DNA of 62,595 bases from a virus. Below, piece by piece: positions 1 through 62,595 of this stretch. The stretch covers positions 1 through 62,595 of the IMG/VR virus record IMGVR_UViG_3300027823_000007. The stretch is one strand, 5' to 3'. The translations under genes were made by a program, and so were the position numbers. Position 1 is the first letter of the stretch. Every line of letters begins with the position of its first letter. Below the pieces are notes generated by a model. The model worked only from the letters and a program-made list of their open reading frames with translations. It made no database searches and had not been told where the DNA came from.

Positions 1-65
1 GCGCGATCGAGCCGGTCGGGCGCGGGTGATGCTGACGGCGCGATCGTCCGGTTTTTGTCTCGGAC

Positions 66-76
66 TATAGTATAGT
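66..76 (+). promoter_or_regulatory. Possible -10 elements upstream of the replication gene
   Basis: Two overlapping TATAGT hexamers lie at 66-71 and 71-76, about 200 bases before the replication gene. The leader between them and the gene holds a palindrome copy (140-151) and a short dyad, GTGTAaacTATACAC, near 193. No convincing -35 is visible, so the start site is a guess. The region 1-277 has no gene. Confidence 0.35.
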
Positions 77-139
77 AGAGTAGAGCAGAATTTAAAAGGT
101 GATATCAAAAAAGGCTCAAACCCTTAGACCGTATAGGTT

Positions 140-151
140 CCCAGTGTTGGG
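140..151. repeat. Dispersed CCCA-N4-TGGG palindrome, first of about 40 copies
   Basis: The extended element reads TTCCCAACACTGGGATTAATC or its complement. Cores I located start at 140, 3839, 3938, 5532, 5928, 6629, 8209, 8870, 9472, 13794, 16760, 18513, 20125, 22347 (variant), 23921 (variant), 26215, 27828, 29589, 31580 (variant), 32174, 32469, 34393, 35731, 36606, 39103, 40618, 43010, 43549, 44599, 49113, 49803, 50640, 51834 (variant), 53994, 54997, 57904, 60197, 61398, 61883 and 62311. Nearly all are intergenic. Those at 35731 and 60197 are inside genes, in frame, and that at 40618 falls in the doubtful N-terminus of a third. Arms are conserved while the central four bases vary (ACAC, GTGT, GTAT, GCAC, GCGC, ACAA, ATAC). 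In several places the GGGA arm sits where a ribosome binding site would be, for example before 27848 and 34415. Confidence 0.95.
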
Positions 152-277
152 AATCCGTGGCAGTGAGTGGGCATTGCCAATAAGTCAAAAGTGGTGTAAA
201 CTATACACAGCCAAAAAATTGGGCGATCGCTCGAAAGCTACCGCCCAACAACTGTAATTTAAATAGGTAGATTCACT

Positions 278-3200
278 ATGGCAGACTTTCTAGAATATGT
301 CAAGCTAGGTGCGAGTCCAGGATTATTGAGACTGATTAAGGAAGATTTAGACGCAAGCGCGATCGACACTGAGACGCAAGCACTAAATTTTATGCCAATA
401 ACGGGCGTTGATGCTTTTGACTTTGTGTATGGCGATAAGGCCAAAAAATTACAAGGTGGATTCGGAGTTTCTGCACCGTGGATGAGAAGCCTATACAAGG
501 TGCAAGATTTTTGCGGCTGGATCTGCAATGGTAGAATTAGACACTTAGGCGGATCACCTTTTAGGGATAGTGACGGCAGTGCGCGGCGGTACATGGCATC
601 ATCGGACAAGAAAACACCGATAACCTTTATAGAACCTTCCCAAAGAGCGATCGAGCTAGCAGAGGCAAGATTTAATATTCCCAAGCCTATAGCATTATCT
701 TATTGGCAATGGATTAAAACATATTTTTTGCCTGTGGTGGTAACAGAAGGAGAAAAAAAAGCAGCCGCGTTAATTTGTGCCGGAATACCCGCTATAAGTT
801 TGCCTGGTATATTTACCGGGTTTAAGGCGATTAAAGATGACTGGGGAAAGACTATCGATCGGTTGATCCGGGAAGAGCTAAAAGAATTTGACCAACCCGG
901 TCGCACGGTTTATATAATGTTCGATCGTCGCCCTGATGAGGATTTTGAGGCAACAGTAGAATTCAAAGCAGCGGCGATACTTAGCCGACAATTCAAAAAA
1001 GCGACCGTCAAGGTTTGTAATTTACCGGGCCCGTATAAAGGTGTAGATGATTATCTTGCAGCGGGTAAGCTGGCGGACATAGAGACAGCTTTAATTCAGT
1101 CGCGATCGGCTCAAAGTATGGAGCAGACGCGGATGTGGCGCGAATACAGACGTTTTGATGCTCAAGGTAAAAAGACACGCGATCGCTTTTTTGCAGCCTC
1201 AGAACCGCAAGCAAACAGCATCACAATAGTTAAATCTAATCTCAACTCAGGTAAGTCTCAATGGTTTGGCGATGTTGTTAGTAAAGTTAAACCCGTCAAA
1301 ATTAACGGCAAACTTTCTAAAAAATCCGATGCGGACGGCGTTATGGTGTCAATAGGGCACAGAAATTCGCTACAGGAGCAATTATGCGAGAGATGGGATT
1401 TTGATCACCTTGACATACATAGTGCTTATGGGCGATTCAAGGATCCCAACCTGCGGGTAGCACTATGCTTTGATAGTTTATTGAAACTGCCGATCGAGAT
1501 ATTTGATGGCGCGACCGTGGTGATTGATGAGACAATGACGGCTATCAAACATTTATTAACTAGCTCTACACTCCGAGGCAAGCGACTCGATATTATAACT
1601 AGATTCGAGTATATTGTTAGGGTATGTGCCCGACTAATACTCATGGATGGTAATATGTCCGACTGGATGGTGGATTATATCACGGCGATAGATCCCGACA
1701 AAACTGTAGATTTATACGAAAATACCAGCGATCGGGAAACCCCGCCGATCTTTTTTGTAGATGACAATACTATTACAAAACGAAAGGCTGAAGAATGGCT
1801 AAACCTTCAGATTTTAGAAAGTTCTTTACCCGCGATCGTTGTTGATAGCATCATCAAAGCTGAAGCGATCGCAGAGCAACTAACAAAGCTAAAAGGTGAG
1901 GGCATACTTATAACCAGTAAAACCGTTACCGAAAAATGGGTTAGAGCTTTTTTAAGGGCACCTGATGAGTATATTGATGCTAACCCCGATCGCATTAACT
2001 GGATAGTCTGCACTCCTACTGTAGAAAGTGGTGTTTCTATCGAGAATGTTAGCAAGTTTGATACTCTTTTTTGCTGGTTTGTTGGTGTTGTGGGAATAAA
2101 TGAAGCAGTGCAGATGTCGCGACGGGTAAGAAATCCCGGTCGGATTATCGTATACGCTCCCAAAGTAGGGATCGACCATAAACGCAACGCCGGCGCGTTT
2201 GAGCAGGTACTAATGGAAGATTTAGCAGTGCGAATCACAGCAGAGGCTGGTTTGTTTCCGGAAAGTACGATCGGCGACAAAGTAATGGCGACTTTGCGCG
2301 CGCAACTTGATAGTCCGCACGTCCAAGCTTGGGCAAAAATGCAGGCTATCTCATACTTAGAGACTCGCAACTATCGAGAATTTTTATATATTGCTTTTGA
2401 GTCAATGGGCATGACTCCGCAACGTGTAGAGGCTTATGAGATAGACTCAGAAGCCTATCGCACTGCTAAGCTAGAAGTACAGATTGTAGAGTGCAATCAG
2501 ATTTTTAACGCGCCCGACCTTACCGATTCAGAGGCAGAAGCGATCGGTAAAAAAATTGACTCGACATGGGCTGAACGTTGTAGCGTACTGAAGTATAAAA
2601 TTCTCTACCGGTTTCCCGGTCTACAAGATTCTATTTTATGGACTGCCGACCTTATCCACCGTTTAAGGTATGCAGAACGCGATTTAACTAGCTCTCTTGA
2701 GATGTTCTGGCTCTTGACTCATCCAGAAGAGTCTAAGGCTCTACAGGCTCAAAAATGGGCGGGGAAAGAAGATATAGATTTTTTCGTACCTGACAGGATC
2801 GGCGATCGCTGGACAATTATAGAAACCCTAAACCGTTTGGGCTTCCCTAAGCTATTGGCTGATGGACATCGCTACTCGGATCAGTCTGAAGATGTCCTCA
2901 ACCTGATCGGCAAGATCCGATCGCATAAAACTGTTTCCAGAATCACCGGACACCCCGGCGATGCTACTAACCTGCATTTTATTAACCGCATATTAATGCC
3001 GATGTTTGGTATTAAACCCGTCCGCCGTCAAGTACGGTTACCCGTACATACTATTGGTGTAGAAGGGGCCCGGGTTAATTTTTACTACTACGATCGAGCA
3101 CAATCACACACCGATAATTTTGAAGAGTTGATCCAATATGTCGATCGCCGATTCCAACTAAAACTTGGTGCAGACCTCTCTGATTTACCCCCAATTCAGC

Positions 3201-3670
3201 GCTCGATCGCTCCAAACCCGGACAGCGTACAGGTTCCGATTGCTTCTGATGATGGTATATTACCTCAAACGGAAACAAAAGACTTTGAGCGTTATCAAGG
3301 GCTTCAAAGGCATACTATGGTAGGAGTCGAAGATCCTGCTATATATATACAAACAAAGGATAATAATCTGACAGATCCTGAAAATTACCCCACTTTTGGA
3401 CAAAACGGCGGGCGATCGGGTGAAACGGTTGCAGAGAGTGCGATCGGGGCGATCGAGTCACTAGGAGTCAATGGTGATGAGGACTCGCATAAATTGCAAT
3501 CTGAAGAGTTTTTAACTGTGTGGGTGCGAACAAATGCCATCGATCGCCCTAAAATAGAGACTGCAATACTACTAGATTGTGAAGGTGAAGGCTTCAGCGT
3601 GACGATCGAGGGCAACTTGTGGCTAATTGCTTGCGATGACTTATTCTGGCTGCCTCCTGAGCCTTCCTAG
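278..3670 (+). CDS. Plasmid replication protein, CyRepA1-like (Toprim/DUF3854 plus helicase)
   Basis: A large replication protein of 1130 residues, probably the initiator and primase-helicase of this replicon. The N-terminal third has the Toprim-like signature of DUF3854 proteins: TEGEKKAAAL near residue 156 and an acidic FDRRPDED segment near 215. A degenerate P-loop (NLNSGKS, near 321) follows, then a Walker-B-like VVIDET (near 414) and a helicase motif-VI-like segment, QMSRRVRNPGR, further on. This Toprim-then-SF2 order matches cyanobacterial plasmid Rep proteins of the CyRepA1 type. The start ATG lies about 30 bases after a GCGATCGC site and has no strong ribosome site. The C-terminal 200 residues look low in structure. 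The family call is from motifs and context; a phage primase-helicase is the alternative. No partition ATPase gene lies next to it. Confidence 0.75.
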   Translation: MADFLEYVKLGASPGLLRLIKEDLDASAIDTETQALNFMPITGVDAFDFVYGDKAKKLQGGFGVSAPWMRSLYKVQDFCGWICNGRIRHLGGSPFRDSDGSARRYMASSDKKTPITFIEPSQRAIELAEARFNIPKPIALSYWQWIKTYFLPVVVTEGEKKAAALICAGIPAISLPGIFTGFKAIKDDWGKTIDRLIREELKEFDQPGRTVYIMFDRRPDEDFEATVEFKAAAILSRQFKKATVKVCNLPGPYKGVDDYLAAGKLADIETALIQSRSAQSMEQTRMWREYRRFDAQGKKTRDRFFAASEPQANSITIVKSNLNSGKSQWFGDVVSKVKPVKINGKLSKKSDADGVMVSIGHRNSLQEQLCERWDFDHLDIHSAYGRFKDPNLRVALCFDSLLKLPIEIFDGATVVIDETMTAIKHLLTSSTLRGKRLDIITRFEYIVRVCARLILMDGNMSDWMVDYITAIDPDKTVDLYENTSDRETPPIFFVDDNTITKRKAEEWLNLQILESSLPAIVVDSIIKAEAIAEQLTKLKGEGILITSKTVTEKWVRAFLRAPDEYIDANPDRINWIVCTPTVESGVSIENVSKFDTLFCWFVGVVGINEAVQMSRRVRNPGRIIVYAPKVGIDHKRNAGAFEQVLMEDLAVRITAEAGLFPESTIGDKVMATLRAQLDSPHVQAWAKMQAISYLETRNYREFLYIAFESMGMTPQRVEAYEIDSEAYRTAKLEVQIVECNQIFNAPDLTDSEAEAIGKKIDSTWAERCSVLKYKILYRFPGLQDSILWTADLIHRLRYAERDLTSSLEMFWLLTHPEESKALQAQKWAGKEDIDFFVPDRIGDRWTIIETLNRLGFPKLLADGHRYSDQSEDVLNLIGKIRSHKTVSRITGHPGDATNLHFINRILMPMFGIKPVRRQVRLPVHTIGVEGARVNFYYYDRAQSHTDNFEELIQYVDRRFQLKLGADLSDLPPIQRSIAPNPDSVQVPIASDDGILPQTETKDFERYQGLQRHTMVGVEDPAIYIQTKDNNLTDPENYPTFGQNGGRSGETVAESAIGAIESLGVNGDEDSHKLQSEEFLTVWVRTNAIDRPKIETAILLDCEGEGFSVTIEGNLWLIACDDLFWLPPEPS

Positions 3671-3764
3671 CTCTTTCTAGGCGATGTCGATCGCGCCATT
3701 ATAATCCGATCGCCATTAATGTAGCTCTTGCTGCTATAGCCTTACTCCTTACCTGTTGCAACCT

Positions 3765-3793
3765 CGATCCGTTGTAGCGGGGATCGTTTTGTT
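3765..3793 (+). terminator. Rho-independent terminator after the replication gene
   Basis: The hairpin CGATCC-(10 nt)-GGATCG is followed by TTTTG. It lies about 95 bases after the stop codon of the replication gene. Confidence 0.6.
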
Positions 3794-3838
3794 TGTATAT
3801 CTATATCTACAAGTCCTAACGGTTAATCCCGGATCATT

Positions 3839-3978
3839 CCCAACATTGGGATTAATCTCCTGTAGTATACACGTACTACGGTTTGTAACACGTTTGGGCG
3901 ATCCTCTCCGAGGGCTTCGTTAACGGACATGACTATTCCCAACACTGGGATTAATCTCTTGTAGTATACACATACTAC
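3839..3978. repeat. Two 41-bp composite repeats (palindrome plus GTAGTA dyad), 99 bp apart
   Basis: Each unit is a CCCA-N4-TGGG palindrome (3839, 3938), TTAATCTCYTG, then a dyad GTAGTA-N6-TACTAC (3862-3879 and 3961-3978). A related dyad occurs at 62362-62379 near the right edge, also a short way downstream of a palindrome. They sit between the replication gene and the helicase promoter, so they could be operators for the helicase gene or binding sites for the replication protein. The rest of the 3671-4077 gap holds only the terminator and the promoter. Confidence 0.8.
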
Positions 3979-4023
3979 GTAGATGTTACTTTAAAACTAT
4001 CCGGGATCGCTTGCTATATATGG

Positions 4024-4029
4024 TATAAT
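4024..4029 (+). promoter_or_regulatory. -10 box of the helicase promoter
   Basis: TATAAT lies in the context TATGGTATAATATGGTAAG. The gene begins 49 bases later with a good AAGGAG ribosome site at 4064-4069. This is one of the TATGGTATA-type promoters seen throughout the window. Confidence 0.7.
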
Positions 4030-4077
4030 ATGGTAAGATAGTAAAGAATCAAGAATCAAGAAAAAGGAGATAAAGGA

Positions 4078-5526
4078 ATGAAACGGATGCGATCGTTCCA
4101 GTTAGATTGTGTGAACCGAATATTAGGTATTTTGGATAGTGGGCAAGATCCGCTGTTAATCAGTCCTACGGGATCAGGTAAAACGGCGATATGGTGCAAG
4201 GTAATCAAGACACTATCAAAGCGCGATCGGGCTCATAAGTTTTTAGTAATAGTCCCTAGGAAAAGTTTAGTAGTGCAAGCATTAGAGGAGCTTTCGGATT
4301 GGCATATTGACGCCGGTGCGATCGCGGGCAATATGCCTGAGTCAAAGCGCGCGTCAGTACAGGTAGCAACTTATCAGAGCATGGCATCGCGGGATATAAG
4401 CTGGTTTAAACCCGACTACACGGTACTAGATGAGGCACACCTAAGCGCTTTTCCTGAGTCTGTCAAGGCATGGATACCGACCGTCTCTGATTATTGGCTG
4501 CACAAAAATAGGACGATCGGGGTGACAGCTACCCCAAGACGATCGGACAAACACACTAGCCTAGGTGAGTTATTTTTGCCTAATAATATAGTGTTTGCAC
4601 CTAATATTGCAGAACTGATCAGTATGGGGTACTTGGTACGTCCAAGCTATGGTATATGCCCTAATGCCGTCACAAAAAAGATGGTATTTGATCCTGATTA
4701 CATTCTAGCCACCTATAAGCTAACCGATCGCCGCCCGACGATCGTGTTTGCACCAAGTGTACCCAAAGCTCTAATGATGGCTCAGAAATTCAATGAAGAG
4801 GGAGTGTATGCGCGTGTTGTAACGGGGCGTACATCGACGGACGATCGGCGCGACATCTTTGCAGAATTTAATGCTGAAACCTTGCCTGTAATAGTGAATT
4901 GCTGTGTACTCAGAGAGGGGATCGATCTACCGATCGCCACTAATTTAATACTGGCAATCGATCCGGATTCTCACAGTAGTTATGTGCAGTGTATAGGTCG
5001 TGTCTTGAGACCTGCCACCTATAAAGACGGCACTAAAAAAACTCACGCTAATATATATGATCTGACTGGCTGCGTAGAACGCCACGGTCGGGTAGAAGAA
5101 TTACAATATACAGCGGATGATATAGAATTACCGGATATCGAGTTAGGTGATGTACCAATGAAGTCATGTCCGAGGGAAGAATGTGACATCAAATCATATA
5201 TTAGCGCTAGGTTTTGTCGATGCGGGTGCGAGTTTGAGATTAAAAAGAGCCGGACTGTTATCCCAGAAGGTAACGTGTTTGCGCTGCTTAATCGGGATGA
5301 GAGGGAGCATAAAGCAATATATGAAGAATTGCTGCTAGAGGCTTTTGAGCGGGGCGATCGCCCGCAAGCGGCCAGAGTTGAATTTTACAATCGTTACAGG
5401 TATACACCGCCGATCCTATGGCGGCAGAATTTCAGACCATCGCCGGAAATAGAAGGCTGGCTGCTAACTGAAGGTTTGAGGCTTAATGCTGATTGGCGAT
5501 CGCGACAGCTTGCACTGCCTCTCTGA
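4078..5526 (+). CDS. DEAD/DEAH-box SF2 helicase
   Basis: A 482-residue ATP-dependent helicase of superfamily 2, likely unwinding DNA during replication or recombination. Motif I is SPTGSGKTAIW (near residue 29), motif II LDEAH (117-121), motif III GVTATPRR (near 148) and motif VI QCIGRVLRP (near 300). A cysteine cluster (CPREEC, then CRCGC, near 364-385) after the helicase core looks like a zinc ribbon. The start has a strong AAGGAG ribosome site. It follows the replication gene in the same direction but has its own promoter. A type III restriction-like or UvsW/RadD-like role cannot be separated on sequence alone. No restriction partner is next to it. Confidence 0.9.
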   Translation: MKRMRSFQLDCVNRILGILDSGQDPLLISPTGSGKTAIWCKVIKTLSKRDRAHKFLVIVPRKSLVVQALEELSDWHIDAGAIAGNMPESKRASVQVATYQSMASRDISWFKPDYTVLDEAHLSAFPESVKAWIPTVSDYWLHKNRTIGVTATPRRSDKHTSLGELFLPNNIVFAPNIAELISMGYLVRPSYGICPNAVTKKMVFDPDYILATYKLTDRRPTIVFAPSVPKALMMAQKFNEEGVYARVVTGRTSTDDRRDIFAEFNAETLPVIVNCCVLREGIDLPIATNLILAIDPDSHSSYVQCIGRVLRPATYKDGTKKTHANIYDLTGCVERHGRVEELQYTADDIELPDIELGDVPMKSCPREECDIKSYISARFCRCGCEFEIKKSRTVIPEGNVFALLNRDEREHKAIYEELLLEAFERGDRPQAARVEFYNRYRYTPPILWRQNFRPSPEIEGWLLTEGLRLNADWRSRQLALPL

Positions 5527-5599
5527 TAATTCCCAACACTGGGATTAATTCTAAGACTTTCTGAAAAGTTGCCGGATTAATCCCCTAGCTATGGTATAC

Positions 5600-5605
5600 T
5601 ATAAT
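5600..5605 (+). promoter_or_regulatory. -10 box, TATGGTATACTATAATAAG type
   Basis: TATAAT lies within the conserved string ATGGTATACTATAATAAG. The ATG inside this string opens a reading frame (MVYYNK) that is almost certainly an artefact, because it would lie upstream of the transcript start. Confidence 0.75.
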
Positions 5606-5632
5606 AAGATGAACAAACAAACGAAAAACACG

Positions 5633-5926
5633 ATGGATGCTTTAGTTTTAGAAATTGCCAGAGAATTTGAAGCCTGCGGGGCGACCGTCTTTTGTGAACG
5701 CCGCGGCAAAAAATCGATCGATATCTATGTGTCACTCCCTATAATCATGAACGTCGGTTGCCTGACAATAAATAACAAACTTGAGGGATGGGATGGTATG
5801 GGAACTAAAGCGACCCCCGCTATTTTGGCGATCGCCCGCAAGTACGGCACTGACAAATATATTAAGAGTGCGGGGCGGCGGGTTACGTTCTACCGGACGG
5901 GGATGCCCGCGCCGGTGATCGGCTAA
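5633..5926 (+). CDS. Small hypothetical protein
   Basis: About 97 residues from ATG 5633 (ATG 5609 is also possible). I do not recognise a family. The protein alternates helix-like and strand-like segments and contains a KSIDIYVSLP stretch. The start upstream at 5591 was rejected because it lies within the promoter. It is the first of several small genes with the same promoter type between the helicase and the methyltransferase, and each gene ends close to a palindrome copy. Confidence 0.6.
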   Translation: MDALVLEIAREFEACGATVFCERRGKKSIDIYVSLPIIMNVGCLTINNKLEGWDGMGTKATPAILAIARKYGTDKYIKSAGRRVTFYRTGMPAPVIG

Positions 5927-5942
5927 TCCCAGCACTGGGAAT

Positions 5943-6000
5943 ACCGGAAAATACTTTTGAGATTGTCCGGTATTCTCCAAGAATAATGGTATACTATAAT
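5943..6000 (+). promoter_or_regulatory. Promoter cassette: CCGGA inverted repeat plus TATAAT
   Basis: An inverted repeat (AATACCGGA near 5940, TCCGGTATT near 5967) is followed about 20 bases later by TATACTATAAT with the -10 at 5995-6000. The cassette is nearly identical before the genes at 8312 and 8973. Each follows a palindrome copy. Confidence 0.75.
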
Positions 6001-6032
6001 AAGACGAACAAACAACAGAGAAAATAAACGCA

Positions 6033-6542
6033 ATGAAAACTACACTAAAGCCCAACCTCAAAGATCTACAGAATGCTCTCATATATACTAAAGAAGCGAT
6101 CGCGCGCTTGCTGGGAGTCACGGCTAAGAGCGTCACTCGGACTATGGTTTGGTGGTCGGGATTTTGGATTCTAATTAAAGGCAGAAGACCCCGCCTATAC
6201 AAAAAATCTTTGTTTGATAAGCACTTCTCGAATTTCCGCAAACAATCTGCGACCAACTACACAGTCGTTAAAACAGACAGTAAAACTTACAGAGTAAGTC
6301 CGATCGCGCAAGACCCCGCCACCGAGTACAGAAAGTCCTATCTAGTTTTGAGCGTTGCCCCCCAAGGTTTACTCAAATACACTTGTGGCTGTACGGATTT
6401 TAAAATGTTGTCTGAGGCATTCAAAGCGCCAGCCTGTAAGCATATATACGCAGTGTTAGCGACGCAAGGGTTCGGGTCACTCAGAGAGGCGATCGACGTG
6501 AATACCGCCGCACTTGACGCTAAACTAGCGATCGGGTTGTAG
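6033..6542 (+). CDS. SWIM zinc-finger protein
   Basis: 169 residues. The C-terminal half contains a SWIM-type pattern, CGCTDF...CKH (C-x-C, about 16 residues, then C-x-H, near 119-140), a fold that binds zinc and usually DNA or protein partners. The N-terminal part contains KEAIARLLGVTAKSV, which reads like a helix-turn-helix. A DNA-related role is inferred. Its position in the replication and modification cluster fits this. The ribosome site is weak (AGAGAAAA). Confidence 0.65.
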   Translation: MKTTLKPNLKDLQNALIYTKEAIARLLGVTAKSVTRTMVWWSGFWILIKGRRPRLYKKSLFDKHFSNFRKQSATNYTVVKTDSKTYRVSPIAQDPATEYRKSYLVLSVAPQGLLKYTCGCTDFKMLSEAFKAPACKHIYAVLATQGFGSLREAIDVNTAALDAKLAIGL

Positions 6543-6711
6543 GTAATGAAATCTAAACCGGGCGATCGCCCCGCCACGCCCGATCGCCCCGTCCTGTTTA
6601 AGCTAAGCGCTTTGAAGTGAGAATTAATCCCAGTATTGGGAATTGTGGGGCGATCGCCCGCCAAGAAATCTTTTCAAAACTTTACGGATTCTCTGAGATA
6701 GTATGGTATAC

Positions 6712-6717
6712 TATAAT
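6712..6717 (+). promoter_or_regulatory. -10 box, TATGGTATACTATAATAAG type
   Basis: TATAAT lies in TATGGTATACTATAATAAG. The gene starts 29 bases after it, at ATG 6746. An upstream in-frame start at 6617 lies in front of this promoter and is not used here. Confidence 0.75.
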
Positions 6718-6745
6718 AAGACGGAACGAAACAGAGGCAAGCAAA

Positions 6746-7168
6746 ATGACAGACTACATAAAAGTGAGAGAAGCCTTTATGACAAGTAACCTAGACTTGA
6801 ATGAACTAGAGGCATTAAGGGGGTTGGTAGAGTGTGAGATCCGTTATGAGGAATTGCAGACTAAACTGTGGACGATCGCGGGCAAATACCGACTCGACTT
6901 GCGGGATCAGTTCGCTATTATCAAATTGGCTCTAGAGTCGAATAATATCAGGGTTTCAGCCGATCGCCCGACACTGACAGATCCCGGCTCACTCAGTTGG
7001 CCTGTTAACTCAAATGGAATGTGTCAAGGTCGCTTAAACTTAGATATAGATGGCACTTGGTCGATCCGCAAATTTAAGTATCGCGCTGTTGATGCACCGG
7101 TGTACAGCCTAACGGATTTACTGGCACGTCGGAAAACAAATGTCAGCGACTGGAAAATAGCAGGCTAA
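6746..7168 (+). CDS. Hypothetical protein
   Basis: 140 residues from ATG 6746, chosen because the promoter's -10 box is at 6712-6717. The N-terminal half is charged and helical (LNELEALRGLVECEIRYEEL). I recognise no family motif. It sits between the SWIM protein and the cytosine methyltransferase in the same direction. Confidence 0.6.
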   Translation: MTDYIKVREAFMTSNLDLNELEALRGLVECEIRYEELQTKLWTIAGKYRLDLRDQFAIIKLALESNNIRVSADRPTLTDPGSLSWPVNSNGMCQGRLNLDIDGTWSIRKFKYRAVDAPVYSLTDLLARRKTNVSDWKIAG

Positions 7169-7241
7169 AACTTGCCTTGATAGGCGATCGGACGATCGGG
7201 CGATCGCCAGATCGTCTTTGTTTTTTAAAAAAGGAATTGCA

Positions 7242-8207
7242 ATGATTGGATGGGATTTGTTTTCAGGTATAGGCGGCGTTAAATGCGGGATGACCTTAGC
7301 GGGTATTAAACCCGTTTTAGGAGTCGAACTCGATCCCCGCGATCGAAAACTCTCCGAGGCTTTTATTGAAATTCATCTGATGAACGGCTGGCAAGGAACC
7401 AGGTTAGAAACCGTGCAAGAATTTACGGATTGGGGATGTCCTGGTTTGCCCCGTAATGCCGACATAGCACACATATCCCCAGTTTGTGCAGACTACTCCG
7501 CCGCCAAGTCTGGCACACCTAGAAATGAGAATCAAGCTATGATCCGGGCGTCTATGGATGCGATCGAGATCGGGATGCCTCGCTGCTTCACACTAGAACA
7601 GGTTCCTATGTATAGAAAATCTCCTGAGTTTGATTATATGAAAGCGCGGGCGATCGCACTTGGTTACACAGTCAACAGCACCGTATTAAATATCGGATCA
7701 CCGTTTGGACAGTCGCGTGTCCGACTCATCGTCACAGCATCGCTGCACGGTAACTGGGAATCGCCGCTGCAACCTGACAAACGTAGCTGGTATGACGTGG
7801 TGAAAGATTTGATCCCAGCGTTTGCCCCGATCGTGCCAACCGCAAGGCAACGGCAAGCTGTACTCGATTGGCAAGCGCGCAATCCGGATCAGATTAAAAG
7901 CCCTCTCTATGTAGAGCGGGTGACTTGCGGAGAGAAGCCCAAAGCGCGCGGGCAATCGGAATTGATCCCGACCTTGATTAAATCTAAATTCAGAGATGGG
8001 GCGGAAAACGGGCGATCGAAAATATCATGCTTATATTTTCCTGATAGCGGGGACTGGCTTAATTTCAATTTAGAATCTCATGCGCGGCTGTCTGGGTTCC
8101 CAGATACCTTTAGATACCCCAATACAGCAAGGTTTGTAGGCGCTGGCTTTGGTTATAGCGTTCCGCCGTTATTTTATGCCTCTCTATTAAAAAGTATGCC
8201 AACATAA
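7242..8207 (+). CDS. C5-cytosine DNA methyltransferase
   Basis: 321 residues. It transfers a methyl group from S-adenosylmethionine to C5 of cytosine in DNA. Motif I is DLFSGIGG at the very N-terminus, motif IV is SPVCADYS (an altered PC motif that keeps the catalytic cysteine), motif VI is LEQVP in place of ENV, and motif VIII is QSRVRLIV. The target recognition region is short. ATG 7242 follows AAGGAATTGC, a good ribosome site; the upstream in-frame start at 7218 is less likely. No restriction enzyme is adjacent, so it is an orphan, as often in phages and plasmids. Protection of the very abundant CGATCG sites is a possible role but is speculation. Confidence 0.9.
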   Translation: MIGWDLFSGIGGVKCGMTLAGIKPVLGVELDPRDRKLSEAFIEIHLMNGWQGTRLETVQEFTDWGCPGLPRNADIAHISPVCADYSAAKSGTPRNENQAMIRASMDAIEIGMPRCFTLEQVPMYRKSPEFDYMKARAIALGYTVNSTVLNIGSPFGQSRVRLIVTASLHGNWESPLQPDKRSWYDVVKDLIPAFAPIVPTARQRQAVLDWQARNPDQIKSPLYVERVTCGEKPKARGQSELIPTLIKSKFRDGAENGRSKISCLYFPDSGDWLNFNLESHARLSGFPDTFRYPNTARFVGAGFGYSVPPLFYASLLKSMPT

Positions 8208-8222
8208 TCCCAGCACTGGGAA

Positions 8223-8281
8223 TATCGGAAAATACTTTTAAAACTTTCCGGTATTCCCTAATATTAATGGTATACTATAAT
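8223..8281 (+). promoter_or_regulatory. Promoter cassette before 8312
   Basis: A CCGG inverted repeat near 8223-8253 is followed by TATACTATAAT (-10 at 8276-8281). The stretch from the palindrome to the start codon is almost identical to that before 8973, including the leader AAGAGAAAGGAAACAAACGC. Confidence 0.8.
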
Positions 8282-8311
8282 AAGAACACAAAGAGAAAGG
8301 AAACAAACGCA

Positions 8312-8866
8312 ATGACAAGCTTAAGCACAAATGCCCAAGGATTCTATACAGTCGCGCTGCTAGTAGCCGATCTGGAGCGAGCGATCGCCACACCCGACAC
8401 CTTACGCAGCGTTATGAGCAACTTTCGGGATATCAACCGATATCACGGCAACATCGACTTAAAGGTTGCAGACCTGAAAAAAGCAGCGATCGCACTACTC
8501 ACAGAGTTGAAAGTCGATCTTGCAGACATCAACTCACTAAAGCTGGCTAACAAAGCGACTACCGCACGATTGGCATCAGAGGATGCCAAAATCAACAATA
8601 CCGATCGTGGGATTATCAGTAATCAGTGCTTGCAATGGCTATCACACGCAAGCACACATGGAATTGTTATGGTAAGACAACATTCTGGCTGCAACGGGCG
8701 TGACGTATGGGTTACTTATGGCAGCCATGCAAAAGTCATAGGACTGCTGACAGGCCGTGACGCGCTATCTGAACAAGGTTTTAGCAAAATCGAGATCCTT
8801 GCATCGGCTATAGAATTTTACCAGGGTTTAGTTTTGGATCAGGGTGTCCGGTTAACTTTTGTCTAA
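8312..8866 (+). CDS. Hypothetical protein
   Basis: 184 residues from ATG 8312, preceded by the ribosome site AGAAAGG. The N-terminal half is helical (VADLERAI, VADLKKAAIALLTEL) and the C-terminal half is mixed. No family is recognised. The 5' region is a near copy of that of the next gene, although the proteins themselves are unrelated. The upstream MVYYNK start is a promoter artefact. Confidence 0.6.
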   Translation: MTSLSTNAQGFYTVALLVADLERAIATPDTLRSVMSNFRDINRYHGNIDLKVADLKKAAIALLTELKVDLADINSLKLANKATTARLASEDAKINNTDRGIISNQCLQWLSHASTHGIVMVRQHSGCNGRDVWVTYGSHAKVIGLLTGRDALSEQGFSKIEILASAIEFYQGLVLDQGVRLTFV

Positions 8867-8882
8867 ATTCCCAGCGCTGGGA

Positions 8883-8942
8883 ATACCGGAAAATACTTTT
8901 AAAACTTTCCGGTATTCTCTAATATTAATGGTATACTATAAT
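8883..8942 (+). promoter_or_regulatory. Promoter cassette before 8973
   Basis: It holds the same CCGG inverted repeat and TATACTATAAT (-10 at 8937-8942) as the cassette before 8312, with an identical leader and ribosome site. Confidence 0.8.
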
Positions 8943-8972
8943 AAGAACACAAAGAGAAAGGAAACAAACGCA

Positions 8973-9440
8973 ATGAAAACTACAACAACCGCTACAACCG
9001 CCCGCCCGATCGACGAATACTACACCGAAAATCTCGCAACAGTCGAGGCGATGTCTGTAAAGAATATGACTTTCTTCCTCAAGAGTGCTGAAATTAAAGG
9101 CCGCTCTAAAGCGACGACCCGTGCTCAAAAAATAGCCTTGATTATGACTGCTTATTATGGCTACCCTGAAGCCCCGATCGCACCTAAAGCACCTAAAGCT
9201 AAGAAAGAAACCGTAACACGCGCTGGCCTCGCAAAAATCGCCAATATTTACGGCTGGGAAGTGATCAGCAACGGGGATCAGTTCATTATTCGTCACGAAC
9301 GCGCCCGCGCCGATCGCAACATGGCAACCGCTAAGACATTACCCGCGATCGCTAAAAAACTGAAAAATATCATCAGTGAGTTAGAGTGTTCGACAGTTGA
9401 TAATCGTTCCTCCGATTTCTACTGCAAGTATTACGCTTAA
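8973..9440 (+). CDS. Hypothetical protein
   Basis: 155 residues from ATG 8973. A Thr-rich N-terminus is followed by a helical domain and an Ala/Pro/Lys linker (APIAPKAPKAPKAK). The C-terminal domain contains LAKIANIYGWEVISNGDQFIIRHE and may be small and alpha-beta. No family is recognised. The longer frame opening at 8859 reads through the promoter and was rejected. Confidence 0.6.
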   Translation: MKTTTTATTARPIDEYYTENLATVEAMSVKNMTFFLKSAEIKGRSKATTRAQKIALIMTAYYGYPEAPIAPKAPKAKKETVTRAGLAKIANIYGWEVISNGDQFIIRHERARADRNMATAKTLPAIAKKLKNIISELECSTVDNRSSDFYCKYYA

Positions 9441-9517
9441 GCGCGATCGGGCGAGCGATCGCGCCGCTATTCCCAATACTGGGAATTATCCGGGATTAAT
9501 TATTCAGCAGTGTAGTA

Positions 9518-9523
9518 TATAAT
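9518..9523 (+). promoter_or_regulatory. -10 box before the fibre-like gene
   Basis: TATAAT lies in GTAGTATATAATAAGG, close in form to the other promoters. An AGGAGG at 9525-9530 is too far from ATG 9553 (22 bases) to be the only ribosome site; GGGGA at 9542-9546 is closer. Confidence 0.6.
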
Positions 9524-9552
9524 AAGGAGGACAAACAACGCGGGGATCAATC

Positions 9553-10512
9553 ATGACGTTAACGCCGATCGCAAGTAACAACCCAGTGAGGAAATTCGAG
9601 GCAGGAGATGCTAATAGCGCGATCGTGATAAACGTACCCGCGCAAGGATTTTTAAACCAATCCCTAGCTATAAGTGAACAATTAGAGGCGATCGTGGCGA
9701 CACAAACAACGATCGGGACGCGCTTGACACAGTTAGCGGACGCAATAAGTCTTAAAGATGGGGCGATCGCACTTCGCAATACTCTACAATCAGAACGTAG
9801 TCAGTCGGCAACGGCGGATACTCAGGCAACCTCAGTAGAATCTGGGGTAACTTCATTAACTAGCACAACGACAACAGAAGCCAATAGAGTCGCGGGGATC
9901 AACACAAAGCTAGATTCTATCACTCCTTCGACTTACCAGGCTTTTAGCTCGAATTTAAGTGCGATCGGCGCTGCGGCGGCGAGTGCCAGCAATTACTTAT
10001 ATAGCGATCCCAGTGCAGTTATCTCCTATGCCACACCACAACTTAGTACAGGTACGAGAATGCGAGATGTCATACTGCAAGCGACACTAGCAGCCAGCGC
10101 GGGATCACCTTCGATCGCGGGTGATGTTTGGGTTGACTTGCCGTTAGTTCAAACACTCAACAATGCTAGCGACGTTGTAAGCTACAATAGCACTACACGC
10201 GATATTACGATAGGAGCTGGAGACTACTCGATCGAGGGATATATAGTCGCTACTAACACCCAGTTTGTGCAGATGTCTCTATTGCAAGGTTCTACACGCT
10301 ATTTAGGCTCTAGTGGCAAAGGAACCAATAATGCAGGAGTTATTGGTAGCGATCGACTTAGCATCTACTCGCATCTAATGACATCATTTAAGATTACTAG
10401 CACTCGTGTATACAATGCTCAAATATTCTTAAGTAGCGGGGCGATCGTGTCGAGTAGTTTAGGAGAGGCAACACCTTGGGCATTCTTGCGCGTTAGACAC
10501 TATCAATCCTAA
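9553..10512 (+). CDS. Tail-fibre-like protein, copy 1
   Basis: 319 residues. The N-terminal half is Ala/Ser/Thr-rich and built for coiled coil or trimeric stalk (SLAISEQLEAIVATQTTIGTR..., then SGVTSLTSTTTTEANRV). The C-terminal half has the strand-rich, glycine-punctuated look of a small jelly-roll head (DITIGAGDYSIEGYIV, SFKITSTRVYNAQIF). Two other genes in the window (40631-41647 and 47642-48628) have the same design, so this is likely a receptor-binding or virion surface fibre. It lies outside the structural cluster and has a promoter of the non-structural type. A long repeat tract follows. Confidence 0.55.
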   Translation: MTLTPIASNNPVRKFEAGDANSAIVINVPAQGFLNQSLAISEQLEAIVATQTTIGTRLTQLADAISLKDGAIALRNTLQSERSQSATADTQATSVESGVTSLTSTTTTEANRVAGINTKLDSITPSTYQAFSSNLSAIGAAAASASNYLYSDPSAVISYATPQLSTGTRMRDVILQATLAASAGSPSIAGDVWVDLPLVQTLNNASDVVSYNSTTRDITIGAGDYSIEGYIVATNTQFVQMSLLQGSTRYLGSSGKGTNNAGVIGSDRLSIYSHLMTSFKITSTRVYNAQIFLSSGAIVSSSLGEATPWAFLRVRHYQS

Positions 10513-10560
10513 GATAGCTATAGGTGTGCTCTAACGTGCGATCGTGTCTACACGCGCGCG

Positions 10561-10870
10561 CTAGGCATGGCTAAGGCAAGGCAAGGCATGGCAAGGCAAG
10601 GCAAGGCAAGGCATGGCTAAGGCATGGCAAGGCAAGGTAAGGCAAGGCAAGGCAAGGTAAGGCAAGGCATAGGCATGGCAAGGTAAGGCAAGGTAAGGCA
10701 AGGCAAGGCATAGGCAAGGTAAGGCAAGGCATAGGCAAGGTAAGGCAAGGCAAGGTAAGGCAAGGCAAGGCATAGGCATGGCTAAGGCAAGGCATAGGCA
10801 TAGGCATAGGCATAGGCATAGGTGGTATAGGTGTATAGGTGTATAGGTGTATAGGTGGTATAGGTGCATG
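10561..10870 (+). repeat. G-rich minisatellite (GGCAA/GGTAA/GGCATA units)
   Basis: About 300 bases consist almost wholly of 5-6 base units such as GGCAA, GGTAA, GGCATA and GGCATGGCTAA, changing to GGTGTATA units at the right end. Nearly every unit carries a GG pair 3-4 bases from the next, so the plus strand could form two-layer G-quadruplexes. Long stop-free frames on the minus strand (ALPCL repeats) follow simply from the repeat and are not genes. Confidence 0.95.
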
Positions 10871-10906
10871 ATAGGGGAGGGCGATCGAAACCAGCAACTT
10901 AAAATC

Positions 10907-11059
10907 AAGAAAATATTATCAAGAAAATATTATCAAGAAAATATTATCAAGAAAATATTATCAAGAAAATATTATCAAGAAAATATTATCAAGAAAATAT
11001 TATCAAGAAAATATTATCAAGAAAATATTATCAAGAAATATTATCAAGAAAATATTAGC
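10907..11059 (+). repeat. Tandem array of an AT-rich 14-mer (11 units)
   Basis: The unit is AAGAAAATATTATC. Nine perfect copies are followed by one of 13 bases and one ending AGC. It is directly next to the G-rich minisatellite. Arrays like this are typical of iteron origins, but no function is shown by the sequence. Confidence 0.95.
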
Positions 11060-11202
11060 TTTGAGTTGCTATGTAGTACCCCAGCCCCCCCTCACTAGAC
11101 CCCCCCTTCAGATTATTTCTTAATAGCAACTTCAAGTTAGAAGCAAGATTAATTAATATAATGAATGAAGTTAAAGCAATTTTTGTTTTAAGAAGTTTTT
11201 AC

Positions 11203-11277
11203 AAAGTTTTGCTAAAGTTTTGCTAAAGTTTTGCTAAAGTTTTGCTAAAGTTTCTTAAAGTTTCTTAAAGTTTTGCT
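11203..11277 (+). repeat. Tandem 11-mer array (AAAGTTTTGCT)
   Basis: Four 11-mers AAAGTTTTGCT, two 10-mers AAAGTTTCTT and one further 11-mer lie end to end. The flanks are AT-rich and include TTAATCATGATTAAT near 11279. Two similar C-rich patches (near 11071-11108 and 11353-11392) bracket the array. The region 10513-11593 has no gene and is the best candidate origin in the window. Confidence 0.9.
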
Positions 11278-11545
11278 AATTAATCATGATTAATCTTGAT
11301 TATAAAACTTTGAAGCTAGCATCATAAATCATTATAAATTTAGCTTGAAAAGTGCTACCCCAGCATACCCCCCTAGACCCCCCCTCTGAGCATTTTTTAA
11401 AACTAGGAAAATTTAGCATACTGAAGCTACATTAAAGCAAAGCAAAGCAAAAGTAAAAAAGCCAAAATGTTTAAAATATTTTTGATAAAAAACATTGCCC
11501 AACTGTTAATGGTAGAGTCCGGTTATTTCTGTAGCGTCCTATTAA

Positions 11546-11576
11546 AATGCAGCCAGAGAATGACCCGGCTGCAATT
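11546..11576 (-). terminator. Terminator of the GIY-YIG gene
   Basis: On the minus strand TGCAGCC-(12 nt)-GGCTGCA is followed by TTTT. It lies 20-45 bases after the stop codon of the gene ending at 11594. Confidence 0.6.
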
Positions 11577-11593
11577 TATTTACCTGCGAGTGA

Positions 11594-12307
11594 CTAGATA
11601 CAGAAAAGCTTTGAAATTGCCTCTAAAACTTCAGGTACATCATAGTACCATTCACGAGTACCTATAACGCGGTAAGGCTTTAGAAAGTCATGTGCTACAG
11701 TCTCGCAGAGTTGGGAGTTGACGGGAAATAATGCGATCGGAATTAAGAACGGGTTGCTCGATCGATGCTGACTCAAGCGAGCGTCCGGGTCGGAAGTAAA
11801 GCCCAATTTAATTATCTGATGGCCTTTGTCACGCAACACATAAACGTAGCCATTTATTACCGGAATCCGACCGTCTATCTCAAAGCTTTTCTCCATTATT
11901 TGACTATTAGCTGCGATCGTCTCTGTGGCGACGCTCTCGCAGCGTTCAGCACTGAAAACAGCCGATAAATAGACAACACCAATAAACGGAAGAGAGGCGA
12001 CCCCATCACACGTTTTTTGTTGTGTAACATTTTTGCTATAGCTTGCTGAACTCTTAAACTCTGCTAATTTAGGACAAGCTTTAATTGCCTTTGACCACCA
12101 TCCCTCGACATTGTAGGGCTTGGGTTGTTTGAGTAAAAAGGCGACAACTTGACCAAGCGGATATTGATTACGATCGGGTGCTGTTGACTGCTTTATTTTA
12201 CCAATTGCTACGGCGACCTTAAAATGTCCTGTTAGCGATTCGATGTCGGCGATCGAAACGCGAAAACCGTCTGCCACAAGTTGCTGCTGTACTGTTATAA
12301 TGTCCAT
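11594..12307 (-). CDS. GIY-YIG (T5orf172/MUG113-type) nuclease-like protein
   Basis: 237 residues. The C-terminal 95 residues match the T5orf172-type GIY-YIG fold: GYVYVLRD, then IIKLGFTSDPDARLSQH, and a later E-x-WY (GTREWYYDVPEVLEAI). The tyrosines and the arginine of the family are present. The N-terminal 130 residues are of unknown fold and have low similarity to anything I know. Proteins of this kind occur in phages and plasmids, with or without nuclease activity. Its promoter is divergent from the packaging cluster (minus-strand TATAAT at 12374-12379). Confidence 0.7.
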   Translation of the reverse strand: MDIITVQQQLVADGFRVSIADIESLTGHFKVAVAIGKIKQSTAPDRNQYPLGQVVAFLLKQPKPYNVEGWWSKAIKACPKLAEFKSSASYSKNVTQQKTCDGVASLPFIGVVYLSAVFSAERCESVATETIAANSQIMEKSFEIDGRIPVINGYVYVLRDKGHQIIKLGFTSDPDARLSQHRSSNPFLIPIALFPVNSQLCETVAHDFLKPYRVIGTREWYYDVPEVLEAISKLFCI

Positions 12308-12373
12308 AAGTCGAGTCCTAATTGAGTAGGGTTAGATTTTGGGCGGGTAGTCTCTAGTTATCCCGTCCTTATT

Positions 12374-12379
12374 ATTATA
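12374..12379 (-). promoter_or_regulatory. -10 box of the GIY-YIG gene
   Basis: TATAAT on the minus strand, in AGTATAATAATAAGGACG. The gene starts about 67 bases downstream. Confidence 0.6.
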
Positions 12380-12450
12380 CTATAATATTTTAGTTTATCC
12401 GGTAGATTCTCCTACTTTTGCCCCGATCGCCATTAATTTGCTCTGCCTCC

Positions 12451-12488
12451 GGTGTCAGATTATGGGGATTATAGGGCATTCTGACACC
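12451..12488. repeat. 9-bp inverted repeat GGTGTCAGA/TCTGACACC
   Basis: The two perfect arms are separated by 20 bases. It lies between the divergent promoters, immediately before the first late element. It could be an operator or hairpin; its role is unknown. Confidence 0.7.
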
Positions 12489-12499
12489 GAGTTTTTAAA

Positions 12500-12604
12500 A
12501 TAGCTGTAATCGTTACTGCATATAGGTTTAAGCCTGTCACAGACCGCTATATAGTATATAAATATGACTAATATCCTATGACTTTTCCCCTATGTGCGAC
12601 AGCG
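12500..12604 (+). promoter_or_regulatory. Late control repeat, copy 1 (most divergent)
   Basis: It retains CGTTACTG, ATATAGGTTTAAGCCTGTCACAGA, an AT-rich core and CCTATGACTTTTCCCC. It precedes the packaging cluster. A second promoter of the TATGGTATA type (-10 at 12685-12690) lies closer to the next gene. Confidence 0.75.
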
Positions 12605-12684
12605 GGCGATCGAGCGAAAAGGTGTCGATCGCCCCGACCAAAAATATTTTTTTTATTTTTTTCGGATTCTGGGAGATACTATGG

Positions 12685-12690
12685 TATAGT
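12685..12690 (+). promoter_or_regulatory. -10 box before 12752
   Basis: TATAGT lies in ACTATGGTATAGTTAGATAG, preceded at about 25 bases by CGGATTCT, matching the common promoter pattern. The leader consists of short AGATAGTTAGACAGTTAGACAG and AACAGAACTAAAC repeats. Confidence 0.6.
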
Positions 12691-12751
12691 TAGATAGTTA
12701 GACAGTTAGACAGAAGCAAACAGAACTAAACAGAACTAAACGGATCTAAAC

Positions 12752-13789
12752 ATGACTAAGCAAACAGGATTTTTAACCTTTCGGCTAGGCGTTCAAATTG
12801 TATACTGCAACCGCACCAAAGGCGGGTTATGGTTTACAGTCTCAAATGGTGAACCTGTAAAGGTTGACGCGGTAAGCTTTCAAAGCAAAGCTGGAGGTCT
12901 GCGGGGTTTAAGCATCTATGAAGCGAATCGCGGCGGTAAAGACGGCTGGAAAGTCGGATTATTGCTAGAGGATGAAAACAGCCAAGTTTACAAGTTTGAG
13001 ACGGGATCAGGAACAAGCTTTGCACGTGGGATGTTGTGGGCAATGGCAAGCCTGAGTCCTGAGCAAGCGCAAAACGGACAGATAGGGATTAATCCGACAC
13101 CCGCCGATCCCGCAAAAACAAAATCGGCAAACCCTGGCAGTATTTTATACTGCAATATGCTGTGTGATGGTGTCGAATTGCCGTTTTTTATGGGGGAAGG
13201 TCGCCCGGACTGGCAACAAATAGCACAAATAGCTCTAAGTAACGCTAACAGATGCGATTATCCGATCGCAGAGATCCCCGCATCTTGGGTATTCAGCGAT
13301 GATGAAGGCAAAAGTTATAGCCAGCCATCAGTTGCCACAAAATCGGGTTTTAGTGGTCAAACGCCACAAACCGGGCGATCGGGCATAACGTACCCTAACG
13401 CGCCGTTAAGAGCTCAAGAACCCGCTCAAGAACCCGCTGCCGAGTCTTTTGATGAAGTGAAAACGATCAATTTTATCGGTGGACTTTACAGCGAGTTTAT
13501 GGAGAAGATTGAGTCTGCGTATAAGTTAAATGCAGTCACGATCGATAGCGAACGAATGGCTAAATTTTTAGAACGCGCAAAAGTTTTGACTTTTGACGAG
13601 TTAAGTCTTACCCGCAAGAATCAGATCACGGTTAGCCTGGCGATCGAGCTGATGAAAATTCAAGCACCCAAACACGCGGCGATCGAGCAACTCGAAAAAA
13701 TGCTTAACGTAGCACCTTTGACGATCGACCATTTTGACACTTTAAGAACGATCGTAGACCAAGCATTCTCAGAGTTAGTCCCGTTCTAG
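12752..13789 (+). CDS. Unknown protein at the head of the packaging cluster
   Basis: 345 residues. Residues 1-110 look like a beta-rich domain (FLTFRLGVQIVYCN, WKVGLLLEDENSQVYKFETG). A Pro/Ala/Gln linker (APLRAQEPAQEPAAES) near 220 leads to a helical C-terminal domain of about 110 residues. I do not recognise it. Two similar leading domains joined by linkers would suit an accessory DNA-binding protein, but that is inference. It has its own promoter and sits between the first late element and the small-terminase candidate. Confidence 0.7.
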   Translation: MTKQTGFLTFRLGVQIVYCNRTKGGLWFTVSNGEPVKVDAVSFQSKAGGLRGLSIYEANRGGKDGWKVGLLLEDENSQVYKFETGSGTSFARGMLWAMASLSPEQAQNGQIGINPTPADPAKTKSANPGSILYCNMLCDGVELPFFMGEGRPDWQQIAQIALSNANRCDYPIAEIPASWVFSDDEGKSYSQPSVATKSGFSGQTPQTGRSGITYPNAPLRAQEPAQEPAAESFDEVKTINFIGGLYSEFMEKIESAYKLNAVTIDSERMAKFLERAKVLTFDELSLTRKNQITVSLAIELMKIQAPKHAAIEQLEKMLNVAPLTIDHFDTLRTIVDQAFSELVPF

Positions 13790-13829
13790 TAATCCCAGTG
13801 TTGGGAATTAATTAATAACTGAGGCGATC

Positions 13830-14390
13830 GTGACTAAAATCTCGATCGCTTTTGTTCTATTCTGTGTTACTTTTAGGGATATTCGCAATCAATTTCAGTT
13901 AAAACTCATGAGGAATAAAGATCCGTTTTTGCGGAGGTTGCACCCAAAACTAACCGATGAGCAATGCTGCATGATGGTCGCAATGCGAGATGTCTTAGGC
14001 ATTAAAGCGGCCGAAAATCACTTTCACATACCAGGAAAGAAACAAATACCTATTAGTGAGAGAGTCAAAACATCGCCGCATTTAGATGCGGTTTACTGGC
14101 AGTACAGAAATTCGATCGCGAAAAAGTGGATGAATCAATTAGGCGAAACAATGTCCGCAACACTTGCTAAAATCACTGAGACGATCGGGGAAGATGAGAT
14201 TAATTTGCTACAGTTGCGAGAGCTTGTAAGGGCCGCAGAGGTATTAGGTGATATATCAGTCAGTGCCACGGCGATCGCGCCAGACGGTATCGAATTAGAT
14301 GCGGTTAAGCATGAAATTATAGATGTGACAGACGACTCAGAGCAATATTTGTTACCAGCTAGCAAGGTAGAAAACGATGCCATTAGCTAA
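13830..14390 (+). CDS. Terminase small subunit candidate
   Basis: 186 residues from a GTG start with GAGG five bases upstream (ATG 13908 is an alternative). Position is the main evidence: it ends 14 bases inside the large terminase gene. The protein is helical and basic in the centre (KTSPHLDAVYWQYRNSIAKKWMNQL), with an acidic C-terminus (HEIIDVTDDSEQ). Small terminases bind the packaging site on phage DNA. No clear helix-turn-helix motif is visible. Confidence 0.55.
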   Translation: MTKISIAFVLFCVTFRDIRNQFQLKLMRNKDPFLRRLHPKLTDEQCCMMVAMRDVLGIKAAENHFHIPGKKQIPISERVKTSPHLDAVYWQYRNSIAKKWMNQLGETMSATLAKITETIGEDEINLLQLRELVRAAEVLGDISVSATAIAPDGIELDAVKHEIIDVTDDSEQYLLPASKVENDAIS

Positions 14391-15813
14391 AGCCTTGCAG
14401 TTAAGAAAAATGGCAGAAATCGCCAGAGGGAAACGGCAAAAATTTGCAGATTTCCCATCACCACACCCTAAGCAAGCGCTGGCACTCAAAAGTAAAGCAG
14501 AAGTTTTATTGTTTGGAGGCGGCGCGGGGCCCGGGAAGACTACATGGTTACTTTGGGACGCTGCAAAACATATTGATAATGGCATTTACAGCGCCGTTAT
14601 TTTACGTAGGACATACCCAGAAATATGCAATGAGGGTGGATTGTGGGATGAGTCTCAGAGATGGTATCCGTTAAAGGGGGCGACCGCGCATCAGACGCGG
14701 CTAGAATGGACTTTCCCCAGCGGTGCTACAATCAGATTCTCGCATTTGCAGCACGAAAAAAACGTCAATAACTGGCAAGGTGCACAATTACCCTACGTAG
14801 GTTTTGATGAGGTAACACATTTTACTAAAAAGCAATTTTTCTATCTGCTTTCTAGGTTACGATCGCCCCACGGTTTCGAGCCAAAAATGAGAGCAACTTG
14901 CAACCCTGATGCTGATAGCTGGGTAGCTGAATTAGTTGATTGGTGGATAGGTGCAGACGGTTATGCAGACCCCAAAAAAGCGGGGAAAATAAGGTTTTTT
15001 ATAGTAGTTGATGATATTATCCTTTGGGGAGATACGAAACAGGAATTGCAGATAAAATATCCGGGTTGCCTACCTAAAAGCTTTACATTTATTGGTGCAA
15101 CAGTAGAGGATAATCCGACATTGCTAAAAGCAGATCCGGGTTATCTGGCGAACTTACAAGCTCAGAACTCAGTTGATCGCGATCGGCTCTTATATGGCAA
15201 CTGGCACATTAAAAAAGCAGAGTCTATGCTATTTGATGTCGAGGCTGTTGATGCTTGCGCGATCGGTAACTATGCCTCACCTATTCACAATCGCCGCTAT
15301 CTGTGGGGGATCGATCCTAACTATGGCGGGGATGATTACTTCACGGCTCAGGCTTGGGATGTATCCACAGTGCCCTATAATCTGGCTTATGAGTACCGCA
15401 AAAACAAAACACCAGTATCGACATCGATTAGGGCTTTAATTCCGTTTATAAGACGATATCCCCCGCTAATAATGGGGGTAGAAATAAATTCAGGAGGCAA
15501 GGTGATAGCCGAAAGCTTAGCCGAAAAAATGCCTGATATCCGTATCCAAGGCATATTATCAACTAAGTCGAGTAAAATTATTAATACTGACAGATTAAAG
15601 CTATTTGTAGAGGAAAATGCAATAAATTACCCTAAAACTTGGGAGGGGGTAGAAGAGTTTAAAAAGTTTTCAAAAGACGATCGGCGCGCTGTTTCCGGTC
15701 ATGATGACACAGTGATGGCGGCGGCTAGCGCTTTTGCTTGTTTTGACTTGGTACACACTAGAGATCCGATAGTCCCTAGTGTTGGTGTACAGTTTGCCCA
15801 TCCCACATTTTAA
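14377..15813 (+). CDS. terL: Terminase large subunit
   Basis: 478 residues. It is the ATPase and nuclease that packages DNA into proheads. Walker A is GGGAGPGKT (near 47-56), Walker B is YVGFDE (140-145) with the coupling THF after it, and the RNaseH-like nuclease has GIDPNYGGDD (near 311) and GHDDTVMAA (441-449). The order and length fit the gp17-like TerL family. It overlaps the small-subunit candidate by 14 bases, which suggests translational coupling. Confidence 0.95.
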   Translation: MPLAKALQLRKMAEIARGKRQKFADFPSPHPKQALALKSKAEVLLFGGGAGPGKTTWLLWDAAKHIDNGIYSAVILRRTYPEICNEGGLWDESQRWYPLKGATAHQTRLEWTFPSGATIRFSHLQHEKNVNNWQGAQLPYVGFDEVTHFTKKQFFYLLSRLRSPHGFEPKMRATCNPDADSWVAELVDWWIGADGYADPKKAGKIRFFIVVDDIILWGDTKQELQIKYPGCLPKSFTFIGATVEDNPTLLKADPGYLANLQAQNSVDRDRLLYGNWHIKKAESMLFDVEAVDACAIGNYASPIHNRRYLWGIDPNYGGDDYFTAQAWDVSTVPYNLAYEYRKNKTPVSTSIRALIPFIRRYPPLIMGVEINSGGKVIAESLAEKMPDIRIQGILSTKSSKIINTDRLKLFVEENAINYPKTWEGVEEFKKFSKDDRRAVSGHDDTVMAAASAFACFDLVHTRDPIVPSVGVQFAHPTF

Positions 15814-16148
15814 TCATTAGCTTCTGGGTATTTTGCGGGATCTTCCTCCATCGAAAAACAATCAATTATGATTTTTTGCCCGTAGTTTTTGAGGATTTCA
15901 CCGGTTAAGATTACTTCATCACCTTCTTTACAGGGTGAGGGAAAACCGTGAGATTTATAATACTCTCGATTGTCGGCAGGTTGTCGCGTGACTACTAGCA
16001 GAGTCTGCACAAATTCGATAAATAAGCCTTCCTTGGTAACTAAATGATACTTAGTTCCTGCGTGACGATTGAATGTTCCAGACTCCGAATAATATGCGGT
16101 ATCTGTTATTTCCCGTTTAACGATCGTAGCCGTCCAAGTTTGTAACAT
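15810..16148 (-). CDS. Hypothetical protein (minus-strand cargo)
   Basis: 112 residues, strand-rich (TWTATIVKREITDT, GTKYHLVTKEGLFIEFVQTLL, GDEVILTGEI), which suggests an OB-like or beta-barrel fold. It is convergent with terL and overlaps its end by 4 bases. It is the last of three minus-strand genes placed between terL and the portal gene. Confidence 0.55.
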   Translation of the reverse strand: MLQTWTATIVKREITDTAYYSESGTFNRHAGTKYHLVTKEGLFIEFVQTLLVVTRQPADNREYYKSHGFPSPCKEGDEVILTGEILKNYGQKIIIDCFSMEEDPAKYPEAND

Positions 16149-16163
16149 GATGTTTTCTAGTTT

Positions 16164-16427
16164 TTACTGAAGATAAACGTAAAAAATGTGTTTGCTACTG
16201 AAGACTGAGAGCAATCGCTTACGATCGTACTTGTCATCCCATACTATTGTAGCGGTGCCCATTACTCTATCGACTGCGATCGACTCGATTGTCGCACCCC
16301 CTTGAGAAATTCCAACAAACACCCGATCGCCCGGTTTCAATTCCCACGATTTTAGATCTTGAAAGCATTCATTAGGATTTGTCAGAGCGATCGGCTGAAA
16401 CCATTTCTTTACAATTTCTGGTATCAT
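16164..16427 (-). CDS. Small beta-barrel-like protein, paralogue A
   Basis: 87 residues. The core is LKPGDRVFVGISQGGATIESIAVDRV...FYVYLQ. The same layout (GD, glycine turn, V.R.., terminal VYV-like strand) is seen in the products at 16462-16704 and 32505-32801. The function is unknown; a KOW/SH3-like fold is inferred from the pattern. Confidence 0.6.
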   Translation of the reverse strand: MIPEIVKKWFQPIALTNPNECFQDLKSWELKPGDRVFVGISQGGATIESIAVDRVMGTATIVWDDKYDRKRLLSVFSSKHIFYVYLQ

Positions 16428-16461
16428 GAGGTATATCCTGTGTGTGCAGATGGGTAATACG

Positions 16462-16704
16462 CTATTTCAAAGTAGGCCAACTTTGGTCATTCTTTGGGGG
16501 AACAATAAAGAGGACTTGATCCTCTGTGCCAGATTTTAGGCTAATTGAGCCTGTGCGTGTATCTTGACTGTAGACCCTCCAAGTCGGGCGATCGGGTGTG
16601 CTTGGTACAATGTCTAGCACGGTTGTAACAATGCCATCAGTGATAAGCTCATCGCCTACTTTTAGAGTCTCAAATGTTCTTACTCTTTTTATTGTGTTAT
16701 ACAT
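16462..16704 (-). CDS. Small beta-barrel-like protein, paralogue B
   Basis: 80 residues. LKVGDELITDGIVTTVLDIV and VLFIVPP match the pattern of the neighbouring 16164-16427 protein. It is the first gene of the minus-strand trio, with a promoter (minus-strand TATAGT at 16736-16741) about 32 bases upstream. The palindrome at 16760 separates this promoter from the plus-strand portal gene. Confidence 0.6.
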   Translation of the reverse strand: MYNTIKRVRTFETLKVGDELITDGIVTTVLDIVPSTPDRPTWRVYSQDTRTGSISLKSGTEDQVLFIVPPKNDQSWPTLK

Positions 16705-16784
16705 CTCTTAGCACTTGTTCCTCAAGGTCTACTACACTATAGCATACTATCCAGGAATTCCCAACACTGGGATTAATCACAATT

Positions 16785-17933
16785 ATGCAGACTGAAGCCC
16801 TAACACCATTAGTTTCGCTTATAAGTCAGAGTTTAGGCTATGGCGAATCCTCTTCTCACTGGTTCAAAAATGGCTGGTCTACCAGTACGTCGGGCGGTTA
16901 CGGGAATAACTACGTTAATGACTACGCCACTATGCTTAAGCAGCCTTGGATCGCCGCTGCGGCTAAGGTTCGCATTTTATTAATGCTGTCATACTTGCAG
17001 GAATACTCGCATGATGACCCGAAAATTCAGCAAGATATTCTAAAGCAAATTGAAGATTTACCAGGTAGTTTCAAAACTCATCAAAGCAAGATTGCCTCAT
17101 CAATTTATTACGGATTTTCTATTACTGAAAAATGGCACGAAGTCAGGGCAAGAAAAGCAGTAATAGCGGGATTGAATTGGGTTGATCCGCGGTTTATAAA
17201 ATTTAAACTGAGAGACGATTTAACCCTAGAAACTAGGTTTAAAAAAGGTGAGTTAGATATTGAATTAACCGATTTTTTGCATATAAAAAATGAAGAGTGC
17301 TTTAACTTAGGGAATAATCCGGCGGGTGTTGCTACGCTAGCAAGGGCGATCCCATTTTGGGAACAATACAGGTTAGTGATGCTTTCAATGGCGATCGCAG
17401 CGCAACGGCAAGCAACGCCGCTATTAGTTGGAAAGAGTAACGCCGGAACCGATGAGGCAGCAAAAATTATGCTAGAAAAGTTAGAAGAGGCCCGCAACAG
17501 CGGGGTAATGGTAATCGACGCGCTTGATGAAATTTTGGCGATCGCGCAACAGACGGACGGCGCTTTTTTTGTTTCAGTTTTAAGACTACTCAGGCAAGGA
17601 ATTTTGATGAGTTTTTTAATACCTGAGACAATTTTAGGACAAGGGGAATCCGGGTCGGGCGACTCGAATTTAAACAGCGGACACACTGAGATATTAAGAA
17701 TGGCTAGCCGTACCGATGCGGGTATTTTTGGGGAGGAATTGGTAGAGCAACTAATCCGCCCGATTATCCAGTTTAATTATGGTGATATTGGGAATTGGGG
17801 GAAATTCCCATTGAGAATTGACGAACCGCGCGATCCTAACGGGTTAATTACCGCGCTACAGAAAACTGTTGAAAATTCGATCCTAGATGCTGAGACTGTC
17901 GGAAGTCGAATTGCAGAATTGGCTGGCATTTAG
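16785..17933 (+). CDS. Portal protein (DUF935/Mu gp29-like)
   Basis: 382 residues. Portal proteins form the dodecameric ring through which DNA enters the head. Features that fit are the position after terL and before the protease, QPWIAAAAKVRILLM near the N-terminus, the DFLHIKNEECFNLGNNPAGVATLARAIPFWEQY segment typical of the gp29-like wing, and the C-terminal ELVEQLIRPIIQFNYG. It is shorter than many portals. Translation may use the GGGA arm of the palindrome as a weak ribosome site. Confidence 0.75.
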   Translation: MQTEALTPLVSLISQSLGYGESSSHWFKNGWSTSTSGGYGNNYVNDYATMLKQPWIAAAAKVRILLMLSYLQEYSHDDPKIQQDILKQIEDLPGSFKTHQSKIASSIYYGFSITEKWHEVRARKAVIAGLNWVDPRFIKFKLRDDLTLETRFKKGELDIELTDFLHIKNEECFNLGNNPAGVATLARAIPFWEQYRLVMLSMAIAAQRQATPLLVGKSNAGTDEAAKIMLEKLEEARNSGVMVIDALDEILAIAQQTDGAFFVSVLRLLRQGILMSFLIPETILGQGESGSGDSNLNSGHTEILRMASRTDAGIFGEELVEQLIRPIIQFNYGDIGNWGKFPLRIDEPRDPNGLITALQKTVENSILDAETVGSRIAELAGI

Positions 17934-17958
17934 CGGGGCGATCGCCCGATCGCCCGAC

Positions 17959-18060
17959 CTGTTTTGATATTGGGGTAAAATCGTTACTGTGTATAGGCTT
18001 GAGTCTGTCACAGAAGACTATATATTATAAAAATACCAGTACATTCTGTGACTCCCTATT
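17959..18060 (+). promoter_or_regulatory. Late control repeat, copy 2
   Basis: It carries TTTTGATATTGGGGTAAAA, CGTTACTGTGTATAGG, the arm GTCACAGAA, an AT core ATATATTATAAAAAT and the arm TTCTGTGAC. In this copy the two arms are exactly complementary. It lies 3' of the portal gene and reaches the end of the HNH gene. Confidence 0.85.
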
Positions 18061-18292
18061 AAAGCCAGAGGTCGCCAACCCGCTCTAAAGGGCGATCGGG
18101 TTGGAAATTGTCGGAGTGCGATCGGCGGTGGTGCAACCGATGCACCGATGCGCTAGAACATACCTCTAAATTGTCGTAGCTATTGTCCTCTGTATTGCCG
18201 TTTAAATGGTGTACGACCTCTCCTTTTCTCAGTTGACGGCAGATTGTCCGTTCTGCAATGACCCGGTGTAAATAGACGATTTTGTAAGGCAT
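18059..18292 (-). CDS. HNH endonuclease (small homing-type)
   Basis: 77 residues. VHHLNGNTEDNSYDNLEV contains the HH, N and the DN..NL spacing of the HNH-3 fold. HNH enzymes cut DNA with a metal ion and often act as homing endonucleases or in packaging. This one lies on the opposite strand inside the head cluster, with a late control repeat on each side. That suggests it inserted together with a duplicated copy of the repeat. Confidence 0.85.
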   Translation of the reverse strand: MPYKIVYLHRVIAERTICRQLRKGEVVHHLNGNTEDNSYDNLEVCSSASVHRLHHRRSHSDNFQPDRPLERVGDLWL

Positions 18293-18343
18293 ATTAGCGT
18301 TCTCAACATTTTTTATATTGTAGCACCGCCCGATCGCCCCGAC

Positions 18344-18448
18344 CTGTTCTGATATTGGGGCAAAATCGTTACTGTGTATAGGTTTGAGCTAGTCATAGAA
18401 CAATATATATTATAAAAATAGCAGTATGTCCTGTGACTTCCCCTATTA
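18344..18448 (+). promoter_or_regulatory. Late control repeat, copy 3
   Basis: It reads TTCTGATATTGGGGCAAAA, CGTTACTGTGTATAGG, GTCATAGAA, AT core, CAGTATGTCCTGTGAC. It directly precedes the protease, decoration and capsid genes. The GTG at 18433 that opens the longest protease frame lies inside it. Confidence 0.85.
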
Positions 18449-18534
18449 TACTCATTGGCGATCGCGCTGTAATTGCGATTAATGTGCTATCTTTTAAAGG
18501 ATTAATGATATTCCCAACACTGGGATTTTGTGAT

Positions 18535-19617
18535 ATGACTATGAATTATCGTGATGTGTCTGAGACGATCGCGGGGATCGATACTGAGGGAATAAAAACA
18601 CTAGAATTTAGCTTTGCTAGTAGTATCCCACATCGCCGTATGGACTGGGAAAGATGGGAAATAGTTGATGAGATTTTAGATTGTAGGGAAGAGGCAATTA
18701 AGGGCGATCGGCTTAATTCGGGTTTAATCCAGTTTTTGTGGAATCATGATCCGGATCAGGTTCGCGGTGTTATTAGTTCGATTAAATGGGAGGGAGATCG
18801 AGGTTTAGCAGTAGCCAAGATGTCGCGATCGGCTGCTACAGAGGAATTATATCAAAATGTCAAAGACGGCATTATAAAGGGAATTAGTGTAGGCTATCGA
18901 GTGTATAAACATGAGGTATTGAGTAATGCAGTTTGGGAAGGTGATGAATGGGATTCTAAATTAGTCAGCCCCAAAAAAGTAAAAGCGATCGAATGGGAAA
19001 TTTTCGAGATCAGTGCAGTTTCTATTCCGGCAGATGCTACAGTAGGAATAGGGCGCGCCGATCGCGGTCTTCCTGAGAATTTACAGCAAATTATCAAAGC
19101 GGTCGGAGTACAAAAAGTTAAGGAAGCTTTAGAAAAAATGACAGAAAGAGTAGACGATATCAAAAGAGACCCGGCATACTTGGATCTAGATGATAAGTAC
19201 AGACAATCACAGGCTGACTTAATCACACACAAGGCAGAGAATGAGGCTTTAAAGACGCAGGTGCTAGTTTTGCAAGCGTCAGTATCAAAATATCAGAAAG
19301 ATGCTGAGATTAGCCAAAAATACGCTAGTCTGAGATCGGATGCTGAAGGTTTGGTTAGTGAGACTAAAATGCCAAGTCATGAGTTTGATGAGTTATTTGC
19401 TCGATCGCTTGCGGACTTTCTGGTAACACCGGATGCTACGGCAGAATTAAGAGCGATCGAGATTGTAGTCAATATGGCTAAAAAGCGATCGGCTGCACTA
19501 AACAAAAAAAGCTCAAAAATACCCCCAGAAATGCCAGATGATACGATCGCAGCAAAAAGCGATCTAGCTGACACTAACGAAGCAATCATCAGCTATGAGA
19601 ATGCTTGGAAACAATAA
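18535..19617 (+). CDS. HK97-family prohead protease, possible scaffold fusion
   Basis: 360 residues from ATG 18535 (18541 is also possible). The in-frame GTG at 18433 lies in the late repeat and is unlikely. The protease part has LIQFLWNHDPDQVRG (catalytic His), GIIKGISVGYRV (catalytic Ser) and EISAVSIPADATVGIG, as in S78/U35 head-maturation proteases. The last 150 residues are coiled-coil (NEALKTQVLVLQASVSKYQ) and may serve as internal scaffold, as in fused protease-scaffold proteins. It cleaves capsid parts during head assembly. Confidence 0.85.
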   Translation: MTMNYRDVSETIAGIDTEGIKTLEFSFASSIPHRRMDWERWEIVDEILDCREEAIKGDRLNSGLIQFLWNHDPDQVRGVISSIKWEGDRGLAVAKMSRSAATEELYQNVKDGIIKGISVGYRVYKHEVLSNAVWEGDEWDSKLVSPKKVKAIEWEIFEISAVSIPADATVGIGRADRGLPENLQQIIKAVGVQKVKEALEKMTERVDDIKRDPAYLDLDDKYRQSQADLITHKAENEALKTQVLVLQASVSKYQKDAEISQKYASLRSDAEGLVSETKMPSHEFDELFARSLADFLVTPDATAELRAIEIVVNMAKKRSAALNKKSSKIPPEMPDDTIAAKSDLADTNEAIISYENAWKQ

Positions 19618-19635
19618 AACCCAGAGGATCTATCA

Positions 19636-20094
19636 ATGCCTGAGTTATCTAACACAATTGTTGCGGGCGAGTTGGCAATGTCAGGACAAGAGGACAGCGC
19701 ACGGACTGCCTACAACGCAGAGGCTGTCGCAGCGATCAAACCCGGTTACTTTGTGGCGATCGCGACTGCTTTAGAAGGCAATCTAGAACGCCGTGGGGTG
19801 ATTTTACCAGTCAATGCTAATTCTATTATTGTGGGAGCTTGCAAGCGCTGGTATTTGAAGGACGAGCACCCGCCCAAGGATCAGGTCGCGTATTATTTCC
19901 GTGGTGTAATAGGAGTGCTAGTTGTCGCAGCCGTGAAAGCTGGCGACCCTGTATTCACAATATTTACTCCTGGTTTGACACAAGGTCAAGCTACAAACGT
20001 AGCAGGCGCTAATGCGGTATTAGTACCTAACGCTCGATTCTTATCTACGATCGGCGCGGATAAAGTGGCAATTTGTTCGCTCAATTTGCCTTAA
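19636..20094 (+). CDS. Head decoration or cement protein
   Basis: 152 residues, just before the capsid gene and 18 bases after the protease, with ribosome site AGAGGA. The sequence is beta-rich (AIKPGYFVAIAT, GVIGVLVVAAVKAGDPVFTIF) and resembles the DUF2190 or Gp24-like structural cement proteins that bind the outside of heads. The call rests on position and overall character. Confidence 0.65.
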   Translation: MPELSNTIVAGELAMSGQEDSARTAYNAEAVAAIKPGYFVAIATALEGNLERRGVILPVNANSIIVGACKRWYLKDEHPPKDQVAYYFRGVIGVLVVAAVKAGDPVFTIFTPGLTQGQATNVAGANAVLVPNARFLSTIGADKVAICSLNLP

Positions 20095-20155
20095 TTCCCA
20101 ACATTTCAAAGCTCAGTTATTAATCCCAACAATGGGAGTTTAGAGAGGTCTGACA

Positions 20156-21121
20156 ATGGCAGTTTCTGCATTATGGCAATACATAGCCGAAGGTTTAGAA
20201 ATTCGGAATAACTACCGATTTCCTCAATATCCTTTTGAGAATGGAACACTGATCCCTACTACGGGCGATCTCCCCCCGGGGAAAGATGAGGTCGGCGCGA
20301 TCTTTATGGGTGGAAACTTAGGGGAAGAAGCAATCCTATTAGCACCAGGCGCTGCCGATATCCCGTTAACCCCCGTTACTTTAACTACAGATAATTATCC
20401 TGTTGTAATGGCAGCAAAAGGATATTCTGTAATGTGGCAAGAGGCTCGGACACAAGACGCGCTAAGAATCAGGCAATTAGTAGAAAACCGGAAAATTGAC
20501 ATAGTTCGGTCTGAGATAGCTAAACGTCTAAACAGGTTTGCGGCGATCGGGGAACCTGTTCTAGGTTATACCGGGTTATATAATAACCCTAACGTTAGTT
20601 TTACCCTGTCAGCTTTCAACCCTAATACTGCGACTTATGCTCAGTGGGTTGAATTTCTGATTGATACTATCCTAAGCGCCGGATTAAGTGCCGATGGGGA
20701 GACAGTTTTAGAGCCTGACACGATTTTATTATCTCCAAGAATGCGGGTATTAGCGTCGCGAATAATGAACCCTCAAAATGGCGATGTTTCAGCTTTAGAC
20801 GCTGCGATCGAGCAACTGGGAACCTCTCCTGCGGGTAATTCTGCTAGTTTCATCCGATCGCCATTTAGTTCGAGCGATATTCTCGAAAAATATGGAGTTC
20901 GACCGGGCGTGACTAACCGCGATCGGATGGTTGTTTACACGAGAGATCCCGCGGTAGTCAGTCGCCGGATCGAGTCTACAGTTGCTCAGTTAGTTGATGA
21001 GCAATTTTTAGCACCAACACAAGGATTAACTAGAATCTTCCCGTTTTTCTCGTGTTCATCAGGCACAATGATTCACGATCCGGCTGGCATTAAATATATT
21101 GATGTTGTTGAAGCTGTTTAG
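20156..21121 (+). CDS. Major capsid protein (DUF2184-like, HK97 fold)
   Basis: 321 residues. It is the main shell protein. It follows the decoration gene and has ribosome site AGAGG. Typical parts are KGYSVMWQEARTQDALRIRQLVENRKIDIVRSEIAKRLNRFAAIG (spine helix), the GYTGLYNNPNV segment, and TILLSPRMRVLASRIMNP with the late DRMVVYTRDPAVVSRRIE. This pattern is that of DUF2184-type capsid proteins of Mu/P22-like phages. There is no N-terminal scaffold extension, consistent with scaffold residing in the protease protein. Confidence 0.8.
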   Translation: MAVSALWQYIAEGLEIRNNYRFPQYPFENGTLIPTTGDLPPGKDEVGAIFMGGNLGEEAILLAPGAADIPLTPVTLTTDNYPVVMAAKGYSVMWQEARTQDALRIRQLVENRKIDIVRSEIAKRLNRFAAIGEPVLGYTGLYNNPNVSFTLSAFNPNTATYAQWVEFLIDTILSAGLSADGETVLEPDTILLSPRMRVLASRIMNPQNGDVSALDAAIEQLGTSPAGNSASFIRSPFSSSDILEKYGVRPGVTNRDRMVVYTRDPAVVSRRIESTVAQLVDEQFLAPTQGLTRIFPFFSCSSGTMIHDPAGIKYIDVVEAV

Positions 21122-21162
21122 GTTTTGCCGGGATTAATCGATTAACAAATAACTCAAAAACC

Positions 21163-21549
21163 ATGCCACAAGTCGTAATATTCTACCCTGAGAGATGTTT
21201 GCCAGCAATGAAACCGGGTGTAGTTCTATCGTTTGACAAGATCGCGCTAGTCGCTGGCACAAATGCACTAGACGAAACCAAGATCCAACAGCTACAAGAG
21301 CATCCGGATTATCAAAGATTTTCTAAGCTGAAAGCGATCGAGGTTGTACAGCAGTCAGAGACAATCGATCCGATGGCTAATACTGAAATTATAGATCTTG
21401 GCTCTTACGCAATAGAGGAAGCGGCAACCGTAATTAATTCGACTGTGGATTTAATGGTGCTTGACGCTTGGCTAAAAACAGAGCAGAGAAAATCAGTAAG
21501 AACCTCGATCGCAACCCGGATCAATCAGCTAAAACAAGGCTTAGCTTGA
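21163..21549 (+). CDS. Head-associated protein (Mu gp35-like)
   Basis: 128 residues. The C-terminal LMVLDAWLKTEQRKSVRTSIATRINQL is a common motif in small proteins coded after Mu-like capsid genes. The N-terminal half is beta-like. It is probably a head-completion or structural accessory. No strong ribosome site is visible before ATG 21163. Confidence 0.5.
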   Translation: MPQVVIFYPERCLPAMKPGVVLSFDKIALVAGTNALDETKIQQLQEHPDYQRFSKLKAIEVVQQSETIDPMANTEIIDLGSYAIEEAATVINSTVDLMVLDAWLKTEQRKSVRTSIATRINQLKQGLA

Positions 21550-21551
21550 AC

Positions 21552-21926
21552 TTAAAACGGGTGATTGAAAACCTCAGTTCGATCGCCCCCGAAAGTTCTT
21601 GTTTGCTCGCGTTCTGGAATCTCAATATTGGCGGCGATCGCTAACTGTCTTAAGAACTTTAACCAGCGATCGCATTGAGATCCGTTGCCGTTGCTGTAGC
21701 TTACCGAATACCCTTCTGGTTTGACTTCAAAGCTTTTAATCTCTGAAGTGTGCCGATCTCCTGAAGTAGTGCAAAGCAACCAACCTAGATAATATTCTGT
21801 CGCTAAAGGCCTATAAGCTAAAGGGAATATTGAGGCTTTAGCTGTCGCAACTGGTAGCCAATCGGAGTAGATTAGCTCATTAAATTCCGTACCATATTTT
21901 AGGGAGAAGTCAGAGTATGACATCAT
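21552..21926 (-). CDS. Hypothetical protein (minus-strand cargo)
   Basis: About 124 residues from the paired ATGs at 21926/21923. Tyr/Trp-rich (MSYSDFSLKYGTEFNELIYSDWLP, YYLGWLL), with a helical C-terminus (CDRWLKFLRQLAIAANIEIPE). No family is recognised. Its 5' end overlaps the plus-strand gene that begins at 21917 by a few bases, so the two starts are divergent. A longer minus frame to 22013 is unlikely because it overlaps that gene further. Confidence 0.5.
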   Translation of the reverse strand: MMSYSDFSLKYGTEFNELIYSDWLPVATAKASIFPLAYRPLATEYYLGWLLCTTSGDRHTSEIKSFEVKPEGYSVSYSNGNGSQCDRWLKFLRQLAIAANIEIPEREQTRTFGGDRTEVFNHPF

Positions 21927-22336
21927 TAAACCAACTAATAAAAAGCACTCTCCCAAGTGTACCTTTTTTAAAATCCGATTACCAGTTAACGTCGCTAACT
22001 TTTGAGAGATCATTAGGCGGTGTTATTGATATTTTAGGCAATCCTACAGGTTCCGAATTATTCCCGGTATTAGCTCGACTATATATAACAACTAGCTTAG
22101 AATCGTTTGCAATGCCTAACAATGGGCAACAAAATAGAGTATACAGAGGTCACGTGCAACAGCCAAAAATATTGCCGTTGTGGATAGTCCCCGGTGTGGG
22201 AGGTAGTTGCATATTAGCCGATCGAACTTATGATTTTATATTGCTAAGTCTCGATCGTACTTCGATGCCAGCTTATGCCCAAAACTTTGGGGAACGGCTA
22301 GAATTAAACGTATTTTCTAATTCTAAAAGTTTATAG
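21917..22336 (+). CDS. Head-tail completion candidate
   Basis: 139 residues with a clear ribosome site (AGGGAG at 21901). Beta-rich, with GGVIDILGNPTGSELFPVLARLYI and VPGVGGSCILADRTYDFILLSLDR. The position between capsid and tail sheath genes suggests an adaptor or stopper. No specific family is recognised. Confidence 0.55.
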   Translation: MTSLNQLIKSTLPSVPFLKSDYQLTSLTFERSLGGVIDILGNPTGSELFPVLARLYITTSLESFAMPNNGQQNRVYRGHVQQPKILPLWIVPGVGGSCILADRTYDFILLSLDRTSMPAYAQNFGERLELNVFSNSKSL

Positions 22337-22360
22337 CCTAGGCATTCTCAATGTTGGGAA

Positions 22361-22642
22361 TTAAGGCGCGATTCTGTATTTATTCCAGTTGAATTTACGC
22401 TGATAGCGATCCGTATCAAATAGGTGACTCTCACCTCGGTATTTGATGCGATTTGCAGCTATCCATTGATATTCCCCGTTTTTGCTACAAACAAGCCTAA
22501 ACTCGCTGGAATGGTCTACTATGGGTAAGTGGATCTTTGCTACCACCCATCCCGGATGCCAATTTCTGCCACAGTCACAGGTAAAAAAACAGTCTTTAGT
22601 CGGTTTTATTAATCTGGGTTCAACACTTAACCATTTAGGCAT
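22361..22642 (-). CDS. Small Cys-containing protein (minus-strand cargo)
   Basis: 93 residues, rich in Trp, Tyr and basic residues. CFFTCDCGRNWHPGW has three close cysteines plus a histidine and may bind zinc. I do not recognise the family. Head cluster genes on the other strand flank it. Confidence 0.5.
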   Translation of the reverse strand: MPKWLSVEPRLIKPTKDCFFTCDCGRNWHPGWVVAKIHLPIVDHSSEFRLVCSKNGEYQWIAANRIKYRGESHLFDTDRYQRKFNWNKYRIAP

Positions 22643-22672
22643 AATTTGTTAGGAAACAACTAAATTAACTCA

Positions 22673-23416
22673 ATGCTAGCAATAATTCCGATCGTGATCA
22701 AAGTAGCCGCGGGTGCATTGACAAAGGGATCTGCCAAGGTTATAGCAAAATGGGCGGGTGGCAATATTGCTAAGAAATACATCGCAACAAAGGTAGCAGA
22801 AAAGGTAATTAATGAAGCAAAAAAGATGGCGTCAGGTGAGTCTAAAGACTGGCAAGCAGCTTTTAAGGAAAGTCCTGGTAACGCCATTAGAGACGCTGCT
22901 AAAGATTTTGTAAAAACTGAGGTTAAAGATGCGGTAATCAATGAAGATTTGATCCGGTATTATAACGACAGATTAATAAACAATACCGGCGATACTGTTT
23001 ATAGGGAAAGTAGAAATCTGATTGCAGATCCTAATAACTATATACTGAAAATAGATCCGGAAAAGATTATAGATCGCACTACTAGCGACATTCTCAACAG
23101 AGGTTTAGAATGGCATCAAAACAGAACTGGAATAGGTGGAAATTCGCAGTTACTAGATCGCAATGTGATAGGCGGTAGCAGTCCGATCGCATCAAGGCAA
23201 ATTTTAGAACAGGTTAATCAGATTGAAAGTGTCGATCGCATTACTACCTCAGACCTACTTGAAAGCGCCGGGAAAACGGCGTTTTATGACTCGTTTGATG
23301 AACGCAAGCTCACATATACCGTAATCGGTACTGATGACGCTTTAGCGGGGCGTGTCCGCAGTCCTTTAGAGGCTTTAATGCAGAATACTTTCGACATAGA
23401 TGAGCCCGTTAGTTGA
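22673..23416 (+). CDS. Unknown virion-cluster protein
   Basis: 247 residues with ribosome site AGGAAA. A hydrophobic, Ala/Gly-rich N-terminus (IIPIVIKVAAGALTKGSAKVIAKWAGG) could be a membrane or capsid-internal helix. The rest is polar and helical (KKMASGESKDWQAAFKE, YNDRLINN). By position it may be an internal or minor head protein. No MuF-like morphogenesis protein is otherwise recognised in the cluster. Confidence 0.5.
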   Translation: MLAIIPIVIKVAAGALTKGSAKVIAKWAGGNIAKKYIATKVAEKVINEAKKMASGESKDWQAAFKESPGNAIRDAAKDFVKTEVKDAVINEDLIRYYNDRLINNTGDTVYRESRNLIADPNNYILKIDPEKIIDRTTSDILNRGLEWHQNRTGIGGNSQLLDRNVIGGSSPIASRQILEQVNQIESVDRITTSDLLESAGKTAFYDSFDERKLTYTVIGTDDALAGRVRSPLEALMQNTFDIDEPVS

Positions 23417-23452
23417 ATCGGGCGATCGCGCGCTTCAAACCTCAGTCACGTC

Positions 23453-23564
23453 CCGTTTTGGTATTGGGGTAAAATCGTTATAGTGTATAGGTTTGAGGTT
23501 GTCACAGAACGATATATATTATAAAATTACCAGTACATCCTATGACTTTTCCCATTATCTGACG
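23453..23564 (+). promoter_or_regulatory. Late control repeat, copy 4
   Basis: It reads GTATTGGGGTAAAA, CGTTATAGTGTATAGG, GTCACAGAAC, AT core ATATATTATAAAAT, then TACATCCTATGAC. It precedes the tail cluster, with one minus-strand cargo gene in between. Confidence 0.85.
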
Positions 23565-23584
23565 GGGCGATCGGGCGCAATAAA

Positions 23585-23613
23585 AAACCGCCAGATTAAC
23601 AGCGGTTCGACCC
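23585..23613 (-). terminator. Terminator of the small cargo gene ending at 23662
   Basis: On the minus strand AACCGC-(10 nt)-GCGGTT is followed by TTTTA. It also sits just after the late control repeat on the plus strand. Confidence 0.5.
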
Positions 23614-23661
23614 TTTGTTCCTAAACCCTTGAATATTGTGTCTCCGAGGTTAACAGTCTTA

Positions 23662-23910
23662 TCATATCTTAATCTGCCAATATTTAACAACTCTCTGTTT
23701 ATTTATAAATTGGCTATCTACCAGAATTATAGTAACTCCGGTTTGGAGCATCCCATGTCCGTAGATTCGCTTGTCAGCATAGCAGTTTTTGAGCACAGTC
23801 CGGTCGCATTCTGTGGTTTGCGGCGTAAAGCCTCTGTCTCTTAAAAACTCTTCAAATCGCGTGATTTCTCCATGCCTTACGGCTATTTGCCCGATCGCGG
23901 AATCTGTCAT
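23662..23910 (-). CDS. Small hypothetical protein (minus-strand cargo)
   Basis: 82 residues from the ATG at 23910. It contains GEITRFEEFLRDRGFTPQTTECDR and a C-terminal strand region (GVTIILVDSQFI). No family is recognised. The longer frame from 23952 passes through a palindrome variant and is less likely. Confidence 0.45.
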   Translation of the reverse strand: MTDSAIGQIAVRHGEITRFEEFLRDRGFTPQTTECDRTVLKNCYADKRIYGHGMLQTGVTIILVDSQFINKQRVVKYWQIKI

Positions 23911-24014
23911 TTTTAGAATTCTCAGTGTTGGGAATAGATGATTAATCGGCAAAACGTGCTACACTTTAAAAGTAAATATCGATTGTTTGAAGTAGTTAAA
24001 CTCTGAGGCGGCTT

Positions 24015-24512
24015 TTGTCCGTCTCTTTCTATAGTATGTTCGATTCTGAGCAAATCAGGACAGAAATTTCATCAGCGTTAGCACCCGTGCGCGCGACACT
24101 TGCACCTAACGTATTGCTAAGGATACACCCTAACAAAGTGCAAGAGCTAGCGATCGCGGATAACGCTGGCGACATTTTGATCCTATTCCCTAGTGAGAGA
24201 ACGATCGAGAACGATCGCACGTTTTCGGCTAATTTCCAGACGCGAATCCAGAAAGTATTAATAGTAATAAGCTTGCCAGAATACTATCAAGCAACGGGGG
24301 CCGGGAAAGTAGCAGAAAGAGTAGAATCAGCACTTGAAAACCTAAAAGTCACAAGCGCTTTATTCGATTTAACTTTTGATACCCGCCGCGAATATTTTCA
24401 ACAAAAAAGATGGGTACTAGAGCAAACTTTTGATATAGTGGGAAGGCAGCGAATTAATGAGATAGCAACGACCAGCCCACAAATAGCAACAATGAGGATT
24501 GATATACTATGA
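24015..24512 (+). CDS. Tail terminator-like protein (Mu gp37/DUF1834-like)
   Basis: 165 residues from a TTG start with GAGGCGG just upstream (ATG 24036 lacks a ribosome site). The pattern IRTEISSALAP..., then FQTRIQKVLIVISLPEYYQATGAGKVAERVESALENL, is like gp37-type proteins that cap the tail tube. Its stop overlaps the sheath start (ATGA), so the two are coupled. Confidence 0.65.
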   Translation: MSVSFYSMFDSEQIRTEISSALAPVRATLAPNVLLRIHPNKVQELAIADNAGDILILFPSERTIENDRTFSANFQTRIQKVLIVISLPEYYQATGAGKVAERVESALENLKVTSALFDLTFDTRREYFQQKRWVLEQTFDIVGRQRINEIATTSPQIATMRIDIL

Positions 24513-25726
24513 ATAGCATTCTGGTAGAACAAGGTGTCAGGCTACCGAGATCCCCGTGGGACATTATTGCAGTAGTTGGGAACGCTGCAAAAGGTGACGG
24601 CAACCCTACTTTAATTACCTCTCTAACCAGCGCGATCGCAAAGTATGGGGAGCGTTTGTCATTATCTACTGCTTCAGGTAAAGGACGCGAATCTTACGGT
24701 TTAGTTGATGCGATCGAGACGATTTTTAAATATGTCCAAGTACCTATTATCGCAGTCAATAGTACGCCGTCGGTTGCAGTTGCAGCGGTAGCAGCTAAAA
24801 ACTACACATTTAATGCCTCTGGCATAATCAAGTTAGAACACCCTAACATAGTCGCCCCCATAATCGTAACTAACGTAGCTGCCGATATAACCTATGTATC
24901 CCCTACACACTTCACGATCGCCCCACTTACAGGGATAATAACCCGCACGGCTGCGAGTACAATTCCGGCGCTTGGTACTGTTCGCGTTACCTACTCGGTC
25001 GCGAACTATGACACGATTGACTTAATAAGTGCGATCGGGCTTGTTGCAGCCGTTGGCGGGCGCGAACCTACCCTGATTGTTACCGCTGGTGTTGAAATTA
25101 CCGCAGAAATTGCCATTGCATTAAATAACAAAGCGATCGCTTTGGGTGCGATCGCAGTGTACACACAACCGGGCATTAGTGCTACAGCCGCGATCCCATT
25201 ACTCACTTCTGCTAACGCGGCTGCGGTATTCCCTATCCGCACTAGCGATCGCGGGGTTGAGGGTGCTGGCGTTCACTTGGTCGCAGCCGTGGCACTGTTA
25301 GACTATTGGGAGAACCCTAACGGAAAGTCACTAAAAGAATCTGCGATCGCCATTACTCTTGCAGACTCTGCACTATTGCAGGCTAAAGGCATAACATGGG
25401 GAAGTGATAGGATCATGACATCTATTATGACAAATGGATTGCCGTTTAATATTGCTAGACTGAGGGCAAAAGCTCAATCCTTGGCTGACAGAGTAGCTTT
25501 TGACTGGAGGCAAAAACCCTTTGATTTAGTACATCTAGAGGCTATTGCTCAAGCTATCCGCGACGCTTTGAACCGTGAACCAGAAGCCTCTCTGCTGCCT
25601 TATGGTGTAGTCAATTTCAGTAGTGAAAAGTCGGACACAGCCGATCGCCGTCTGGTTTATGATGTCCTTTTGAAAGGTGATAATCAGGCCGATCGCATTG
25701 CAGAAATAACAATCTTTGTGAGTTAG
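24509..25726 (+). CDS. Contractile tail sheath protein
   Basis: 405 residues. It forms the outer contractile tube. The N-terminus has VPIIAVNS and AAVGGREPTLIVTAG. The C-terminal DALNREPEASLLPYGVVNFSSEKS...YDVLLKGDNQADRIAEITIFVS is the conserved sheath end of Mu gpL/P2 FI-like proteins. The ATGA overlap with the preceding gene and the tube gene 4 bases later place it firmly in the tail operon. It marks the phage as a myovirus. Confidence 0.85.
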   Translation: MNSILVEQGVRLPRSPWDIIAVVGNAAKGDGNPTLITSLTSAIAKYGERLSLSTASGKGRESYGLVDAIETIFKYVQVPIIAVNSTPSVAVAAVAAKNYTFNASGIIKLEHPNIVAPIIVTNVAADITYVSPTHFTIAPLTGIITRTAASTIPALGTVRVTYSVANYDTIDLISAIGLVAAVGGREPTLIVTAGVEITAEIAIALNNKAIALGAIAVYTQPGISATAAIPLLTSANAAAVFPIRTSDRGVEGAGVHLVAAVALLDYWENPNGKSLKESAIAITLADSALLQAKGITWGSDRIMTSIMTNGLPFNIARLRAKAQSLADRVAFDWRQKPFDLVHLEAIAQAIRDALNREPEASLLPYGVVNFSSEKSDTADRRLVYDVLLKGDNQADRIAEITIFVS

Positions 25727-25730
25727 AAAT

Positions 25731-26207
25731 ATGCTAAAAGTTGCGTTTGTTGATGTTGACGGGGTAATACTGGTTAACGGTGAGGTCAAGACAATTGACT
25801 TGCCAGAATTTACCAGGAATTATGATACTGATATGGTAGTCGGGACTGACTTTACAAAACCAGAGGCGCGATCAATTCAGGCAGCAGAATTAACTATGTC
25901 ACTCAAGGATCATAGAAAAAATCCTGCTTTTTTAAGGTTTGTGGAAAATGCCTTTAATACAAAGTTGATAGTAACTTTGATGGTACTAAATGTAGACATG
26001 ACATCACCTACTGTCGCGATTAGCGATGGTGAGTTTTTCTCAGGTTATGTTAGCCGACCGGGGCGCTCTGTGAGTCCAGATAAAGCTGATGACGGTAGCG
26101 TCAAATTACAAGTCTCCGACTCATGGCGAACAGAGAACGGCGTAGTGGTTTGGAGACTTCCTACAGGTTCCTCCGACACGATCGGAGTTGAATTGGTACA
26201 CGGTTAA
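25731..26207 (+). CDS. Tail tube protein
   Basis: 158 residues. It is the inner tube subunit. LPEFTRNYDTDMVVGTDF...SIQAAELTMSLKDHRKNPAFLRF and the ISDGEFFSGYVSRPG segment resemble phage tube proteins. It begins 4 bases after the sheath stop. A perfect hairpin terminator lies about 30 bases after the stop. Confidence 0.75.
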   Translation: MLKVAFVDVDGVILVNGEVKTIDLPEFTRNYDTDMVVGTDFTKPEARSIQAAELTMSLKDHRKNPAFLRFVENAFNTKLIVTLMVLNVDMTSPTVAISDGEFFSGYVSRPGRSVSPDKADDGSVKLQVSDSWRTENGVVVWRLPTGSSDTIGVELVHG

Positions 26208-26236
26208 TGATATTCCCAACAATGGGAATAACAGGA

Positions 26237-26263
26237 CAAAACCCGATCGCGCGATCGGGTTTT
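26237..26263. terminator. Bidirectional terminator after tail tube
   Basis: AAAACCCGATCGC directly abuts its complement, giving a near-perfect 13-bp palindrome with A/T runs on both sides. It can end the tube gene and the convergent gene ending at 26274. Confidence 0.75.
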
Positions 26264-26273
26264 AAATTGCCTT

Positions 26274-26660
26274 TTACCCTTCGCTGATGGCAGCCTCAGA
26301 CGCAGACGCGATCGCGATCGCTAGTATCAAAGCGCTAAGCAAATTGTCAAGCTCATCCCCGACCTTTATGGTATGAAACCGAGACTCTAACTTGTCAATT
26401 GCAGTCTGTACTTTTGGTGTTACACTTCCTTCTGAGAATAGAGAATATACCACTTCAGCCCTATCTGTCGGAGTAAATGGTTTATTAGGATTAGCGACAG
26501 CCGCTGCGATAAAATTGTCAGGATCAATCAGACAATCCTCAACCCAAAGGCCAAACACATTGACAAACCGAGAAATACGGGAGATCGAGCCGTTGCCTTT
26601 CTCAAAGTCGGCAATCGCTTTAGTTAACTCAGGGCTTTTGTAATCGGTTAAACTGATCAT
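26274..26660 (-). CDS. Hypothetical protein (minus-strand cargo)
   Basis: 128 residues from the ATG at 26660. A helical protein with ELTKAIADFEKGNGSISRISRFVNVFG near the N-terminus and an Ala/Ser-rich hydrophobic C-terminus (NLLSALILAIAIASASEAAI) that might be a membrane helix. No family is recognised. It shares a divergent promoter region with the gene at 26732. Confidence 0.5.
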   Translation of the reverse strand: MISLTDYKSPELTKAIADFEKGNGSISRISRFVNVFGLWVEDCLIDPDNFIAAAVANPNKPFTPTDRAEVVYSLFSEGSVTPKVQTAIDKLESRFHTIKVGDELDNLLSALILAIAIASASEAAISEG

Positions 26661-26681
26661 AACTCTCCGATTGTTCTTTGT

Positions 26682-26704
26682 TACTATAGTATAGTATAAC
26701 ATAG
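26682..26704. promoter_or_regulatory. Divergent promoter region
   Basis: ACTATAGTATAGTATAACATAGG gives -10-like hexamers on both strands (TATAGT and TATAAC), between the minus-strand gene starting at 26660 and the plus-strand gene at 26732. Confidence 0.5.
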
Positions 26705-26731
26705 GAACAACACAATCGGAGAAAAAAATAA

Positions 26732-27061
26732 ATGACTTTTAAAGGATCGGACATCGTGTATCCACCGTTACCCTGCATTACCAGGACTTGCCTACTCTGT
26801 GGATTTATGTTTTCCAACAACGATAGTAGGACGGATTACTGGCACTGGTGCGATGAATGTTTTATCAATGCACCTTTAAATGTACGCCACAAGGCTTGCA
26901 CGGCTGAAGAATTGGCAGCTAGTCAAGCGCGGCAAAAGAAAACACGGGAATCTCTTAAACAGCGGGCGATCAACAAAAAAAACCGAGTAGGGAAAACTAC
27001 GACGGCTAAAGTCAAAAAAGAAGACAATGATCAAGATGTGCACCTAATCTACAATCAATAG
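26732..27061 (+). CDS. Small zinc-ribbon-like protein
   Basis: 109 residues. CLLCGF and CDEC, separated by about 18 residues, look like a treble clef or zinc ribbon. The C-terminal half is strongly basic (RQKKTRESLKQRAINKKNRVGKTTTAKVKK), so nucleic acid binding is likely. It stands between tube and chaperone genes with its own promoter, so it is probably cargo. Confidence 0.6.
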   Translation: MTFKGSDIVYPPLPCITRTCLLCGFMFSNNDSRTDYWHWCDECFINAPLNVRHKACTAEELAASQARQKKTRESLKQRAINKKNRVGKTTTAKVKKEDNDQDVHLIYNQ

Positions 27062-27088
27062 GCTAAGATTGCAGAGAACCTTAGCCTA
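27060..27088 (+). terminator. Hairpin between zinc-ribbon gene and tail chaperone
   Basis: AGGCTAAG...CTTAGCCT (8-bp arms, 13-base loop) begins at the stop of the previous gene and ends 7 bases before ATG 27095. The only ribosome-site-like bases (GAGA) are in its loop. It has no T-run, so it may be a translational hairpin and not a terminator. Confidence 0.5.
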
Positions 27089-27094
27089 TTGAAT

Positions 27095-27721
27095 ATGTCA
27101 CTAGCTAGCCTAAAACTCCCAAAGGGTGCATTAATTCTCAACTACAATAAACCGGGCCAACATTATTTTGATTACGAATTAGCGCCACGAGATGTATTGT
27201 CAAAACTTGCATTCTTAGGCGCTGTTTCAACTGTTGAAATAGACGGTAAGACCTTGCCCACAACGGCAGAAAATTTACAACGCGCGGGGATAGGCCGTAA
27301 ATCATTAGGTGACGGGGTAGAGATGACTGGGTTAATGGGATGTGTGCTACTCTGTGAGGGCGATCGGTTTAAAATACTAGACAACTCATTAGACGTTGTA
27401 AATTCTAGGCACTTCACTTTTGACAAAACAGAAATCACTTTTGACAACAGTGATAACGATATTTTTCAGAATACTTTATGGTCTAAGAACGTAGAAGAGT
27501 CCGGGCGCTTGTTGGCTCACGTCAAAGATATTACCAGTTATTGTAAGATTAACGGACAGCCTGTCTTAACCCAACATTTTGATCTACCAGTTACCGAGGG
27601 CGGGATAGGCTGGCTATTGGCTGCAATTTTGCTTAAGGTAAGCATTAACCAGGGAAAGTTCGAGTTATCGATCCCAGAACCGTTATCATCCTCTCAAAAT
27701 GGTGCGGATACGATTTCTTAG
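27095..27721 (+). CDS. Tail assembly chaperone (gpG-like), zero-frame product
   Basis: 208 residues from ATG 27095 (TTG 27089 is possible). It lies directly before the tape measure gene, as tail chaperones do. The in-frame heptamer G GGA AAG at 27652-27658 is the same slippery sequence as phage lambda G-T. The -1 frame is then open to 27825. The zero-frame product ends in a flexible tail (LSSSQNGADTIS). Chaperones of this type coat the tape measure before tube assembly. Confidence 0.75.
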   Translation: MSLASLKLPKGALILNYNKPGQHYFDYELAPRDVLSKLAFLGAVSTVEIDGKTLPTTAENLQRAGIGRKSLGDGVEMTGLMGCVLLCEGDRFKILDNSLDVVNSRHFTFDKTEITFDNSDNDIFQNTLWSKNVEESGRLLAHVKDITSYCKINGQPVLTQHFDLPVTEGGIGWLLAAILLKVSINQGKFELSIPEPLSSSQNGADTIS

Positions 27722-27825
27722 CGCAAATAGCACCGTTACCCCAAAAGGCTCAAGAGATATTTATACTTGAAGCGATCGCACTAATGGAAGAGGAAGCAAC
27801 CGAGATAAGACGACGGCAAAAATAA
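27652..27825 (+). CDS. Tail chaperone -1 frame extension (gpT-like)
   Basis: After slippage at GGGAAAG the -1 frame codes 55 residues ending ...LAQIAPLPQKAQEIF and EEEATEIRRRQK, then stops at 27823-27825, 22 bases before the tape measure start. The -1 frame has a stop just upstream of the slip site, at about 27645, so it is read only by frameshifting. The fusion would be about 243 residues. Without it, the bases between 27721 and 27848 would be unexplained. Confidence 0.7.
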   Translation, partial: GKVRVIDPRTVIILSKWCGYDFLAQIAPLPQKAQEIFILEAIALMEEEATEIRRRQK

Positions 27826-27847
27826 TTCCCAACATTGGGATTAATTA

Positions 27848-29455
27848 ATGGGCGTGATAAAGTTAGGAGTACAGGCGGATCTAACCGATAACGTAACACC
27901 CGGTTTACAGAAATTAGCAAGTTCTGGCGCTGATGAATTAAAGCGTATTAGCGATGCTCAAAGAGCGATGAATGAGGTCGTAGGAGGTGCACAGACCTAC
28001 ATTACAGCGCCGTTAGTCGCGCTTGGTGCTGTGGCGTTTGATGCCTCAACAAAATTCGAGACAAGCATCACAAGTATCAATAAAATTCTCGATTTGACCC
28101 CCGACAAACTGGCAGCAATGAAAGGGGAAATATTAGACTTATCTAATACTTTAAAAGTAGTTGATCCGAATAAAATCGCCGCGCTTGCTGCTGCTGCTGC
28201 ACAATACGGGATAGCGTCTGATGAGGTTATAAAGTTCACAGAAACAGTCGGAAAGATGGCGTTTGCTTTTGATTTGCCAGCCGATGAAGCTGGGGAAAGC
28301 GCCGCGAAAATTAGAAATATTTTCAAACTTTCGGTCGATGAAATGAACGATTTAGGAGGAACGATAAACGAACTTTCTAATAATATGGCAGCAAGCGCTA
28401 AAGAGATAACTAAAGTGTTACCGCGTGTTTCCGGTCTGGCAGCACAAGCGGGATTAACCTATAGAGAAACTGCGGCGCTTTCTGGTGCTATTTTGTCACT
28501 GGGAATTGTACCCGCTAAAGCAGGCACGGCGATTAATTTTCTAGTTGGATCAATGAGTGCTGCAACTGTTGGATCTGCTAGATTTAAACGCGGGATCGCA
28601 ATGGTCGGTTATTCTGCTAGAGAGATGGAGGAAGACGTGAGATCGCGCGGATCTGCGGCTATTACGGATTTTCTAACTAAGATTAACTCACTAGACGCTG
28701 CTAAGCGATCGCGCGCTATTGCCTTAATAGGTGGTCGGGAATACTCAGACGATTTAGGGATGATGTCTAGTAATGTTGAATTGCTACAACGCGCTTTAAA
28801 TCTTGCAAATAATGAACAGGCAACAGCTACATCATTGCAGCGTGAATTTGACATCCAAACAAATACAACAGCATCAGAAGTCGCGCGGATGGGCGTTAGT
28901 ATGAATAAGCTTGCGATCGTGGTTGGTGATGCCTTGCTGCCACCAATTAACGCTTTGTTAGACAAGATGATCCCGCTAATTCAAAAAACAGCGGATTGGG
29001 CTAAAGAAAACCCCAAAGTTGTTAAAAGTATTGTATACGTCGGAGCGGCGCTTGCTGCGATCGCCCCAACAGTCCTATTCTTTTCAGCTATAACTGGCAT
29101 TGTGACCGCTGCGGGCTTAGCTTTCTCTGTGTTTGGTGGCGGCGCTACAACAGCGCTTTTAGCCGTAGCTGCGGCGGGCGCGATCGCGGTGGCAACAATC
29201 CGACCTTTGAGAGAGGGCTTTATGAGTGCGATCGGCGTACTGCCATCTATGCCTACTGCTAAATCATCAACTTTATTCGGTTCCTCTGGCGGCGGCGGTA
29301 GCCAACAGCAAACCGTTACCTATTCCCCGACTGTGAATGTTAGCGGTACAGCATCCAAAGATGACATCATAGACACCCTCAGAGAGCGTCAGCGCGACTT
29401 TGAAGTGTTTATTAAGGAAACACTAAGCAAGTACGGTCGCACGTCCTATGGTTGA
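27848..29455 (+). CDS. Tail tape measure protein
   Basis: 535 residues. It sets tail length and is injected with the DNA. It has a TP901/PhageMin-tail-like domain (FETSITSINKILDL, LNAGLTYRETAALSGAIL-like LAAQAGLTYRETAALSGAILSLG) and two hydrophobic helices in the C-terminal third (SIVYVGAALAAIAPTVLFFSAITGIV and ALLAVAAAGAIAVATI). A Gly/Ser linker (SSGGGGS) precedes a short C-terminal domain. It is short for the family, implying a short tail. The GGGA arm of the palindrome (27836) is the only ribosome-site-like sequence. Confidence 0.85.
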   Translation: MGVIKLGVQADLTDNVTPGLQKLASSGADELKRISDAQRAMNEVVGGAQTYITAPLVALGAVAFDASTKFETSITSINKILDLTPDKLAAMKGEILDLSNTLKVVDPNKIAALAAAAAQYGIASDEVIKFTETVGKMAFAFDLPADEAGESAAKIRNIFKLSVDEMNDLGGTINELSNNMAASAKEITKVLPRVSGLAAQAGLTYRETAALSGAILSLGIVPAKAGTAINFLVGSMSAATVGSARFKRGIAMVGYSAREMEEDVRSRGSAAITDFLTKINSLDAAKRSRAIALIGGREYSDDLGMMSSNVELLQRALNLANNEQATATSLQREFDIQTNTTASEVARMGVSMNKLAIVVGDALLPPINALLDKMIPLIQKTADWAKENPKVVKSIVYVGAALAAIAPTVLFFSAITGIVTAAGLAFSVFGGGATTALLAVAAAGAIAVATIRPLREGFMSAIGVLPSMPTAKSSTLFGSSGGGGSQQQTVTYSPTVNVSGTASKDDIIDTLRERQRDFEVFIKETLSKYGRTSYG

Positions 29456-29483
29456 TTTTAAAGCCTTTATGGGAATCCCCATA

Positions 29484-29536
29484 ATGGTGCTACAATAGAA
29501 ATAACTTACCTTTGTTGATTTCTTCTTCAAAACACT
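29484..29536 (-). other. Orphan minus-strand leader, scar of a lost cargo gene
   Basis: AACTTACCTTTGTTGATTTCTTCTTCAAAACAC resembles, on the minus strand, the 5' leaders of the KilA-N gene at 31464 and the BRO gene at 39914 (TTACCTTGGTTGATTTATTSTTCAAAT). As in those, it is followed by an ACCCGCAAACTTTTAAAAG terminator. No gene follows it on the minus strand. Confidence 0.6.
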
Positions 29537-29577
29537 TAAAACCCGCAAACTTTTAAAAGAATTTGCGGGTTTTTTAT
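29537..29577. terminator. AACCCGCAAA-type terminator, copy 1
   Basis: AACCCGCAAA-(TTTTAAAAGA)-TTTGCGGGTT is followed by TTTTA. It ends the tape measure transcript. Close copies are at 31521, 32091 and 39967. Confidence 0.8.
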
Positions 29578-29662
29578 TCACGGTTAATCCCAGTATTGGG
29601 AATTAATCTTTAAGCACGATCGCGCTATCGGGATTTTCCGGTAATTTTGCCTTTGGGTATGG

Positions 29663-29673
29663 TATAATATAAT
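29663..29673 (+). promoter_or_regulatory. Promoter of tnpB copy 1
   Basis: It reads GGTATAATATAATAAG with a TCCGGTAA box about 30 bases upstream, the standard promoter of this replicon and not an insertion-sequence promoter. The ribosome site AAGGGAGG is at 29685-29692. Confidence 0.75.
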
Positions 29674-29696
29674 AAGACAAACAAAAGGGAGGCAAG

Positions 29697-30884
29697 ATGA
29701 AAGGGCGGTATCAATTCCGATTCTATCCGACAATCGAACAAAAAATAAGCTTGGCTCAATTGTTTGGGTGTGTCCGGGTAGTCTGGAATGATGCACTAAG
29801 ACTATGCAAACAATCCGAAAAAAAGCCTAGCTCAGGCGACTTGCACAGAATTGTCACTACTCATGCAAAAAAGACAGTAGAAAGAGCTTGGCTAAGTGAA
29901 GTGTCAAGCGTAGCTTTGCAACAATCTGTCGCAGACTTAGAAACCGCATTTACAAACTTTTTTAATTCTCACAATGGGAAGAGAAAGGGCAAAAAAGCTG
30001 GCTACCCTAAGTTTAAGAAAAAAGCCAACAGTCAGTCAGCAAGATTGACCCGTAACGCTTTTACGATGCGAGGCAATGAAGTCTATCTAGCAAAAATAGG
30101 GGATGTTTCCCCAGTTTGGTCAAGAAAATTACCATCAAAACCTAGCTCTGTCACAATAATTAAAGACTGTGCAAATAGGTATTTTTTGAGCTTTGTTGTA
30201 GAAGTTTCCCCTATTCACGTTGAGCCAAAAAATCAAAGTGTTGGTGTTGATTTAGGTATCAAAACCTTCGCTGTAATGAGTGATGGCACAACCGCCCAAA
30301 GTCCAAACTACAAAGTGCTAGATCGTAAAATTCGCAGGTTACAGCGCAAGTTATCCCGTCAAGTCCAAACCTCAAAACGTAGGAATAAAACCAGGTTAAA
30401 AATAGCTAAACTGCATAATCAGATTGCTGATACTAGAAAAGATTTCCTGCACAAACTTTCGACTAAATTGGTGAGTGAAAACCAAACCATCATTTTAGAA
30501 GATTTAAACGTAGCCGGAATGGTAAAAAATAGAAGCCTGTCAAGAGCAATTAGTCAGCAAGGCTGGGGAGAATTTAGGACACTCTGCGAGGGTAAATCAG
30601 AGAAGTACGGCAGAGATTTTAAAGTAATTAATCGCTGGGAGCCGACCTCTCAAACTTGCTCAGACTGCGGTTTTCGGTGGGGTAAAATAAGCCTATCTGT
30701 TCGATCAATTCAATGCTTAAACTGTGGGAGTCAGCACGATCGCGACTTAAACGCAGCAAAAAATATACAACAAGTCGGGATGGGGCATCGCCACGACTCT
30801 AAACGAGCACAGAGCTTGAGTAAAACTACCTCGGTAGTATCGGGTGATGAAGTGCTAAGCCTAAATTCGTCTATTTTCGATTAG
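29697..30884 (+). CDS. tnpB: TnpB nuclease (IS200/IS605 OrfB), copy 1
   Basis: 395 residues. An RNA-guided DNA nuclease of the IS200/IS605 family, here without tnpA. The RuvC residues appear intact: VGVDLGIKTF (D185), IILEDLNV (E268) and HDRDLNAAKNI (near 348-350). The zinc finger is CSDC...CLNC (321-343). The guide RNA would come from the 3' end and the right-end hairpin (30899-30919). Twenty-two of 395 residues differ from copy 2 at 46005. Nucleotide similarity to copy 2 starts exactly at the ATG; the sequences upstream are unrelated. The gene is placed between tape measure and cargo genes under a replicon-type promoter. Confidence 0.95.
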   Translation: MKGRYQFRFYPTIEQKISLAQLFGCVRVVWNDALRLCKQSEKKPSSGDLHRIVTTHAKKTVERAWLSEVSSVALQQSVADLETAFTNFFNSHNGKRKGKKAGYPKFKKKANSQSARLTRNAFTMRGNEVYLAKIGDVSPVWSRKLPSKPSSVTIIKDCANRYFLSFVVEVSPIHVEPKNQSVGVDLGIKTFAVMSDGTTAQSPNYKVLDRKIRRLQRKLSRQVQTSKRRNKTRLKIAKLHNQIADTRKDFLHKLSTKLVSENQTIILEDLNVAGMVKNRSLSRAISQQGWGEFRTLCEGKSEKYGRDFKVINRWEPTSQTCSDCGFRWGKISLSVRSIQCLNCGSQHDRDLNAAKNIQQVGMGHRHDSKRAQSLSKTTSVVSGDEVLSLNSSIFD

Positions 30885-30929
30885 TTCGAGTTTAGAATCC
30901 CCACGCCTTTAGGCTGGGGTGTATGTCAA
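30885..30929 (+). mobile_element. Right end of tnpB copy 1 (guide RNA 3' part)
   Basis: The hairpin CCCCAcGCC-TTTA-GGCTGGGG is followed by TGTATGTCAA, the same as in copy 2 apart from wobble changes. The bases after it (CGACATCTTCCTCTAAATCT) would be the guide. No matching left end is visible upstream of the ATG. Confidence 0.75.
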
Positions 30930-31464
30930 CGACATCTTCCTCTAAATCTTCAATCTGAGAGGCTTGTAATTCGTTTTGCACTCTTAGCCGTTCTTTCTCT
31001 TCCTCACCCTCCACAAGCGCTTTTAAGGCTTCTAAATAGGTCGCTGGCAGTTGATGGTCGGTAGGCGCGATCGAGACAGTCCCGGTCGTCATCAGGGTTT
31101 TAATTTGCTGAGATACCCAAACTCGGAATTTGACATTGCACCACGCCGCGAAGTCGATCGCTACTTCCTCAATTGCCCACGTCCCCCGCTCATCCGCTGG
31201 GATACCCTGTCCGCCTACCTTTGAGTCAATTACGGGGATTCCCGTAATTGATGTTCGGATCAATTGACCTGCTACCGGAAAATCGGTAGCAGCCTCTAAT
31301 CCACTCACTGTAAGGATTTCAAGTTTCCGTGAACGATCCGAGATTGTTTGCTGTGGCACCTCAATCCATCGGCTATAGCTCGACTGTGTGCAATACGCAG
31401 CGCCATTAGGAGCGATGATGACTTCTAATCCCGATTCGGTCTTTGAGTATGTTAGACTAGACAT
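30892..31464 (-). CDS. KilA-N/antirepressor-like protein with altered C-terminus
   Basis: 190 residues from the ATG at 31464, chosen for its ribosome-site-bearing leader. The centre GTWAIEEVAIDFAAWCNVKFRVWVSQQI is the KilA-N-type core found in phage DNA-binding proteins, and is almost identical to that of the gene at 49817-50512. The C-terminal part is a coiled coil (LEALKALVEGEEEKERLR). The last nine residues, HPSLKAWGF, are coded by the right end of tnpB copy 1, so the mobile element has replaced the original end. A palindrome (TCAATTACGGGG...) lies inside the gene near 31229. Confidence 0.7.
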   Translation of the reverse strand: MSSLTYSKTESGLEVIIAPNGAAYCTQSSYSRWIEVPQQTISDRSRKLEILTVSGLEAATDFPVAGQLIRTSITGIPVIDSKVGGQGIPADERGTWAIEEVAIDFAAWCNVKFRVWVSQQIKTLMTTGTVSIAPTDHQLPATYLEALKALVEGEEEKERLRVQNELQASQIEDLEEDVVDIHPSLKAWGF

Positions 31465-31511
31465 AGCTTGCCTTACCTTGGTTGATTTATTGTTCAAATA
31501 CATCCTACCAT

Positions 31512-31517
31512 AGTATA
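31512..31517 (-). promoter_or_regulatory. -10 box of the KilA-N-like gene
   Basis: TATACT on the minus strand, in CGTTATACTATGGTAGG, about 48 bases before the start. The terminator hairpin of the preceding cargo gene begins right upstream. Confidence 0.6.
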
Positions 31518-31520
31518 ACG

Positions 31521-31560
31521 AAAAACCCGCAAACTTTTAAAAGGTTGCGGGTTTTTTATT
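31521..31560. terminator. AACCCGCAAA-type terminator, copy 2
   Basis: AACCCGCAAACTTTTAAAAGGTTGCGGGTT with T-runs on both strands. It ends the minus-strand gene 31587-32039. Confidence 0.75.
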
Positions 31561-31586
31561 GGGCTCGATCGGGATTAATCCTAATA

Positions 31587-32039
31587 TTAGGAATTGATTA
31601 TCAACTTTCCGTAAGTAGTCCGGAAATCATCGATCAATGAAGTGTCAGAAAGTTGATGAGGAATACTCTTGAGCATTTCATGTCCGCTAAAGGTTTCCCC
31701 ATCAAAATTGAAAACTGGGATATTGCGACAATCGGCAAAAGCTATTTCTTCATTTGTTGAGTCCCCTTTGTACATAGTATGGTCGGAAACTACCACTATC
31801 GCGTCAGACTGCAATATTTTATGATAATGTAGCTGCTTTACTTGGGCATAATCCCGACCTTCATTGTCTCTGTCTTTATGGTAACTATGACCCCAACTGC
31901 CACACATTAAAACTATCCAGTTCTTAAAAGTTAGCAGCCTGTTACATTCCATAGACTCCTTAAAGAATTTTGTAGACCCGCATAAAGTAATAATGCCGGA
32001 ACCTTCTTGGATGAATTTGTTTGCTGATACTATATTCAT
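31587..32039 (-). CDS. Nucleoside 2-deoxyribosyltransferase-like protein
   Basis: 150 residues. ITLCGSTKFFKESME at the N-terminus, LQSDAIVVVSDHTMYKGDSTNEEIAFADCRNIPVF in the middle, and a Rossmann-like alternation fit the deoxyribosyltransferase/SLOG superfamily, which cleaves or senses nucleotides. Phages use such enzymes in nucleotide salvage or anti-defence. The catalytic Glu could be that in TNEEIAFA. It has its own promoter (minus-strand TATAAT at 32073-32078) and terminator. Confidence 0.65.
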   Translation of the reverse strand: MNIVSANKFIQEGSGIITLCGSTKFFKESMECNRLLTFKNWIVLMCGSWGHSYHKDRDNEGRDYAQVKQLHYHKILQSDAIVVVSDHTMYKGDSTNEEIAFADCRNIPVFNFDGETFSGHEMLKSIPHQLSDTSLIDDFRTTYGKLIINS

Positions 32040-32072
32040 TTGTGTCCTAACCTGCTTGTTGCTTGCTACTAC

Positions 32073-32078
32073 ATTATA
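32073..32078 (-). promoter_or_regulatory. -10 box of the deoxyribosyltransferase-like gene
   Basis: TATAAT on the minus strand, in ACTATGGTATAATGTAG, 34 bases before the start codon. Confidence 0.65.
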
Positions 32079-32090
32079 CCATAGTATTAT

Positions 32091-32132
32091 TAAAAACCCG
32101 CAAACTTTTTAAAAGAATTTGCGGGTTTGTTA
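32091..32132. terminator. AACCCGCAAA-type terminator, copy 3
   Basis: AACCCGCAAACTTTTTAAAAGAATTTGCGGGTT, as at 29537 and 39967. It ends the minus-strand gene at 32188. Confidence 0.75.
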
Positions 32133-32187
32133 TTGGGCACGATCGACTGTGGATAATGTTATCCACGGTTAATCCCAGTATTGGGAA

Positions 32188-32424
32188 TTACAGCAAATCA
32201 TCTAAATCATCTAAAAAATCCGGATCAATGTCATAATCGCTAGCACTCACAACTGCGATCGATACCCCATTACCAGACGACGATCGCGGGGATGAATTGG
32301 GCTTCGCACCCCCATTTGTGATTGTACCCGCGATCGTATGAGCAACAATCCCATCGGCATTTTCGACCCCAATTTTTGCGTTAGATTGATCGACTGTGAC
32401 GTTTCTCTTATTCCAGAATCCCAT
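32188..32424 (-). CDS. Small protein with acidic C-terminus
   Basis: 78 residues. The N-terminal MGFWNKRNVTVDQSNAKIGVENADG is followed by a Ser/Pro linker and the acidic end DYDIDPDFLDDLDDLL. The acidic end resembles DNA-mimic or partner-binding tails. No family is recognised. Confidence 0.45.
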   Translation of the reverse strand: MGFWNKRNVTVDQSNAKIGVENADGIVAHTIAGTITNGGAKPNSSPRSSSGNGVSIAVVSASDYDIDPDFLDDLDDLL

Positions 32425-32504
32425 TGTAGTTTCCTCTGCTTTTGTTGTCTGTTTGCTTAAAGATTAATCCCAGTATTGGGAATTGATGACTTGCGCGTTT
32501 GTGG

Positions 32505-32801
32505 CTAGGCTTTCCGACTTTGCGGTTGCCTGCGATCGCAGCGGAATTGATATCGGCAAGGGCGATCGGTTGTAGCGGTTGTTGTAGGGGGATAGACATA
32601 AACCGTCTCATTAGCTGGGATTGTACGCTTAACCGTGTTATTCCATTGGTTAGTATCCCATGTGATATACACTTCTGATGGTATTGCCTCATCGCCTACT
32701 GAGTGAACCCTGCGAACTAGCGCATCCCCTCTGTTGTCACCTATTAAAATGCGATCGCCCGGTTCGACTTGATGACCTTTCTTTTTTATTAAATCAAGCA
32801 T
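32505..32801 (-). CDS. Small beta-barrel-like protein, paralogue C
   Basis: 98 residues. VEPGDRILIGDNRGDALVRRV...ETVYVYPP matches the pattern of the two small proteins at 16164 and 16462. The last 25 residues (TTDRPCRYQFRCDRR) run into a segment that is repeated downstream of the next gene and may not be native. The function is unknown. Confidence 0.55.
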   Translation of the reverse strand: MLDLIKKKGHQVEPGDRILIGDNRGDALVRRVHSVGDEAIPSEVYITWDTNQWNNTVKRTIPANETVYVYPPTTTATTDRPCRYQFRCDRRQPQSRKA

Positions 32802-32856
32802 AGTGTTTATGGCTCCATTGAGTATCTGCTTCTTTCCTGTGTCTTGTGCTTTGTGT

Positions 32857-33219
32857 CTAGGCTTTGTGTCTAGGTTTGCCGACTTTGCGTTTGCCTGCGA
32901 TCGCAGCGTACACTGTGACTCCGATCGCCATTACCCGAATGCCAAAATTCATAAATGGTCTGCGAGTTTTGATATCAGTCCACAACCATTGACCTATAAA
33001 ACCTTTATGCACCCAGTCGTGGGCATTGCGACTAAGGGGTACACAATCTCGGAGATATTTCTCGCTCTCCAGATGTCTATACGTCAAGTGATGGGCATCG
33101 GTAGACGCTAGCCAAGGCAATAAAACACAGCGACCTCCTGTCATTGTTCTAAAATGAGAGGCTTTTTTTCGCCATTGGGGCGATCGGATATAAAATGAAT
33201 ACTTAGGGCTAAATCCCAT
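32857..33219 (-). CDS. HNH nuclease-like protein
   Basis: 120 residues. It contains YIRSPQWRKKA, then STDAHHLTYRHLESEKYLRDCVPLSRNAHDWVH, which follows the DAHH...L..E...D..PL...H..VH pattern of short HNH enzymes, although the usual zinc cysteines are mostly missing. The C-terminus ends in GKRKVGKPRHKA, whose DNA (near 32870-32910) repeats that near 32495-32540. Confidence 0.6.
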   Translation of the reverse strand: MGFSPKYSFYIRSPQWRKKASHFRTMTGGRCVLLPWLASTDAHHLTYRHLESEKYLRDCVPLSRNAHDWVHKGFIGQWLWTDIKTRRPFMNFGIRVMAIGVTVYAAIAGKRKVGKPRHKA

Positions 33220-33230
33220 TTCAGATACCT

Positions 33231-33737
33231 CTATTTTGTTGTTTTGAGCATAGCCTGAGCTTTTTTGGCTGCGGGTGATCGCTTGATTGTTGTCTTTATT
33301 ACTGAACTCGGAGGTATCAACAATCTAGGATCGACATCCGATATGGGTTCCCAGTTTGGGGTAATTGTGATGACAGAGACCGGGTGTGACAAATCAAAAT
33401 ATTTTGATCCGATTTGATTGACTTTTCTGATATTGTCACCGGACAAAATACCAGCTTGCACCATTGCATCTAGCCACGATCCCTCAGAATTGTCGAGATC
33501 GGCATTACTTCTCAGGCAGCCGTGAAATTCGATCTCTATTTTTACCGCAGTCAATGGGAAATGTCGGGTTATCATTGCAGGCATAACCCCGATCACGGCA
33601 ATTAAAGCTTGCTTTGCTGTTTTTTGCCATGTTGCATAACCCTCTGAGTAATAGGCTTTGCCGTCTGCAATTCGTGGTCGTTGTTTGGGTATGACTTTAC
33701 CCCTAAGCGCGAAAACTATCGGGCGTGAGTTTGTCAT
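33231..33737 (-). CDS. rusA: RusA-family Holliday junction resolvase
   Basis: 168 residues. It resolves four-way DNA junctions during phage recombination and replication. Signatures are GKVIPKQRPRIADGKAYYSEGYATWQ at the N-terminus and the acidic cluster NADLDNSEGSWLDAMVQAGILSGDN (three Asp) of the active site. It starts the minus-strand cargo group and probably is expressed separately from the structural genes. Confidence 0.8.
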   Translation of the reverse strand: MTNSRPIVFALRGKVIPKQRPRIADGKAYYSEGYATWQKTAKQALIAVIGVMPAMITRHFPLTAVKIEIEFHGCLRSNADLDNSEGSWLDAMVQAGILSGDNIRKVNQIGSKYFDLSHPVSVITITPNWEPISDVDPRLLIPPSSVIKTTIKRSPAAKKAQAMLKTTK

Positions 33738-33762
33738 ATTTTAAAGAGAGCGATCGTAATTC

Positions 33763-33960
33763 GTGAAAACAACGATCGCGGGAAGGAGTTTAGCAAGTGG
33801 TTTAGCTTGGAGAGGTGGCGATCGCCCCTATGTCTTTGCTCGGTCATTCAATTGTATTTTTGATGTAGCAGCGCAAGGCTTAGCCTCTAGTTCCATCCCG
33901 ATTTACACTGCTATCTGGCAAGCCTTCGCTCCCGGTGGGAATACATTTACTATGCCATAA
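33763..33960 (+). CDS. Doubtful short reading frame
   Basis: 65 residues from a GTG start. The composition (SFNCIFDVAAQGLASSSIPIYTAIWQAFAPGG) reads as possible coding sequence, perhaps the remnant of a fibre or other gene. No ribosome site or family supports it. It precedes two late control repeats. Confidence 0.2.
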   Translation: MKTTIAGRSLASGLAWRGGDRPYVFARSFNCIFDVAAQGLASSSIPIYTAIWQAFAPGGNTFTMP

Positions 33961-34004
33961 CATCCCAAGAGCTGTCAAGTGTTTTAGCAAAGTATTTTTA
34001 AAGT

Positions 34005-34118
34005 TGTTTTGATATTGGGACAAAAACGTTACTGTATATAGGTTTCAGCCTGTCACGGAACGGTATATATTATAAAAATAGCAGTATGTCCTGTGACTTT
34101 ATCCCCATTGTGTGACGG
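34005..34118 (+). promoter_or_regulatory. Late control repeat, copy 5
   Basis: It reads TTTTGATATTGGGACAAAAA, CGTTACTGTATATAGG, GTCACGGAAC, AT core, CAGTATGTCCTGTGAC, ATCCCCATTGTGTGACGG. It stands about 240 bases before copy 6 in the same direction. Between them are short GTGACGG repeats and two GGGAATCCCC hairpins. Confidence 0.9.
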
Positions 34119-34149
34119 CGAGTGACGGCGGGTGACGGGCGACCTGATG

Positions 34150-34236
34150 TCGGGTCTACGGGAATCCCCGCAGACCTCAGACTTGCAGCCGATCGCCCGC
34201 GTTAGATCCCGTTACGGGAATCCCCGCAACGGTCAC
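34150..34236. repeat. Pair of CGGGAATCCCCG hairpins
   Basis: GGTCTaCGGGAATCCCCGcAGACC and GTTaCGGGAATCCCCGcAAC. Similar GGG-AATC/GATT-CCC palindromes with changing outer arms occur near 29466, 31229 and 40022. They differ from the CCCA-N4-TGGG family. Confidence 0.75.
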
Positions 34237-34244
34237 CCGCCGAC

Positions 34245-34360
34245 CCGTTTTGATATCGGGGTAAAACCGTTACAGCGTATAGGTTTCAGTCTGTCATAGA
34301 ACGATATATATTATAAAAATAGCAGTATGTCCTGTGACTTTATCCCCATTGTGTGACGGG
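34245..34360 (+). promoter_or_regulatory. Late control repeat, copy 6
   Basis: It reads TTTTGATATCGGGGTAAAA, CGTTACAGCGTATAGG, GTCATAGAAC, AT core ATATATTATAAAAAT, CAGTATGTCCTGTGAC, ATCCCCATTGTGTGACGGG. It is 55 bases before the baseplate hub gene. Confidence 0.9.
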
Positions 34361-34414
34361 CGATCGGCGCGATATAATGAGGATTAATTATTCCCAACAC
34401 TGGGAGGTTAAAAT

Positions 34415-35353
34415 ATGACTAGCCTAATTAGGCTCAACTATCCCAGATTGATAACGGACATTGTAACTATCAGCTATAGCGATCCGCTAACAGGAGGATC
34501 GCCGGATATCGAGTTAAGCGTCGTTGACCGGGGCGTAATCCCGATCGCACCTAAAGCTACTATCGAGTTAGAGATAGGGCGTGTAGAGTCACCCTATAGG
34601 CTTAGAGCGGGTTTATTTGAAGTCGATCGGATCAGCCTGCAAAATAACCTGAGAACGATCGCAGCGACCGGGTTGCCTTTGTCAGATCCTCAGTTGAAGC
34701 TAAAACGGGATGCGGACTATTCAGAATATAGATTGATAGACATACTAGAAGAGATAGCAGAACGCTATAGGTTGTCAGTATTTACCATTGATTTACCTGA
34801 TATAGAATTTTCGCAGCTAGCACAGACCAACCAGTCAGACCTTGATTTTTTAAACGGGTTGGCAAATAGGATCGGCGCTGTTTTCAAGATAGAAAACAGA
34901 GAGTTAATTTTTACATTGCTTATAGACTTAGAAACCCGACCACCTTTATTCGCTATTAATTCAACACAATTTATAAATTATTCGGAGACAATTTTAGGTA
35001 CAGAGACTTATCAATATATTGATTATGAGGTGGTATTGTTTGGAGATAGGGAATATATTAGAGTTGAGGATACCCGCGTTTTTAATGGTAAAATAATCAC
35101 CTATAGAGGAGCGGGCGTTGGGGCGGATGACGAGAACTTAATGGTAATCGCAGCGCGCGAACAATTAAGGCGGATCAACGGGACTAACTATTTATTCGAC
35201 TTTGAAATTCTGGGAGACTGGAGAATGATAGCAGGCAGTGTTTTCACTTTAGACGGGCGATCAGCTTTTGTCGATCGCGTTATTCACACGATCAACACTC
35301 AGGATAAACTGGACTGGGTTGCGTCTCTTAGCTGTCGCTACTTGCCTCCTTAA
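34415..35353 (+). CDS. Baseplate hub protein (P2 gpD / Mu gp44-like)
   Basis: 312 residues. It is the hub that joins tube and spike. YRLIDILEEIAERYRLSVFTIDLPDIEFSQLAQTNQSDLDFLNGLANRIGAVFKIENRELIF is the typical late-control-D/hub pattern. The late control repeats lie upstream. The ribosome site GGGAGG (34402-34407) is made by the right arm of the palindrome at 34393. It opens the baseplate cluster. Confidence 0.8.
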   Translation: MTSLIRLNYPRLITDIVTISYSDPLTGGSPDIELSVVDRGVIPIAPKATIELEIGRVESPYRLRAGLFEVDRISLQNNLRTIAATGLPLSDPQLKLKRDADYSEYRLIDILEEIAERYRLSVFTIDLPDIEFSQLAQTNQSDLDFLNGLANRIGAVFKIENRELIFTLLIDLETRPPLFAINSTQFINYSETILGTETYQYIDYEVVLFGDREYIRVEDTRVFNGKIITYRGAGVGADDENLMVIAAREQLRRINGTNYLFDFEILGDWRMIAGSVFTLDGRSAFVDRVIHTINTQDKLDWVASLSCRYLPP

Positions 35354-35609
35354 TATCAACCGGGCCCAAAAAAGCATCAACTAACTTTCGAGATTGACGC
35401 GGGTTAGCTCTGATATTCTCCAAGACTTGCAGAGCCATCCCAAACTTTCTAACAGCCTCAAAGACTTGCCTAAGACCTAAAGAAGTATTAACGGTTGTCT
35501 TGCCGTCTACTACCCGACGCCCCATCATTTCTGCCAACTCTAGATCACTTTTGCTAATAGTGCAGTTAACAGCAATTAGTCGGTCTTGTTCGTTTTTGAA
35601 TTTTCCCAT
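35328..35609 (-). CDS. Small helical protein (minus-strand cargo)
   Basis: 93 residues, mostly helical (DLELAEMMGRRVVDGKTTVNTSLGLRQVFEAVRKFG). It overlaps the 3' end of the hub gene by 26 bases in convergent orientation. Possible promoter: minus-strand TATAGTGTAAGAA near 35634. No family is recognised. Confidence 0.5.
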   Translation of the reverse strand: MGKFKNEQDRLIAVNCTISKSDLELAEMMGRRVVDGKTTVNTSLGLRQVFEAVRKFGMALQVLENIRANPRQSRKLVDAFLGPVDIKEASSDS

Positions 35610-35648
35610 GATTTTAGATTAGTTGAGTTATTCTTACACTATACCACA

Positions 35649-35912
35649 ATGATGATGCAATTCGGGAAAATAAATCAGCCTGTTTCGGATTTCCAAGCTC
35701 AGCGCCAGATATTAACCCTTTGCTTGAATTCCCAACACTGGGAAATACCTTTTAACTGGGATTTTGGGCGCGATCGGGATGCTATCGATCCGGTAGAACA
35801 AATTACAGCTATGATTGAGAGATATCTACCATTTTTGATCGACAGTGTAGAAGTCGATGGCGATCGGGTTAGTGTTTATTTAAATGGCAAACAAATAGAT
35901 GTCACAATCTGA
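35649..35912 (+). CDS. Baseplate wedge protein (gp25/gpW-like)
   Basis: About 87 residues from the first of three ATGs at 35649-35657. FGKINQPVSDFQAQRQILTLCLNSQHWEIPFNWDFGRD is the opening of gp25/W-type wedge proteins, which end in ...VSVYLNGKQIDVTI. A palindrome copy (35731) lies in frame within this gene. It overlaps the J-like gene by 14 bases. Confidence 0.7.
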   Translation: MMMQFGKINQPVSDFQAQRQILTLCLNSQHWEIPFNWDFGRDRDAIDPVEQITAMIERYLPFLIDSVEVDGDRVSVYLNGKQIDVTI

Positions 35913-36597
35913 TTTAGACTTAGCTGCATTGCGAAACCGGATAGCCACAAGATGGCTGGAATTATCTGGACAGCCTTTAACGATCGGATCGTTAGAATGG
36001 GCTTATAGAGAGGTTTTAGTATTAATTGCATCATGGGCAAAAATTGACACAGAGAATGCAATTAATGTCGCATACGACAAGTATAAGACCGAGGTATATA
36101 AACTCCCCTATGGTGCAGGAAATAAAGAGGCAATTATAGCTTTATCACGGGCATATACTGATGTCGCGGATGTGAATGTTGCGAATACAAACACGCCAAT
36201 GAGTATACAGGTTTTTCTATTAGCAAAAACAGGCACACCCAGCGCGGGTCAAATTGCGGGACTAGAGGCTTATTTGAATAGTCCCATAGTTAAAAATATC
36301 TGTGATACTTACACCGTATTCGCAGCAACTCAGGTCACATGGAATTTTAACGCAACTATTACCGTGAGCGGTAATCCGATCGCGCTACAAGCTCTAGCCA
36401 CAACCGCTGTAAGCGACTATGCAGTGTCTAAACTGAAATTAGGTGCGACCATCCGTCCAAGCGATTTAACATCAGCTATTCGCTCGATCGCGGGTATTGA
36501 TGACGTGGCAATTTCAGCACCTATATCTAATTTAATTACAACCGCAAATCAATTCCCCAAAATAGGATCTGTCACGATCGTTACAACAATTATTTGA
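35899..36597 (+). CDS. Baseplate J-like protein (Mu gp47/P2 gpJ)
   Basis: 232 residues. It forms the wedge of the baseplate. LEWAYREVLVLIASWAKIDTENAINVAYD..., then a GTPSAGQIAGLEAYLNS...Y.V segment and LGATIRPSDLTSAIRSIAGIDDV, fit J-like proteins. Smaller than full-length J. The 14-base overlap with the wedge gene indicates coupling. Confidence 0.7.
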   Translation: MSQSDLDLAALRNRIATRWLELSGQPLTIGSLEWAYREVLVLIASWAKIDTENAINVAYDKYKTEVYKLPYGAGNKEAIIALSRAYTDVADVNVANTNTPMSIQVFLLAKTGTPSAGQIAGLEAYLNSPIVKNICDTYTVFAATQVTWNFNATITVSGNPIALQALATTAVSDYAVSKLKLGATIRPSDLTSAIRSIAGIDDVAISAPISNLITTANQFPKIGSVTIVTTII

Positions 36598-36648
36598 GGA
36601 TTAATCCCAGTGTTGGGAATATTGACGGGCGATCGGCTCAGTCAAAAA

Positions 36649-38478
36649 ATGCTAAGCTTACAGCAGGGCAAAATAGGGATATCAAATATGGCATTAACGA
36701 TCGGACGTGAAGAAGTAGAATGTGAATCATTCAGAGTTAGGGGAAGTTATAGCAGCACGATCGCGCGTTTATTCGCATTGCCTGTAGCGGTTCAAAGTAC
36801 CGAGCCAATGACGCTAGAAGTAACAATTAAAGGCAACAAATTCAAACCAGTCAAAAAAGTTAGGCGGGTATATTGGCAAAAAAAATATGTAGGTTATTTT
36901 ACGATCGGGAACGTATCGCAAGAATGGGATGGCGATCGGTATCGGACACGGTTAGAGTTGAAACAATGCGAGCGATCGGACGTACCTCAAGACGAGATCC
37001 CGGTATACAAATGGCGGCACGATTTAATCGCTTTATCGCAGAATTTAGAGCAAACAGACGGCGCTATAATCGCAGCCGGAAGAAAGATAAACCCGATCGC
37101 AGAAAGCTGGAAAGTAGGCAATACTGAGATCGCTAGTGCAAGTGATAATAATATTTCCCCTGCCGTACTTCCTGTGAGTTTGGGCGGTACGGGTGCGAGT
37201 GATCCGGTAATAGCATTAATTAACTTAGGCGCGATTAGTTCTGCTAGTAAAGGCTTGCCGTTTGGTGTTGCACCCTTAGATGCTAATATCTTAGTCCCGA
37301 TCGCGAACCTACCAGCTTATCCTACACTAGCAAGTTTGGGCGCGGTTGCAACAGCGACTTATACAGCCGGACTAGCACTTAAATTAGATGCCAGCGCGCG
37401 AAACGCTGCTAACGGTGTTACACCCTTAGATGCTAATATCTTAGTCCCGATCGCGAACCTACCAGCTTATCCTACACTTGCAAGTTTGGGCGCGGTTGCA
37501 ACAGCGACTTATACAGCCGGACTAGCACTTAAATTAGATACCAGCGCGCGAAACGCTGCTAACGGTGTTACACCCTTAGATGCTAATATCTTAGTCCCGA
37601 TCGCGAACCTACCAGCTTATCCTACACTTGCAAGTTTGGGCGCGGTTGCAACAGCGACTTATACAGCCGGACTAGCACTTAAATTAGATACCAGCGCGCG
37701 AAACGCTGCTAACGGTGTTGCACCCTTAGATGCTAATATCTTAGTCCCGATCGCGAACTTGCCTTTAAATACTTTTCAAACTTTCACTGCTGGAGTAAGT
37801 TTTAAAGGCGGCGGATCGCCCGGACTCGCTACAAATACACAAGCTGGGATTGATGCTGGCGGGCTCCCTCGGTACTGGCTAGTTAATGCTTCAGCCGCCG
37901 TAAATAATCGAGTCAAAAGCATTACAGTAGCAGATAATGGGAATGTGCAGATCCGACATCACAACGATGACTTAAGCAATGGTAATGTATTAGAACATAC
38001 GGCATCTGGGAATGTTTTAACAAACGGCACAATGCGACCTGGTAGCGGTGCAACCGCATTTACGGGAGCGCAATTCGTGGCAGGATCAACTTACTTTAGG
38101 ACTGATATTGCGGGTGATGGCGGGGTTGGCTGTCTGACGTATAGTGATGGTGCTGCATGGCGGCGGGTTGGAGACGGATCGCTAATAACAGCAATAGATA
38201 TTAAGCAAACTGTACTCACAGGTACAACCGCAGCTACACAGGGCGGCTCTGTAAATATTGCACACGGTTTAACGGGATCAAAAATACTGGCATGGAGTTC
38301 AAAAATAACACAAAGCACAAATGCAGGGATCGAACCTAACTTTAACGTCTCTAATCTTACTGGTTTTGAATATACTGTGTATCACGACGGAACTAATATG
38401 ATAGTAACAAATCTTTCTGGGAATAGTAGTAATATACTATCTAAAACTGTGACGATTGTCTTATCTCATACTAGCTGA
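36649..38478 (+). CDS. Tail fibre with three 50-residue tandem repeats
   Basis: About 609 residues from ATG 36649 (ATG 36688, with AGGGA upstream, is also possible). The GTG at 36610 lies inside a palindrome. The N-terminal 130 residues should attach to the baseplate. LPVSLGGTGASDPVIALINLGA is a common fibre motif. Three almost identical 150-base repeats (about 37270-37723) code LPAYPTLASLGAVATATYTA-type units. The C-terminal 240 residues include an ITAIDIKQTVLTGTTAATQGGSVNIAHGLTG head domain. It recognises the host surface. It lies unusually between the J-like and I-like genes. Confidence 0.75.
   Translation: MLSLQQGKIGISNMALTIGREEVECESFRVRGSYSSTIARLFALPVAVQSTEPMTLEVTIKGNKFKPVKKVRRVYWQKKYVGYFTIGNVSQEWDGDRYRTRLELKQCERSDVPQDEIPVYKWRHDLIALSQNLEQTDGAIIAAGRKINPIAESWKVGNTEIASASDNNISPAVLPVSLGGTGASDPVIALINLGAISSASKGLPFGVAPLDANILVPIANLPAYPTLASLGAVATATYTAGLALKLDASARNAANGVTPLDANILVPIANLPAYPTLASLGAVATATYTAGLALKLDTSARNAANGVTPLDANILVPIANLPAYPTLASLGAVATATYTAGLALKLDTSARNAANGVAPLDANILVPIANLPLNTFQTFTAGVSFKGGGSPGLATNTQAGIDAGGLPRYWLVNASAAVNNRVKSITVADNGNVQIRHHNDDLSNGNVLEHTASGNVLTNGTMRPGSGATAFTGAQFVAGSTYFRTDIAGDGGVGCLTYSDGAAWRRVGDGSLITAIDIKQTVLTGTTAATQGGSVNIAHGLTGSKILAWSSKITQSTNAGIEPNFNVSNLTGFEYTVYHDGTNMIVTNLSGNSSNILSKTVTIVLSHTS
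37270..37723 (+). repeat. Three 150-bp direct repeats in the fibre gene
   Basis: Units of 150 bases, starting near TTAGATGCTAATATCTTAGT, are almost identical and keep the frame. They could expand or contract by recombination, changing fibre length by 50 residues. Confidence 0.95.
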
Positions 38479-38481
38479 TAA

Positions 38482-39060
38482 TTGAAAGGCTCAGTTAAGA
38501 CTATTTTAAAAGAGAAGTTTGAGCCTAATAAGCTAATAATACGATCCCCCAATAAACTAACAGGAATAATGCAAAAACAAGACGCGATAAACTTAATTCC
38601 CCCTGCTTATTCCGACGATCGGGCAAAATATTTTGCTGACATTGTTTGGACTGAAACCCAGACCGGATCGTTCGCTTGGCAACTGGAAGAGGACGAATAC
38701 CTAATACAATCTATTGCAGCTTTCACGCCATCGATCGCGCCGTTTGCAGCTAGATTATCAGCAGGCGATCGGCGTGTCTTATTGCGCGAATTACCAGGGC
38801 TTTTAAGATTAGCTGGTACAAATTACAGTGTCCTGAGAACTTTAGAATTATTCGGCTACACTGCCGAGTTAGTCGAAAATCCAAGTAGTGTCGCTGGCAC
38901 TTTTCATGTTAGAATAGTCCAGGCTTTTGACCTTGCTGAAGTGACGGCGATCGTCAACTACTTTAAACCTGTCGGGCGCGTCTCTACCAGTATTCAGAAC
39001 TTTGTAGCCATACTATTAGATGGCACTCGACTATTTGACGGATCGACTACCCTCAGCTAA
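38482..39060 (+). CDS. Baseplate tail protein I-like (P2 gpI/Mu gp48)
   Basis: 192 residues from the TTG at 38482; ATG 38569, with AGGA just upstream, is an equally good start. INLIPPAYSDDRAKYFADIVWTETQ is followed by LLRLAGTNYSVLRTLELFGYTAELVE and VTAIVNYFKPVG, as in tail protein I. It completes the baseplate and links fibres. A terminator follows immediately. Confidence 0.65.
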   Translation: MKGSVKTILKEKFEPNKLIIRSPNKLTGIMQKQDAINLIPPAYSDDRAKYFADIVWTETQTGSFAWQLEEDEYLIQSIAAFTPSIAPFAARLSAGDRRVLLRELPGLLRLAGTNYSVLRTLELFGYTAELVENPSSVAGTFHVRIVQAFDLAEVTAIVNYFKPVGRVSTSIQNFVAILLDGTRLFDGSTTLS

Positions 39061-39061
39061 T

Positions 39062-39091
39062 AAAAAACCTGTCATTTTACTGACAGGTTTC
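39062..39091. terminator. Terminator of the baseplate cluster
   Basis: AAACCTGTCA-(TTTTAC)-TGACAGGTTT with A and T runs at the two sides, right at the stop of the I-like gene. It can also end the convergent gene at 39117. Confidence 0.85.
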
Positions 39092-39116
39092 TATTGGTTA
39101 ATCCCAGTATTGGGAA

Positions 39117-39914
39117 TTACATCAAATCTCGAACAGTCTCAACCATCGACTCTACCCATTTTGTGTGTTGGTAGCTAGTATTGTCTTCCTTGCGTCCGGT
39201 GGCGATCGTGTTGGAAGAATACGGTTTTCCTTTCTCTGTGGGGAAATAGGCGGGTTCTGTTTTGCCTTTGTTAGGGTTCTTAATTTGATACCCGTGGTGA
39301 GTCAACAGCGCGTTAATTACCCGTCCTGAGAGTCCCAACCGATCGCCGATCGCTGTGGGAGTTAGCAGTATTTCTGCGATCGGGGTATTAGCTGCGAGTA
39401 GCGAGTGCGCGGCGTTAATTTGCTTTTTCAATTCTGGATGAAGTTTACCGATCTCGTTCAAAATGAAACCATCAACTAACGCCGGATCAAGACTGGTTAA
39501 AACGTGTCTTAAAGGGTTGATAGCTGCTACAGTAGCCTCTACCGATGAGCCTAACTTAGGTTGCTCGACTTGCGGTGCGATCGGCTGTTCGACTTCATAT
39601 TTCCCCGTCTTGCGGATACTGGGGATAACTTCTTTCGTTATCCAGCGTTTAAACGCTTGAGCTTGTGGCTTGCGAGATGTCAAAACCAGCGAGTACATCC
39701 CAGACTCTGAAATCGTTACTAGCTGTTGCTTTCCACCAAGGGTATCATCAGTAGTGACCCCCTTTTCGTCATCGTCTAACCGTGATATTGCTTGACTGCT
39801 ATTGTCTAATTCGAGAACTTTGCATACATCTTTAGCCACAAACCAGGGTTCGCCGTCGATCGTAACGATCCGGACTTGATTGCTCTCAAACTCAAACTTT
39901 GCTAGAATAGACAT
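39117..39914 (-). CDS. BRO-family antirepressor
   Basis: 265 residues. The N-terminal Bro-N domain reads FEFESNQVRIVTIDGEPWFVAKDVCKVLEL, with SESGMYSLVLTSRKPQAQAFKRWITKEVIPSIRKTG following. The C-terminal half has a helix-turn-helix-like LTPTAIGDRLGLSGRVINALLTHHGYQ, similar to phage antirepressor C-terminal domains. It may counteract a phage repressor, so it is a lysis-lysogeny candidate. Promoter: minus-strand TATAAT at 39947-39952. The leader matches that of the KilA-N-like gene at 31464. Confidence 0.85.
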   Translation of the reverse strand: MSILAKFEFESNQVRIVTIDGEPWFVAKDVCKVLELDNSSQAISRLDDDEKGVTTDDTLGGKQQLVTISESGMYSLVLTSRKPQAQAFKRWITKEVIPSIRKTGKYEVEQPIAPQVEQPKLGSSVEATVAAINPLRHVLTSLDPALVDGFILNEIGKLHPELKKQINAAHSLLAANTPIAEILLTPTAIGDRLGLSGRVINALLTHHGYQIKNPNKGKTEPAYFPTEKGKPYSSNTIATGRKEDNTSYQHTKWVESMVETVRDLM

Positions 39915-39946
39915 AACTTACCTTGGTTGATTTATTCTTCAAATAT

Positions 39947-39952
39947 ATTATA
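39947..39952 (-). promoter_or_regulatory. -10 box of the BRO gene
   Basis: TATAAT on the minus strand, in CTATGGTATAATATATTTG. It starts the leader shared with 31464. Confidence 0.7.
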
Positions 39953-39966
39953 CCATAGGAAAACAC

Positions 39967-40007
39967 AAAACCCGCAATCTTTTAAAAGAATTTGCGGGTT
40001 TTTTATT
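39967..40007. terminator. AACCCGCAAA-type terminator, copy 4
   Basis: AACCCGCAATCTTTTAAAAGAATTTGCGGGTT, T-runs on both strands. A GTTATGAGGATTCCCATAAC palindrome and an ATTATCGTGATCCCGATAAT palindrome follow within 80 bases. Confidence 0.8.
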
Positions 40008-40101
40008 GGGCCCGATCGCCCGTTATGAGGATTCCCATAACGGGCGATCGGCAATTATCGTGATCCCGATAATTGGGCATTATTGGGATCACAATAATGC
40101 T

Positions 40102-40656
40102 TCAGTTTTCGTTACTAAGCACTAGATCCGCAAAATTGCGACAGCTTACTGCAAGGTTAGTCCTCTTAGCTTTATAGGGCGGATTTTCCAGAATTAATAA
40201 TATCTCGATCGCCCGATCGCCGTATTCGTAATCCTCAATGCACTGGTTAGCCAGCGCGATCGTCGCTGCTTTGAGAATATCAAAAATATCATTGTTAATT
40301 TCAGTTCCCGGCGGGTAGAATCGGCGGGGCTTGGTGTTAGGAATTAACCAGAATAACTTAACTCGATAAGCCAGCCTGGTTAACCCTTTGTCACCCTTTC
40401 GACACTGTTTAGATAGCTGTTTTAAAGCTTCATTGATCCGGGCTTTTTCGGTCGCTTCCTTCGCTTTTAGTAGAACAGATTTGCGCGCGATCGCAACCTC
40501 TACGCGTCTAGCCTGTTTATGCTCTTTCTGGCTGCGATTACCCGGTGCTTTTTTCGCAGCCTTTAGACCGGTCTTAGTAATACTTGGGCGCGTTTCTCTC
40601 TGCATATCTCCAAAATTCCCAACACTGGGATTAAATATTTCTAACTCTGAATCCAT
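40102..40656 (-). CDS. Basic hypothetical protein
   Basis: 184 residues. The N-terminal half is very basic and helical (KAAKKAPGNRSQKEHKQARRVEVAIARK). The C-terminal half is alpha-beta (DIFDILKAATIALANQCIEDYEYGDRAIEIL). The start at 40656 would read the palindrome as protein (NPSVGN); ATG 40605 avoids this. It overlaps the end of the fibre-like gene by 26 bases. No family is recognised. Confidence 0.5.
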   Translation of the reverse strand: MDSELEIFNPSVGNFGDMQRETRPSITKTGLKAAKKAPGNRSQKEHKQARRVEVAIARKSVLLKAKEATEKARINEALKQLSKQCRKGDKGLTRLAYRVKLFWLIPNTKPRRFYPPGTEINNDIFDILKAATIALANQCIEDYEYGDRAIEILLILENPPYKAKRTNLAVSCRNFADLVLSNEN

Positions 40657-41647
40657 ATCCTACCATGTACACAGTTCTTATTCCGGTATTACCTGACAAG
40701 CCTCTAGCGGCTGTACTAATAGCAGTATTAACCGCCGGATGATAGGTTTCCAGTCTGAGGTAGGCTGTTTCGATCGCGGGTATAATTAGAGCATCTATAA
40801 TCAAATCTTGATTAAAATGCCTTAACGTGCTGGTGTTACTATCGGTAGCCATTTGAGTAGATAGCGACCTATCTATGCCCACGCCGTCAAGGGTGAACCG
40901 CGCGCGCATCGAATCGGTATTTGAGCCTAAAATAACTGCTTGCCAATAATGGGTAAATGGTTTCAAATTGAGACGATCGTTTAGTTCCTCAACTACATTC
41001 TGAGGGAATCCGATCGAGTTTTTAAAGCTACCGTAACCCGCGTTGGTTATATCTACAATATTCCAAGCACCCGCAGTTATAGACCCGCCGTTTGATGTAC
41101 TTATGTATTCTGTCGAGAAAGTTTGAAATTCGATAACAAAAGGCGCGCCACTGGGTGCAGAGTACCAAGTCCAAACACTAGACCCATTTAGTCCAAGAAT
41201 ACCAGGATTTGCTCGAATTGCTGATGCTATGCCATCCAAGTTAGTCCCCGATTTTACCATGCCATTATTAATAACGCCGTTAGCATTACTATCTGCCGTA
41301 GTCAACTTGCCTCTAGCAGTAACTACCGCTGCATTATTAGTATTTAATTGGGCAACAGAAGCAGCCGCGCTAGCTTGTAAAGTGTTAGCCGTGCTTACTT
41401 TGTTTCCGGCATCAGTAGCCATCAAATTAAACGATGTCTGTTGTGATGTAAAATTAGCTAGCGCCGCGTCTATCTCTGCCAATAGGGCGATCGCCGCATT
41501 AGCCAGAGTCACGGATTGAACGCGCAAAAACTCCCCACAGCTTGCGACTTTCTGATACCTACTATTAATCTCTGCTGATGACTGTTGAGTTGTATTTAAG
41601 AAGATGTTAGGGAATTCCCACTGGGAGACTGGAATATAATCGGCCAT
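40631..41647 (-). CDS. Tail-fibre-like protein, copy 2
   Basis: 338 residues. A long helical, Ala/Thr/Ser-rich stalk (ANAAIALLAEIDAALANFTSQQTSFNLMATDAGNKVSTAN...) leads to a beta-rich C-terminal head (WTWYSAPSGAPFVIEFQTF, FTHYWQAVILGSNTDSMRARFTLDGVGI). The design matches the fibre-like genes at 9553 and 47642. It is coded on the minus strand, unlike the structural genes, so it may be an alternative fibre or cargo. Confidence 0.55.
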   Translation of the reverse strand: MADYIPVSQWEFPNIFLNTTQQSSAEINSRYQKVASCGEFLRVQSVTLANAAIALLAEIDAALANFTSQQTSFNLMATDAGNKVSTANTLQASAAASVAQLNTNNAAVVTARGKLTTADSNANGVINNGMVKSGTNLDGIASAIRANPGILGLNGSSVWTWYSAPSGAPFVIEFQTFSTEYISTSNGGSITAGAWNIVDITNAGYGSFKNSIGFPQNVVEELNDRLNLKPFTHYWQAVILGSNTDSMRARFTLDGVGIDRSLSTQMATDSNTSTLRHFNQDLIIDALIIPAIETAYLRLETYHPAVNTAISTAARGLSGNTGIRTVYMVGYGFRVRNI

Positions 41648-41877
41648 ATTTATTAAGATTTTAAAGTGGACTTATGGGAGTTTTGGCTAGCCGTTTCCCA
41701 CAAATCCACAGTTCGCGATCGGGGCATTCGGAATTAGCAGCAAACGCCCGCCTAACTAAATGTAGCAGAATAAATAGGTATTAGCAAGCTAATTCCCATT
41801 CTAAATAACAGTGTTTAAAGGTGTGCTAATTAACCTTTAGCGAGCCTTTTAAATTGTAGCTAAAAATGTGCTAATTC

Positions 41878-41905
41878 TTGCTATCATAGTTTTTTTCGCT
41901 ATAAT
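41878..41905 (+). promoter_or_regulatory. Promoter of the HTH gene at 41936
   Basis: TTGCTA (41878-41883) and TATAAT (41900-41905) with a 16-base spacer. This is a sigma-70-like pair, unlike the TATGGTATA promoters. The region 41648-41935 contains no gene. Confidence 0.6.
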
Positions 41906-41935
41906 CGAAGTAACGATCTATCGGAAAATAAAACA

Positions 41936-42160
41936 ATGCCTAAGCAATACGTCAACAATTATCGACCAACTACTCGAAAAGGTGAACGGCATCCTAATGC
42001 TAAATTAACAGAACAAGACGTGCTGGAAATTAGGCAGTTATCAGCAGAGGGTGTAAGTAGAAAATCGTTGCAAGAGCGATTCGGGGTTTCTAAAAGTGCG
42101 ATCGGGAACATAATGACTGGCAGAACTTGGGGGAACGTCTTGAATAAAAAAATAGACTAA
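41936..42160 (+). CDS. Small HTH protein (NUMOD/homing-associated type)
   Basis: 74 residues. GERHPNAKLTEQDVLEIRQL...GVSRKSLQERFGVSKSAIGNIMTGRTWGNV is the helix-turn-helix found at the end of many HNH homing endonucleases, here without a nuclease domain. It probably binds DNA. It lies 60 bases before the peptidase gene. Confidence 0.7.
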   Translation: MPKQYVNNYRPTTRKGERHPNAKLTEQDVLEIRQLSAEGVSRKSLQERFGVSKSAIGNIMTGRTWGNVLNKKID

Positions 42161-42219
42161 GATTGAGACAACCCGATCGCATATATACCTCTAAAAGTAT
42201 CACAATTGAAGGATCTAAA

Positions 42220-43008
42220 ATGACAATTACAGCTAAAGTCGCAACAATTCTCAAATTAAGAAACCTCTCATCAGAATTACTACAACCGCATGAGAAAATC
42301 AACATTCTCAAAGGGGAAGTTTTGCAGGTTTCAAATATTACCCCCGCTACTCATCAGCACCTTGCTTTAGATTTGATTCATAGCGAATTTAGCCGCGGGT
42401 TTGTTTATGCACCTCACTGGGATTACACACCGATAAATATCGTTCTGCCAGCACAATATTATTACCAAACTGATAACCCTAGCGGGTACGGCATTCGAGA
42501 GTGTAACGGCACGGCTAACGCGACAATGCTCAACTATGTACTTAATGGAAAACTGGACAATACAGCGGCAAAAAATAAGATAGCTCAGCCCGAATCTATC
42601 TATTTAGACGTGCTTAAACGGTACGGCGACACTACGGATCACAATGCCAACACAGAGGCTTTAAAACAGTTTGGGATCGATAGCTATTGGTCAACATCAT
42701 TAACCTTTGACGATTACTATCTATCGATCCGCAATGCTATCCCGCTGGTGATGGGACTAGATTACAAAGACTACGGCCATATCGTTTGTGGTGTCGGTTT
42801 TGAATTGCGAGATAAGATTATCGTACATGACCCGTTTGGGGCCCGTGAAGGTACAACCGATTACTGGCTATCGAATCTGTCAGAAGCAGGCAAATTTGAC
42901 GTTTACTCGATCGCATCAATGACCAAACTTTGGCTGGTCGGAGGTTCTGGCGGCTGGGGCCGTGTGGTCACCCGTATTGAAGGTCGCCCGACTGTGTTTG
43001 CGCGTTAA
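42220..43008 (+). CDS. C39-like cysteine peptidase, candidate endolysin
   Basis: 262 residues from ATG 42220 (ribosome site GAAGGA). An SH3-like N-terminus (LKLRNLSSELLQPHEKINILKGEVLQVSNI) is followed by a papain-like C39 domain: YYYQTDNPSGYGIRECNGTANATML (Cys), GHIVCGVGFE (His) and IIVHDPFGARE (Asp). In phage context this may cut peptidoglycan stem peptides or release lysis. No holin is certain; the small membrane protein at 48699 is a weak candidate. A palindrome follows the stop. Confidence 0.7.
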   Translation: MTITAKVATILKLRNLSSELLQPHEKINILKGEVLQVSNITPATHQHLALDLIHSEFSRGFVYAPHWDYTPINIVLPAQYYYQTDNPSGYGIRECNGTANATMLNYVLNGKLDNTAAKNKIAQPESIYLDVLKRYGDTTDHNANTEALKQFGIDSYWSTSLTFDDYYLSIRNAIPLVMGLDYKDYGHIVCGVGFELRDKIIVHDPFGAREGTTDYWLSNLSEAGKFDVYSIASMTKLWLVGGSGGWGRVVTRIEGRPTVFAR

Positions 43009-43068
43009 TCCCAACACTGGGAATTTAAAAAAGTTCTTAACGATCCGGATCTCTTTCGGATACTATGC

Positions 43069-43074
43069 TATAGT
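43069..43074 (+). promoter_or_regulatory. -10 box before the small gene at 43099
   Basis: TATAGT lies in GATACTATGCTATAGTGCAG, with ATCCGGATCTC about 25-30 bases upstream as in other promoters. Ribosome site TAGGAAA is at 43086-43092. Confidence 0.6.
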
Positions 43075-43098
43075 GCAGTAGCAAGTTAGGAAAATATC

Positions 43099-43251
43099 AT
43101 GACTAAACGGAAAGCTTTGACGGCTAGTGAAAGTGGTTTAAGTATTGAAGAGTATAGGATCGGTGCGATCGACGCGCTGCAACGCAAAATTAGGCTTAAT
43201 CGGCGTTACAAAAAAACAGGTAAGTGCAAAAAATCATTTCAAACAACTTGA
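43099..43251 (+). CDS. Very small basic protein
   Basis: 50 residues, ATG 43099, with a good promoter and ribosome site. The sequence is basic (KRKALTASESGLSIEEYRIG..., then RKIRLNRRYKKTGKCKKSF) and may bind nucleic acid. It runs directly into the HTH gene at 43260. Confidence 0.5.
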   Translation: MTKRKALTASESGLSIEEYRIGAIDALQRKIRLNRRYKKTGKCKKSFQTT

Positions 43252-43259
43252 AAACCAAA

Positions 43260-43544
43260 ATGCAAAGTTTAACAGAAGAAGAAAAATTGGCAGCGGCGGC
43301 GGTCTTGAAAGTCATCAAATCCGACTCAATAAATCTGGACATATTGAAATATTTGATAGCGGGTCATCCTGTCGGAAGCGTGCACTTTTGTAGACAGGTC
43401 GGCATTCATACGGCGACAATGTCGGCACGGGTGCGGGCGATCGAAAGTGCAGCCAAACGGGGCGATCGAGAATCAATACAAGACCGATTGATACAAATTT
43501 TGGGAGTTAAAACAGTTTCACGCGGAGGACACGAAAAAACCTAA
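43260..43544 (+). CDS. Small HTH-like DNA-binding protein
   Basis: 94 residues from ATG 43260 (a GTG at 43224 overlaps the small gene before it). VGSVHFCRQVGIHTATMSARVRAIESAAKRGD reads as a helix-turn-helix. It probably forms one transcript with 43099-43251. Confidence 0.55.
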   Translation: MQSLTEEEKLAAAAVLKVIKSDSINLDILKYLIAGHPVGSVHFCRQVGIHTATMSARVRAIESAAKRGDRESIQDRLIQILGVKTVSRGGHEKT

Positions 43545-43565
43545 TCATCCCAACAATGGGAATTA

Positions 43566-43630
43566 ATGCCCGATCGGGCGATCGGGCGATCGGGCGATCG
43601 GGCGATCGGGCGATCGGGCGATCGGGCGAT
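43566..43630. repeat. Tandem CGATCGGG octamers
   Basis: About eight head-to-tail copies of GCGATCGG separate the HTH gene from the convergent gene at 43632. This is an expanded HIP1-like octamer. Confidence 0.95.
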
Positions 43631-43631
43631 T

Positions 43632-44381
43632 TTATTGGTTGAACTCAAAATTAGTCAACAACAAAATCGAATAAATTTCTGTAGGTATAGGTGCAAAGCT
43701 TTCTTGCGCTTGTTCAAAGTCCGCATAAGTCCAAAATTTTAATGTAGTAACTTTCAAGTCATCACACATCAGAGGTACTTTGTGGAAATCTTCAAGACGT
43801 GGGGTTAAATCGGCTGTTAAGGCACTATTTGAAGTGTATTTAACAGGTTGCAATTCTATCTCAATCCATAGCGCTATAGAGGCTGCAAGCATCAAATCCG
43901 AGAGCCTACATTGTTCTACTTTAATCTTTGTCTCTTGGTAGCTAGTTCCTAAGCATAAATTAATAAGTTCGTGAGCACAGACTACATAAGGCATCTCAGA
44001 TAGTGCACGAAATAATGCTTTAATGGATTCATTCTTCTGTGATATCAGTAAGTCTCGATCGCCCGCAGTAAATGGGATGCCATTATGTCCGGCCCAGACG
44101 GGAAATGTTAAGCAGCGGTTGCCGATCAAAACTGCCATCGAGCTCAAAGCAGAAACCTGGTAATACTCAGCTAGCGCCGTTATTTTAGCGATTGCCTTGT
44201 AGATTCTCGAATAAGATCGCATACCGCGCATAAACTCATCATTGGCCATGTTCGAGACATCTTTAGCACGTCTGTCAAGTGCGGCGCGTCTAGTGTCAAT
44301 CCTAATTAAACTTTTAATTAGCTTTGTACACTTGTCATGGTCAAAAATGGTTGACCCGATCGTTTCTTTGTATTTGCTCAT
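43632..44381 (-). CDS. Hypothetical protein
   Basis: 249 residues, helical throughout (IKSLIRIDTRRAALDRRAKDVSN, KAIAKITALAEYYQ). No family is recognised. Promoter: TATAGT on the minus strand at 44409-44414. It is followed on its downstream side by the CGATCGGG array. Confidence 0.55.
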   Translation of the reverse strand: MSKYKETIGSTIFDHDKCTKLIKSLIRIDTRRAALDRRAKDVSNMANDEFMRGMRSYSRIYKAIAKITALAEYYQVSALSSMAVLIGNRCLTFPVWAGHNGIPFTAGDRDLLISQKNESIKALFRALSEMPYVVCAHELINLCLGTSYQETKIKVEQCRLSDLMLAASIALWIEIELQPVKYTSNSALTADLTPRLEDFHKVPLMCDDLKVTTLKFWTYADFEQAQESFAPIPTEIYSILLLTNFEFNQ

Positions 44382-44460
44382 AAGGCCCTCAGCTATCGGT
44401 GTCTTTATACTATATCATACATTGACCGATAAAAACGCAAGTGTCCGCCCGATCGGGCGA

Positions 44461-44576
44461 CCTGTTTTGATATTGGGATAAAAGGTATACAGCGTATAGG
44501 TTCAAGTTTGTCACAGAATGCTATATATTATAAAAATAGCAGTATGTCCTATGACTTTATTCCCATTGTCTGACGG
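44461..44576 (+). promoter_or_regulatory. Late control repeat, copy 7
   Basis: It reads TTTTGATATTGGGATAAAA, AGCGTATAGG, GTCACAGAATG, AT core ATATATTATAAAAAT, CAGTATGTCCTATGAC, CCCATTGTCTGACGGG. It precedes the HTH/tnpB region. Confidence 0.9.
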
Positions 44577-44617
44577 GAGATCGGCTGCAAAGATTAATCC
44601 CAGTGTTGGGAGCGGGT

Positions 44618-44676
44618 GATCGCCCGATCGCCTAAAACAAAACCCGAATATTATCCGGGTTTTGTTTTGTTTTTAT
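44618..44676 (+). terminator. Terminator in 59-bp direct repeat, copy a
   Basis: CAAAACCCG-(AATATTAT)-CGGGTTTTG is followed by TTTTG. The 59 bases are repeated at 44929-44987. The first copy ends the transcript from the late control repeat. Confidence 0.8.
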
Positions 44677-44683
44677 AACTGAT

Positions 44684-44930
44684 TAAAACACTTACAAATA
44701 AAGCACCCTCAAAACGGCTAGAACGCTTTGTAGGTAAGTCTTTGACACTCACAACTAATTACTCAGGCAGTGTCAAGCAAAGACCTCTCAGAATGCCTGC
44801 AACCATTACGGGGCAAGGCTTTGCAGTGTCAAGCAACCTACTATTAGACCCGACCAATGGCAAGGCTTCAAAACGGCTAGAACGCTTTCTAGGTAAGGCT
44901 TTGAACCTGACCAATAAAACCGTAGGGCGA
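44684..44930 (+). pseudogene. Fragment of an HTH-family gene (repeat region only)
   Basis: An open frame codes KAPSKRLERFVGKSLTL... and later KASKRLERFLGKALNLTN. These repeats match SEWLEPFIGKDLHL inside the intact gene at 45024. It has no start codon or N-terminal domain, and lies between two identical 59-bp terminator repeats, so it looks like a leftover of recombination. Confidence 0.6.
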
Positions 44931-44987
44931 TCGCCCGATCGCCTAAAACAAAACCCGAATATTATCCGGGTTTTGTTTTGTTTTTAT
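44929..44987 (+). terminator. Terminator in 59-bp direct repeat, copy b
   Basis: It is the same as 44618-44676. The promoter of the next gene (TATAAT at 44990-44995) begins directly at its end. Confidence 0.8.
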
Positions 44988-45023
44988 GTTATAATGTTAG
45001 CAACCACACTCGCATTCAACATT

Positions 45024-45557
45024 ATGACAATTATACCAGAGTTTATCAGAACTGAGCAAAACGGGATCGAATATTTTAAGATCGTCGCGACCGGGGAATG
45101 TGGCATGAGCCAATCGGGTTTAGCGCGCGCTTGTGGCGTAAGTCGTCAATCAATTATCAAGTTAGTTGACGATTTGAACCCTGTAACTAAGTCACCCTCA
45201 GAATCGCTGGAACCATTGCAGGATAAGGGTTTGAACCCTGTAACCAAGTCACCCTCAGAATCGTTAAAAGACCTGTCATGGAAAGCCCCGTCAGAATGGC
45301 TGGAACCATTTATAGGTAAGGACTTGCACCTGTCAGGGAATTTTAAAAAAGGTGGTGATGCTGTAGTCTATCGAGCCGACTTTTGCTCAGCAGTAATAGG
45401 GCATTATGCAGGCAAGGGACACGCTAAGGCTTTAAAAGTTTTGATGGCGACAACCGCGATCGGATTAACCAGCTACATTCAAGGTGTTACTGGCTGGCTA
45501 CCGATCGCGCTTCAGTCCAGCCTAGAATCGCGAACAAAGCTCGATCGTATCTTATGA
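45024..45557 (+). CDS. HTH-type regulator-like protein, full-length
   Basis: 177 residues from ATG 45024; the longer frame from 44742 crosses a terminator and the promoter. IPEFIRTEQNGIEYFKIVATGE is followed by a helix-turn-helix-like MSQSGLARACGVSRQSIIKLVDDL. The middle has imperfect peptide repeats (NPVTKSPSESLEPLQDK twice). The C-terminal ADFCSAVIGHYAGKGHAKALKVL...SYIQGVTGW is typical of a cyanobacterial plasmid family of unknown role. The first 66 bases of its conserved part recur in the gene at 45664. Confidence 0.65.
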   Translation: MTIIPEFIRTEQNGIEYFKIVATGECGMSQSGLARACGVSRQSIIKLVDDLNPVTKSPSESLEPLQDKGLNPVTKSPSESLKDLSWKAPSEWLEPFIGKDLHLSGNFKKGGDAVVYRADFCSAVIGHYAGKGHAKALKVLMATTAIGLTSYIQGVTGWLPIALQSSLESRTKLDRIL

Positions 45558-45583
45558 ATGAAAATTTAATAACTTAAGAGAAA

Positions 45584-45613
45584 CAAAACCCGGCAACTTT
45601 TACCGGGTTTTTT
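45584..45613 (+). terminator. Terminator after 45557
   Basis: AAACCCGGCAACTTTTACCGGGTTTTTT, stem CCCGG.../CCGGG with T-run. Confidence 0.75.
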
Positions 45614-45626
45614 ACTGATGTTATGG

Positions 45627-45632
45627 TATAGT
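45627..45632 (+). promoter_or_regulatory. -10 box before 45664
   Basis: TATAGT lies in TTATGGTATAGTAGAAG, 32 bases before the start codon. Confidence 0.65.
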
Positions 45633-45663
45633 AGAAGTGTAACCGTCTAAATCCATAAAACCT

Positions 45664-46008
45664 ATGTCTAGTATACCAGAGTTTATCAGAACTGAGCAAA
45701 ACGGGATCGAATATTTTACGATCGTCGCGACCGGGGAATGTGCGGTCTCACTCCGGGGCTTAGCGAAACTCTCAGGAGTGCCACGCTCAACACTTAGCCG
45801 ATGGTTTGGGGACTTGTCCCATGAGAGCATACCTAAATGGCTGGAACCTTTGCGGACTATGCCTTTGGACTTGTCCCACGAGATCGAAAATAACGGGAAA
45901 GATATCAAGCCCATCCCAGCTAAAACGGCCTTTAAATTTGTTTTTTTGGTTGCTCAGAACCTCAAGAAAATTCAAGCTTTCAATACGATCGAGTTAATTG
46001 CAGAATGA
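45664..46008 (+). CDS. HTH-type regulator-like protein fused in operon to tnpB
   Basis: 114 residues. The N-terminal domain is nearly the same as that of 45024 (IPEFIRTEQNGIEYFTIVATGE) with a different helix-turn-helix (SLRGLAKLSGVPRSTLSRWFGDL). The end, FKFVFLVAQNLKKIQAFNTIELIAE, is a different C-terminus. Its stop TGA overlaps the ATG of tnpB copy 2 (ATGA at 46005-46008), so the two would be translationally coupled. Whether the gene is shortened by the tnpB insertion is not decided. Confidence 0.65.
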   Translation: MSSIPEFIRTEQNGIEYFTIVATGECAVSLRGLAKLSGVPRSTLSRWFGDLSHESIPKWLEPLRTMPLDLSHEIENNGKDIKPIPAKTAFKFVFLVAQNLKKIQAFNTIELIAE

Positions 46009-47192
46009 AAGGGCGGTATCAATTCCGATTCTATCCGACAATCGAACAAAAAATAAGCTTGGCTCAATTGTTTGGGTGTGTCCGGGTAGTCTGGAATGAC
46101 GCGCTAAGACTATGCAAACAATCTGAAAAAAAGCCTAGCTCATGCGATTTGCAAAAAATAGCTATAACTCAGGCAAAAAAGACAGTAGAGAGAGCCTGGT
46201 TAAGCGAAGTGTCAGCCGTAGCATTACAGCAGTCTGTTGCAGACTTAGAGACCGCATTTACAAACTTTTTCAATTCTTGCAATGGGAAAAGAAATGGCAA
46301 AAAAGCTGGCTATCCTAAGTTTAAGAAAAAAGCCAACAGTCAGTCAGCAAGATTAGCCCGTAACGCTTTTATAATGCGAGGCAATGAAGTTTATCTCGCA
46401 AAAATAGGGGATGTTTTCCCGGTTTGGTCAAGAAAACTACCATCAAAACCTAGCTCTGTAACGATAATTAAAGACTGTGCAAATAGGTATTTTTTGAGCT
46501 TTGTTGTAGAAGTCTCCCCTATTCATATTGAGCCAAAAAATCAAAGTGTTGGTGTTGACTTAGGTATCAAAACCTTCGCTGTAATGAGTGATGGCACAAC
46601 CGCCAAAAGTCCAAACTACAAAGTGTTAGACCGTAAAATTCGCAGGTTGCAGCGCAAGTTATCCCGTCAAGTCCAAACCTCAAAACGTAGGGACAAAACC
46701 AGGCTAAAAATAGCTAAACTGCATAATCAGATTGCTGATACTAGAAAAGATTTCCTGCACAAACTTTCTACTAAATTGGTGAGTGAGAATCAAACCATCA
46801 TTTTAGAAGATTTAAACGTAGCAGGAATGGTAAAGAATAGGAAACTATCAAGGGCCATTAGTCAGCAAGGTTGGGGAGAATTCAGGACACTTTGTGAGGG
46901 TAAATCGGAGAAGTACGGCAGAGGTTTTAAAATAATAAATCGCTGGGAGCCGACCTCTCAAACTTGCTCGGACTGCGGTTTTCGGTGGGGAAAGATAAGC
47001 CTTTCTGTTCGATCGATTCAATGCTTAAACTGTGGGAGTCAGCACGATCGCGACCTAAACGCAGCAAAAAATATACAACAAGTCGGGATGGGGCATCGCC
47101 ACGACTCTAAACGAGCACAGAGCTTGAAGAAGACTACCTCGGTAGCATCGAGCGATGAAGTGCTAAGCCTAAACTGGTCTATTTTCGATTAG
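46005..47192 (+). CDS. tnpB: TnpB nuclease (IS200/IS605 OrfB), copy 2
   Basis: 395 residues, with intact RuvC residues and a CSDC...CLNC zinc finger as in copy 1. Compared with copy 1 there are 22 residue changes, mainly near residues 47-56 and in surface positions. It starts with the ATGA overlap with an HTH gene and has no promoter or left end of its own. It may therefore be produced together with the HTH protein. No tnpA is present. Confidence 0.95.
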   Translation: MKGRYQFRFYPTIEQKISLAQLFGCVRVVWNDALRLCKQSEKKPSSCDLQKIAITQAKKTVERAWLSEVSAVALQQSVADLETAFTNFFNSCNGKRNGKKAGYPKFKKKANSQSARLARNAFIMRGNEVYLAKIGDVFPVWSRKLPSKPSSVTIIKDCANRYFLSFVVEVSPIHIEPKNQSVGVDLGIKTFAVMSDGTTAKSPNYKVLDRKIRRLQRKLSRQVQTSKRRDKTRLKIAKLHNQIADTRKDFLHKLSTKLVSENQTIILEDLNVAGMVKNRKLSRAISQQGWGEFRTLCEGKSEKYGRGFKIINRWEPTSQTCSDCGFRWGKISLSVRSIQCLNCGSQHDRDLNAAKNIQQVGMGHRHDSKRAQSLKKTTSVASSDEVLSLNWSIFD

Positions 47193-47199
47193 TCCGGGT

Positions 47200-47237
47200 T
47201 TAGAATCCTCATGCCTTTAGGCTGGGGAGTATGTCAA
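47200..47237 (+). mobile_element. Right end of tnpB copy 2
   Basis: Hairpin CCTCAtGCC-TTTA-GGCTGGGG and AGTATGTCAA, in the same place as in copy 1. The changes keep pairing by wobble, suggesting a functional RNA. The predicted guide would begin ATGAGGTTGACATAAGAAAG. Confidence 0.7.
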
Positions 47238-47380
47238 ATGAGGTTGACATAAGAAAGAGCGATCGCCAGTTGTCGATCGCCCGCAGACTATTACCGTACC
47301 AAAGTATTGATATTAGCATCTTTTGGGTTGTTTCTTTCTGGTTTGTCTGCTATACTATAAAAAATGGAATGAGGGATTTT

Positions 47381-47566
47381 ATGTGTAAAAAACAGATCGA
47401 TCTGATTGCTGTGTTTGACGAGCTCATTGCAGGGTTTGAGTCAGCCGAAAAGAGTCTCAACGATAGTCTGGCTGCGATCGAGAATAAAGACTCAACTACG
47501 GAAATTGCCTCACAGACTTTTGCTGTCAAATTGCGGGTAAGACTTAAAAATGCTAATATTAATTAA
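47381..47566 (+). CDS. Small helical protein
   Basis: 61 residues from ATG 47381 with GAGGG upstream; promoter TATACTATAAA at about 47351. IAVFDELIAGFESAEKSLNDSLAAI is amphipathic. The reading frame that starts at 47231 runs through the tnpB right end and the promoter and was rejected. A terminator follows at 47613. Confidence 0.5.
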   Translation: MCKKQIDLIAVFDELIAGFESAEKSLNDSLAAIENKDSTTEIASQTFAVKLRVRLKNANIN

Positions 47567-47612
47567 CTTGGTAACAAGCCAACAGTCGCCAGCAAACTAC
47601 CCAAAATCAGAC

Positions 47613-47637
47613 ACCGCGATCCCTCGCGGTTTTTTGT
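47613..47637 (+). terminator. Terminator after 47566
   Basis: ACCGCGA-TCCC-TCGCGGT is followed by TTTTTTG, only 4 bases before the start codon of the next gene. Confidence 0.75.
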
Positions 47638-47641
47638 TCCT

Positions 47642-48628
47642 ATGTATTCCTCTGGAAGTCCAAACCGCAACGCGGTTGTCCCGGCTATTACTAACGCATC
47701 AGCTAATAGCGCGGCAAACCTTAACGCGCAAGTGCAGGCTATCGTAGATCGGCTGCAATATAATTACAATTTGAGCCTGCAAATTGCAGAACAGCAAAGC
47801 TTATTTATTCAACAATACCAGGCTACTGGGGCAAGTACGATCGCGCCGTTACTGGTACAAATACAGGCAGAGATTGACGGGTTAACCGCCCAAAATATAG
47901 CACTAAATTCTAGGCTTAGCACGATCGTGCAGAACCTCAACACGGCTGAAAGTTCTGTCAACACTTTGACCACCAATGCCAACACGATCGAAGGCAAGGG
48001 AAATATCCGCAGAATCGATATAAACTACCAAAGGAGCGATCCGGATTTAGCTGCTATTGCAGCTTTAAGCCCTACTGCCGACCGAGTGCTACGGACTAAC
48101 GCTTCAAACGTTTTAGGGCTTGTTACACCCCCGAATTTTGGCGCGCTGCCTCCTTCTATTTATCAAAGCACGTGGACTGTCGCATCCGGTGCTAACTCAG
48201 GTTTCACGGCGGGGCAAGCTAACACTTGGATCGCTTTACCCATGTCGTTAATATCCGCAGGATCCGGCTATTCTCATAGCGGATCACGGGTAATCATCAC
48301 GGCTGGTACTTATGATGTATTTGCTCAGGTTTCCGGTGTTGGTTGTGTCGAGTTTATGTGTCGGCTAGTGCAATTTGTGGGAGCGACTGCGACACTAATA
48401 GGGAATGGTAACACTGCACACACAGTATTGTCTGGCGGCTCTCTTGGTTCATCTGTTACCATTAAAAGCTACCTTAAAAATACTTATGCTCTACCAGCGT
48501 GTGAGATTGAATTGCAATATAAATTTAAAACGCCACACAGTACCGCGGCGTTAAGTGGTGGAATGCCTGTTAACACTCCCACAATGCCTGAAGATTTTGC
48601 AAAATTGCGATTTATCCGTTTAGCTTAA
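47642..48628 (+). CDS. Tail-fibre-like protein, copy 3
   Basis: 328 residues. A coiled-coil/Ala-rich N-terminus (NASANSAANLNAQVQAIVDRLQYN..., AQNIALNSRLSTIVQNLNTAESSVNTL) is followed by a jelly-roll-like head (ANTWIALPMSLISAGSGYSHSGSRVIITAGTYDVFAQVSG). The head and stalk plan is that of 9553 and 40631. The start codon comes right after a terminator with no visible ribosome site, so its expression is uncertain. Confidence 0.55.
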   Translation: MYSSGSPNRNAVVPAITNASANSAANLNAQVQAIVDRLQYNYNLSLQIAEQQSLFIQQYQATGASTIAPLLVQIQAEIDGLTAQNIALNSRLSTIVQNLNTAESSVNTLTTNANTIEGKGNIRRIDINYQRSDPDLAAIAALSPTADRVLRTNASNVLGLVTPPNFGALPPSIYQSTWTVASGANSGFTAGQANTWIALPMSLISAGSGYSHSGSRVIITAGTYDVFAQVSGVGCVEFMCRLVQFVGATATLIGNGNTAHTVLSGGSLGSSVTIKSYLKNTYALPACEIELQYKFKTPHSTAALSGGMPVNTPTMPEDFAKLRFIRLA

Positions 48629-48651
48629 TTTCCCGATCGCCCGCCCAAAAG

Positions 48652-48678
48652 AAACCCGCTAGAGTCTAGCGGGTTTTA
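48652..48678. terminator. Bidirectional terminator after fibre copy 3
   Basis: AAACCCGCTAGA-G-TCTAGCGGGTTT, near perfect. It separates the plus-strand fibre from the convergent minus-strand genes. Confidence 0.85.
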
Positions 48679-48698
48679 CTGTTTTGCTTAGCCATGAT

Positions 48699-48938
48699 TT
48701 AACCCTTAGATTGTGGTACTAAAGTAGGTAAAGGAATTTGCCGATCTCTCAGATATTTGTATCGGGGCACTACAATCAAACGCTCGATCGTGTCAACAGT
48801 CACTATACGGTAAGCCAACAAACTGCCACCAAGCATGGCCCAAGTGAGAATGAATAGACAGACTTTCTGTCTGGTATTTACTACCTCATAGAAACCCTTT
48901 AAAGTTGTCAGGAAAATCTCGCTATTCTCTCTTAACAT
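48699..48938 (-). CDS. Small membrane protein
   Basis: 79 residues. One clear transmembrane helix (VCLFILTWAMLGGSLLAYRIVTV, residues 26-48) with basic residues before it. It could be a holin or a plasmid membrane anchor; the sequence alone cannot tell. The region 48939-49180 holds only a palindrome. Confidence 0.5.
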   Translation of the reverse strand: MLRENSEIFLTTLKGFYEVVNTRQKVCLFILTWAMLGGSLLAYRIVTVDTIERLIVVPRYKYLRDRQIPLPTLVPQSKG

Positions 48939-49180
48939 ATTAACTCTCCGTATATTTACGTAGCCGACTTTGGTATAAAGTGCATCCTACACATTCTATT
49001 CTACTTCTTTAGATAGAGAGATTCGGAGTCTAAGTATGAAGAGTTCGTAAACTTTTCTTTATACAAATTTTGCAACCGCTATCTACGATTAAACTAGGAA
49101 TCCGGGAAATTTCCCAACAATGGGAAAGTTACTAAAAAACGATCGCGCGGGCGATCGTCTTAGGATACTAGAAAGCTGGC

Positions 49181-49681
49181 TTAAAAGTATACGGGATCTT
49201 CTTCTTCATCTATGTCTATGTCGCTATAAATTTCAGCGTCATCGCCGTCTGCCTTCGCTTCTGCCTCAGATTCTTCCTCGGATTCTTCCTCGGATTCTTC
49301 CTCGGATTCTGCCTCAGATTCTGCCTCAGATTCTTCCTCAGATTCTTCCTCAGATTCTTCCTCAGATTCTTCCTTGGATTCTTCCTTGGGTTCTGGAGTA
49401 ACAACAGGAATTGTTTGTGGGTTAATCGCCTCAGTATTCTTGTCTAAAGGCAAGTCGCTAGTTTCTCCTGGTATTGGGTTAAAAGCAGTGTAGCCGTCAA
49501 CCTTCTTAAAAAAGGCTTGACCTTGCATACCGGCCGCCCGCAAAGTCTCAGCCTCAGTTTCCCCGCCGTACAAATCGGTTAACTCTTCTAGTGTGTAAGT
49601 GCCAGATATTACAGCTTTACTAGATTGTCGAGTCAGTAGTGTCGGGTGATGGTTATTGTAATCAGACAATACGATCGGCAT
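49181..49681 (-). CDS. Protein with long acidic repeat tail
   Basis: 166 residues. A compact N-terminal domain (about 85 residues, with TLEELTDLYGGETEAETLRAAGMQGQAFF) is followed by a Glu/Ser repeat, (EESE)n, of about 45 residues, and a very acidic C-terminus (DIDIDEEEDPVYF). The tail is made of 12-base DNA repeats that can change in number. Acidic tails often mimic DNA. No family is recognised. Confidence 0.6.
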   Translation of the reverse strand: MPIVLSDYNNHHPTLLTRQSSKAVISGTYTLEELTDLYGGETEAETLRAAGMQGQAFFKKVDGYTAFNPIPGETSDLPLDKNTEAINPQTIPVVTPEPKEESKEESEEESEEESEEESEAESEAESEEESEEESEEESEAEAKADGDDAEIYSDIDIDEEEDPVYF

Positions 49682-49724
49682 ATTTGTGATCCCTCTGTGT
49701 TCTACTTGTTCTATCCTATATCAT

Positions 49725-49730
49725 ACTATA
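49725..49730 (-). promoter_or_regulatory. -10 box of the acidic-tail gene
   Basis: Minus-strand TATAGT in TGGTATAGTATGATATAGG, 44 bases before the start. Confidence 0.6.
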
Positions 49731-49816
49731 CCAGACTGTCAAGCCCTAACCGGATAATTTAGGAAATTATTTTTTAGCGGGCGATCGGGCGATCGCCCCG
49801 CTCCCATTACTGGGAA

Positions 49817-50512
49817 TTACTTATCAAATCCGGGTATCCGTTTTTGGTCGTTACCTCCAAACTTGTCCGCATAGCCTAGCCGGAAGTCCTCACGGCATCG
49901 CGCGCCGTACACCATGCCAACTAGCACCCCAATATAGGGAGTTAAGCGCGTCTTTGCTTCCGGTGTTAGGTATTGGTGGATCCGCTGGGCTCTTACACCC
50001 GCGATCGGAGGATTAAGTCGATTGACCTTAGCCGCCTCTTCCGGCGTTAATACCTTATACACAAATTGCCAGTAAAATTGCGCGCCGTACCAGCCAAACA
50101 CCCGATCGCAAAAATCCTTGTCAAAAAACGCTACCCACGGATTAGCACAGTCCTCGATCCAACAAGGGCGATCGGGCGGCGCGATCGAGACAGTCCCGGT
50201 CGTCATCAGGGTACGAATTTGCTGCGATACCCAAACCCGGAATTTGACATTGCACCACGCCGCAAAGTCGATCGCCACTTCCTCAATTGCCCACGTCCCC
50301 GTAGTTTCTACCGCCCCGCCTACATTAGATACCATTACGCAAATTTGCGTAATGCTCTCCATCTCAGTCAGAAAGTCTTTTGTCTCTTTGTTGCGAGTGT
50401 AACCATAAACCTCTTTGTTTGTTGCCGCCGCCATATCGGTTAGGCTAACCCACATCCGATCGCCCCGCTTCTCAAACCGGATCCTCTTACCACCAAAATC
50501 TAAATCTGTCAT
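49817..50512 (-). CDS. KilA-N domain protein
   Basis: 231 residues. MWVSLTDMAAATNKEVYGYTRNKETKDFL and GTWAIEEVAIDFAAWCNVKFRVWVSQQIRTLMTTG make the KilA-N domain, a DNA-binding module of phage regulators. The second half of the domain is nearly identical to the gene at 30892-31464, but the C-terminal part (CDRVFGWYGAQFYWQFVYKVLTPEEAAKVNRL, HQYLTPEAKTRLTPYI) is different and typical of cyanobacterial KilA-N proteins. A near-perfect palindrome ATTACGCAAATTTGCGTAAT lies inside at 50333-50352. Confidence 0.8.
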   Translation of the reverse strand: MTDLDFGGKRIRFEKRGDRMWVSLTDMAAATNKEVYGYTRNKETKDFLTEMESITQICVMVSNVGGAVETTGTWAIEEVAIDFAAWCNVKFRVWVSQQIRTLMTTGTVSIAPPDRPCWIEDCANPWVAFFDKDFCDRVFGWYGAQFYWQFVYKVLTPEEAAKVNRLNPPIAGVRAQRIHQYLTPEAKTRLTPYIGVLVGMVYGARCREDFRLGYADKFGGNDQKRIPGFDK

Positions 50513-50538
50513 GATGTCACTTGCTAAGCTGTCTCTAT

Positions 50539-50544
50539 ATTATA
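50539..50544 (-). promoter_or_regulatory. -10 box of the KilA-N gene
   Basis: Minus-strand TATAAT in TATGATATAATATAGAG, 27 bases before the start. Confidence 0.65.
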
Positions 50545-50606
50545 TCATAACACGGCGACAAAACCGGACGGTTTAAAAGAATCTTTGAGCCCGATCGCCC
50601 GCCACA

Positions 50607-50637
50607 AAAAACCGCCGCTCCCGAGTAGCGACGGTTA
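50607..50637 (-). terminator. Terminator of the DUF932 gene
   Basis: On the minus strand AACCGTCGCTACTCGGGAGCGGCGGTT is followed by TTTTTTG. Confidence 0.75.
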
Positions 50638-50665
50638 ATCCCAGTGTTGGGAAATAGGGGATTAA

Positions 50666-51709
50666 TTACCAGGCTCGGACAGCAACTGAGACTTTACCTT
50701 GATTGCGATGTAAAGCAGCCGACGTCAAGCTGGCGCGAATTTTGTCTATTTCCTTACCGCGTTCTGCACTAATAATTTCAATCATTTTGTTATCGCCGCT
50801 AGACTCTCCAAAATGGTTATTATAGGCAACTACAGCCTGTAAAACACCGTAGTAAGTACCTTTGATGCGAGCTTGCCCTAAATCGATCCCGACCTCTTCA
50901 AAAGTGCGATCAGCCTCTCCATTGTAGATATCCCAAAGTAATTGCACCTTGCGCGGTTGTCTGTCGATCGGCTGATTGAGTTTAGCTTCATGCCCAAAAG
51001 TGTGTATAAACATGGTATAAACGCGATCGGCTGCTATCTGGGTATTGAGTAATAGATCTCGCTCAGCCTTGTATAACTTAATGGATTCTCGCACCTGTTC
51101 AAAAGTGAAGTTTTCAAAGGCTGCATTAGTCTGGTGTGTACTTCTCAGGCTAGTTGATTGCCGATCAACCATGCCATTTAGACAACAATTGCGAACTAAT
51201 AACATCTTACAAGAATATCCGCACCCATAGCTAGTTCCCGAGCTTAAGAGAATATTAGGGGTGATGCCTTCATATTTGTCAATTCCTAACTCGGTCGCAA
51301 GTTCACCGGGTGATATGGTTGCCCATAAGAAGCTCTGTTGAGTCACGGCGGTGGTTTCTCTTTTTAGCCAACCAACACGCGACACGTTGCCTCCAAAACT
51401 TTCGGCAACCCCGATCGCCCGGTTTAGAAAACTGTAGTTTGAGAGCGGTTCCCAATTTTTCTCAGGCACGATCGAGAGCGGTGTTTGAGTACCATCCGGA
51501 TCGATTTTAACCGATTGTTTCCAGGGTGTTCGAGTGCCGTCGGCTGTCCTGATTTCCTGTAAAGCGACGTGCCAGTTTAATCCAGATTTTACTAACATAT
51601 CGTCAGCATCCATACACTGTGAAACATCGACCCCCTTTTTACCCCAGCTAACTAATTGCTTAGCTAAAGCCTTGCTATTAGTAATGCCTGTTTCTGTTTG
51701 AATTGCCAT
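50666..51709 (-). CDS. DUF932 phage/plasmid-like protein
   Basis: 347 residues. GLNWHVALQEIRTADGTRTP, VPEKNWEPLSNYSFLNRAIGVAESFGG and a later SYGCGYSCKMLLVRNCCLNGMV fit the DUF932 family (phage/plasmid-related, TIGR03299). These are common on plasmids and phages; their function is not known, though links to replication or recombination have been suggested. Promoter: minus-strand TATACT at 51739-51744, with CCGGACAACCTCAG upstream. Confidence 0.75.
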   Translation of the reverse strand: MAIQTETGITNSKALAKQLVSWGKKGVDVSQCMDADDMLVKSGLNWHVALQEIRTADGTRTPWKQSVKIDPDGTQTPLSIVPEKNWEPLSNYSFLNRAIGVAESFGGNVSRVGWLKRETTAVTQQSFLWATISPGELATELGIDKYEGITPNILLSSGTSYGCGYSCKMLLVRNCCLNGMVDRQSTSLRSTHQTNAAFENFTFEQVRESIKLYKAERDLLLNTQIAADRVYTMFIHTFGHEAKLNQPIDRQPRKVQLLWDIYNGEADRTFEEVGIDLGQARIKGTYYGVLQAVVAYNNHFGESSGDNKMIEIISAERGKEIDKIRASLTSAALHRNQGKVSVAVRAW

Positions 51710-51738
51710 GCTGTTCTACTGCTAATGTTGCTTAATAT

Positions 51739-51744
51739 AGTATA
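51739..51744 (-). promoter_or_regulatory. -10 box of the DUF932 gene
   Basis: Minus-strand TATACT in TATGGTATACTATATTAAG, with a CCGG box about 28 bases upstream as in the plus-strand promoters. Confidence 0.65.
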
Positions 51745-51806
51745 CCATAAATTCTGAGGTTGTCCGGTTATTTACAAAGATTAATCTTTTAGGCGATCGA
51801 ATACAA

Positions 51807-51834
51807 GAAAACCGAGCGATCGCGCGCCCGGTTC
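51807..51834 (-). terminator. Terminator of the ParB-like gene
   Basis: On the minus strand AACCGGGCGCGCGATCGCTCGGTT is followed by TTCTTG. It ends about 20 bases after the stop of the ParB-like gene. Confidence 0.5.
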
Positions 51835-51854
51835 TCATTGTTGGGAATTACCAG

Positions 51855-53972
51855 TTATAGACCGAGGGAATCCAAAATAGCAGCACCCTGAGCGTGTTGT
51901 AATTTTTTAAAACCGTCCGGTTGACGTTTGGCATCAACACTCAGGAAAAAAGTATCCCCGATTTTTTGGATTTCATACAAGCTCCCCTCATGGTTGGCGG
52001 TTAGATCACCTTGCGAGGTTTCCTCCCAGTCAAGTGCGACCGATTTAGCAAGCGCTGCTTTTTTGTTATAGCAGATTACGCCATACTTACCACAACTGGT
52101 TTCAAATCGATCATAATTCTCTCCAAAATAAACAATGAGATAAGCGCGCTTTGCTTCATTCCAGTTATTGGCTGTGACATTCTTAAAACGTGCGTTACTT
52201 TTCAGATAGGCTGACGGCTCAAAACCGAATCCCTCAGTAGCTTCTAAAGCATTCTCGCGACTAACTACTACCCATGCCATCGGGATCGATTTGAAATAGG
52301 TTGCCAGACGCGGGTAGAATATAGCGTTAGCTTCTACTACGAAAGCAGCCTCGCGGATCTCCATTGACTCGATTCGCTTAAATAACTCAGTAGCGCTAGA
52401 AACTAAACCCTCTACGGCTGGTAATGAAGTAGCAACCTTTAACCCTTCCCCGCCATCATGAGCCCCGCCGCCCCATTCTTTCAAGTCGAACGGTCTTTCT
52501 GTTGCCAGAATGTACCGATCAGCTTTAAGGTTTTGTCCTCTTTCAGCGAATGGATCAACGTCCGCCACGCCACCGATCGCCTCTAGTAAACTATCTGCCG
52601 TTTTTTGGTTTAGCAGCCAGCACCCGTCCTCACCGTAGCCAGCCTTTCTCATTTCTTTGTTATATTCTTTCTGGGAATCCTCACCATCTGCCACGGGTAC
52701 AGTCACGGGTACAGTCACGGCGGTCACGGCGGTTACTGCGTTATCAGTTGCCTCCGAGTCGTTTAAGCGATTCCAGTCGGGGCAATCGCCATCTTCACCT
52801 TCTTCAGTATTATCGTCAGTTTGTGGGTTCTCTAATTGCGCTTTGAGCAGACTTAATTTTTGTTTGTCGCCGTCTTGTTTGGCTTCGATTAATTTTGTCC
52901 GTATTTCTGGTGTTGACTCCATCAATACCCGTGAAATCTCGGTTAGTGTTTCCCCCGTGTAATGCCGACGGATATCTGCTGTGTCAAGGTGGATGCCCTC
53001 ATATACTTGATCTAAATTCACTGGTTCCGCATTCTTGATCCGTGCCATTTTAGAGAGCTTTTGCCCTAACTGTGCGATCGCTTCTTGGGGTGCTAATGTG
53101 TTGCCATCTTTAGTCTGTGTTACTTGCTGCAATTTCATTAAATCGTAGGCGATCGTTTCATTGCTTTTAGCAATCTCGCTTAAATTGTTAGCAAAAGCTG
53201 ATTCGGGATTTTTGTCAACATATTTTTTGACCGCGGCCATTGCGTCAAAAGTTCCGCCACCTCCGAAACCCTCGCGGATGTAAGTCTCTCGAACGATCGT
53301 CCAGTAACGTCTGTCGGATTCGTCAGCTCCCGATCGGACGATCGCTTCATTAAACTTATCTTGTCCGGTTTTTTCGCGTTGCGTGTTTCCTCCCAAAATA
53401 ACTTCTATGTCGTTAGTACCATCAGTGACTACAGCATGGACTTGTTGCTGTATCCCGGTCGCTTTCTCAATATTCTTAAGCGTCTCTAGTCGAGTGTTGC
53501 CAGAAAGTGTCCAACCGTGCGGGTTAACTACAACTCGGAATAAGTCAGTCCGGTTGCCTTGAACATCAAAAGAGTCAGAGAGAGTGCTAGTGTTACTATC
53601 AGTGTAAATCAAGTCAGATAGCGGGTGCTTAGCTAATAGGCTTGGTCTTATACTAGCCATTGATCCTCTTAAAACCCCGGTGAGCTGGTAGTACAAGCTG
53701 ATAAGTAAAGCCTCAGCAGATGCCAGATCCTTGCACTCCCATCCGCTAAAGAAAATATTATTTTTGACTTTTAAAACTGGGTAGCAAGTGCCTGACGCTA
53801 GCAAGTTGTACTCGAAAGTGTAGTCCCCCGTGCTGAAAACTTCTAGCGAGTCTGCTTTAACAGCAACATCTACCACCGACTTAGCCTCATTTCCCGATTC
53901 ATTTTCTAAAACAGCAATAGATGCTGCTTCTATTTGAGTGTCGATTTTTGCTTGCTTGCTTTTACGTGCCAT
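51855..53972 (-). CDS. ParB-like domain fused to a degenerate Dam-type methyltransferase domain
   Basis: 705 residues. Residues near 149-206 hold a ParB-like signature: NPHGWTLSGNTRLETLKNIEK and later LGGNTQREKTG. Helical middle to about residue 400, then an acidic and Val/Thr-repeat linker (TAVTAVTVPVTVPV). The C-terminal domain (from about 455) has ADVDPFAERGQNLKADRYI and MAWVVVSRENALEATEGFGF, the layout of phage N6-adenine methyltransferases, but the NPPY catalytic motif is absent where expected. ParB-like proteins bind plasmid or phage DNA. No ParA is seen in the window. Confidence 0.6.
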   Translation of the reverse strand: MARKSKQAKIDTQIEAASIAVLENESGNEAKSVVDVAVKADSLEVFSTGDYTFEYNLLASGTCYPVLKVKNNIFFSGWECKDLASAEALLISLYYQLTGVLRGSMASIRPSLLAKHPLSDLIYTDSNTSTLSDSFDVQGNRTDLFRVVVNPHGWTLSGNTRLETLKNIEKATGIQQQVHAVVTDGTNDIEVILGGNTQREKTGQDKFNEAIVRSGADESDRRYWTIVRETYIREGFGGGGTFDAMAAVKKYVDKNPESAFANNLSEIAKSNETIAYDLMKLQQVTQTKDGNTLAPQEAIAQLGQKLSKMARIKNAEPVNLDQVYEGIHLDTADIRRHYTGETLTEISRVLMESTPEIRTKLIEAKQDGDKQKLSLLKAQLENPQTDDNTEEGEDGDCPDWNRLNDSEATDNAVTAVTAVTVPVTVPVADGEDSQKEYNKEMRKAGYGEDGCWLLNQKTADSLLEAIGGVADVDPFAERGQNLKADRYILATERPFDLKEWGGGAHDGGEGLKVATSLPAVEGLVSSATELFKRIESMEIREAAFVVEANAIFYPRLATYFKSIPMAWVVVSRENALEATEGFGFEPSAYLKSNARFKNVTANNWNEAKRAYLIVYFGENYDRFETSCGKYGVICYNKKAALAKSVALDWEETSQGDLTANHEGSLYEIQKIGDTFFLSVDAKRQPDGFKKLQHAQGAAILDSLGL

Positions 53973-54089
53973 TTTAGTTAATCCTTGTGAATTCCCATTA
54001 TTGGGAATCGGTGTATGCTGTTTTCGTGCTCTTAACCTACCATACCACAGTTAAATCCTTAATCCGTGAATTTAACGTGATATAATATA

Positions 54090-54932
54090 TTACGATAAGA
54101 TGTTGTGGTATATAAGCTCTGAGCTTATGAATCGACTTTTATCGATTCCTCCTACACAGTAAGTATAGGGGAATGTGTCATAAACAAAACCCGCCCCGCC
54201 ATAAAGTGCGCGGGTTCTTGGTGTATCAAGGTCGGAGCCTATGACGATCGCCCCGCGCTTGCCGATTTTAGCTGCAAGTGCAACCATAGCAACTCGATCG
54301 CTTTCACAAAACCCGCCGACCCCGTAATCGCTGGCAATTTCCCGATCGGCAGAGTATGGCGGATCGAGGTAAACAACATCGCCCCGCACTGCGTTCTTAA
54401 TTATAGTGTAATCAGTCGCAATGATAGCAGCGCTTGCGAGTTTTGCTGCATGACCGTCTAACTCAGGCAAGTAGAATCGATCTCCTAACGGCGTGTTTAT
54501 CTTTCCGTCGCGGTTTGATCGCCATGTTCCATTGAAACAAGCCTTGATTAAATAGATAAAACGCGCCGCCGCGATCGGGCCTGTACCTCTGTCTGTATTG
54601 TAGTCATCCCTCATACTGTAGTAATGACCTGAATAGCAGTCTTTTTGTCTGCAATGACCTCGATCGTGTTGCGCTTTGTGCCATATCAATAATTCACTCA
54701 TCCGGATCGGATCTTCCCTCACACACTGCCAAGCATTGATTAAGCACTCATTTTTGTCGCTAAGTATTAGATCCTTACACCGTGTAGAAATATTAAGCGC
54801 GACCGCCCCGCCACCTAAAAAAGGTTCATAATAAGCATTAATCTTTTCCGGAAATAGTGGCAATAATTGGGGCAATAATTTAATTTTGCCACCTTGCCAA
54901 CTGAGAAAACTTTTGATATACTTTGTCTGCAT
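54090..54932 (-). CDS. dam: Dam-type N6-adenine DNA methyltransferase
   Basis: 280 residues from the ATG at 54932; an upstream in-frame start at 55028 adds an unlikely hydrophobic peptide. SFLSWQGGKIKLLPQLLPLFP and EPFLGGGAVALNIS form motifs X and I. DVVYLDPPYSA is motif IV. It probably methylates adenine in GATC, which is very frequent here because of CGATCG. No cognate endonuclease is seen. It may protect the phage from host restriction or time replication. Confidence 0.9.
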   Translation of the reverse strand: MQTKYIKSFLSWQGGKIKLLPQLLPLFPEKINAYYEPFLGGGAVALNISTRCKDLILSDKNECLINAWQCVREDPIRMSELLIWHKAQHDRGHCRQKDCYSGHYYSMRDDYNTDRGTGPIAAARFIYLIKACFNGTWRSNRDGKINTPLGDRFYLPELDGHAAKLASAAIIATDYTIIKNAVRGDVVYLDPPYSADREIASDYGVGGFCESDRVAMVALAAKIGKRGAIVIGSDLDTPRTRALYGGAGFVYDTFPYTYCVGGIDKSRFISSELIYHNILS

Positions 54933-55012
54933 TTTTTGGGAAACCTGTAACAGCCTAAACGAACTTACGATACTATAACATAAAAACCGGAAAATTCCCA
55001 ACACTGGGAAAA

Positions 55013-55047
55013 GACCGGCTAGACACATTTCACAGTGTCTAGCCGGT
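55013..55047. terminator. Strong hairpin upstream of dam
   Basis: ACCGGCTAGACAC-(ATTTCACA)-GTGTCTAGCCGGT, a 13-bp perfect stem. It follows a palindrome copy (54997). It is flanked by A-rich and GTGTCTA-repeat DNA. Confidence 0.75.
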
Positions 55048-55121
55048 GTCTATACGCAAGTTCAGCCTATTGTCAGGATTGCCAGTATTATAACCTTAAA
55101 GGCTTGTGCTAAACAAGTTTG

Positions 55122-55218
55122 AGGGTATGTGTCTATATGTGTCTAAATGAGTGTCTAGCCACGAAAAATAAGCGCTGTAGGGGATGTGTCTATATGTGTC
55201 TAAATGAGTGTCTAGCCA
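55122..55218. repeat. Two 38-bp direct repeats (GTGTCTATATGTGTCTAAAT)
   Basis: GTGTCTATATGTGTCTAAATGAGTGTCTAGCCACG occurs at about 55125-55159 and 55184-55218. GTGTCTA also occurs in the hairpin at 55013-55047. These are possible binding sites; no gene covers 55060-55211. Confidence 0.8.
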
Positions 55219-55568
55219 CGTGACTTCCCGACATGGATCGGGACTGTTACCGGATCGGATAGGGAATCTCGAACGGGTAGCCAGTGTTGGCAGCGATCGC
55301 ACCAATAGGCATCCGAGCCACCTGGTAGCCCGCCAGCATGATTTCTAGGATCTCCGCACTGCCAGCAAGTGCCGTACTTGTGTTTTGATTGTCGAGGATA
55401 AAAAGAATCCGTGGATTCTGGCAAGCTGAAAATAATCGGTTCGTTTCTCCTTTCGATCGCACGTTTGGCGGCGCGATCGGCGTTGTCTTGGAGTGTTAAA
55501 GCCTTTTCTAGCGGCCCCGGTTCTGATGGTTTTTTGGATGGTTTTTTGGATGTTCTTCTGGTTGCCAT
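55212..55568 (-). CDS. Zinc-ribbon protein with basic N-terminus
   Basis: 118 residues from the ATG at 55568. The N-terminus is lysine-rich (RRTSKKPSKKPSEPG), then helical. Two Cys pairs (CWQC, CDRC) separated by about 23 residues form a zinc-binding site. A nucleic acid role is likely. It lies at the 3' end of the minus-strand operon with the ATPase. The GTGTCTA repeats cover its last bases. Confidence 0.55.
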   Translation of the reverse strand: MATRRTSKKPSKKPSEPGPLEKALTLQDNADRAAKRAIERRNEPIIFSLPESTDSFYPRQSKHKYGTCWQCGDPRNHAGGLPGGSDAYWCDRCQHWLPVRDSLSDPVTVPIHVGKSRG

Positions 55569-55656
55569 TTTGGTACTGGGTAAAGGTTTTAAATGGCGAT
55601 CGCAAGTGTCGATATAGTGCATTATACTCGCGATCGGGTTGCAAACCGGATATTTT

Positions 55657-55959
55657 TTAAGTTATTTCAATTGCGATCCGTCCGTCTTTGCTAACCTCAG
55701 ATCTAAAGCCTAACCATTTGTATCTTTGCTGCAATTCCAGGTCTCCAGACTCGATAATTAAAGAATCTAAAGCCCATTCTACATCGTGTAAGAGTTTAGG
55801 ATTATTCCCACAATATTTAGTGATAATTGCCTTGTAACTCTCTGTTTTGTTTGCCTTCAAATCTGCCATTGCTTCCCTCGGAGTCGGCATGAATTCCGGT
55901 TTCCAGTAGGAGAAATCCCGATCGATCCATTCTGAATTATTTTGTGTGTTGCCAGTCAT
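55657..55959 (-). CDS. Hypothetical protein
   Basis: 100 residues from the ATG at 55959 with a GAGGCTCAAGA ribosome site; promoter TATACT at 55999-56004 on the minus strand. Residues 15-50 contain FSYWKPEFMPTPREAMADLKANKTES. No family is recognised. It follows the ATPase gene. Confidence 0.55.
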   Translation of the reverse strand: MTGNTQNNSEWIDRDFSYWKPEFMPTPREAMADLKANKTESYKAIITKYCGNNPKLLHDVEWALDSLIIESGDLELQQRYKWLGFRSEVSKDGRIAIEIT

Positions 55960-56036
55960 TCTTGAGCCTCTTTTTTCTGTTTTGCTAGTATGCTTTATAG
56001 TATAACACACTAGCGTGTACAAGCGTATCTGGGAAA

Positions 56037-57869
56037 TTAATTAAGCAAATCAAACTTAGTTATTAACTCATTGTCGCCGGATTCAAGTATGAACCTGACA
56101 ATAATAGGCTTAGCTATTTTGTAGCGATCGCCACTGGTAATTTTTAAGTCGCGTTTGATGAAATTAGACATCAAGCTTTGAGTTATTTTGGCAAGTCTTA
56201 AGACTAATTTCCGATCGGGAATCCAGTCTGGTAACAAGGTATCATCCGGCGTATCATCCGGCGTATCAGACGGCGTATCAGACGGATCCACGCCATCCCA
56301 GCCATCGGATGCGGGTTTGTCTGAAGGTATAATACCATGTAGATCCACGCCACGGCGCGCTATCTCTTGGTTGAATTCTGCCATATAGTCATCTTCATTG
56401 TTTGGCTGGTTCCTATCAATAACTGCGACATTTGTAGGCTTCTGATAGTAGGGAGCGAGTGCTAATACAGGCTTACCAACAGCAGAGAATATAGCAGGCA
56501 ATTGATGGAGTCTTGAGAGTTTGACCAATTCCTCAAGTTCAGTATTCAGCCGATCGCGATCTAACTTCGATGCCACTATATAACTATTGTTAATCAGTAG
56601 CTGCAAGCTCTCATAATTACCTTGCTCAACTAGATCGCCGTTTACGTCTATTTTCTCGGTTACTAAGCCTTGGCAGCTTATGGCTAAGTTGCCTCGAATA
56701 TTGCTATCTTGAATGCCCAAAGCGTCTAAATTAAAGCTCTGTGTCGCTATGTAGATACAAACGTTAGCCTCGCGTCCTTTAGTGATAATCGCTGCGATTT
56801 TTGTCTTGACGATATTCCATAACGCCGGATATAATCTTAGGACTCCAAAACTTGCAAACCAGTCATCAAGAATTAATCGAATAGGCAATTTTTCAAACTT
56901 TGTACGATCGCTCTCTGGGGTATTTAGTCTCCGCTTCATCTCAGAATAAACTTTATCCAGATAGGCCATTGATGGTTCTGGATTGAGATCGTCAAAAATC
57001 GTGACTCTACCTTGCTCTAGTAAACCCAAAAAAGAATCTCTTTTGTGGGCAATAACATAGACTTCAGCCTGCGGATACAGTGTCTGTAAGTCGCCTAACC
57101 AGCGGTACAGGGTGTGGGTTTTGCCGCCACCTGTAGGTGCTGCCGACAGAATAGACATCCGTAGCGCTGCGAGCGATCGCATAATTTTGTCGCCGTTATC
57201 TTGATAGAATTTTTTGCGATCGTCGGGAACTTCACCCCCAGTTATTCCGTCTTCTTTTAGTCGAGCCTTAGCACCCGCGGCAGCCGAGTCTATCTCCGCT
57301 TGATATTGTTCCGGTGTCTTCATGCCTGCAAAGGCAGTATTTTGCAGTATAGGTGCTGTTGGAGCGATCGCTGGTTTGGGTTCCGGTTCTGGCGCAAACC
57401 AGCCGTTAGCCGCGCGGATATCGTCTACCTCTTCTACTAAGCTATCCTCAAATAGAGCCATCTGAGCCTCACCTCGCTTTTGCAGTTTCGCCCGCTGCAA
57501 ACTCAAGTTATAGCTGGCTTGAATGTCTGCTTGGGCATCAACCTCGCGGCAGTTTCGTTCATATTCGATCCTTTCTCTTTCTAGTTCCGATCGCCGCTCT
57601 GCTGATAATGTGACCCCCGTTACACCCGCGGCCGCACCTATGGCCCAAACTAATAACCGTAAACCGCCCCAACCCTGACTCACTTTAGCGTCTTTGATTT
57701 TTTGATATTTTGGATCTTTCTGTTGCCAGACCGGGATATCTATCGGCCTGTTTTCGATCGTACCCGTGATCCGAGTCTCAGGCTGAATCATAGCACCCCA
57801 TAAACCGAGTACCAATGCTAATCCATAAAATCCGCTTGTCATTAATGTTGCTTTTTGATTCCGGCTCAT
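56037..57869 (-). CDS. Membrane-anchored FtsK/HerA/TraG-like ATPase
   Basis: 610 residues. Two N-terminal transmembrane helices (about 8-27 and 68-90). A coiled-coil segment (ERRSELERERIEYERNCREV) links to the ATPase: Walker A SAAPTGGGKTHTLYR (near 242-256), Walker B IRLILDDWFASFG (near 330-342) and a later IYIATQSFNLDALG sensor. The C-terminal quarter is polar, with a DTPSDTPDDTPDDT repeat and a helical end. The form is that of DNA-pumping ATPases, such as FtsK or conjugation coupling proteins. On a plasmid this suggests DNA transfer or segregation. No relaxase is seen in the window. Confidence 0.7.
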   Translation of the reverse strand: MSRNQKATLMTSGFYGLALVLGLWGAMIQPETRITGTIENRPIDIPVWQQKDPKYQKIKDAKVSQGWGGLRLLVWAIGAAAGVTGVTLSAERRSELERERIEYERNCREVDAQADIQASYNLSLQRAKLQKRGEAQMALFEDSLVEEVDDIRAANGWFAPEPEPKPAIAPTAPILQNTAFAGMKTPEQYQAEIDSAAAGAKARLKEDGITGGEVPDDRKKFYQDNGDKIMRSLAALRMSILSAAPTGGGKTHTLYRWLGDLQTLYPQAEVYVIAHKRDSFLGLLEQGRVTIFDDLNPEPSMAYLDKVYSEMKRRLNTPESDRTKFEKLPIRLILDDWFASFGVLRLYPALWNIVKTKIAAIITKGREANVCIYIATQSFNLDALGIQDSNIRGNLAISCQGLVTEKIDVNGDLVEQGNYESLQLLINNSYIVASKLDRDRLNTELEELVKLSRLHQLPAIFSAVGKPVLALAPYYQKPTNVAVIDRNQPNNEDDYMAEFNQEIARRGVDLHGIIPSDKPASDGWDGVDPSDTPSDTPDDTPDDTLLPDWIPDRKLVLRLAKITQSLMSNFIKRDLKITSGDRYKIAKPIIVRFILESGDNELITKFDLLN

Positions 57870-57929
57870 GATATTCTCCTTAATTTCTGTTTTTTACTTT
57901 ATTCCCAACACTGGGATTAACCGTGTAAT

Positions 57930-58442
57930 TTAGTCTGGAATTTTGCCAAGCGCGATCGCCTCTGAGATATGTAGATAGTCCCATCCGGCGTTATCTGCCG
58001 CGCCATCGTCTTCTGTACTGTCTCCTATCATCCACGGGCGATCGGCGTCGTTTAAAACTAGCTTTTCCTCTAAGTACATCAGCATCCCCGCATCCGGTTT
58101 TCGGGCTTTAATTCCGATCGGGCCCCTGACTTTCTGTTCACCCCTTCGATCGATATACCAAAAATAAGATGTGTAATAGTTGTCTGCCATGCAAACCGCT
58201 GTTATCTGTGGGAATAGTTGCAGCGTGTAGCGTTGCTCAATTATGCCGTTTTGTAATGTCTTGTGCCCCCTTTCTATCCCCCCTTGGTTGGTCGCGATAT
58301 AAATAGATGCACCCTGACGTTTGATGCTTGCAACTAGCTCGATCGAGCCTTCAGTAGGTTTCTGATCTAGCGGATCATTTATGAATGTTTCCCCACTTTT
58401 AGTTTGTATTAGTGTGTTGTCAGCATCAAATGCTACTAGCAT
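57930..58442 (-). CDS. HAD-family phosphatase (PNK 3'-phosphatase-like)
   Basis: 170 residues. Motif I is AFDADNTL, motif II is YIATNQGGIE, motif III (K) is ARKPDAGM and motif IV is MIGDSTEDDGAADNAG. This is the HAD subclass III pattern, similar to polynucleotide kinase 3'-phosphatases and HisB-N. It may clean DNA 3' ends or act in sugar phosphate chemistry. It lies in the ATPase operon, 4 bases after the membrane protein gene. Confidence 0.75.
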   Translation of the reverse strand: MLVAFDADNTLIQTKSGETFINDPLDQKPTEGSIELVASIKRQGASIYIATNQGGIERGHKTLQNGIIEQRYTLQLFPQITAVCMADNYYTSYFWYIDRRGEQKVRGPIGIKARKPDAGMLMYLEEKLVLNDADRPWMIGDSTEDDGAADNAGWDYLHISEAIALGKIPD

Positions 58443-58446
58443 TTAT

Positions 58447-58995
58447 TTATTCTCCTTTAATTCCTTTTGATGCAATTATCAAACCCAAAACACTCACGAC
58501 CGAGGTTGTGAAAACTATCGAAGTAGTAGATAATACCCGCCAGTTATCCCGTGCCCAATCAAGCCCCGCGTCAGACATTGAAACAGTTAAACCCGCGGCT
58601 ATTGCTATCAGCATCACAAACACTCTTAATTTGTATTCCGATCTGTTTAGCTCACGCCAGCAACACACCATAAGTATTAAAGCACTTGCTACCACGCTTA
58701 ACGCAACACCCGTAGCTAACAAGCCTGCACCAAACACCCTTATTAAGCAAATAGCCGTCCCCGTCCCTAACAGTGTTGAAATAGTAAACCCTATTTCAAC
58801 AAATACGATCCATTGTGAGTCCATGCGATCGTACAAACTTAGCTTTCTTTTCCTTACAGTTTCCTCCGATTTCTTGCGATTATTGGAGTAAGTAAACTCA
58901 CGCTGTAACTGTTCGTAATCTTCTATTGCTTGCACTTCGATCGGATCGTCTACCTCTGCATTGCCTTGATATTGATATTGATCTACTTCAAACAT
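58447..58995 (-). CDS. Membrane protein with four helices
   Basis: 182 residues. The N-terminal 60 residues are cytoplasmic, acidic and helical. Four hydrophobic segments follow: WIVFVEIGFTISTLLGTGTA, VFGAGLLATGVALSVVASALILMV, VFVMLIAIAAGLTVSM and LSTTSIVFTTSVVSVLGLII. No family is recognised. It is coded between the coiled-coil and HAD genes, so a membrane complex with the ATPase is possible. Confidence 0.6.
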   Translation of the reverse strand: MFEVDQYQYQGNAEVDDPIEVQAIEDYEQLQREFTYSNNRKKSEETVRKRKLSLYDRMDSQWIVFVEIGFTISTLLGTGTAICLIRVFGAGLLATGVALSVVASALILMVCCWRELNRSEYKLRVFVMLIAIAAGLTVSMSDAGLDWARDNWRVLSTTSIVFTTSVVSVLGLIIASKGIKGE

Positions 58996-59005
58996 TAGTT
59001 AACTC

Positions 59006-59713
59006 CTATTTCCCAAAACTAAATAGCTTGTCAAGTAGTGCTACCTGAGTAGTGCCTACGTAAGCACTACCAGAACTCGATCCAATTGCGTTAACTTGAT
59101 CCATCGGTTTGCCACTTGTAAAAGCTTTCAAACGCGCTCTAGCCTCCGCATCCCGTTGCGCTTGACCATTATCTTTCTTTCTCCCGAATTGCGCGATCGA
59201 AGCCTCAGCTTTTTCGTGACTATCTGAAATCCGTTGATCGGTCTTGGCTTTCCACACCCGCACTCTGTCTGCAAATTCCACGCTAACAGCGCGAATTTCT
59301 TCATCAGTGACTTTTGTCAAAAAGCCCAATTCTTGAGCTTTCCGCGCTGTCCATTCTCTGAAGTGTTCTTCATAGGCTGCCTTAGCTAATAGCGAGGCCA
59401 ACACATACTCATCGATCTCTTTCTCGGTCTTGAAATGCAATTTTTCGATATTGGATCGAATTTCTTCTATTTCCTTGCGGGCACTCTCTAACTCCTTAAC
59501 AGCCTCAAACCATTCGTTCGCCCATTCTACCTGTAGTTTTGCGTTGTCTTTCTTAATGTTTAAAGCTCGCACCTTAGCGGGTGTCAGATTGCCTACGTCA
59601 GCATATTGGCTATTGGTGACAGGTACTTTAAAAGCTAACCCGGTCGCATAACTATCCTCACCATCTAAACCCGCTATCTTTGAGCTTTTGCCTGTCGATT
59701 TTGACTTAGCCAT
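59006..59713 (-). CDS. Coiled-coil protein
   Basis: 235 residues. A long coiled coil spans roughly residues 60-115 (LESARKEIEEIRSNIEKLHFKTEKEIDEYV). The N-terminus is basic and Ser-rich, the C-terminus Gly/Ser with a hydrophobic end (VALLDKLFSFG). It starts 1 base after the stop of the -1 frame extension of the previous gene (59715). No family is recognised. It belongs to the ATPase operon. Confidence 0.6.
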   Translation of the reverse strand: MAKSKSTGKSSKIAGLDGEDSYATGLAFKVPVTNSQYADVGNLTPAKVRALNIKKDNAKLQVEWANEWFEAVKELESARKEIEEIRSNIEKLHFKTEKEIDEYVLASLLAKAAYEEHFREWTARKAQELGFLTKVTDEEIRAVSVEFADRVRVWKAKTDQRISDSHEKAEASIAQFGRKKDNGQAQRDAEARARLKAFTSGKPMDQVNAIGSSSGSAYVGTTQVALLDKLFSFGK

Positions 59714-59714
59714 C

Positions 59715-59939
59715 TTACAAATAACCCATTACTTCAAAAAAACTAAAACTGTTTGGTGATGCTATATTGCTTAGATTGTCGGGCGGTAGATGCTTTAAAA
59801 ACCCGTTAATTGTGCGCTTGAGCCATTGCATAGTCGATCGCTCCCTATCTGTTGTTAGTTGGTTTTCTAGTGCTCTTATGCGAGCACTAAGTCTCTCTAG
59901 TTGCTCCCGATCGCGGCTGCTTAGTGTCTTGACAAAAAA
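59715..59939 (-). CDS. Possible -1 frameshift extension (coiled coil)
   Basis: On the minus strand T TTT TTG (59939-59933) lies in frame five codons before the stop of the gene 59921-60391. From it the -1 frame is open for 72 codons: it begins VKTLSSRDREQLERLSARIR, has leucine heptads, and ends FFEVMGYL just before the next gene. It has no ATG, GTG or TTG start before its codon 35, so frameshifting is the simplest route to translation. Confidence 0.5.
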   Translation of the reverse strand, partial: FFVKTLSSRDREQLERLSARIRALENQLTTDRERSTMQWLKRTINGFLKHLPPDNLSNIASPNSFSFFEVMGYL

Positions 59940-60391
59940 TCGGCTGCACTCATTCCCGTATATTGACTGCCAGGTAAAACGTCAACAATAAACTCGGTCA
60001 ACTTAGCATCAAAAGCATTACTGTAGGCGGTCGCGGCGACATCGGCTGCTAAATTACCAAGCAGATCCCATTGTTGTGCTGTCTGAGTTAGAACCCGATT
60101 GATGTCCGCGTCACGGCTGGCAGTGCTAGCAGCGCCTCTTCTGCTTTTTTTTGCCGTAGCCGATTTGACTCCCTCATTTACACTGACTTCGATATTCCCA
60201 ACACTGGGATTAACCTCACTACCTGAGAGTGCTTTGATGTCTTGTCGCAATATACCCGCGGCTGCCATCGACTCGACTAACTGGTGTTCCTCATCTACTG
60301 TTAGGTTGTTGATATCAAATCCTAACTTTTGAGCGTGCCCCGCTCTCAGTATGTTGTATTGTTGTGCAGATAGTGACTGGTTCTTAGACAT
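59921..60391 (-). CDS. Unknown protein with probable frameshift end
   Basis: 156 residues. N-terminal helices (QYNILRAGHAQKLGFDINNLTVDEEHQLVESM), a basic linker (KSATAKKSRRGAAST), and a C-terminal part with TAQQWDLLGNLAADVAATAYSNAF. A palindrome copy (60197) is read in frame as NPSVGN. The last codons contain the heptamer T TTT TTG. It lies at the start of the ATPase operon. No family is recognised. Confidence 0.6.
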   Translation of the reverse strand: MSKNQSLSAQQYNILRAGHAQKLGFDINNLTVDEEHQLVESMAAAGILRQDIKALSGSEVNPSVGNIEVSVNEGVKSATAKKSRRGAASTASRDADINRVLTQTAQQWDLLGNLAADVAATAYSNAFDAKLTEFIVDVLPGSQYTGMSAADFLSRH

Positions 60392-60403
60392 GACAAGTAT
60401 CCT

Positions 60404-60778
60404 TTAGTGTGTGTGTGCTGTGCTGTATTTCTTGTGTAGCTTGTAAAATGCAAGCTCATTAGCCTGTATTGTTTGGGCGATCGTGTCGTTTGGATGCGCT
60501 TGCTTTCTGAGTTCTGAAACTAGGAACAAACATTGCACCTGATAATCGTCTAGCGGTGGATGTTTCTTTCTTTTGTCCTCTGATTGCATTACTAGAAACT
60601 GCCAGATATTGAAACTATGGGGAAGAGTTAACAAATTTGAATGAACCTCAAACTCCCATTTGTAGATAGTCTCGATCGATACTCTGAGATGTCTTTGGAG
60701 CGATCGGCGCGTCCAATTTTGCGGTTTTGTGTTTCTCTGGGGGATCACGTCCCCCGTCTCCATAAGAACTAACCTCAT
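60404..60778 (-). CDS. Small HTH protein, first gene of the ATPase operon
   Basis: 124 residues. TRRSLQRHLRVSIETIYKWEFEVH reads as a helix-turn-helix. The middle has PLDDYQVQCLFLVSELRKQAHPND, helical. It is upstream of the ATPase operon with a possible TTGACA box (minus strand, 60899-60894) about 120 bases before it. It may be the operon's regulator. Confidence 0.6.
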   Translation of the reverse strand: MRLVLMETGDVIPQRNTKPQNWTRRSLQRHLRVSIETIYKWEFEVHSNLLTLPHSFNIWQFLVMQSEDKRKKHPPLDDYQVQCLFLVSELRKQAHPNDTIAQTIQANELAFYKLHKKYSTAHTH

Positions 60779-60872
60779 TTTTGTCCGTCTAACTCTGTAT
60801 TACTTGGTTTCTAAAGCCCCCGTTTGATGTGGCTAATCTTAGCCCGTCGCCGTATCGCTCTATGTCTTTTAA

Positions 60873-60899
60873 TATGACATACTACCCAGCTAACTGTCA
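60873..60899 (-). promoter_or_regulatory. Possible promoter of the ATPase operon
   Basis: On the minus strand TTGACA (60899-60894) with CATATT 18 bases later. This is a consensus-like -35 with a weak -10. The region 60779-61000 has no gene. Confidence 0.4.
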
Positions 60900-61000
60900 A
60901 GGGGTAAATCAAAAATAATTCAAATTGGCTGCAACCCTGACTCTACCGTGGTGCAATTATGACGCAAGGTTGCATCATTAATGCCTGGTGTCTGTGATAC

Positions 61001-61006
61001 TATAAT
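61001..61006 (+). promoter_or_regulatory. -10 box before 61045
   Basis: TATAAT lies in GATACTATAATAGATG. The ATG at 61009 lies only 3 bases after it and is not used. Confidence 0.6.
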
Positions 61007-61044
61007 AGATGTCCGCGCCAATACCTATCAATAGAGGAGCCAGA

Positions 61045-61347
61045 ATGAGTAAAGCAATCCCGATCGCCCCAAACAAACACGGGCGATACTATGTCAACAT
61101 ACCGCCGTACTATCTGTATATGCTGGCAATCGAAGCTTGGCTAAAAGGACGATCGCTACCAGAAGAGGCAGGATCTCTTTTATGCTCTAAACTAGGGGAG
61201 CGTGAAGGCAAACGGGTAGAGATGCTAGCACTACTTGCAGAAAGAATGGGCATCACGCCGCAGGCTCTCAGAGATGGCATTATGAACGGCTCGATCGCGA
61301 CCGACCTCACCTATACCGATACTGAAGAGCCAACCGACACCGAATAG
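61045..61347 (+). CDS. Small hypothetical protein
   Basis: 100 residues from ATG 61045 with the excellent ribosome site GAGGAG. It contains GRYYVNIPPYYLYMLAIEAWLKGRSLPEEAGSLL and a helix-turn-helix-like LAERMGITPQALRDGIMNGS. It might be a copy-number or addiction regulator. It is the only plus-strand gene in the right-hand minus-strand block apart from the partial one, and has a strong terminator. Confidence 0.6.
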   Translation: MSKAIPIAPNKHGRYYVNIPPYYLYMLAIEAWLKGRSLPEEAGSLLCSKLGEREGKRVEMLALLAERMGITPQALRDGIMNGSIATDLTYTDTEEPTDTE

Positions 61348-61349
61348 CC

Positions 61350-61391
61350 ACAAAAAAGCCTCTAACCATTCCTGGTAGAGGCTTTTTTGTG
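61350..61391. terminator. Strong terminator after 61347
   Basis: AAAAAAGCCTCTA-(ACCATTCCTGG)-TAGAGGCTTTTTT, flanked by complementary GCCACA/TGTGGC. It can work in both directions. Confidence 0.9.
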
Positions 61392-61410
61392 GCTATTCCC
61401 AACACTGGGA

Positions 61411-61797
61411 TTAATCTTTGCTGGCGATCGGGCGATCGGCTGCTGATGAAATTGGTTCATCCGACCGATAAAACTCAACTGCTTTGGTAACTGCTAAGTC
61501 CTGTTTCATACCGCGTTCGATAAGCTTAGCAGCGTGACCCTCGATCCGGTATTGCTTGACCTGATCAGCCGTGATACGATTTACCAGGTGATGAGCATTT
61601 ACTAATTCTTTAGGAGTGTAGCGGTTATATCTTGCTTCTAGTTCCTGTGTCCAATCCATGAAGCGATCCTCAGACCAATTTTCCTCAATATCTCTGGTCA
61701 CGCCGTCAAAAATATCAGCACCTAAAGCGGCCGGAAATCCTTTCTCGACAAACTGAATTTGTACCACAATCCGAGTCTGAGCTAATAATGCTGTCAT
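61411..61797 (-). CDS. Hypothetical protein
   Basis: 128 residues, helical (KELVNAHHLVNRITADQVKQYRIEGHAAKLIERGMK). The N-terminal part (LAQTRIVVQIQFVEKGFPAALGADIFDGV) is hydrophobic. No family is recognised. Promoter: minus-strand TATAAT at 61822-61827. Confidence 0.55.
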   Translation of the reverse strand: MTALLAQTRIVVQIQFVEKGFPAALGADIFDGVTRDIEENWSEDRFMDWTQELEARYNRYTPKELVNAHHLVNRITADQVKQYRIEGHAAKLIERGMKQDLAVTKAVEFYRSDEPISSAADRPIASKD

Positions 61798-61821
61798 TGT
61801 TTTTTGCTTTTCAATAGTCTC

Positions 61822-61827
61822 ATTATA
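61822..61827 (-). promoter_or_regulatory. -10 box of the gene starting at 61797
   Basis: Minus-strand TATAAT in TGGTATAGTATACTATAATGAG, 25 bases before the start. Confidence 0.65.
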
Positions 61828-61931
61828 GTATACTATACCAACTCACAGAAACAGGAAAATCAGGATAAGTTTTCGGGTCACTCCCAACACTGGGATTAAT
61901 CTTTGCGCGCGATCGTCCTGTCGCTGACAAG

Positions 61932-61956
61932 AAAAAACCCGCGCGGGGCGGGTTAG
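61932..61956 (-). terminator. Terminator of the gene ending at 61978
   Basis: On the minus strand AACCCGCCCCGCGCGGGTT is followed by TTTTC. Confidence 0.65.
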
Positions 61957-61977
61957 CTGTTGCGGGCGATCGGGCGG

Positions 61978-62193
61978 TTAGCTGTTATAGAACGTGCTAC
62001 CCGCTGCGATTTTTCGGTTTACTCTGCACAGATGAGCGTAGGCAGTTCTTACAACGTAGTGTCCCCGGTTAAAATGTAAAGGATATTTAAAGACTTCTTT
62101 AACAGAGCGTCCGGTAGCTTTATCAATCAAAATATACGTTTCTCGCATCTGATGATCCTGTAAATTTCTAGGTTGGGGTGTGTGCTTAGCCAT
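61978..62193 (-). CDS. Small hypothetical protein
   Basis: 71 residues from the ATG at 62193; the longer frame to 62346 crosses the promoter and a palindrome. Basic and Tyr-rich (ETYILIDKATGRSVKEVFKYPLHFNRGHYVVRTAY). No family is recognised. Confidence 0.55.
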   Translation of the reverse strand: MAKHTPQPRNLQDHQMRETYILIDKATGRSVKEVFKYPLHFNRGHYVVRTAYAHLCRVNRKIAAGSTFYNS

Positions 62194-62221
62194 TTGATTT
62201 TTTACTTTACTTTGTTTGCTT

Positions 62222-62232
62222 ATTATATTATA
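62222..62232 (-). promoter_or_regulatory. -10 boxes of the gene starting at 62193
   Basis: On the minus strand ACTATGGTATAATATAATAAG, with CCGGAAACCTCAGG upstream. This is one of the clearest copies of the common promoter. Confidence 0.7.
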
Positions 62233-62500
62233 CCATAGTATCCTGAGGTTTCCGGTGATTTTTAAAGATTTTATTCGCGCCCGATCGCCCGCCCCGATCG
62301 CCCCGCGCTTCCCAACACTGGGATTAATCTTTAAGCCCGATCGCACTTAATACTACGTTTTGTAATATACGTATACTACAAAATAACCTCTCAAGATTTC
62401 CCGATCGTCCCGCGCTTGCAACCTTTGTTCTGTGGGGATTTTGGGGTGTCATACATGGTGCTATAATATATACAACTATGACGTTTAGATTTGACTAGCT

Positions 62501-62595
62501 ATGGCAGGAACTGCAAAATATCCGGTTAATTGCCCACAATGTTTGATTAGCGATCGAGTCGTTAGAAAAGGTCTTTATGCTCCCGCTGGGGATGG
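62501..62595 (+). CDS. Partial gene, IS1 InsA-like N-terminus
   Basis: The first 31 codons of a gene cut by the window edge. AGTAKYPVNCPQCLISDRVVRKG has the CPxC zinc half-site and following pattern of IS1-type InsA proteins. It has a TATAAT at 62462-62467. If the call is right, the right boundary is the start of an insertion sequence. The fragment is too short to be sure. Confidence 0.4.
   Translation, partial: MAGTAKYPVNCPQCLISDRVVRKGLYAPAGD

Follow-up and report, generated by a model that had tools for sequence, protein, structure and literature searches.

A conserved candidate -1 frameshift gene in the ATPase operon of a putative cyanobacterial phage-plasmid

In lambda-like phages, the gpG/gpGT pair arises from a small gene in which a -1 slip close to the 3' end yields a minor form, extended at its C-terminus by a segment that spans the gap to the following gene. 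The dnaX gene of Escherichia coli likewise gives a short and a long subunit form by slippage, similar to what we propose here for a different gene. To our knowledge, few conserved candidate -1 frameshift genes are found in phages beyond the tail chaperone. Outside phages, the transposase genes of IS1 and IS3 use A_AAA_AAG and other heptamers of the type X_XXZ_ZZN, located in the overlap of two frames of a mobile element, to make a limited amount of fusion protein (PMC4066793). These transposase genes, together with many candidate chromosomal gene families (PMC4066793, PMC3711429), make the statement in a preliminary description of the present locus, that reports of frameshifting outside replicase and tail genes are rare, too strong for bacteria. 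In E. coli most X_XXZ_ZZN heptamers frameshift above background, and many motifs do so without a stimulator (PMC4066793).

We analyzed a stretch of 62,595 bases, hereafter called the window, which is the whole of the IMG/VR virus record IMGVR_UViG_3300027823_000007. The plus strand carries terminase, portal, major head protein and tape measure genes, and a gene at 278-3670 encodes a 1130-aa replication protein with a CyRepA1 plasmid replication domain, which scores well above the cut-off. The joint presence of these phage genes and the CyRepA1 domain suggests that the element is a tailed phage with plasmid-type replication, and phage-plasmids are already known from other environments (PMC4490671). 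The host group, to judge from the relatives of the element, is the cyanobacteria. On the minus strand lies an operon that comprises, in this order, a 124-aa gene, the 156-aa slip-site gene, genes for proteins of 235 and 182 aa, a HAD/PNK3P phosphatase-like gene and the gene for a 610-aa P-loop ATPase (Table 1). A short palindrome, TTCCCAnnnnTGGGA, often inside ATTAATCCCAGTGTTGGGAAT, occurs at about 33 places in the window, mostly in intergenic positions (for example 3837, 13793, 36605, 57902, 60195 and 61396). The copy at 60195 is located within the coding sequence of the slip-site gene, and variants of it are found in frame in the relatives too.

Table 1. Features of the minus-strand locus around the candidate slip site, in window coordinates.
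Feature	Position	Strand	Evidence and remarks
124-aa gene, directly upstream in the operon	60404..60778	-	Weak sub-threshold HTH match; no Shine-Dalgarno found before the ATG
0-frame gene, 156 aa if not frameshifted	59921..60391	-	ORF; conserved in L002, L003 and L015
Slippery heptamer T_TTT_TTG	59933..59939	-	Sole heptamer in the frame overlap in all lineages
-1 frame extension, 72 codons + stop (VKTLSSRDREQLERLSARIRALENQLTTDRERSTMQWLKRTINGFLKHLPPDNLSNIASPNSFSFFEVMGYL)	59715..59933	-	Leucine/isoleucine 3-4 heptad pattern; dN/dS 0.17-0.29
7-bp hairpin AGTGCTC-GCATAA-GAGCACT	59869..59888	-	Starts 44 nt after the heptamer
Internal ATG (extension codon 35), possible 38-aa product	59715..59831	-	AGGGAG 9 nt upstream, block invariant in four sequences
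Next gene, 235 aa, predicted largely helical	59006..59713	-	Very-low-confidence model; without Shine-Dalgarno
182-aa protein, hydrophobic membrane-spanning-like segments	58447..58995	-	ORF
610-aa P-loop ATPase	56037..57869	-	Homologous to cyanobacterial plasmid proteins

The slip-site gene contains the heptamer T_TTT_TTG in frame near its stop (codons GAT TTT TTG), as the preliminary description had it, coordinates included, and the TAA stop of the 0-frame comes three codons past the heptamer. The -1 frame stays open through 72 codons (59933..59718, with a TAA stop at 59717..59715) and fills the gap to the next gene, the ATG of which, at 59713, follows one base on. No normal start precedes codon 35 of this frame, the earliest ATG, GTG or TTG being the ATG at 59831. 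In-frame heptamers of the form XXXYYYZ are common, since the 15,555 codons of this genome contain 111, of which six are TTTTTTG, and the heptamer alone is therefore weak evidence. Of the 54 genes scanned, just two combine a heptamer in a frame overlap with a -1 extension that is 25 codons or longer, the slip-site gene and a tail-assembly-chaperone-like gene (27089-27721). Upon mononucleotide shuffling, the 72 codons stay open in 0.9% of trials. The chaperone-like gene, which serves as an internal positive control for the scan, has the G_GGA_AAG heptamer of lambda at 27652-27658 and a 55-codon -1 extension that ends just before the tape measure gene (27089-27825 in all).

Four members of the gene family are known, which are few and fairly close: the window and three other assemblies, representing three lineages in all. 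L002 is a viral contig that is 98-100% identical in the two proteins compared, L003 is a viral contig with 86% identity in the 0-frame protein, and L015 is a contig from a bin of an uncultured cyanobacterium, with 78% identity. Scans of viral contigs, genome contigs and about 450 cyanobacterial genomes, and tblastn of the 0-frame protein against phages and plasmids, retrieved no further relatives. Two weak genome matches look like chance; one, in G186 (L035), is unrelated upon inspection, and the other, in G059, sits in a 2326-aa open frame.

All four assemblies have the six Ts in phase and an open -1 frame of 70 or 72 codons. In the relatives the frames are unfused and codon 35 is not preceded by any start codon; upstream of the heptamer, the overlap is devoid of ATG, GTG and TTG in all three lineages. 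The frames overlap by 43-61 nt, with the shortest overlap, of 43 nt, in L015, where the 0-frame tail reads STL rather than SRH, and T_TTT_TTG is the sole slippery heptamer within the overlap in each of the three lineages. The single indel in the extension measures 6 nt and is in frame. The keeping of TTT TTG is by itself weak evidence, because such codons are often kept at conserved residues in the operon (16 of 22 for TTT and 7 of 18 for TTG). The decisive evidence for the observation is the conservation of the extension across lineages.

The extension also bears the marks of selection. Its dN/dS ratio (Nei-Gojobori) is 0.17-0.29, compared with 0.12-0.18 in the 0-frame part. In codons 1-34 of the extension, dN is 0.06-0.17 versus a dS of 0.20-0.62, and neutral simulation of these codons produced as few or fewer replacements without a stop with P=0.03, 0.0035 and 0.003 in three pairs that are not independent of each other. 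The other two frames of the extension region hold many stops. The substitution pattern indicates that the extension is evolving as protein, including the 34 codons ahead of the first ATG. Judged by the reading frames, codons 1-34 are reachable by a change of frame only, with no other ordinary entry.

The arrangement of the frames, their conservation and the selection on the extension support the probable -1 frameshift of the preliminary description, for which the gene is a candidate. We consider it likely that -1 ribosomal frameshifting at T_TTT_TTG gives rise to a 153+72-aa coiled-coil variant of the protein, with tandem slippage as the simplest account. Ribosomes on the 156-aa gene would slip back by one base in tandem at the heptamer, at a minor rate. 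Those that do not slip would end three codons later and produce the short form, and those that slip would add 72 codons, producing a 225-aa long form in which the last helix runs on into the coiled coil. The AlphaFold2 model of the 0-frame protein, which is of low confidence (mean pLDDT 62), predicts two paired helices at the N-terminus, then a disordered linker, a long helix, and last a short helix whose end coincides with the slip site. Ribosomes leaving the extension, and any that initiate at codon 35, would probably feed the next gene, and the ratio of short to long form would matter for a complex that includes the helical, membrane and ATPase proteins encoded downstream. We infer the slippage itself, its ribosomal nature and its rate, as well as the coupling and the role of the ratio between the two forms.

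The -1 frame might instead be made solely as an independent 38-aa protein that starts at the ATG of codon 35 via the AGGGAG, in which case the heptamer would be coincidental. The AGGGAG lies 9 nt upstream of this ATG, a block of about 30 nt at this site is identical in the four sequences, with synonymous change suppressed, and such a start would be enough to couple the next gene. We nevertheless regard this explanation as unlikely, since codons 1-34 are open in all lineages and constrained at the protein level, in a region where the other two frames are full of stops. A 38-aa product may be made from the same ATG in addition to the long form. It is also quite improbable that RNA polymerase, rather than the ribosome, slips on the six Ts, so that some transcripts lose or gain bases. 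The homopolymer run is there and is conserved, some bacterial genes exploit polymerase slippage on T runs, and in certain species a shorter run may be enough (PMC1088944). However, a run of six is short: many genomes show selection against slippage once runs of A or T reach about nine (PMC1088944). All four sequences moreover keep seven consecutive Ts close to the end of the extension (AGTTTTTTTGAAG, window 59736-59742), a feature that would carry a cost if short runs were prone to slippage here; a slip there would lead to a stop at once or within two codons.

That the extension directly continues the 0-frame protein would also be expected if an ancestral frameshift mutation had been fixed and the extension were the decaying remnant of a once longer gene. 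The low dN/dS, the lack of stops and the in-frame indel, in every lineage, are at odds with decay, and make this explanation very improbable. Some sequencing methods are prone to single-base errors in T runs, but the chance that the frames were separated by a sequencing or assembly error in the homopolymer is negligible, because the three other assemblies, two of them just 78-86% identical in protein, have the same six Ts and frames. A homopolymer error, which the preliminary description had named as the concern to be dealt with before any other, or a recent slip is thus excluded by relatives that are unfused, lack an earlier start and keep the six Ts. Ribosomal slippage at T_TTT_TTG is the explanation that we prefer.

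The RNA around the heptamer offers no conserved stimulator of such ribosomal slippage among the three lineages, at the usual spacing for a structure of about 5-9 nt downstream. Hairpins near the heptamer vary by lineage, with one about 12 nt downstream in the window and L003, and a different one 6 nt downstream in L015. No strong Shine-Dalgarno-like element, for which the usual place would be about 10-14 nt upstream, was found ahead of the heptamer, and Rfam gave sub-threshold matches only, all of them outside the frameshift site. The hairpin that starts 44 nt past the heptamer reads AGGGCGC-GCATAA-GCGCCCT in L003 and L015, with two compensated pairs relative to the window. We did not adopt it as a frameshift stimulator because it lies at an unusual distance, too far downstream for a standard one, and because of its chance background: hairpins of 7 bp have a density of 1.4 per kb here, and in 13% of cases four substitutions like those observed would spare all pairs by chance. 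T_TTT_TTG ends in the heterogeneous UUG codon, and is expected to be weaker in E. coli than heptamers with UUY or AAR (PMC4066793).

The next gene is probably coupled translationally to the extension, because its ATG comes one base past the extension stop and because it has no Shine-Dalgarno; the 0-frame, membrane-protein, phosphatase and ATPase genes of the operon have one. The AlphaFold2 model of the 235-aa product is of very low confidence (pLDDT 49).

Proteins homologous to the ATPase are encoded on 28 cyanobacterial plasmids, and some of these proteins are annotated as members of a type IV secretory system (T4SS) conjugative DNA transfer family. Identity to the plasmid homologues is 26-30% over the whole alignment and about 42% over the ATPase core in the best matches; searches for the ATPase in PDB and NCBIfam found nothing. 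Like the phage, most of the plasmid operons compared (pOSC7112.01, pOSC7112.03, Nostoc, Aulosira, Leptolyngbya) have a helical gene of about 240 aa and a membrane-like gene of about 180 aa before the ATPase, although the similarity of the helical and membrane proteins between phage and plasmids is weak and was shown against Tychonema L016 only. In contrast to the phage, the plasmids have no counterpart of the frameshift gene or its extension that is detectable by HMM and profile comparison. The ATPase operon is common to the phage family and cyanobacterial plasmids (L010-L029), and in Nostoc sp. UHCC 0302 it adjoins ParM/StbA and ParG genes.

The designation of the slip-site gene as non-structural is putative; the position of the gene and the plasmid-type ATPase that lies downstream in its operon support it. 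From position and coiled-coil content alone, the frameshift protein could be an adaptor in a membrane complex. We tentatively suggest, as a possibility that we hold to be less likely than not, that in this plasmid-type membrane ATPase module of a cyanobacterial phage-plasmid, -1 frameshifting sets the ratio of short to coiled-coil adaptor in a manner analogous to gpG/gpGT, and that the ribosomes that slip also determine, through coupling, how strongly the next subunit is translated. If this is true, one slip site would govern both the composition and the stoichiometry of a DNA-transfer or partition complex. The locus in any case points to an uncharacterised ATPase module that is common to cyanobacterial plasmids and a phage with plasmid-type replication.

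The slip-site gene was considered as a tail assembly chaperone and rejected, since it is not located upstream of the tape measure gene (27848-29455, plus strand), where a separate chaperone-like frameshift gene is found. A comparison with chaperone families gave no PHROG at E<=0.01 and no Pfam match above cut-off. The resemblance to gpG/gpGT concerns the layout of the two frames; the slip-site gene differs in having another heptamer, in sharing its minus-strand operon with an ATPase of plasmid type, and in lying some 30 kb away from the tape measure gene. Compared with the IS1 and IS3 transposase genes, it is without a transposase domain, its extension is a short coiled coil, and it has no conserved stimulatory structure at the usual spacing. 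In dnaX, by contrast, frameshifting produces the shorter of the two forms, and the site has strong stimulators. The present candidate is supported by selection on its trans-frame protein across three lineages. As its genome also has the lambda-like tail frameshift, both sites can be assayed side by side. On sequence grounds, the slip-site gene is a real conserved candidate for -1 frameshifting, in which the gene family is new and the mechanism would be of a known kind.
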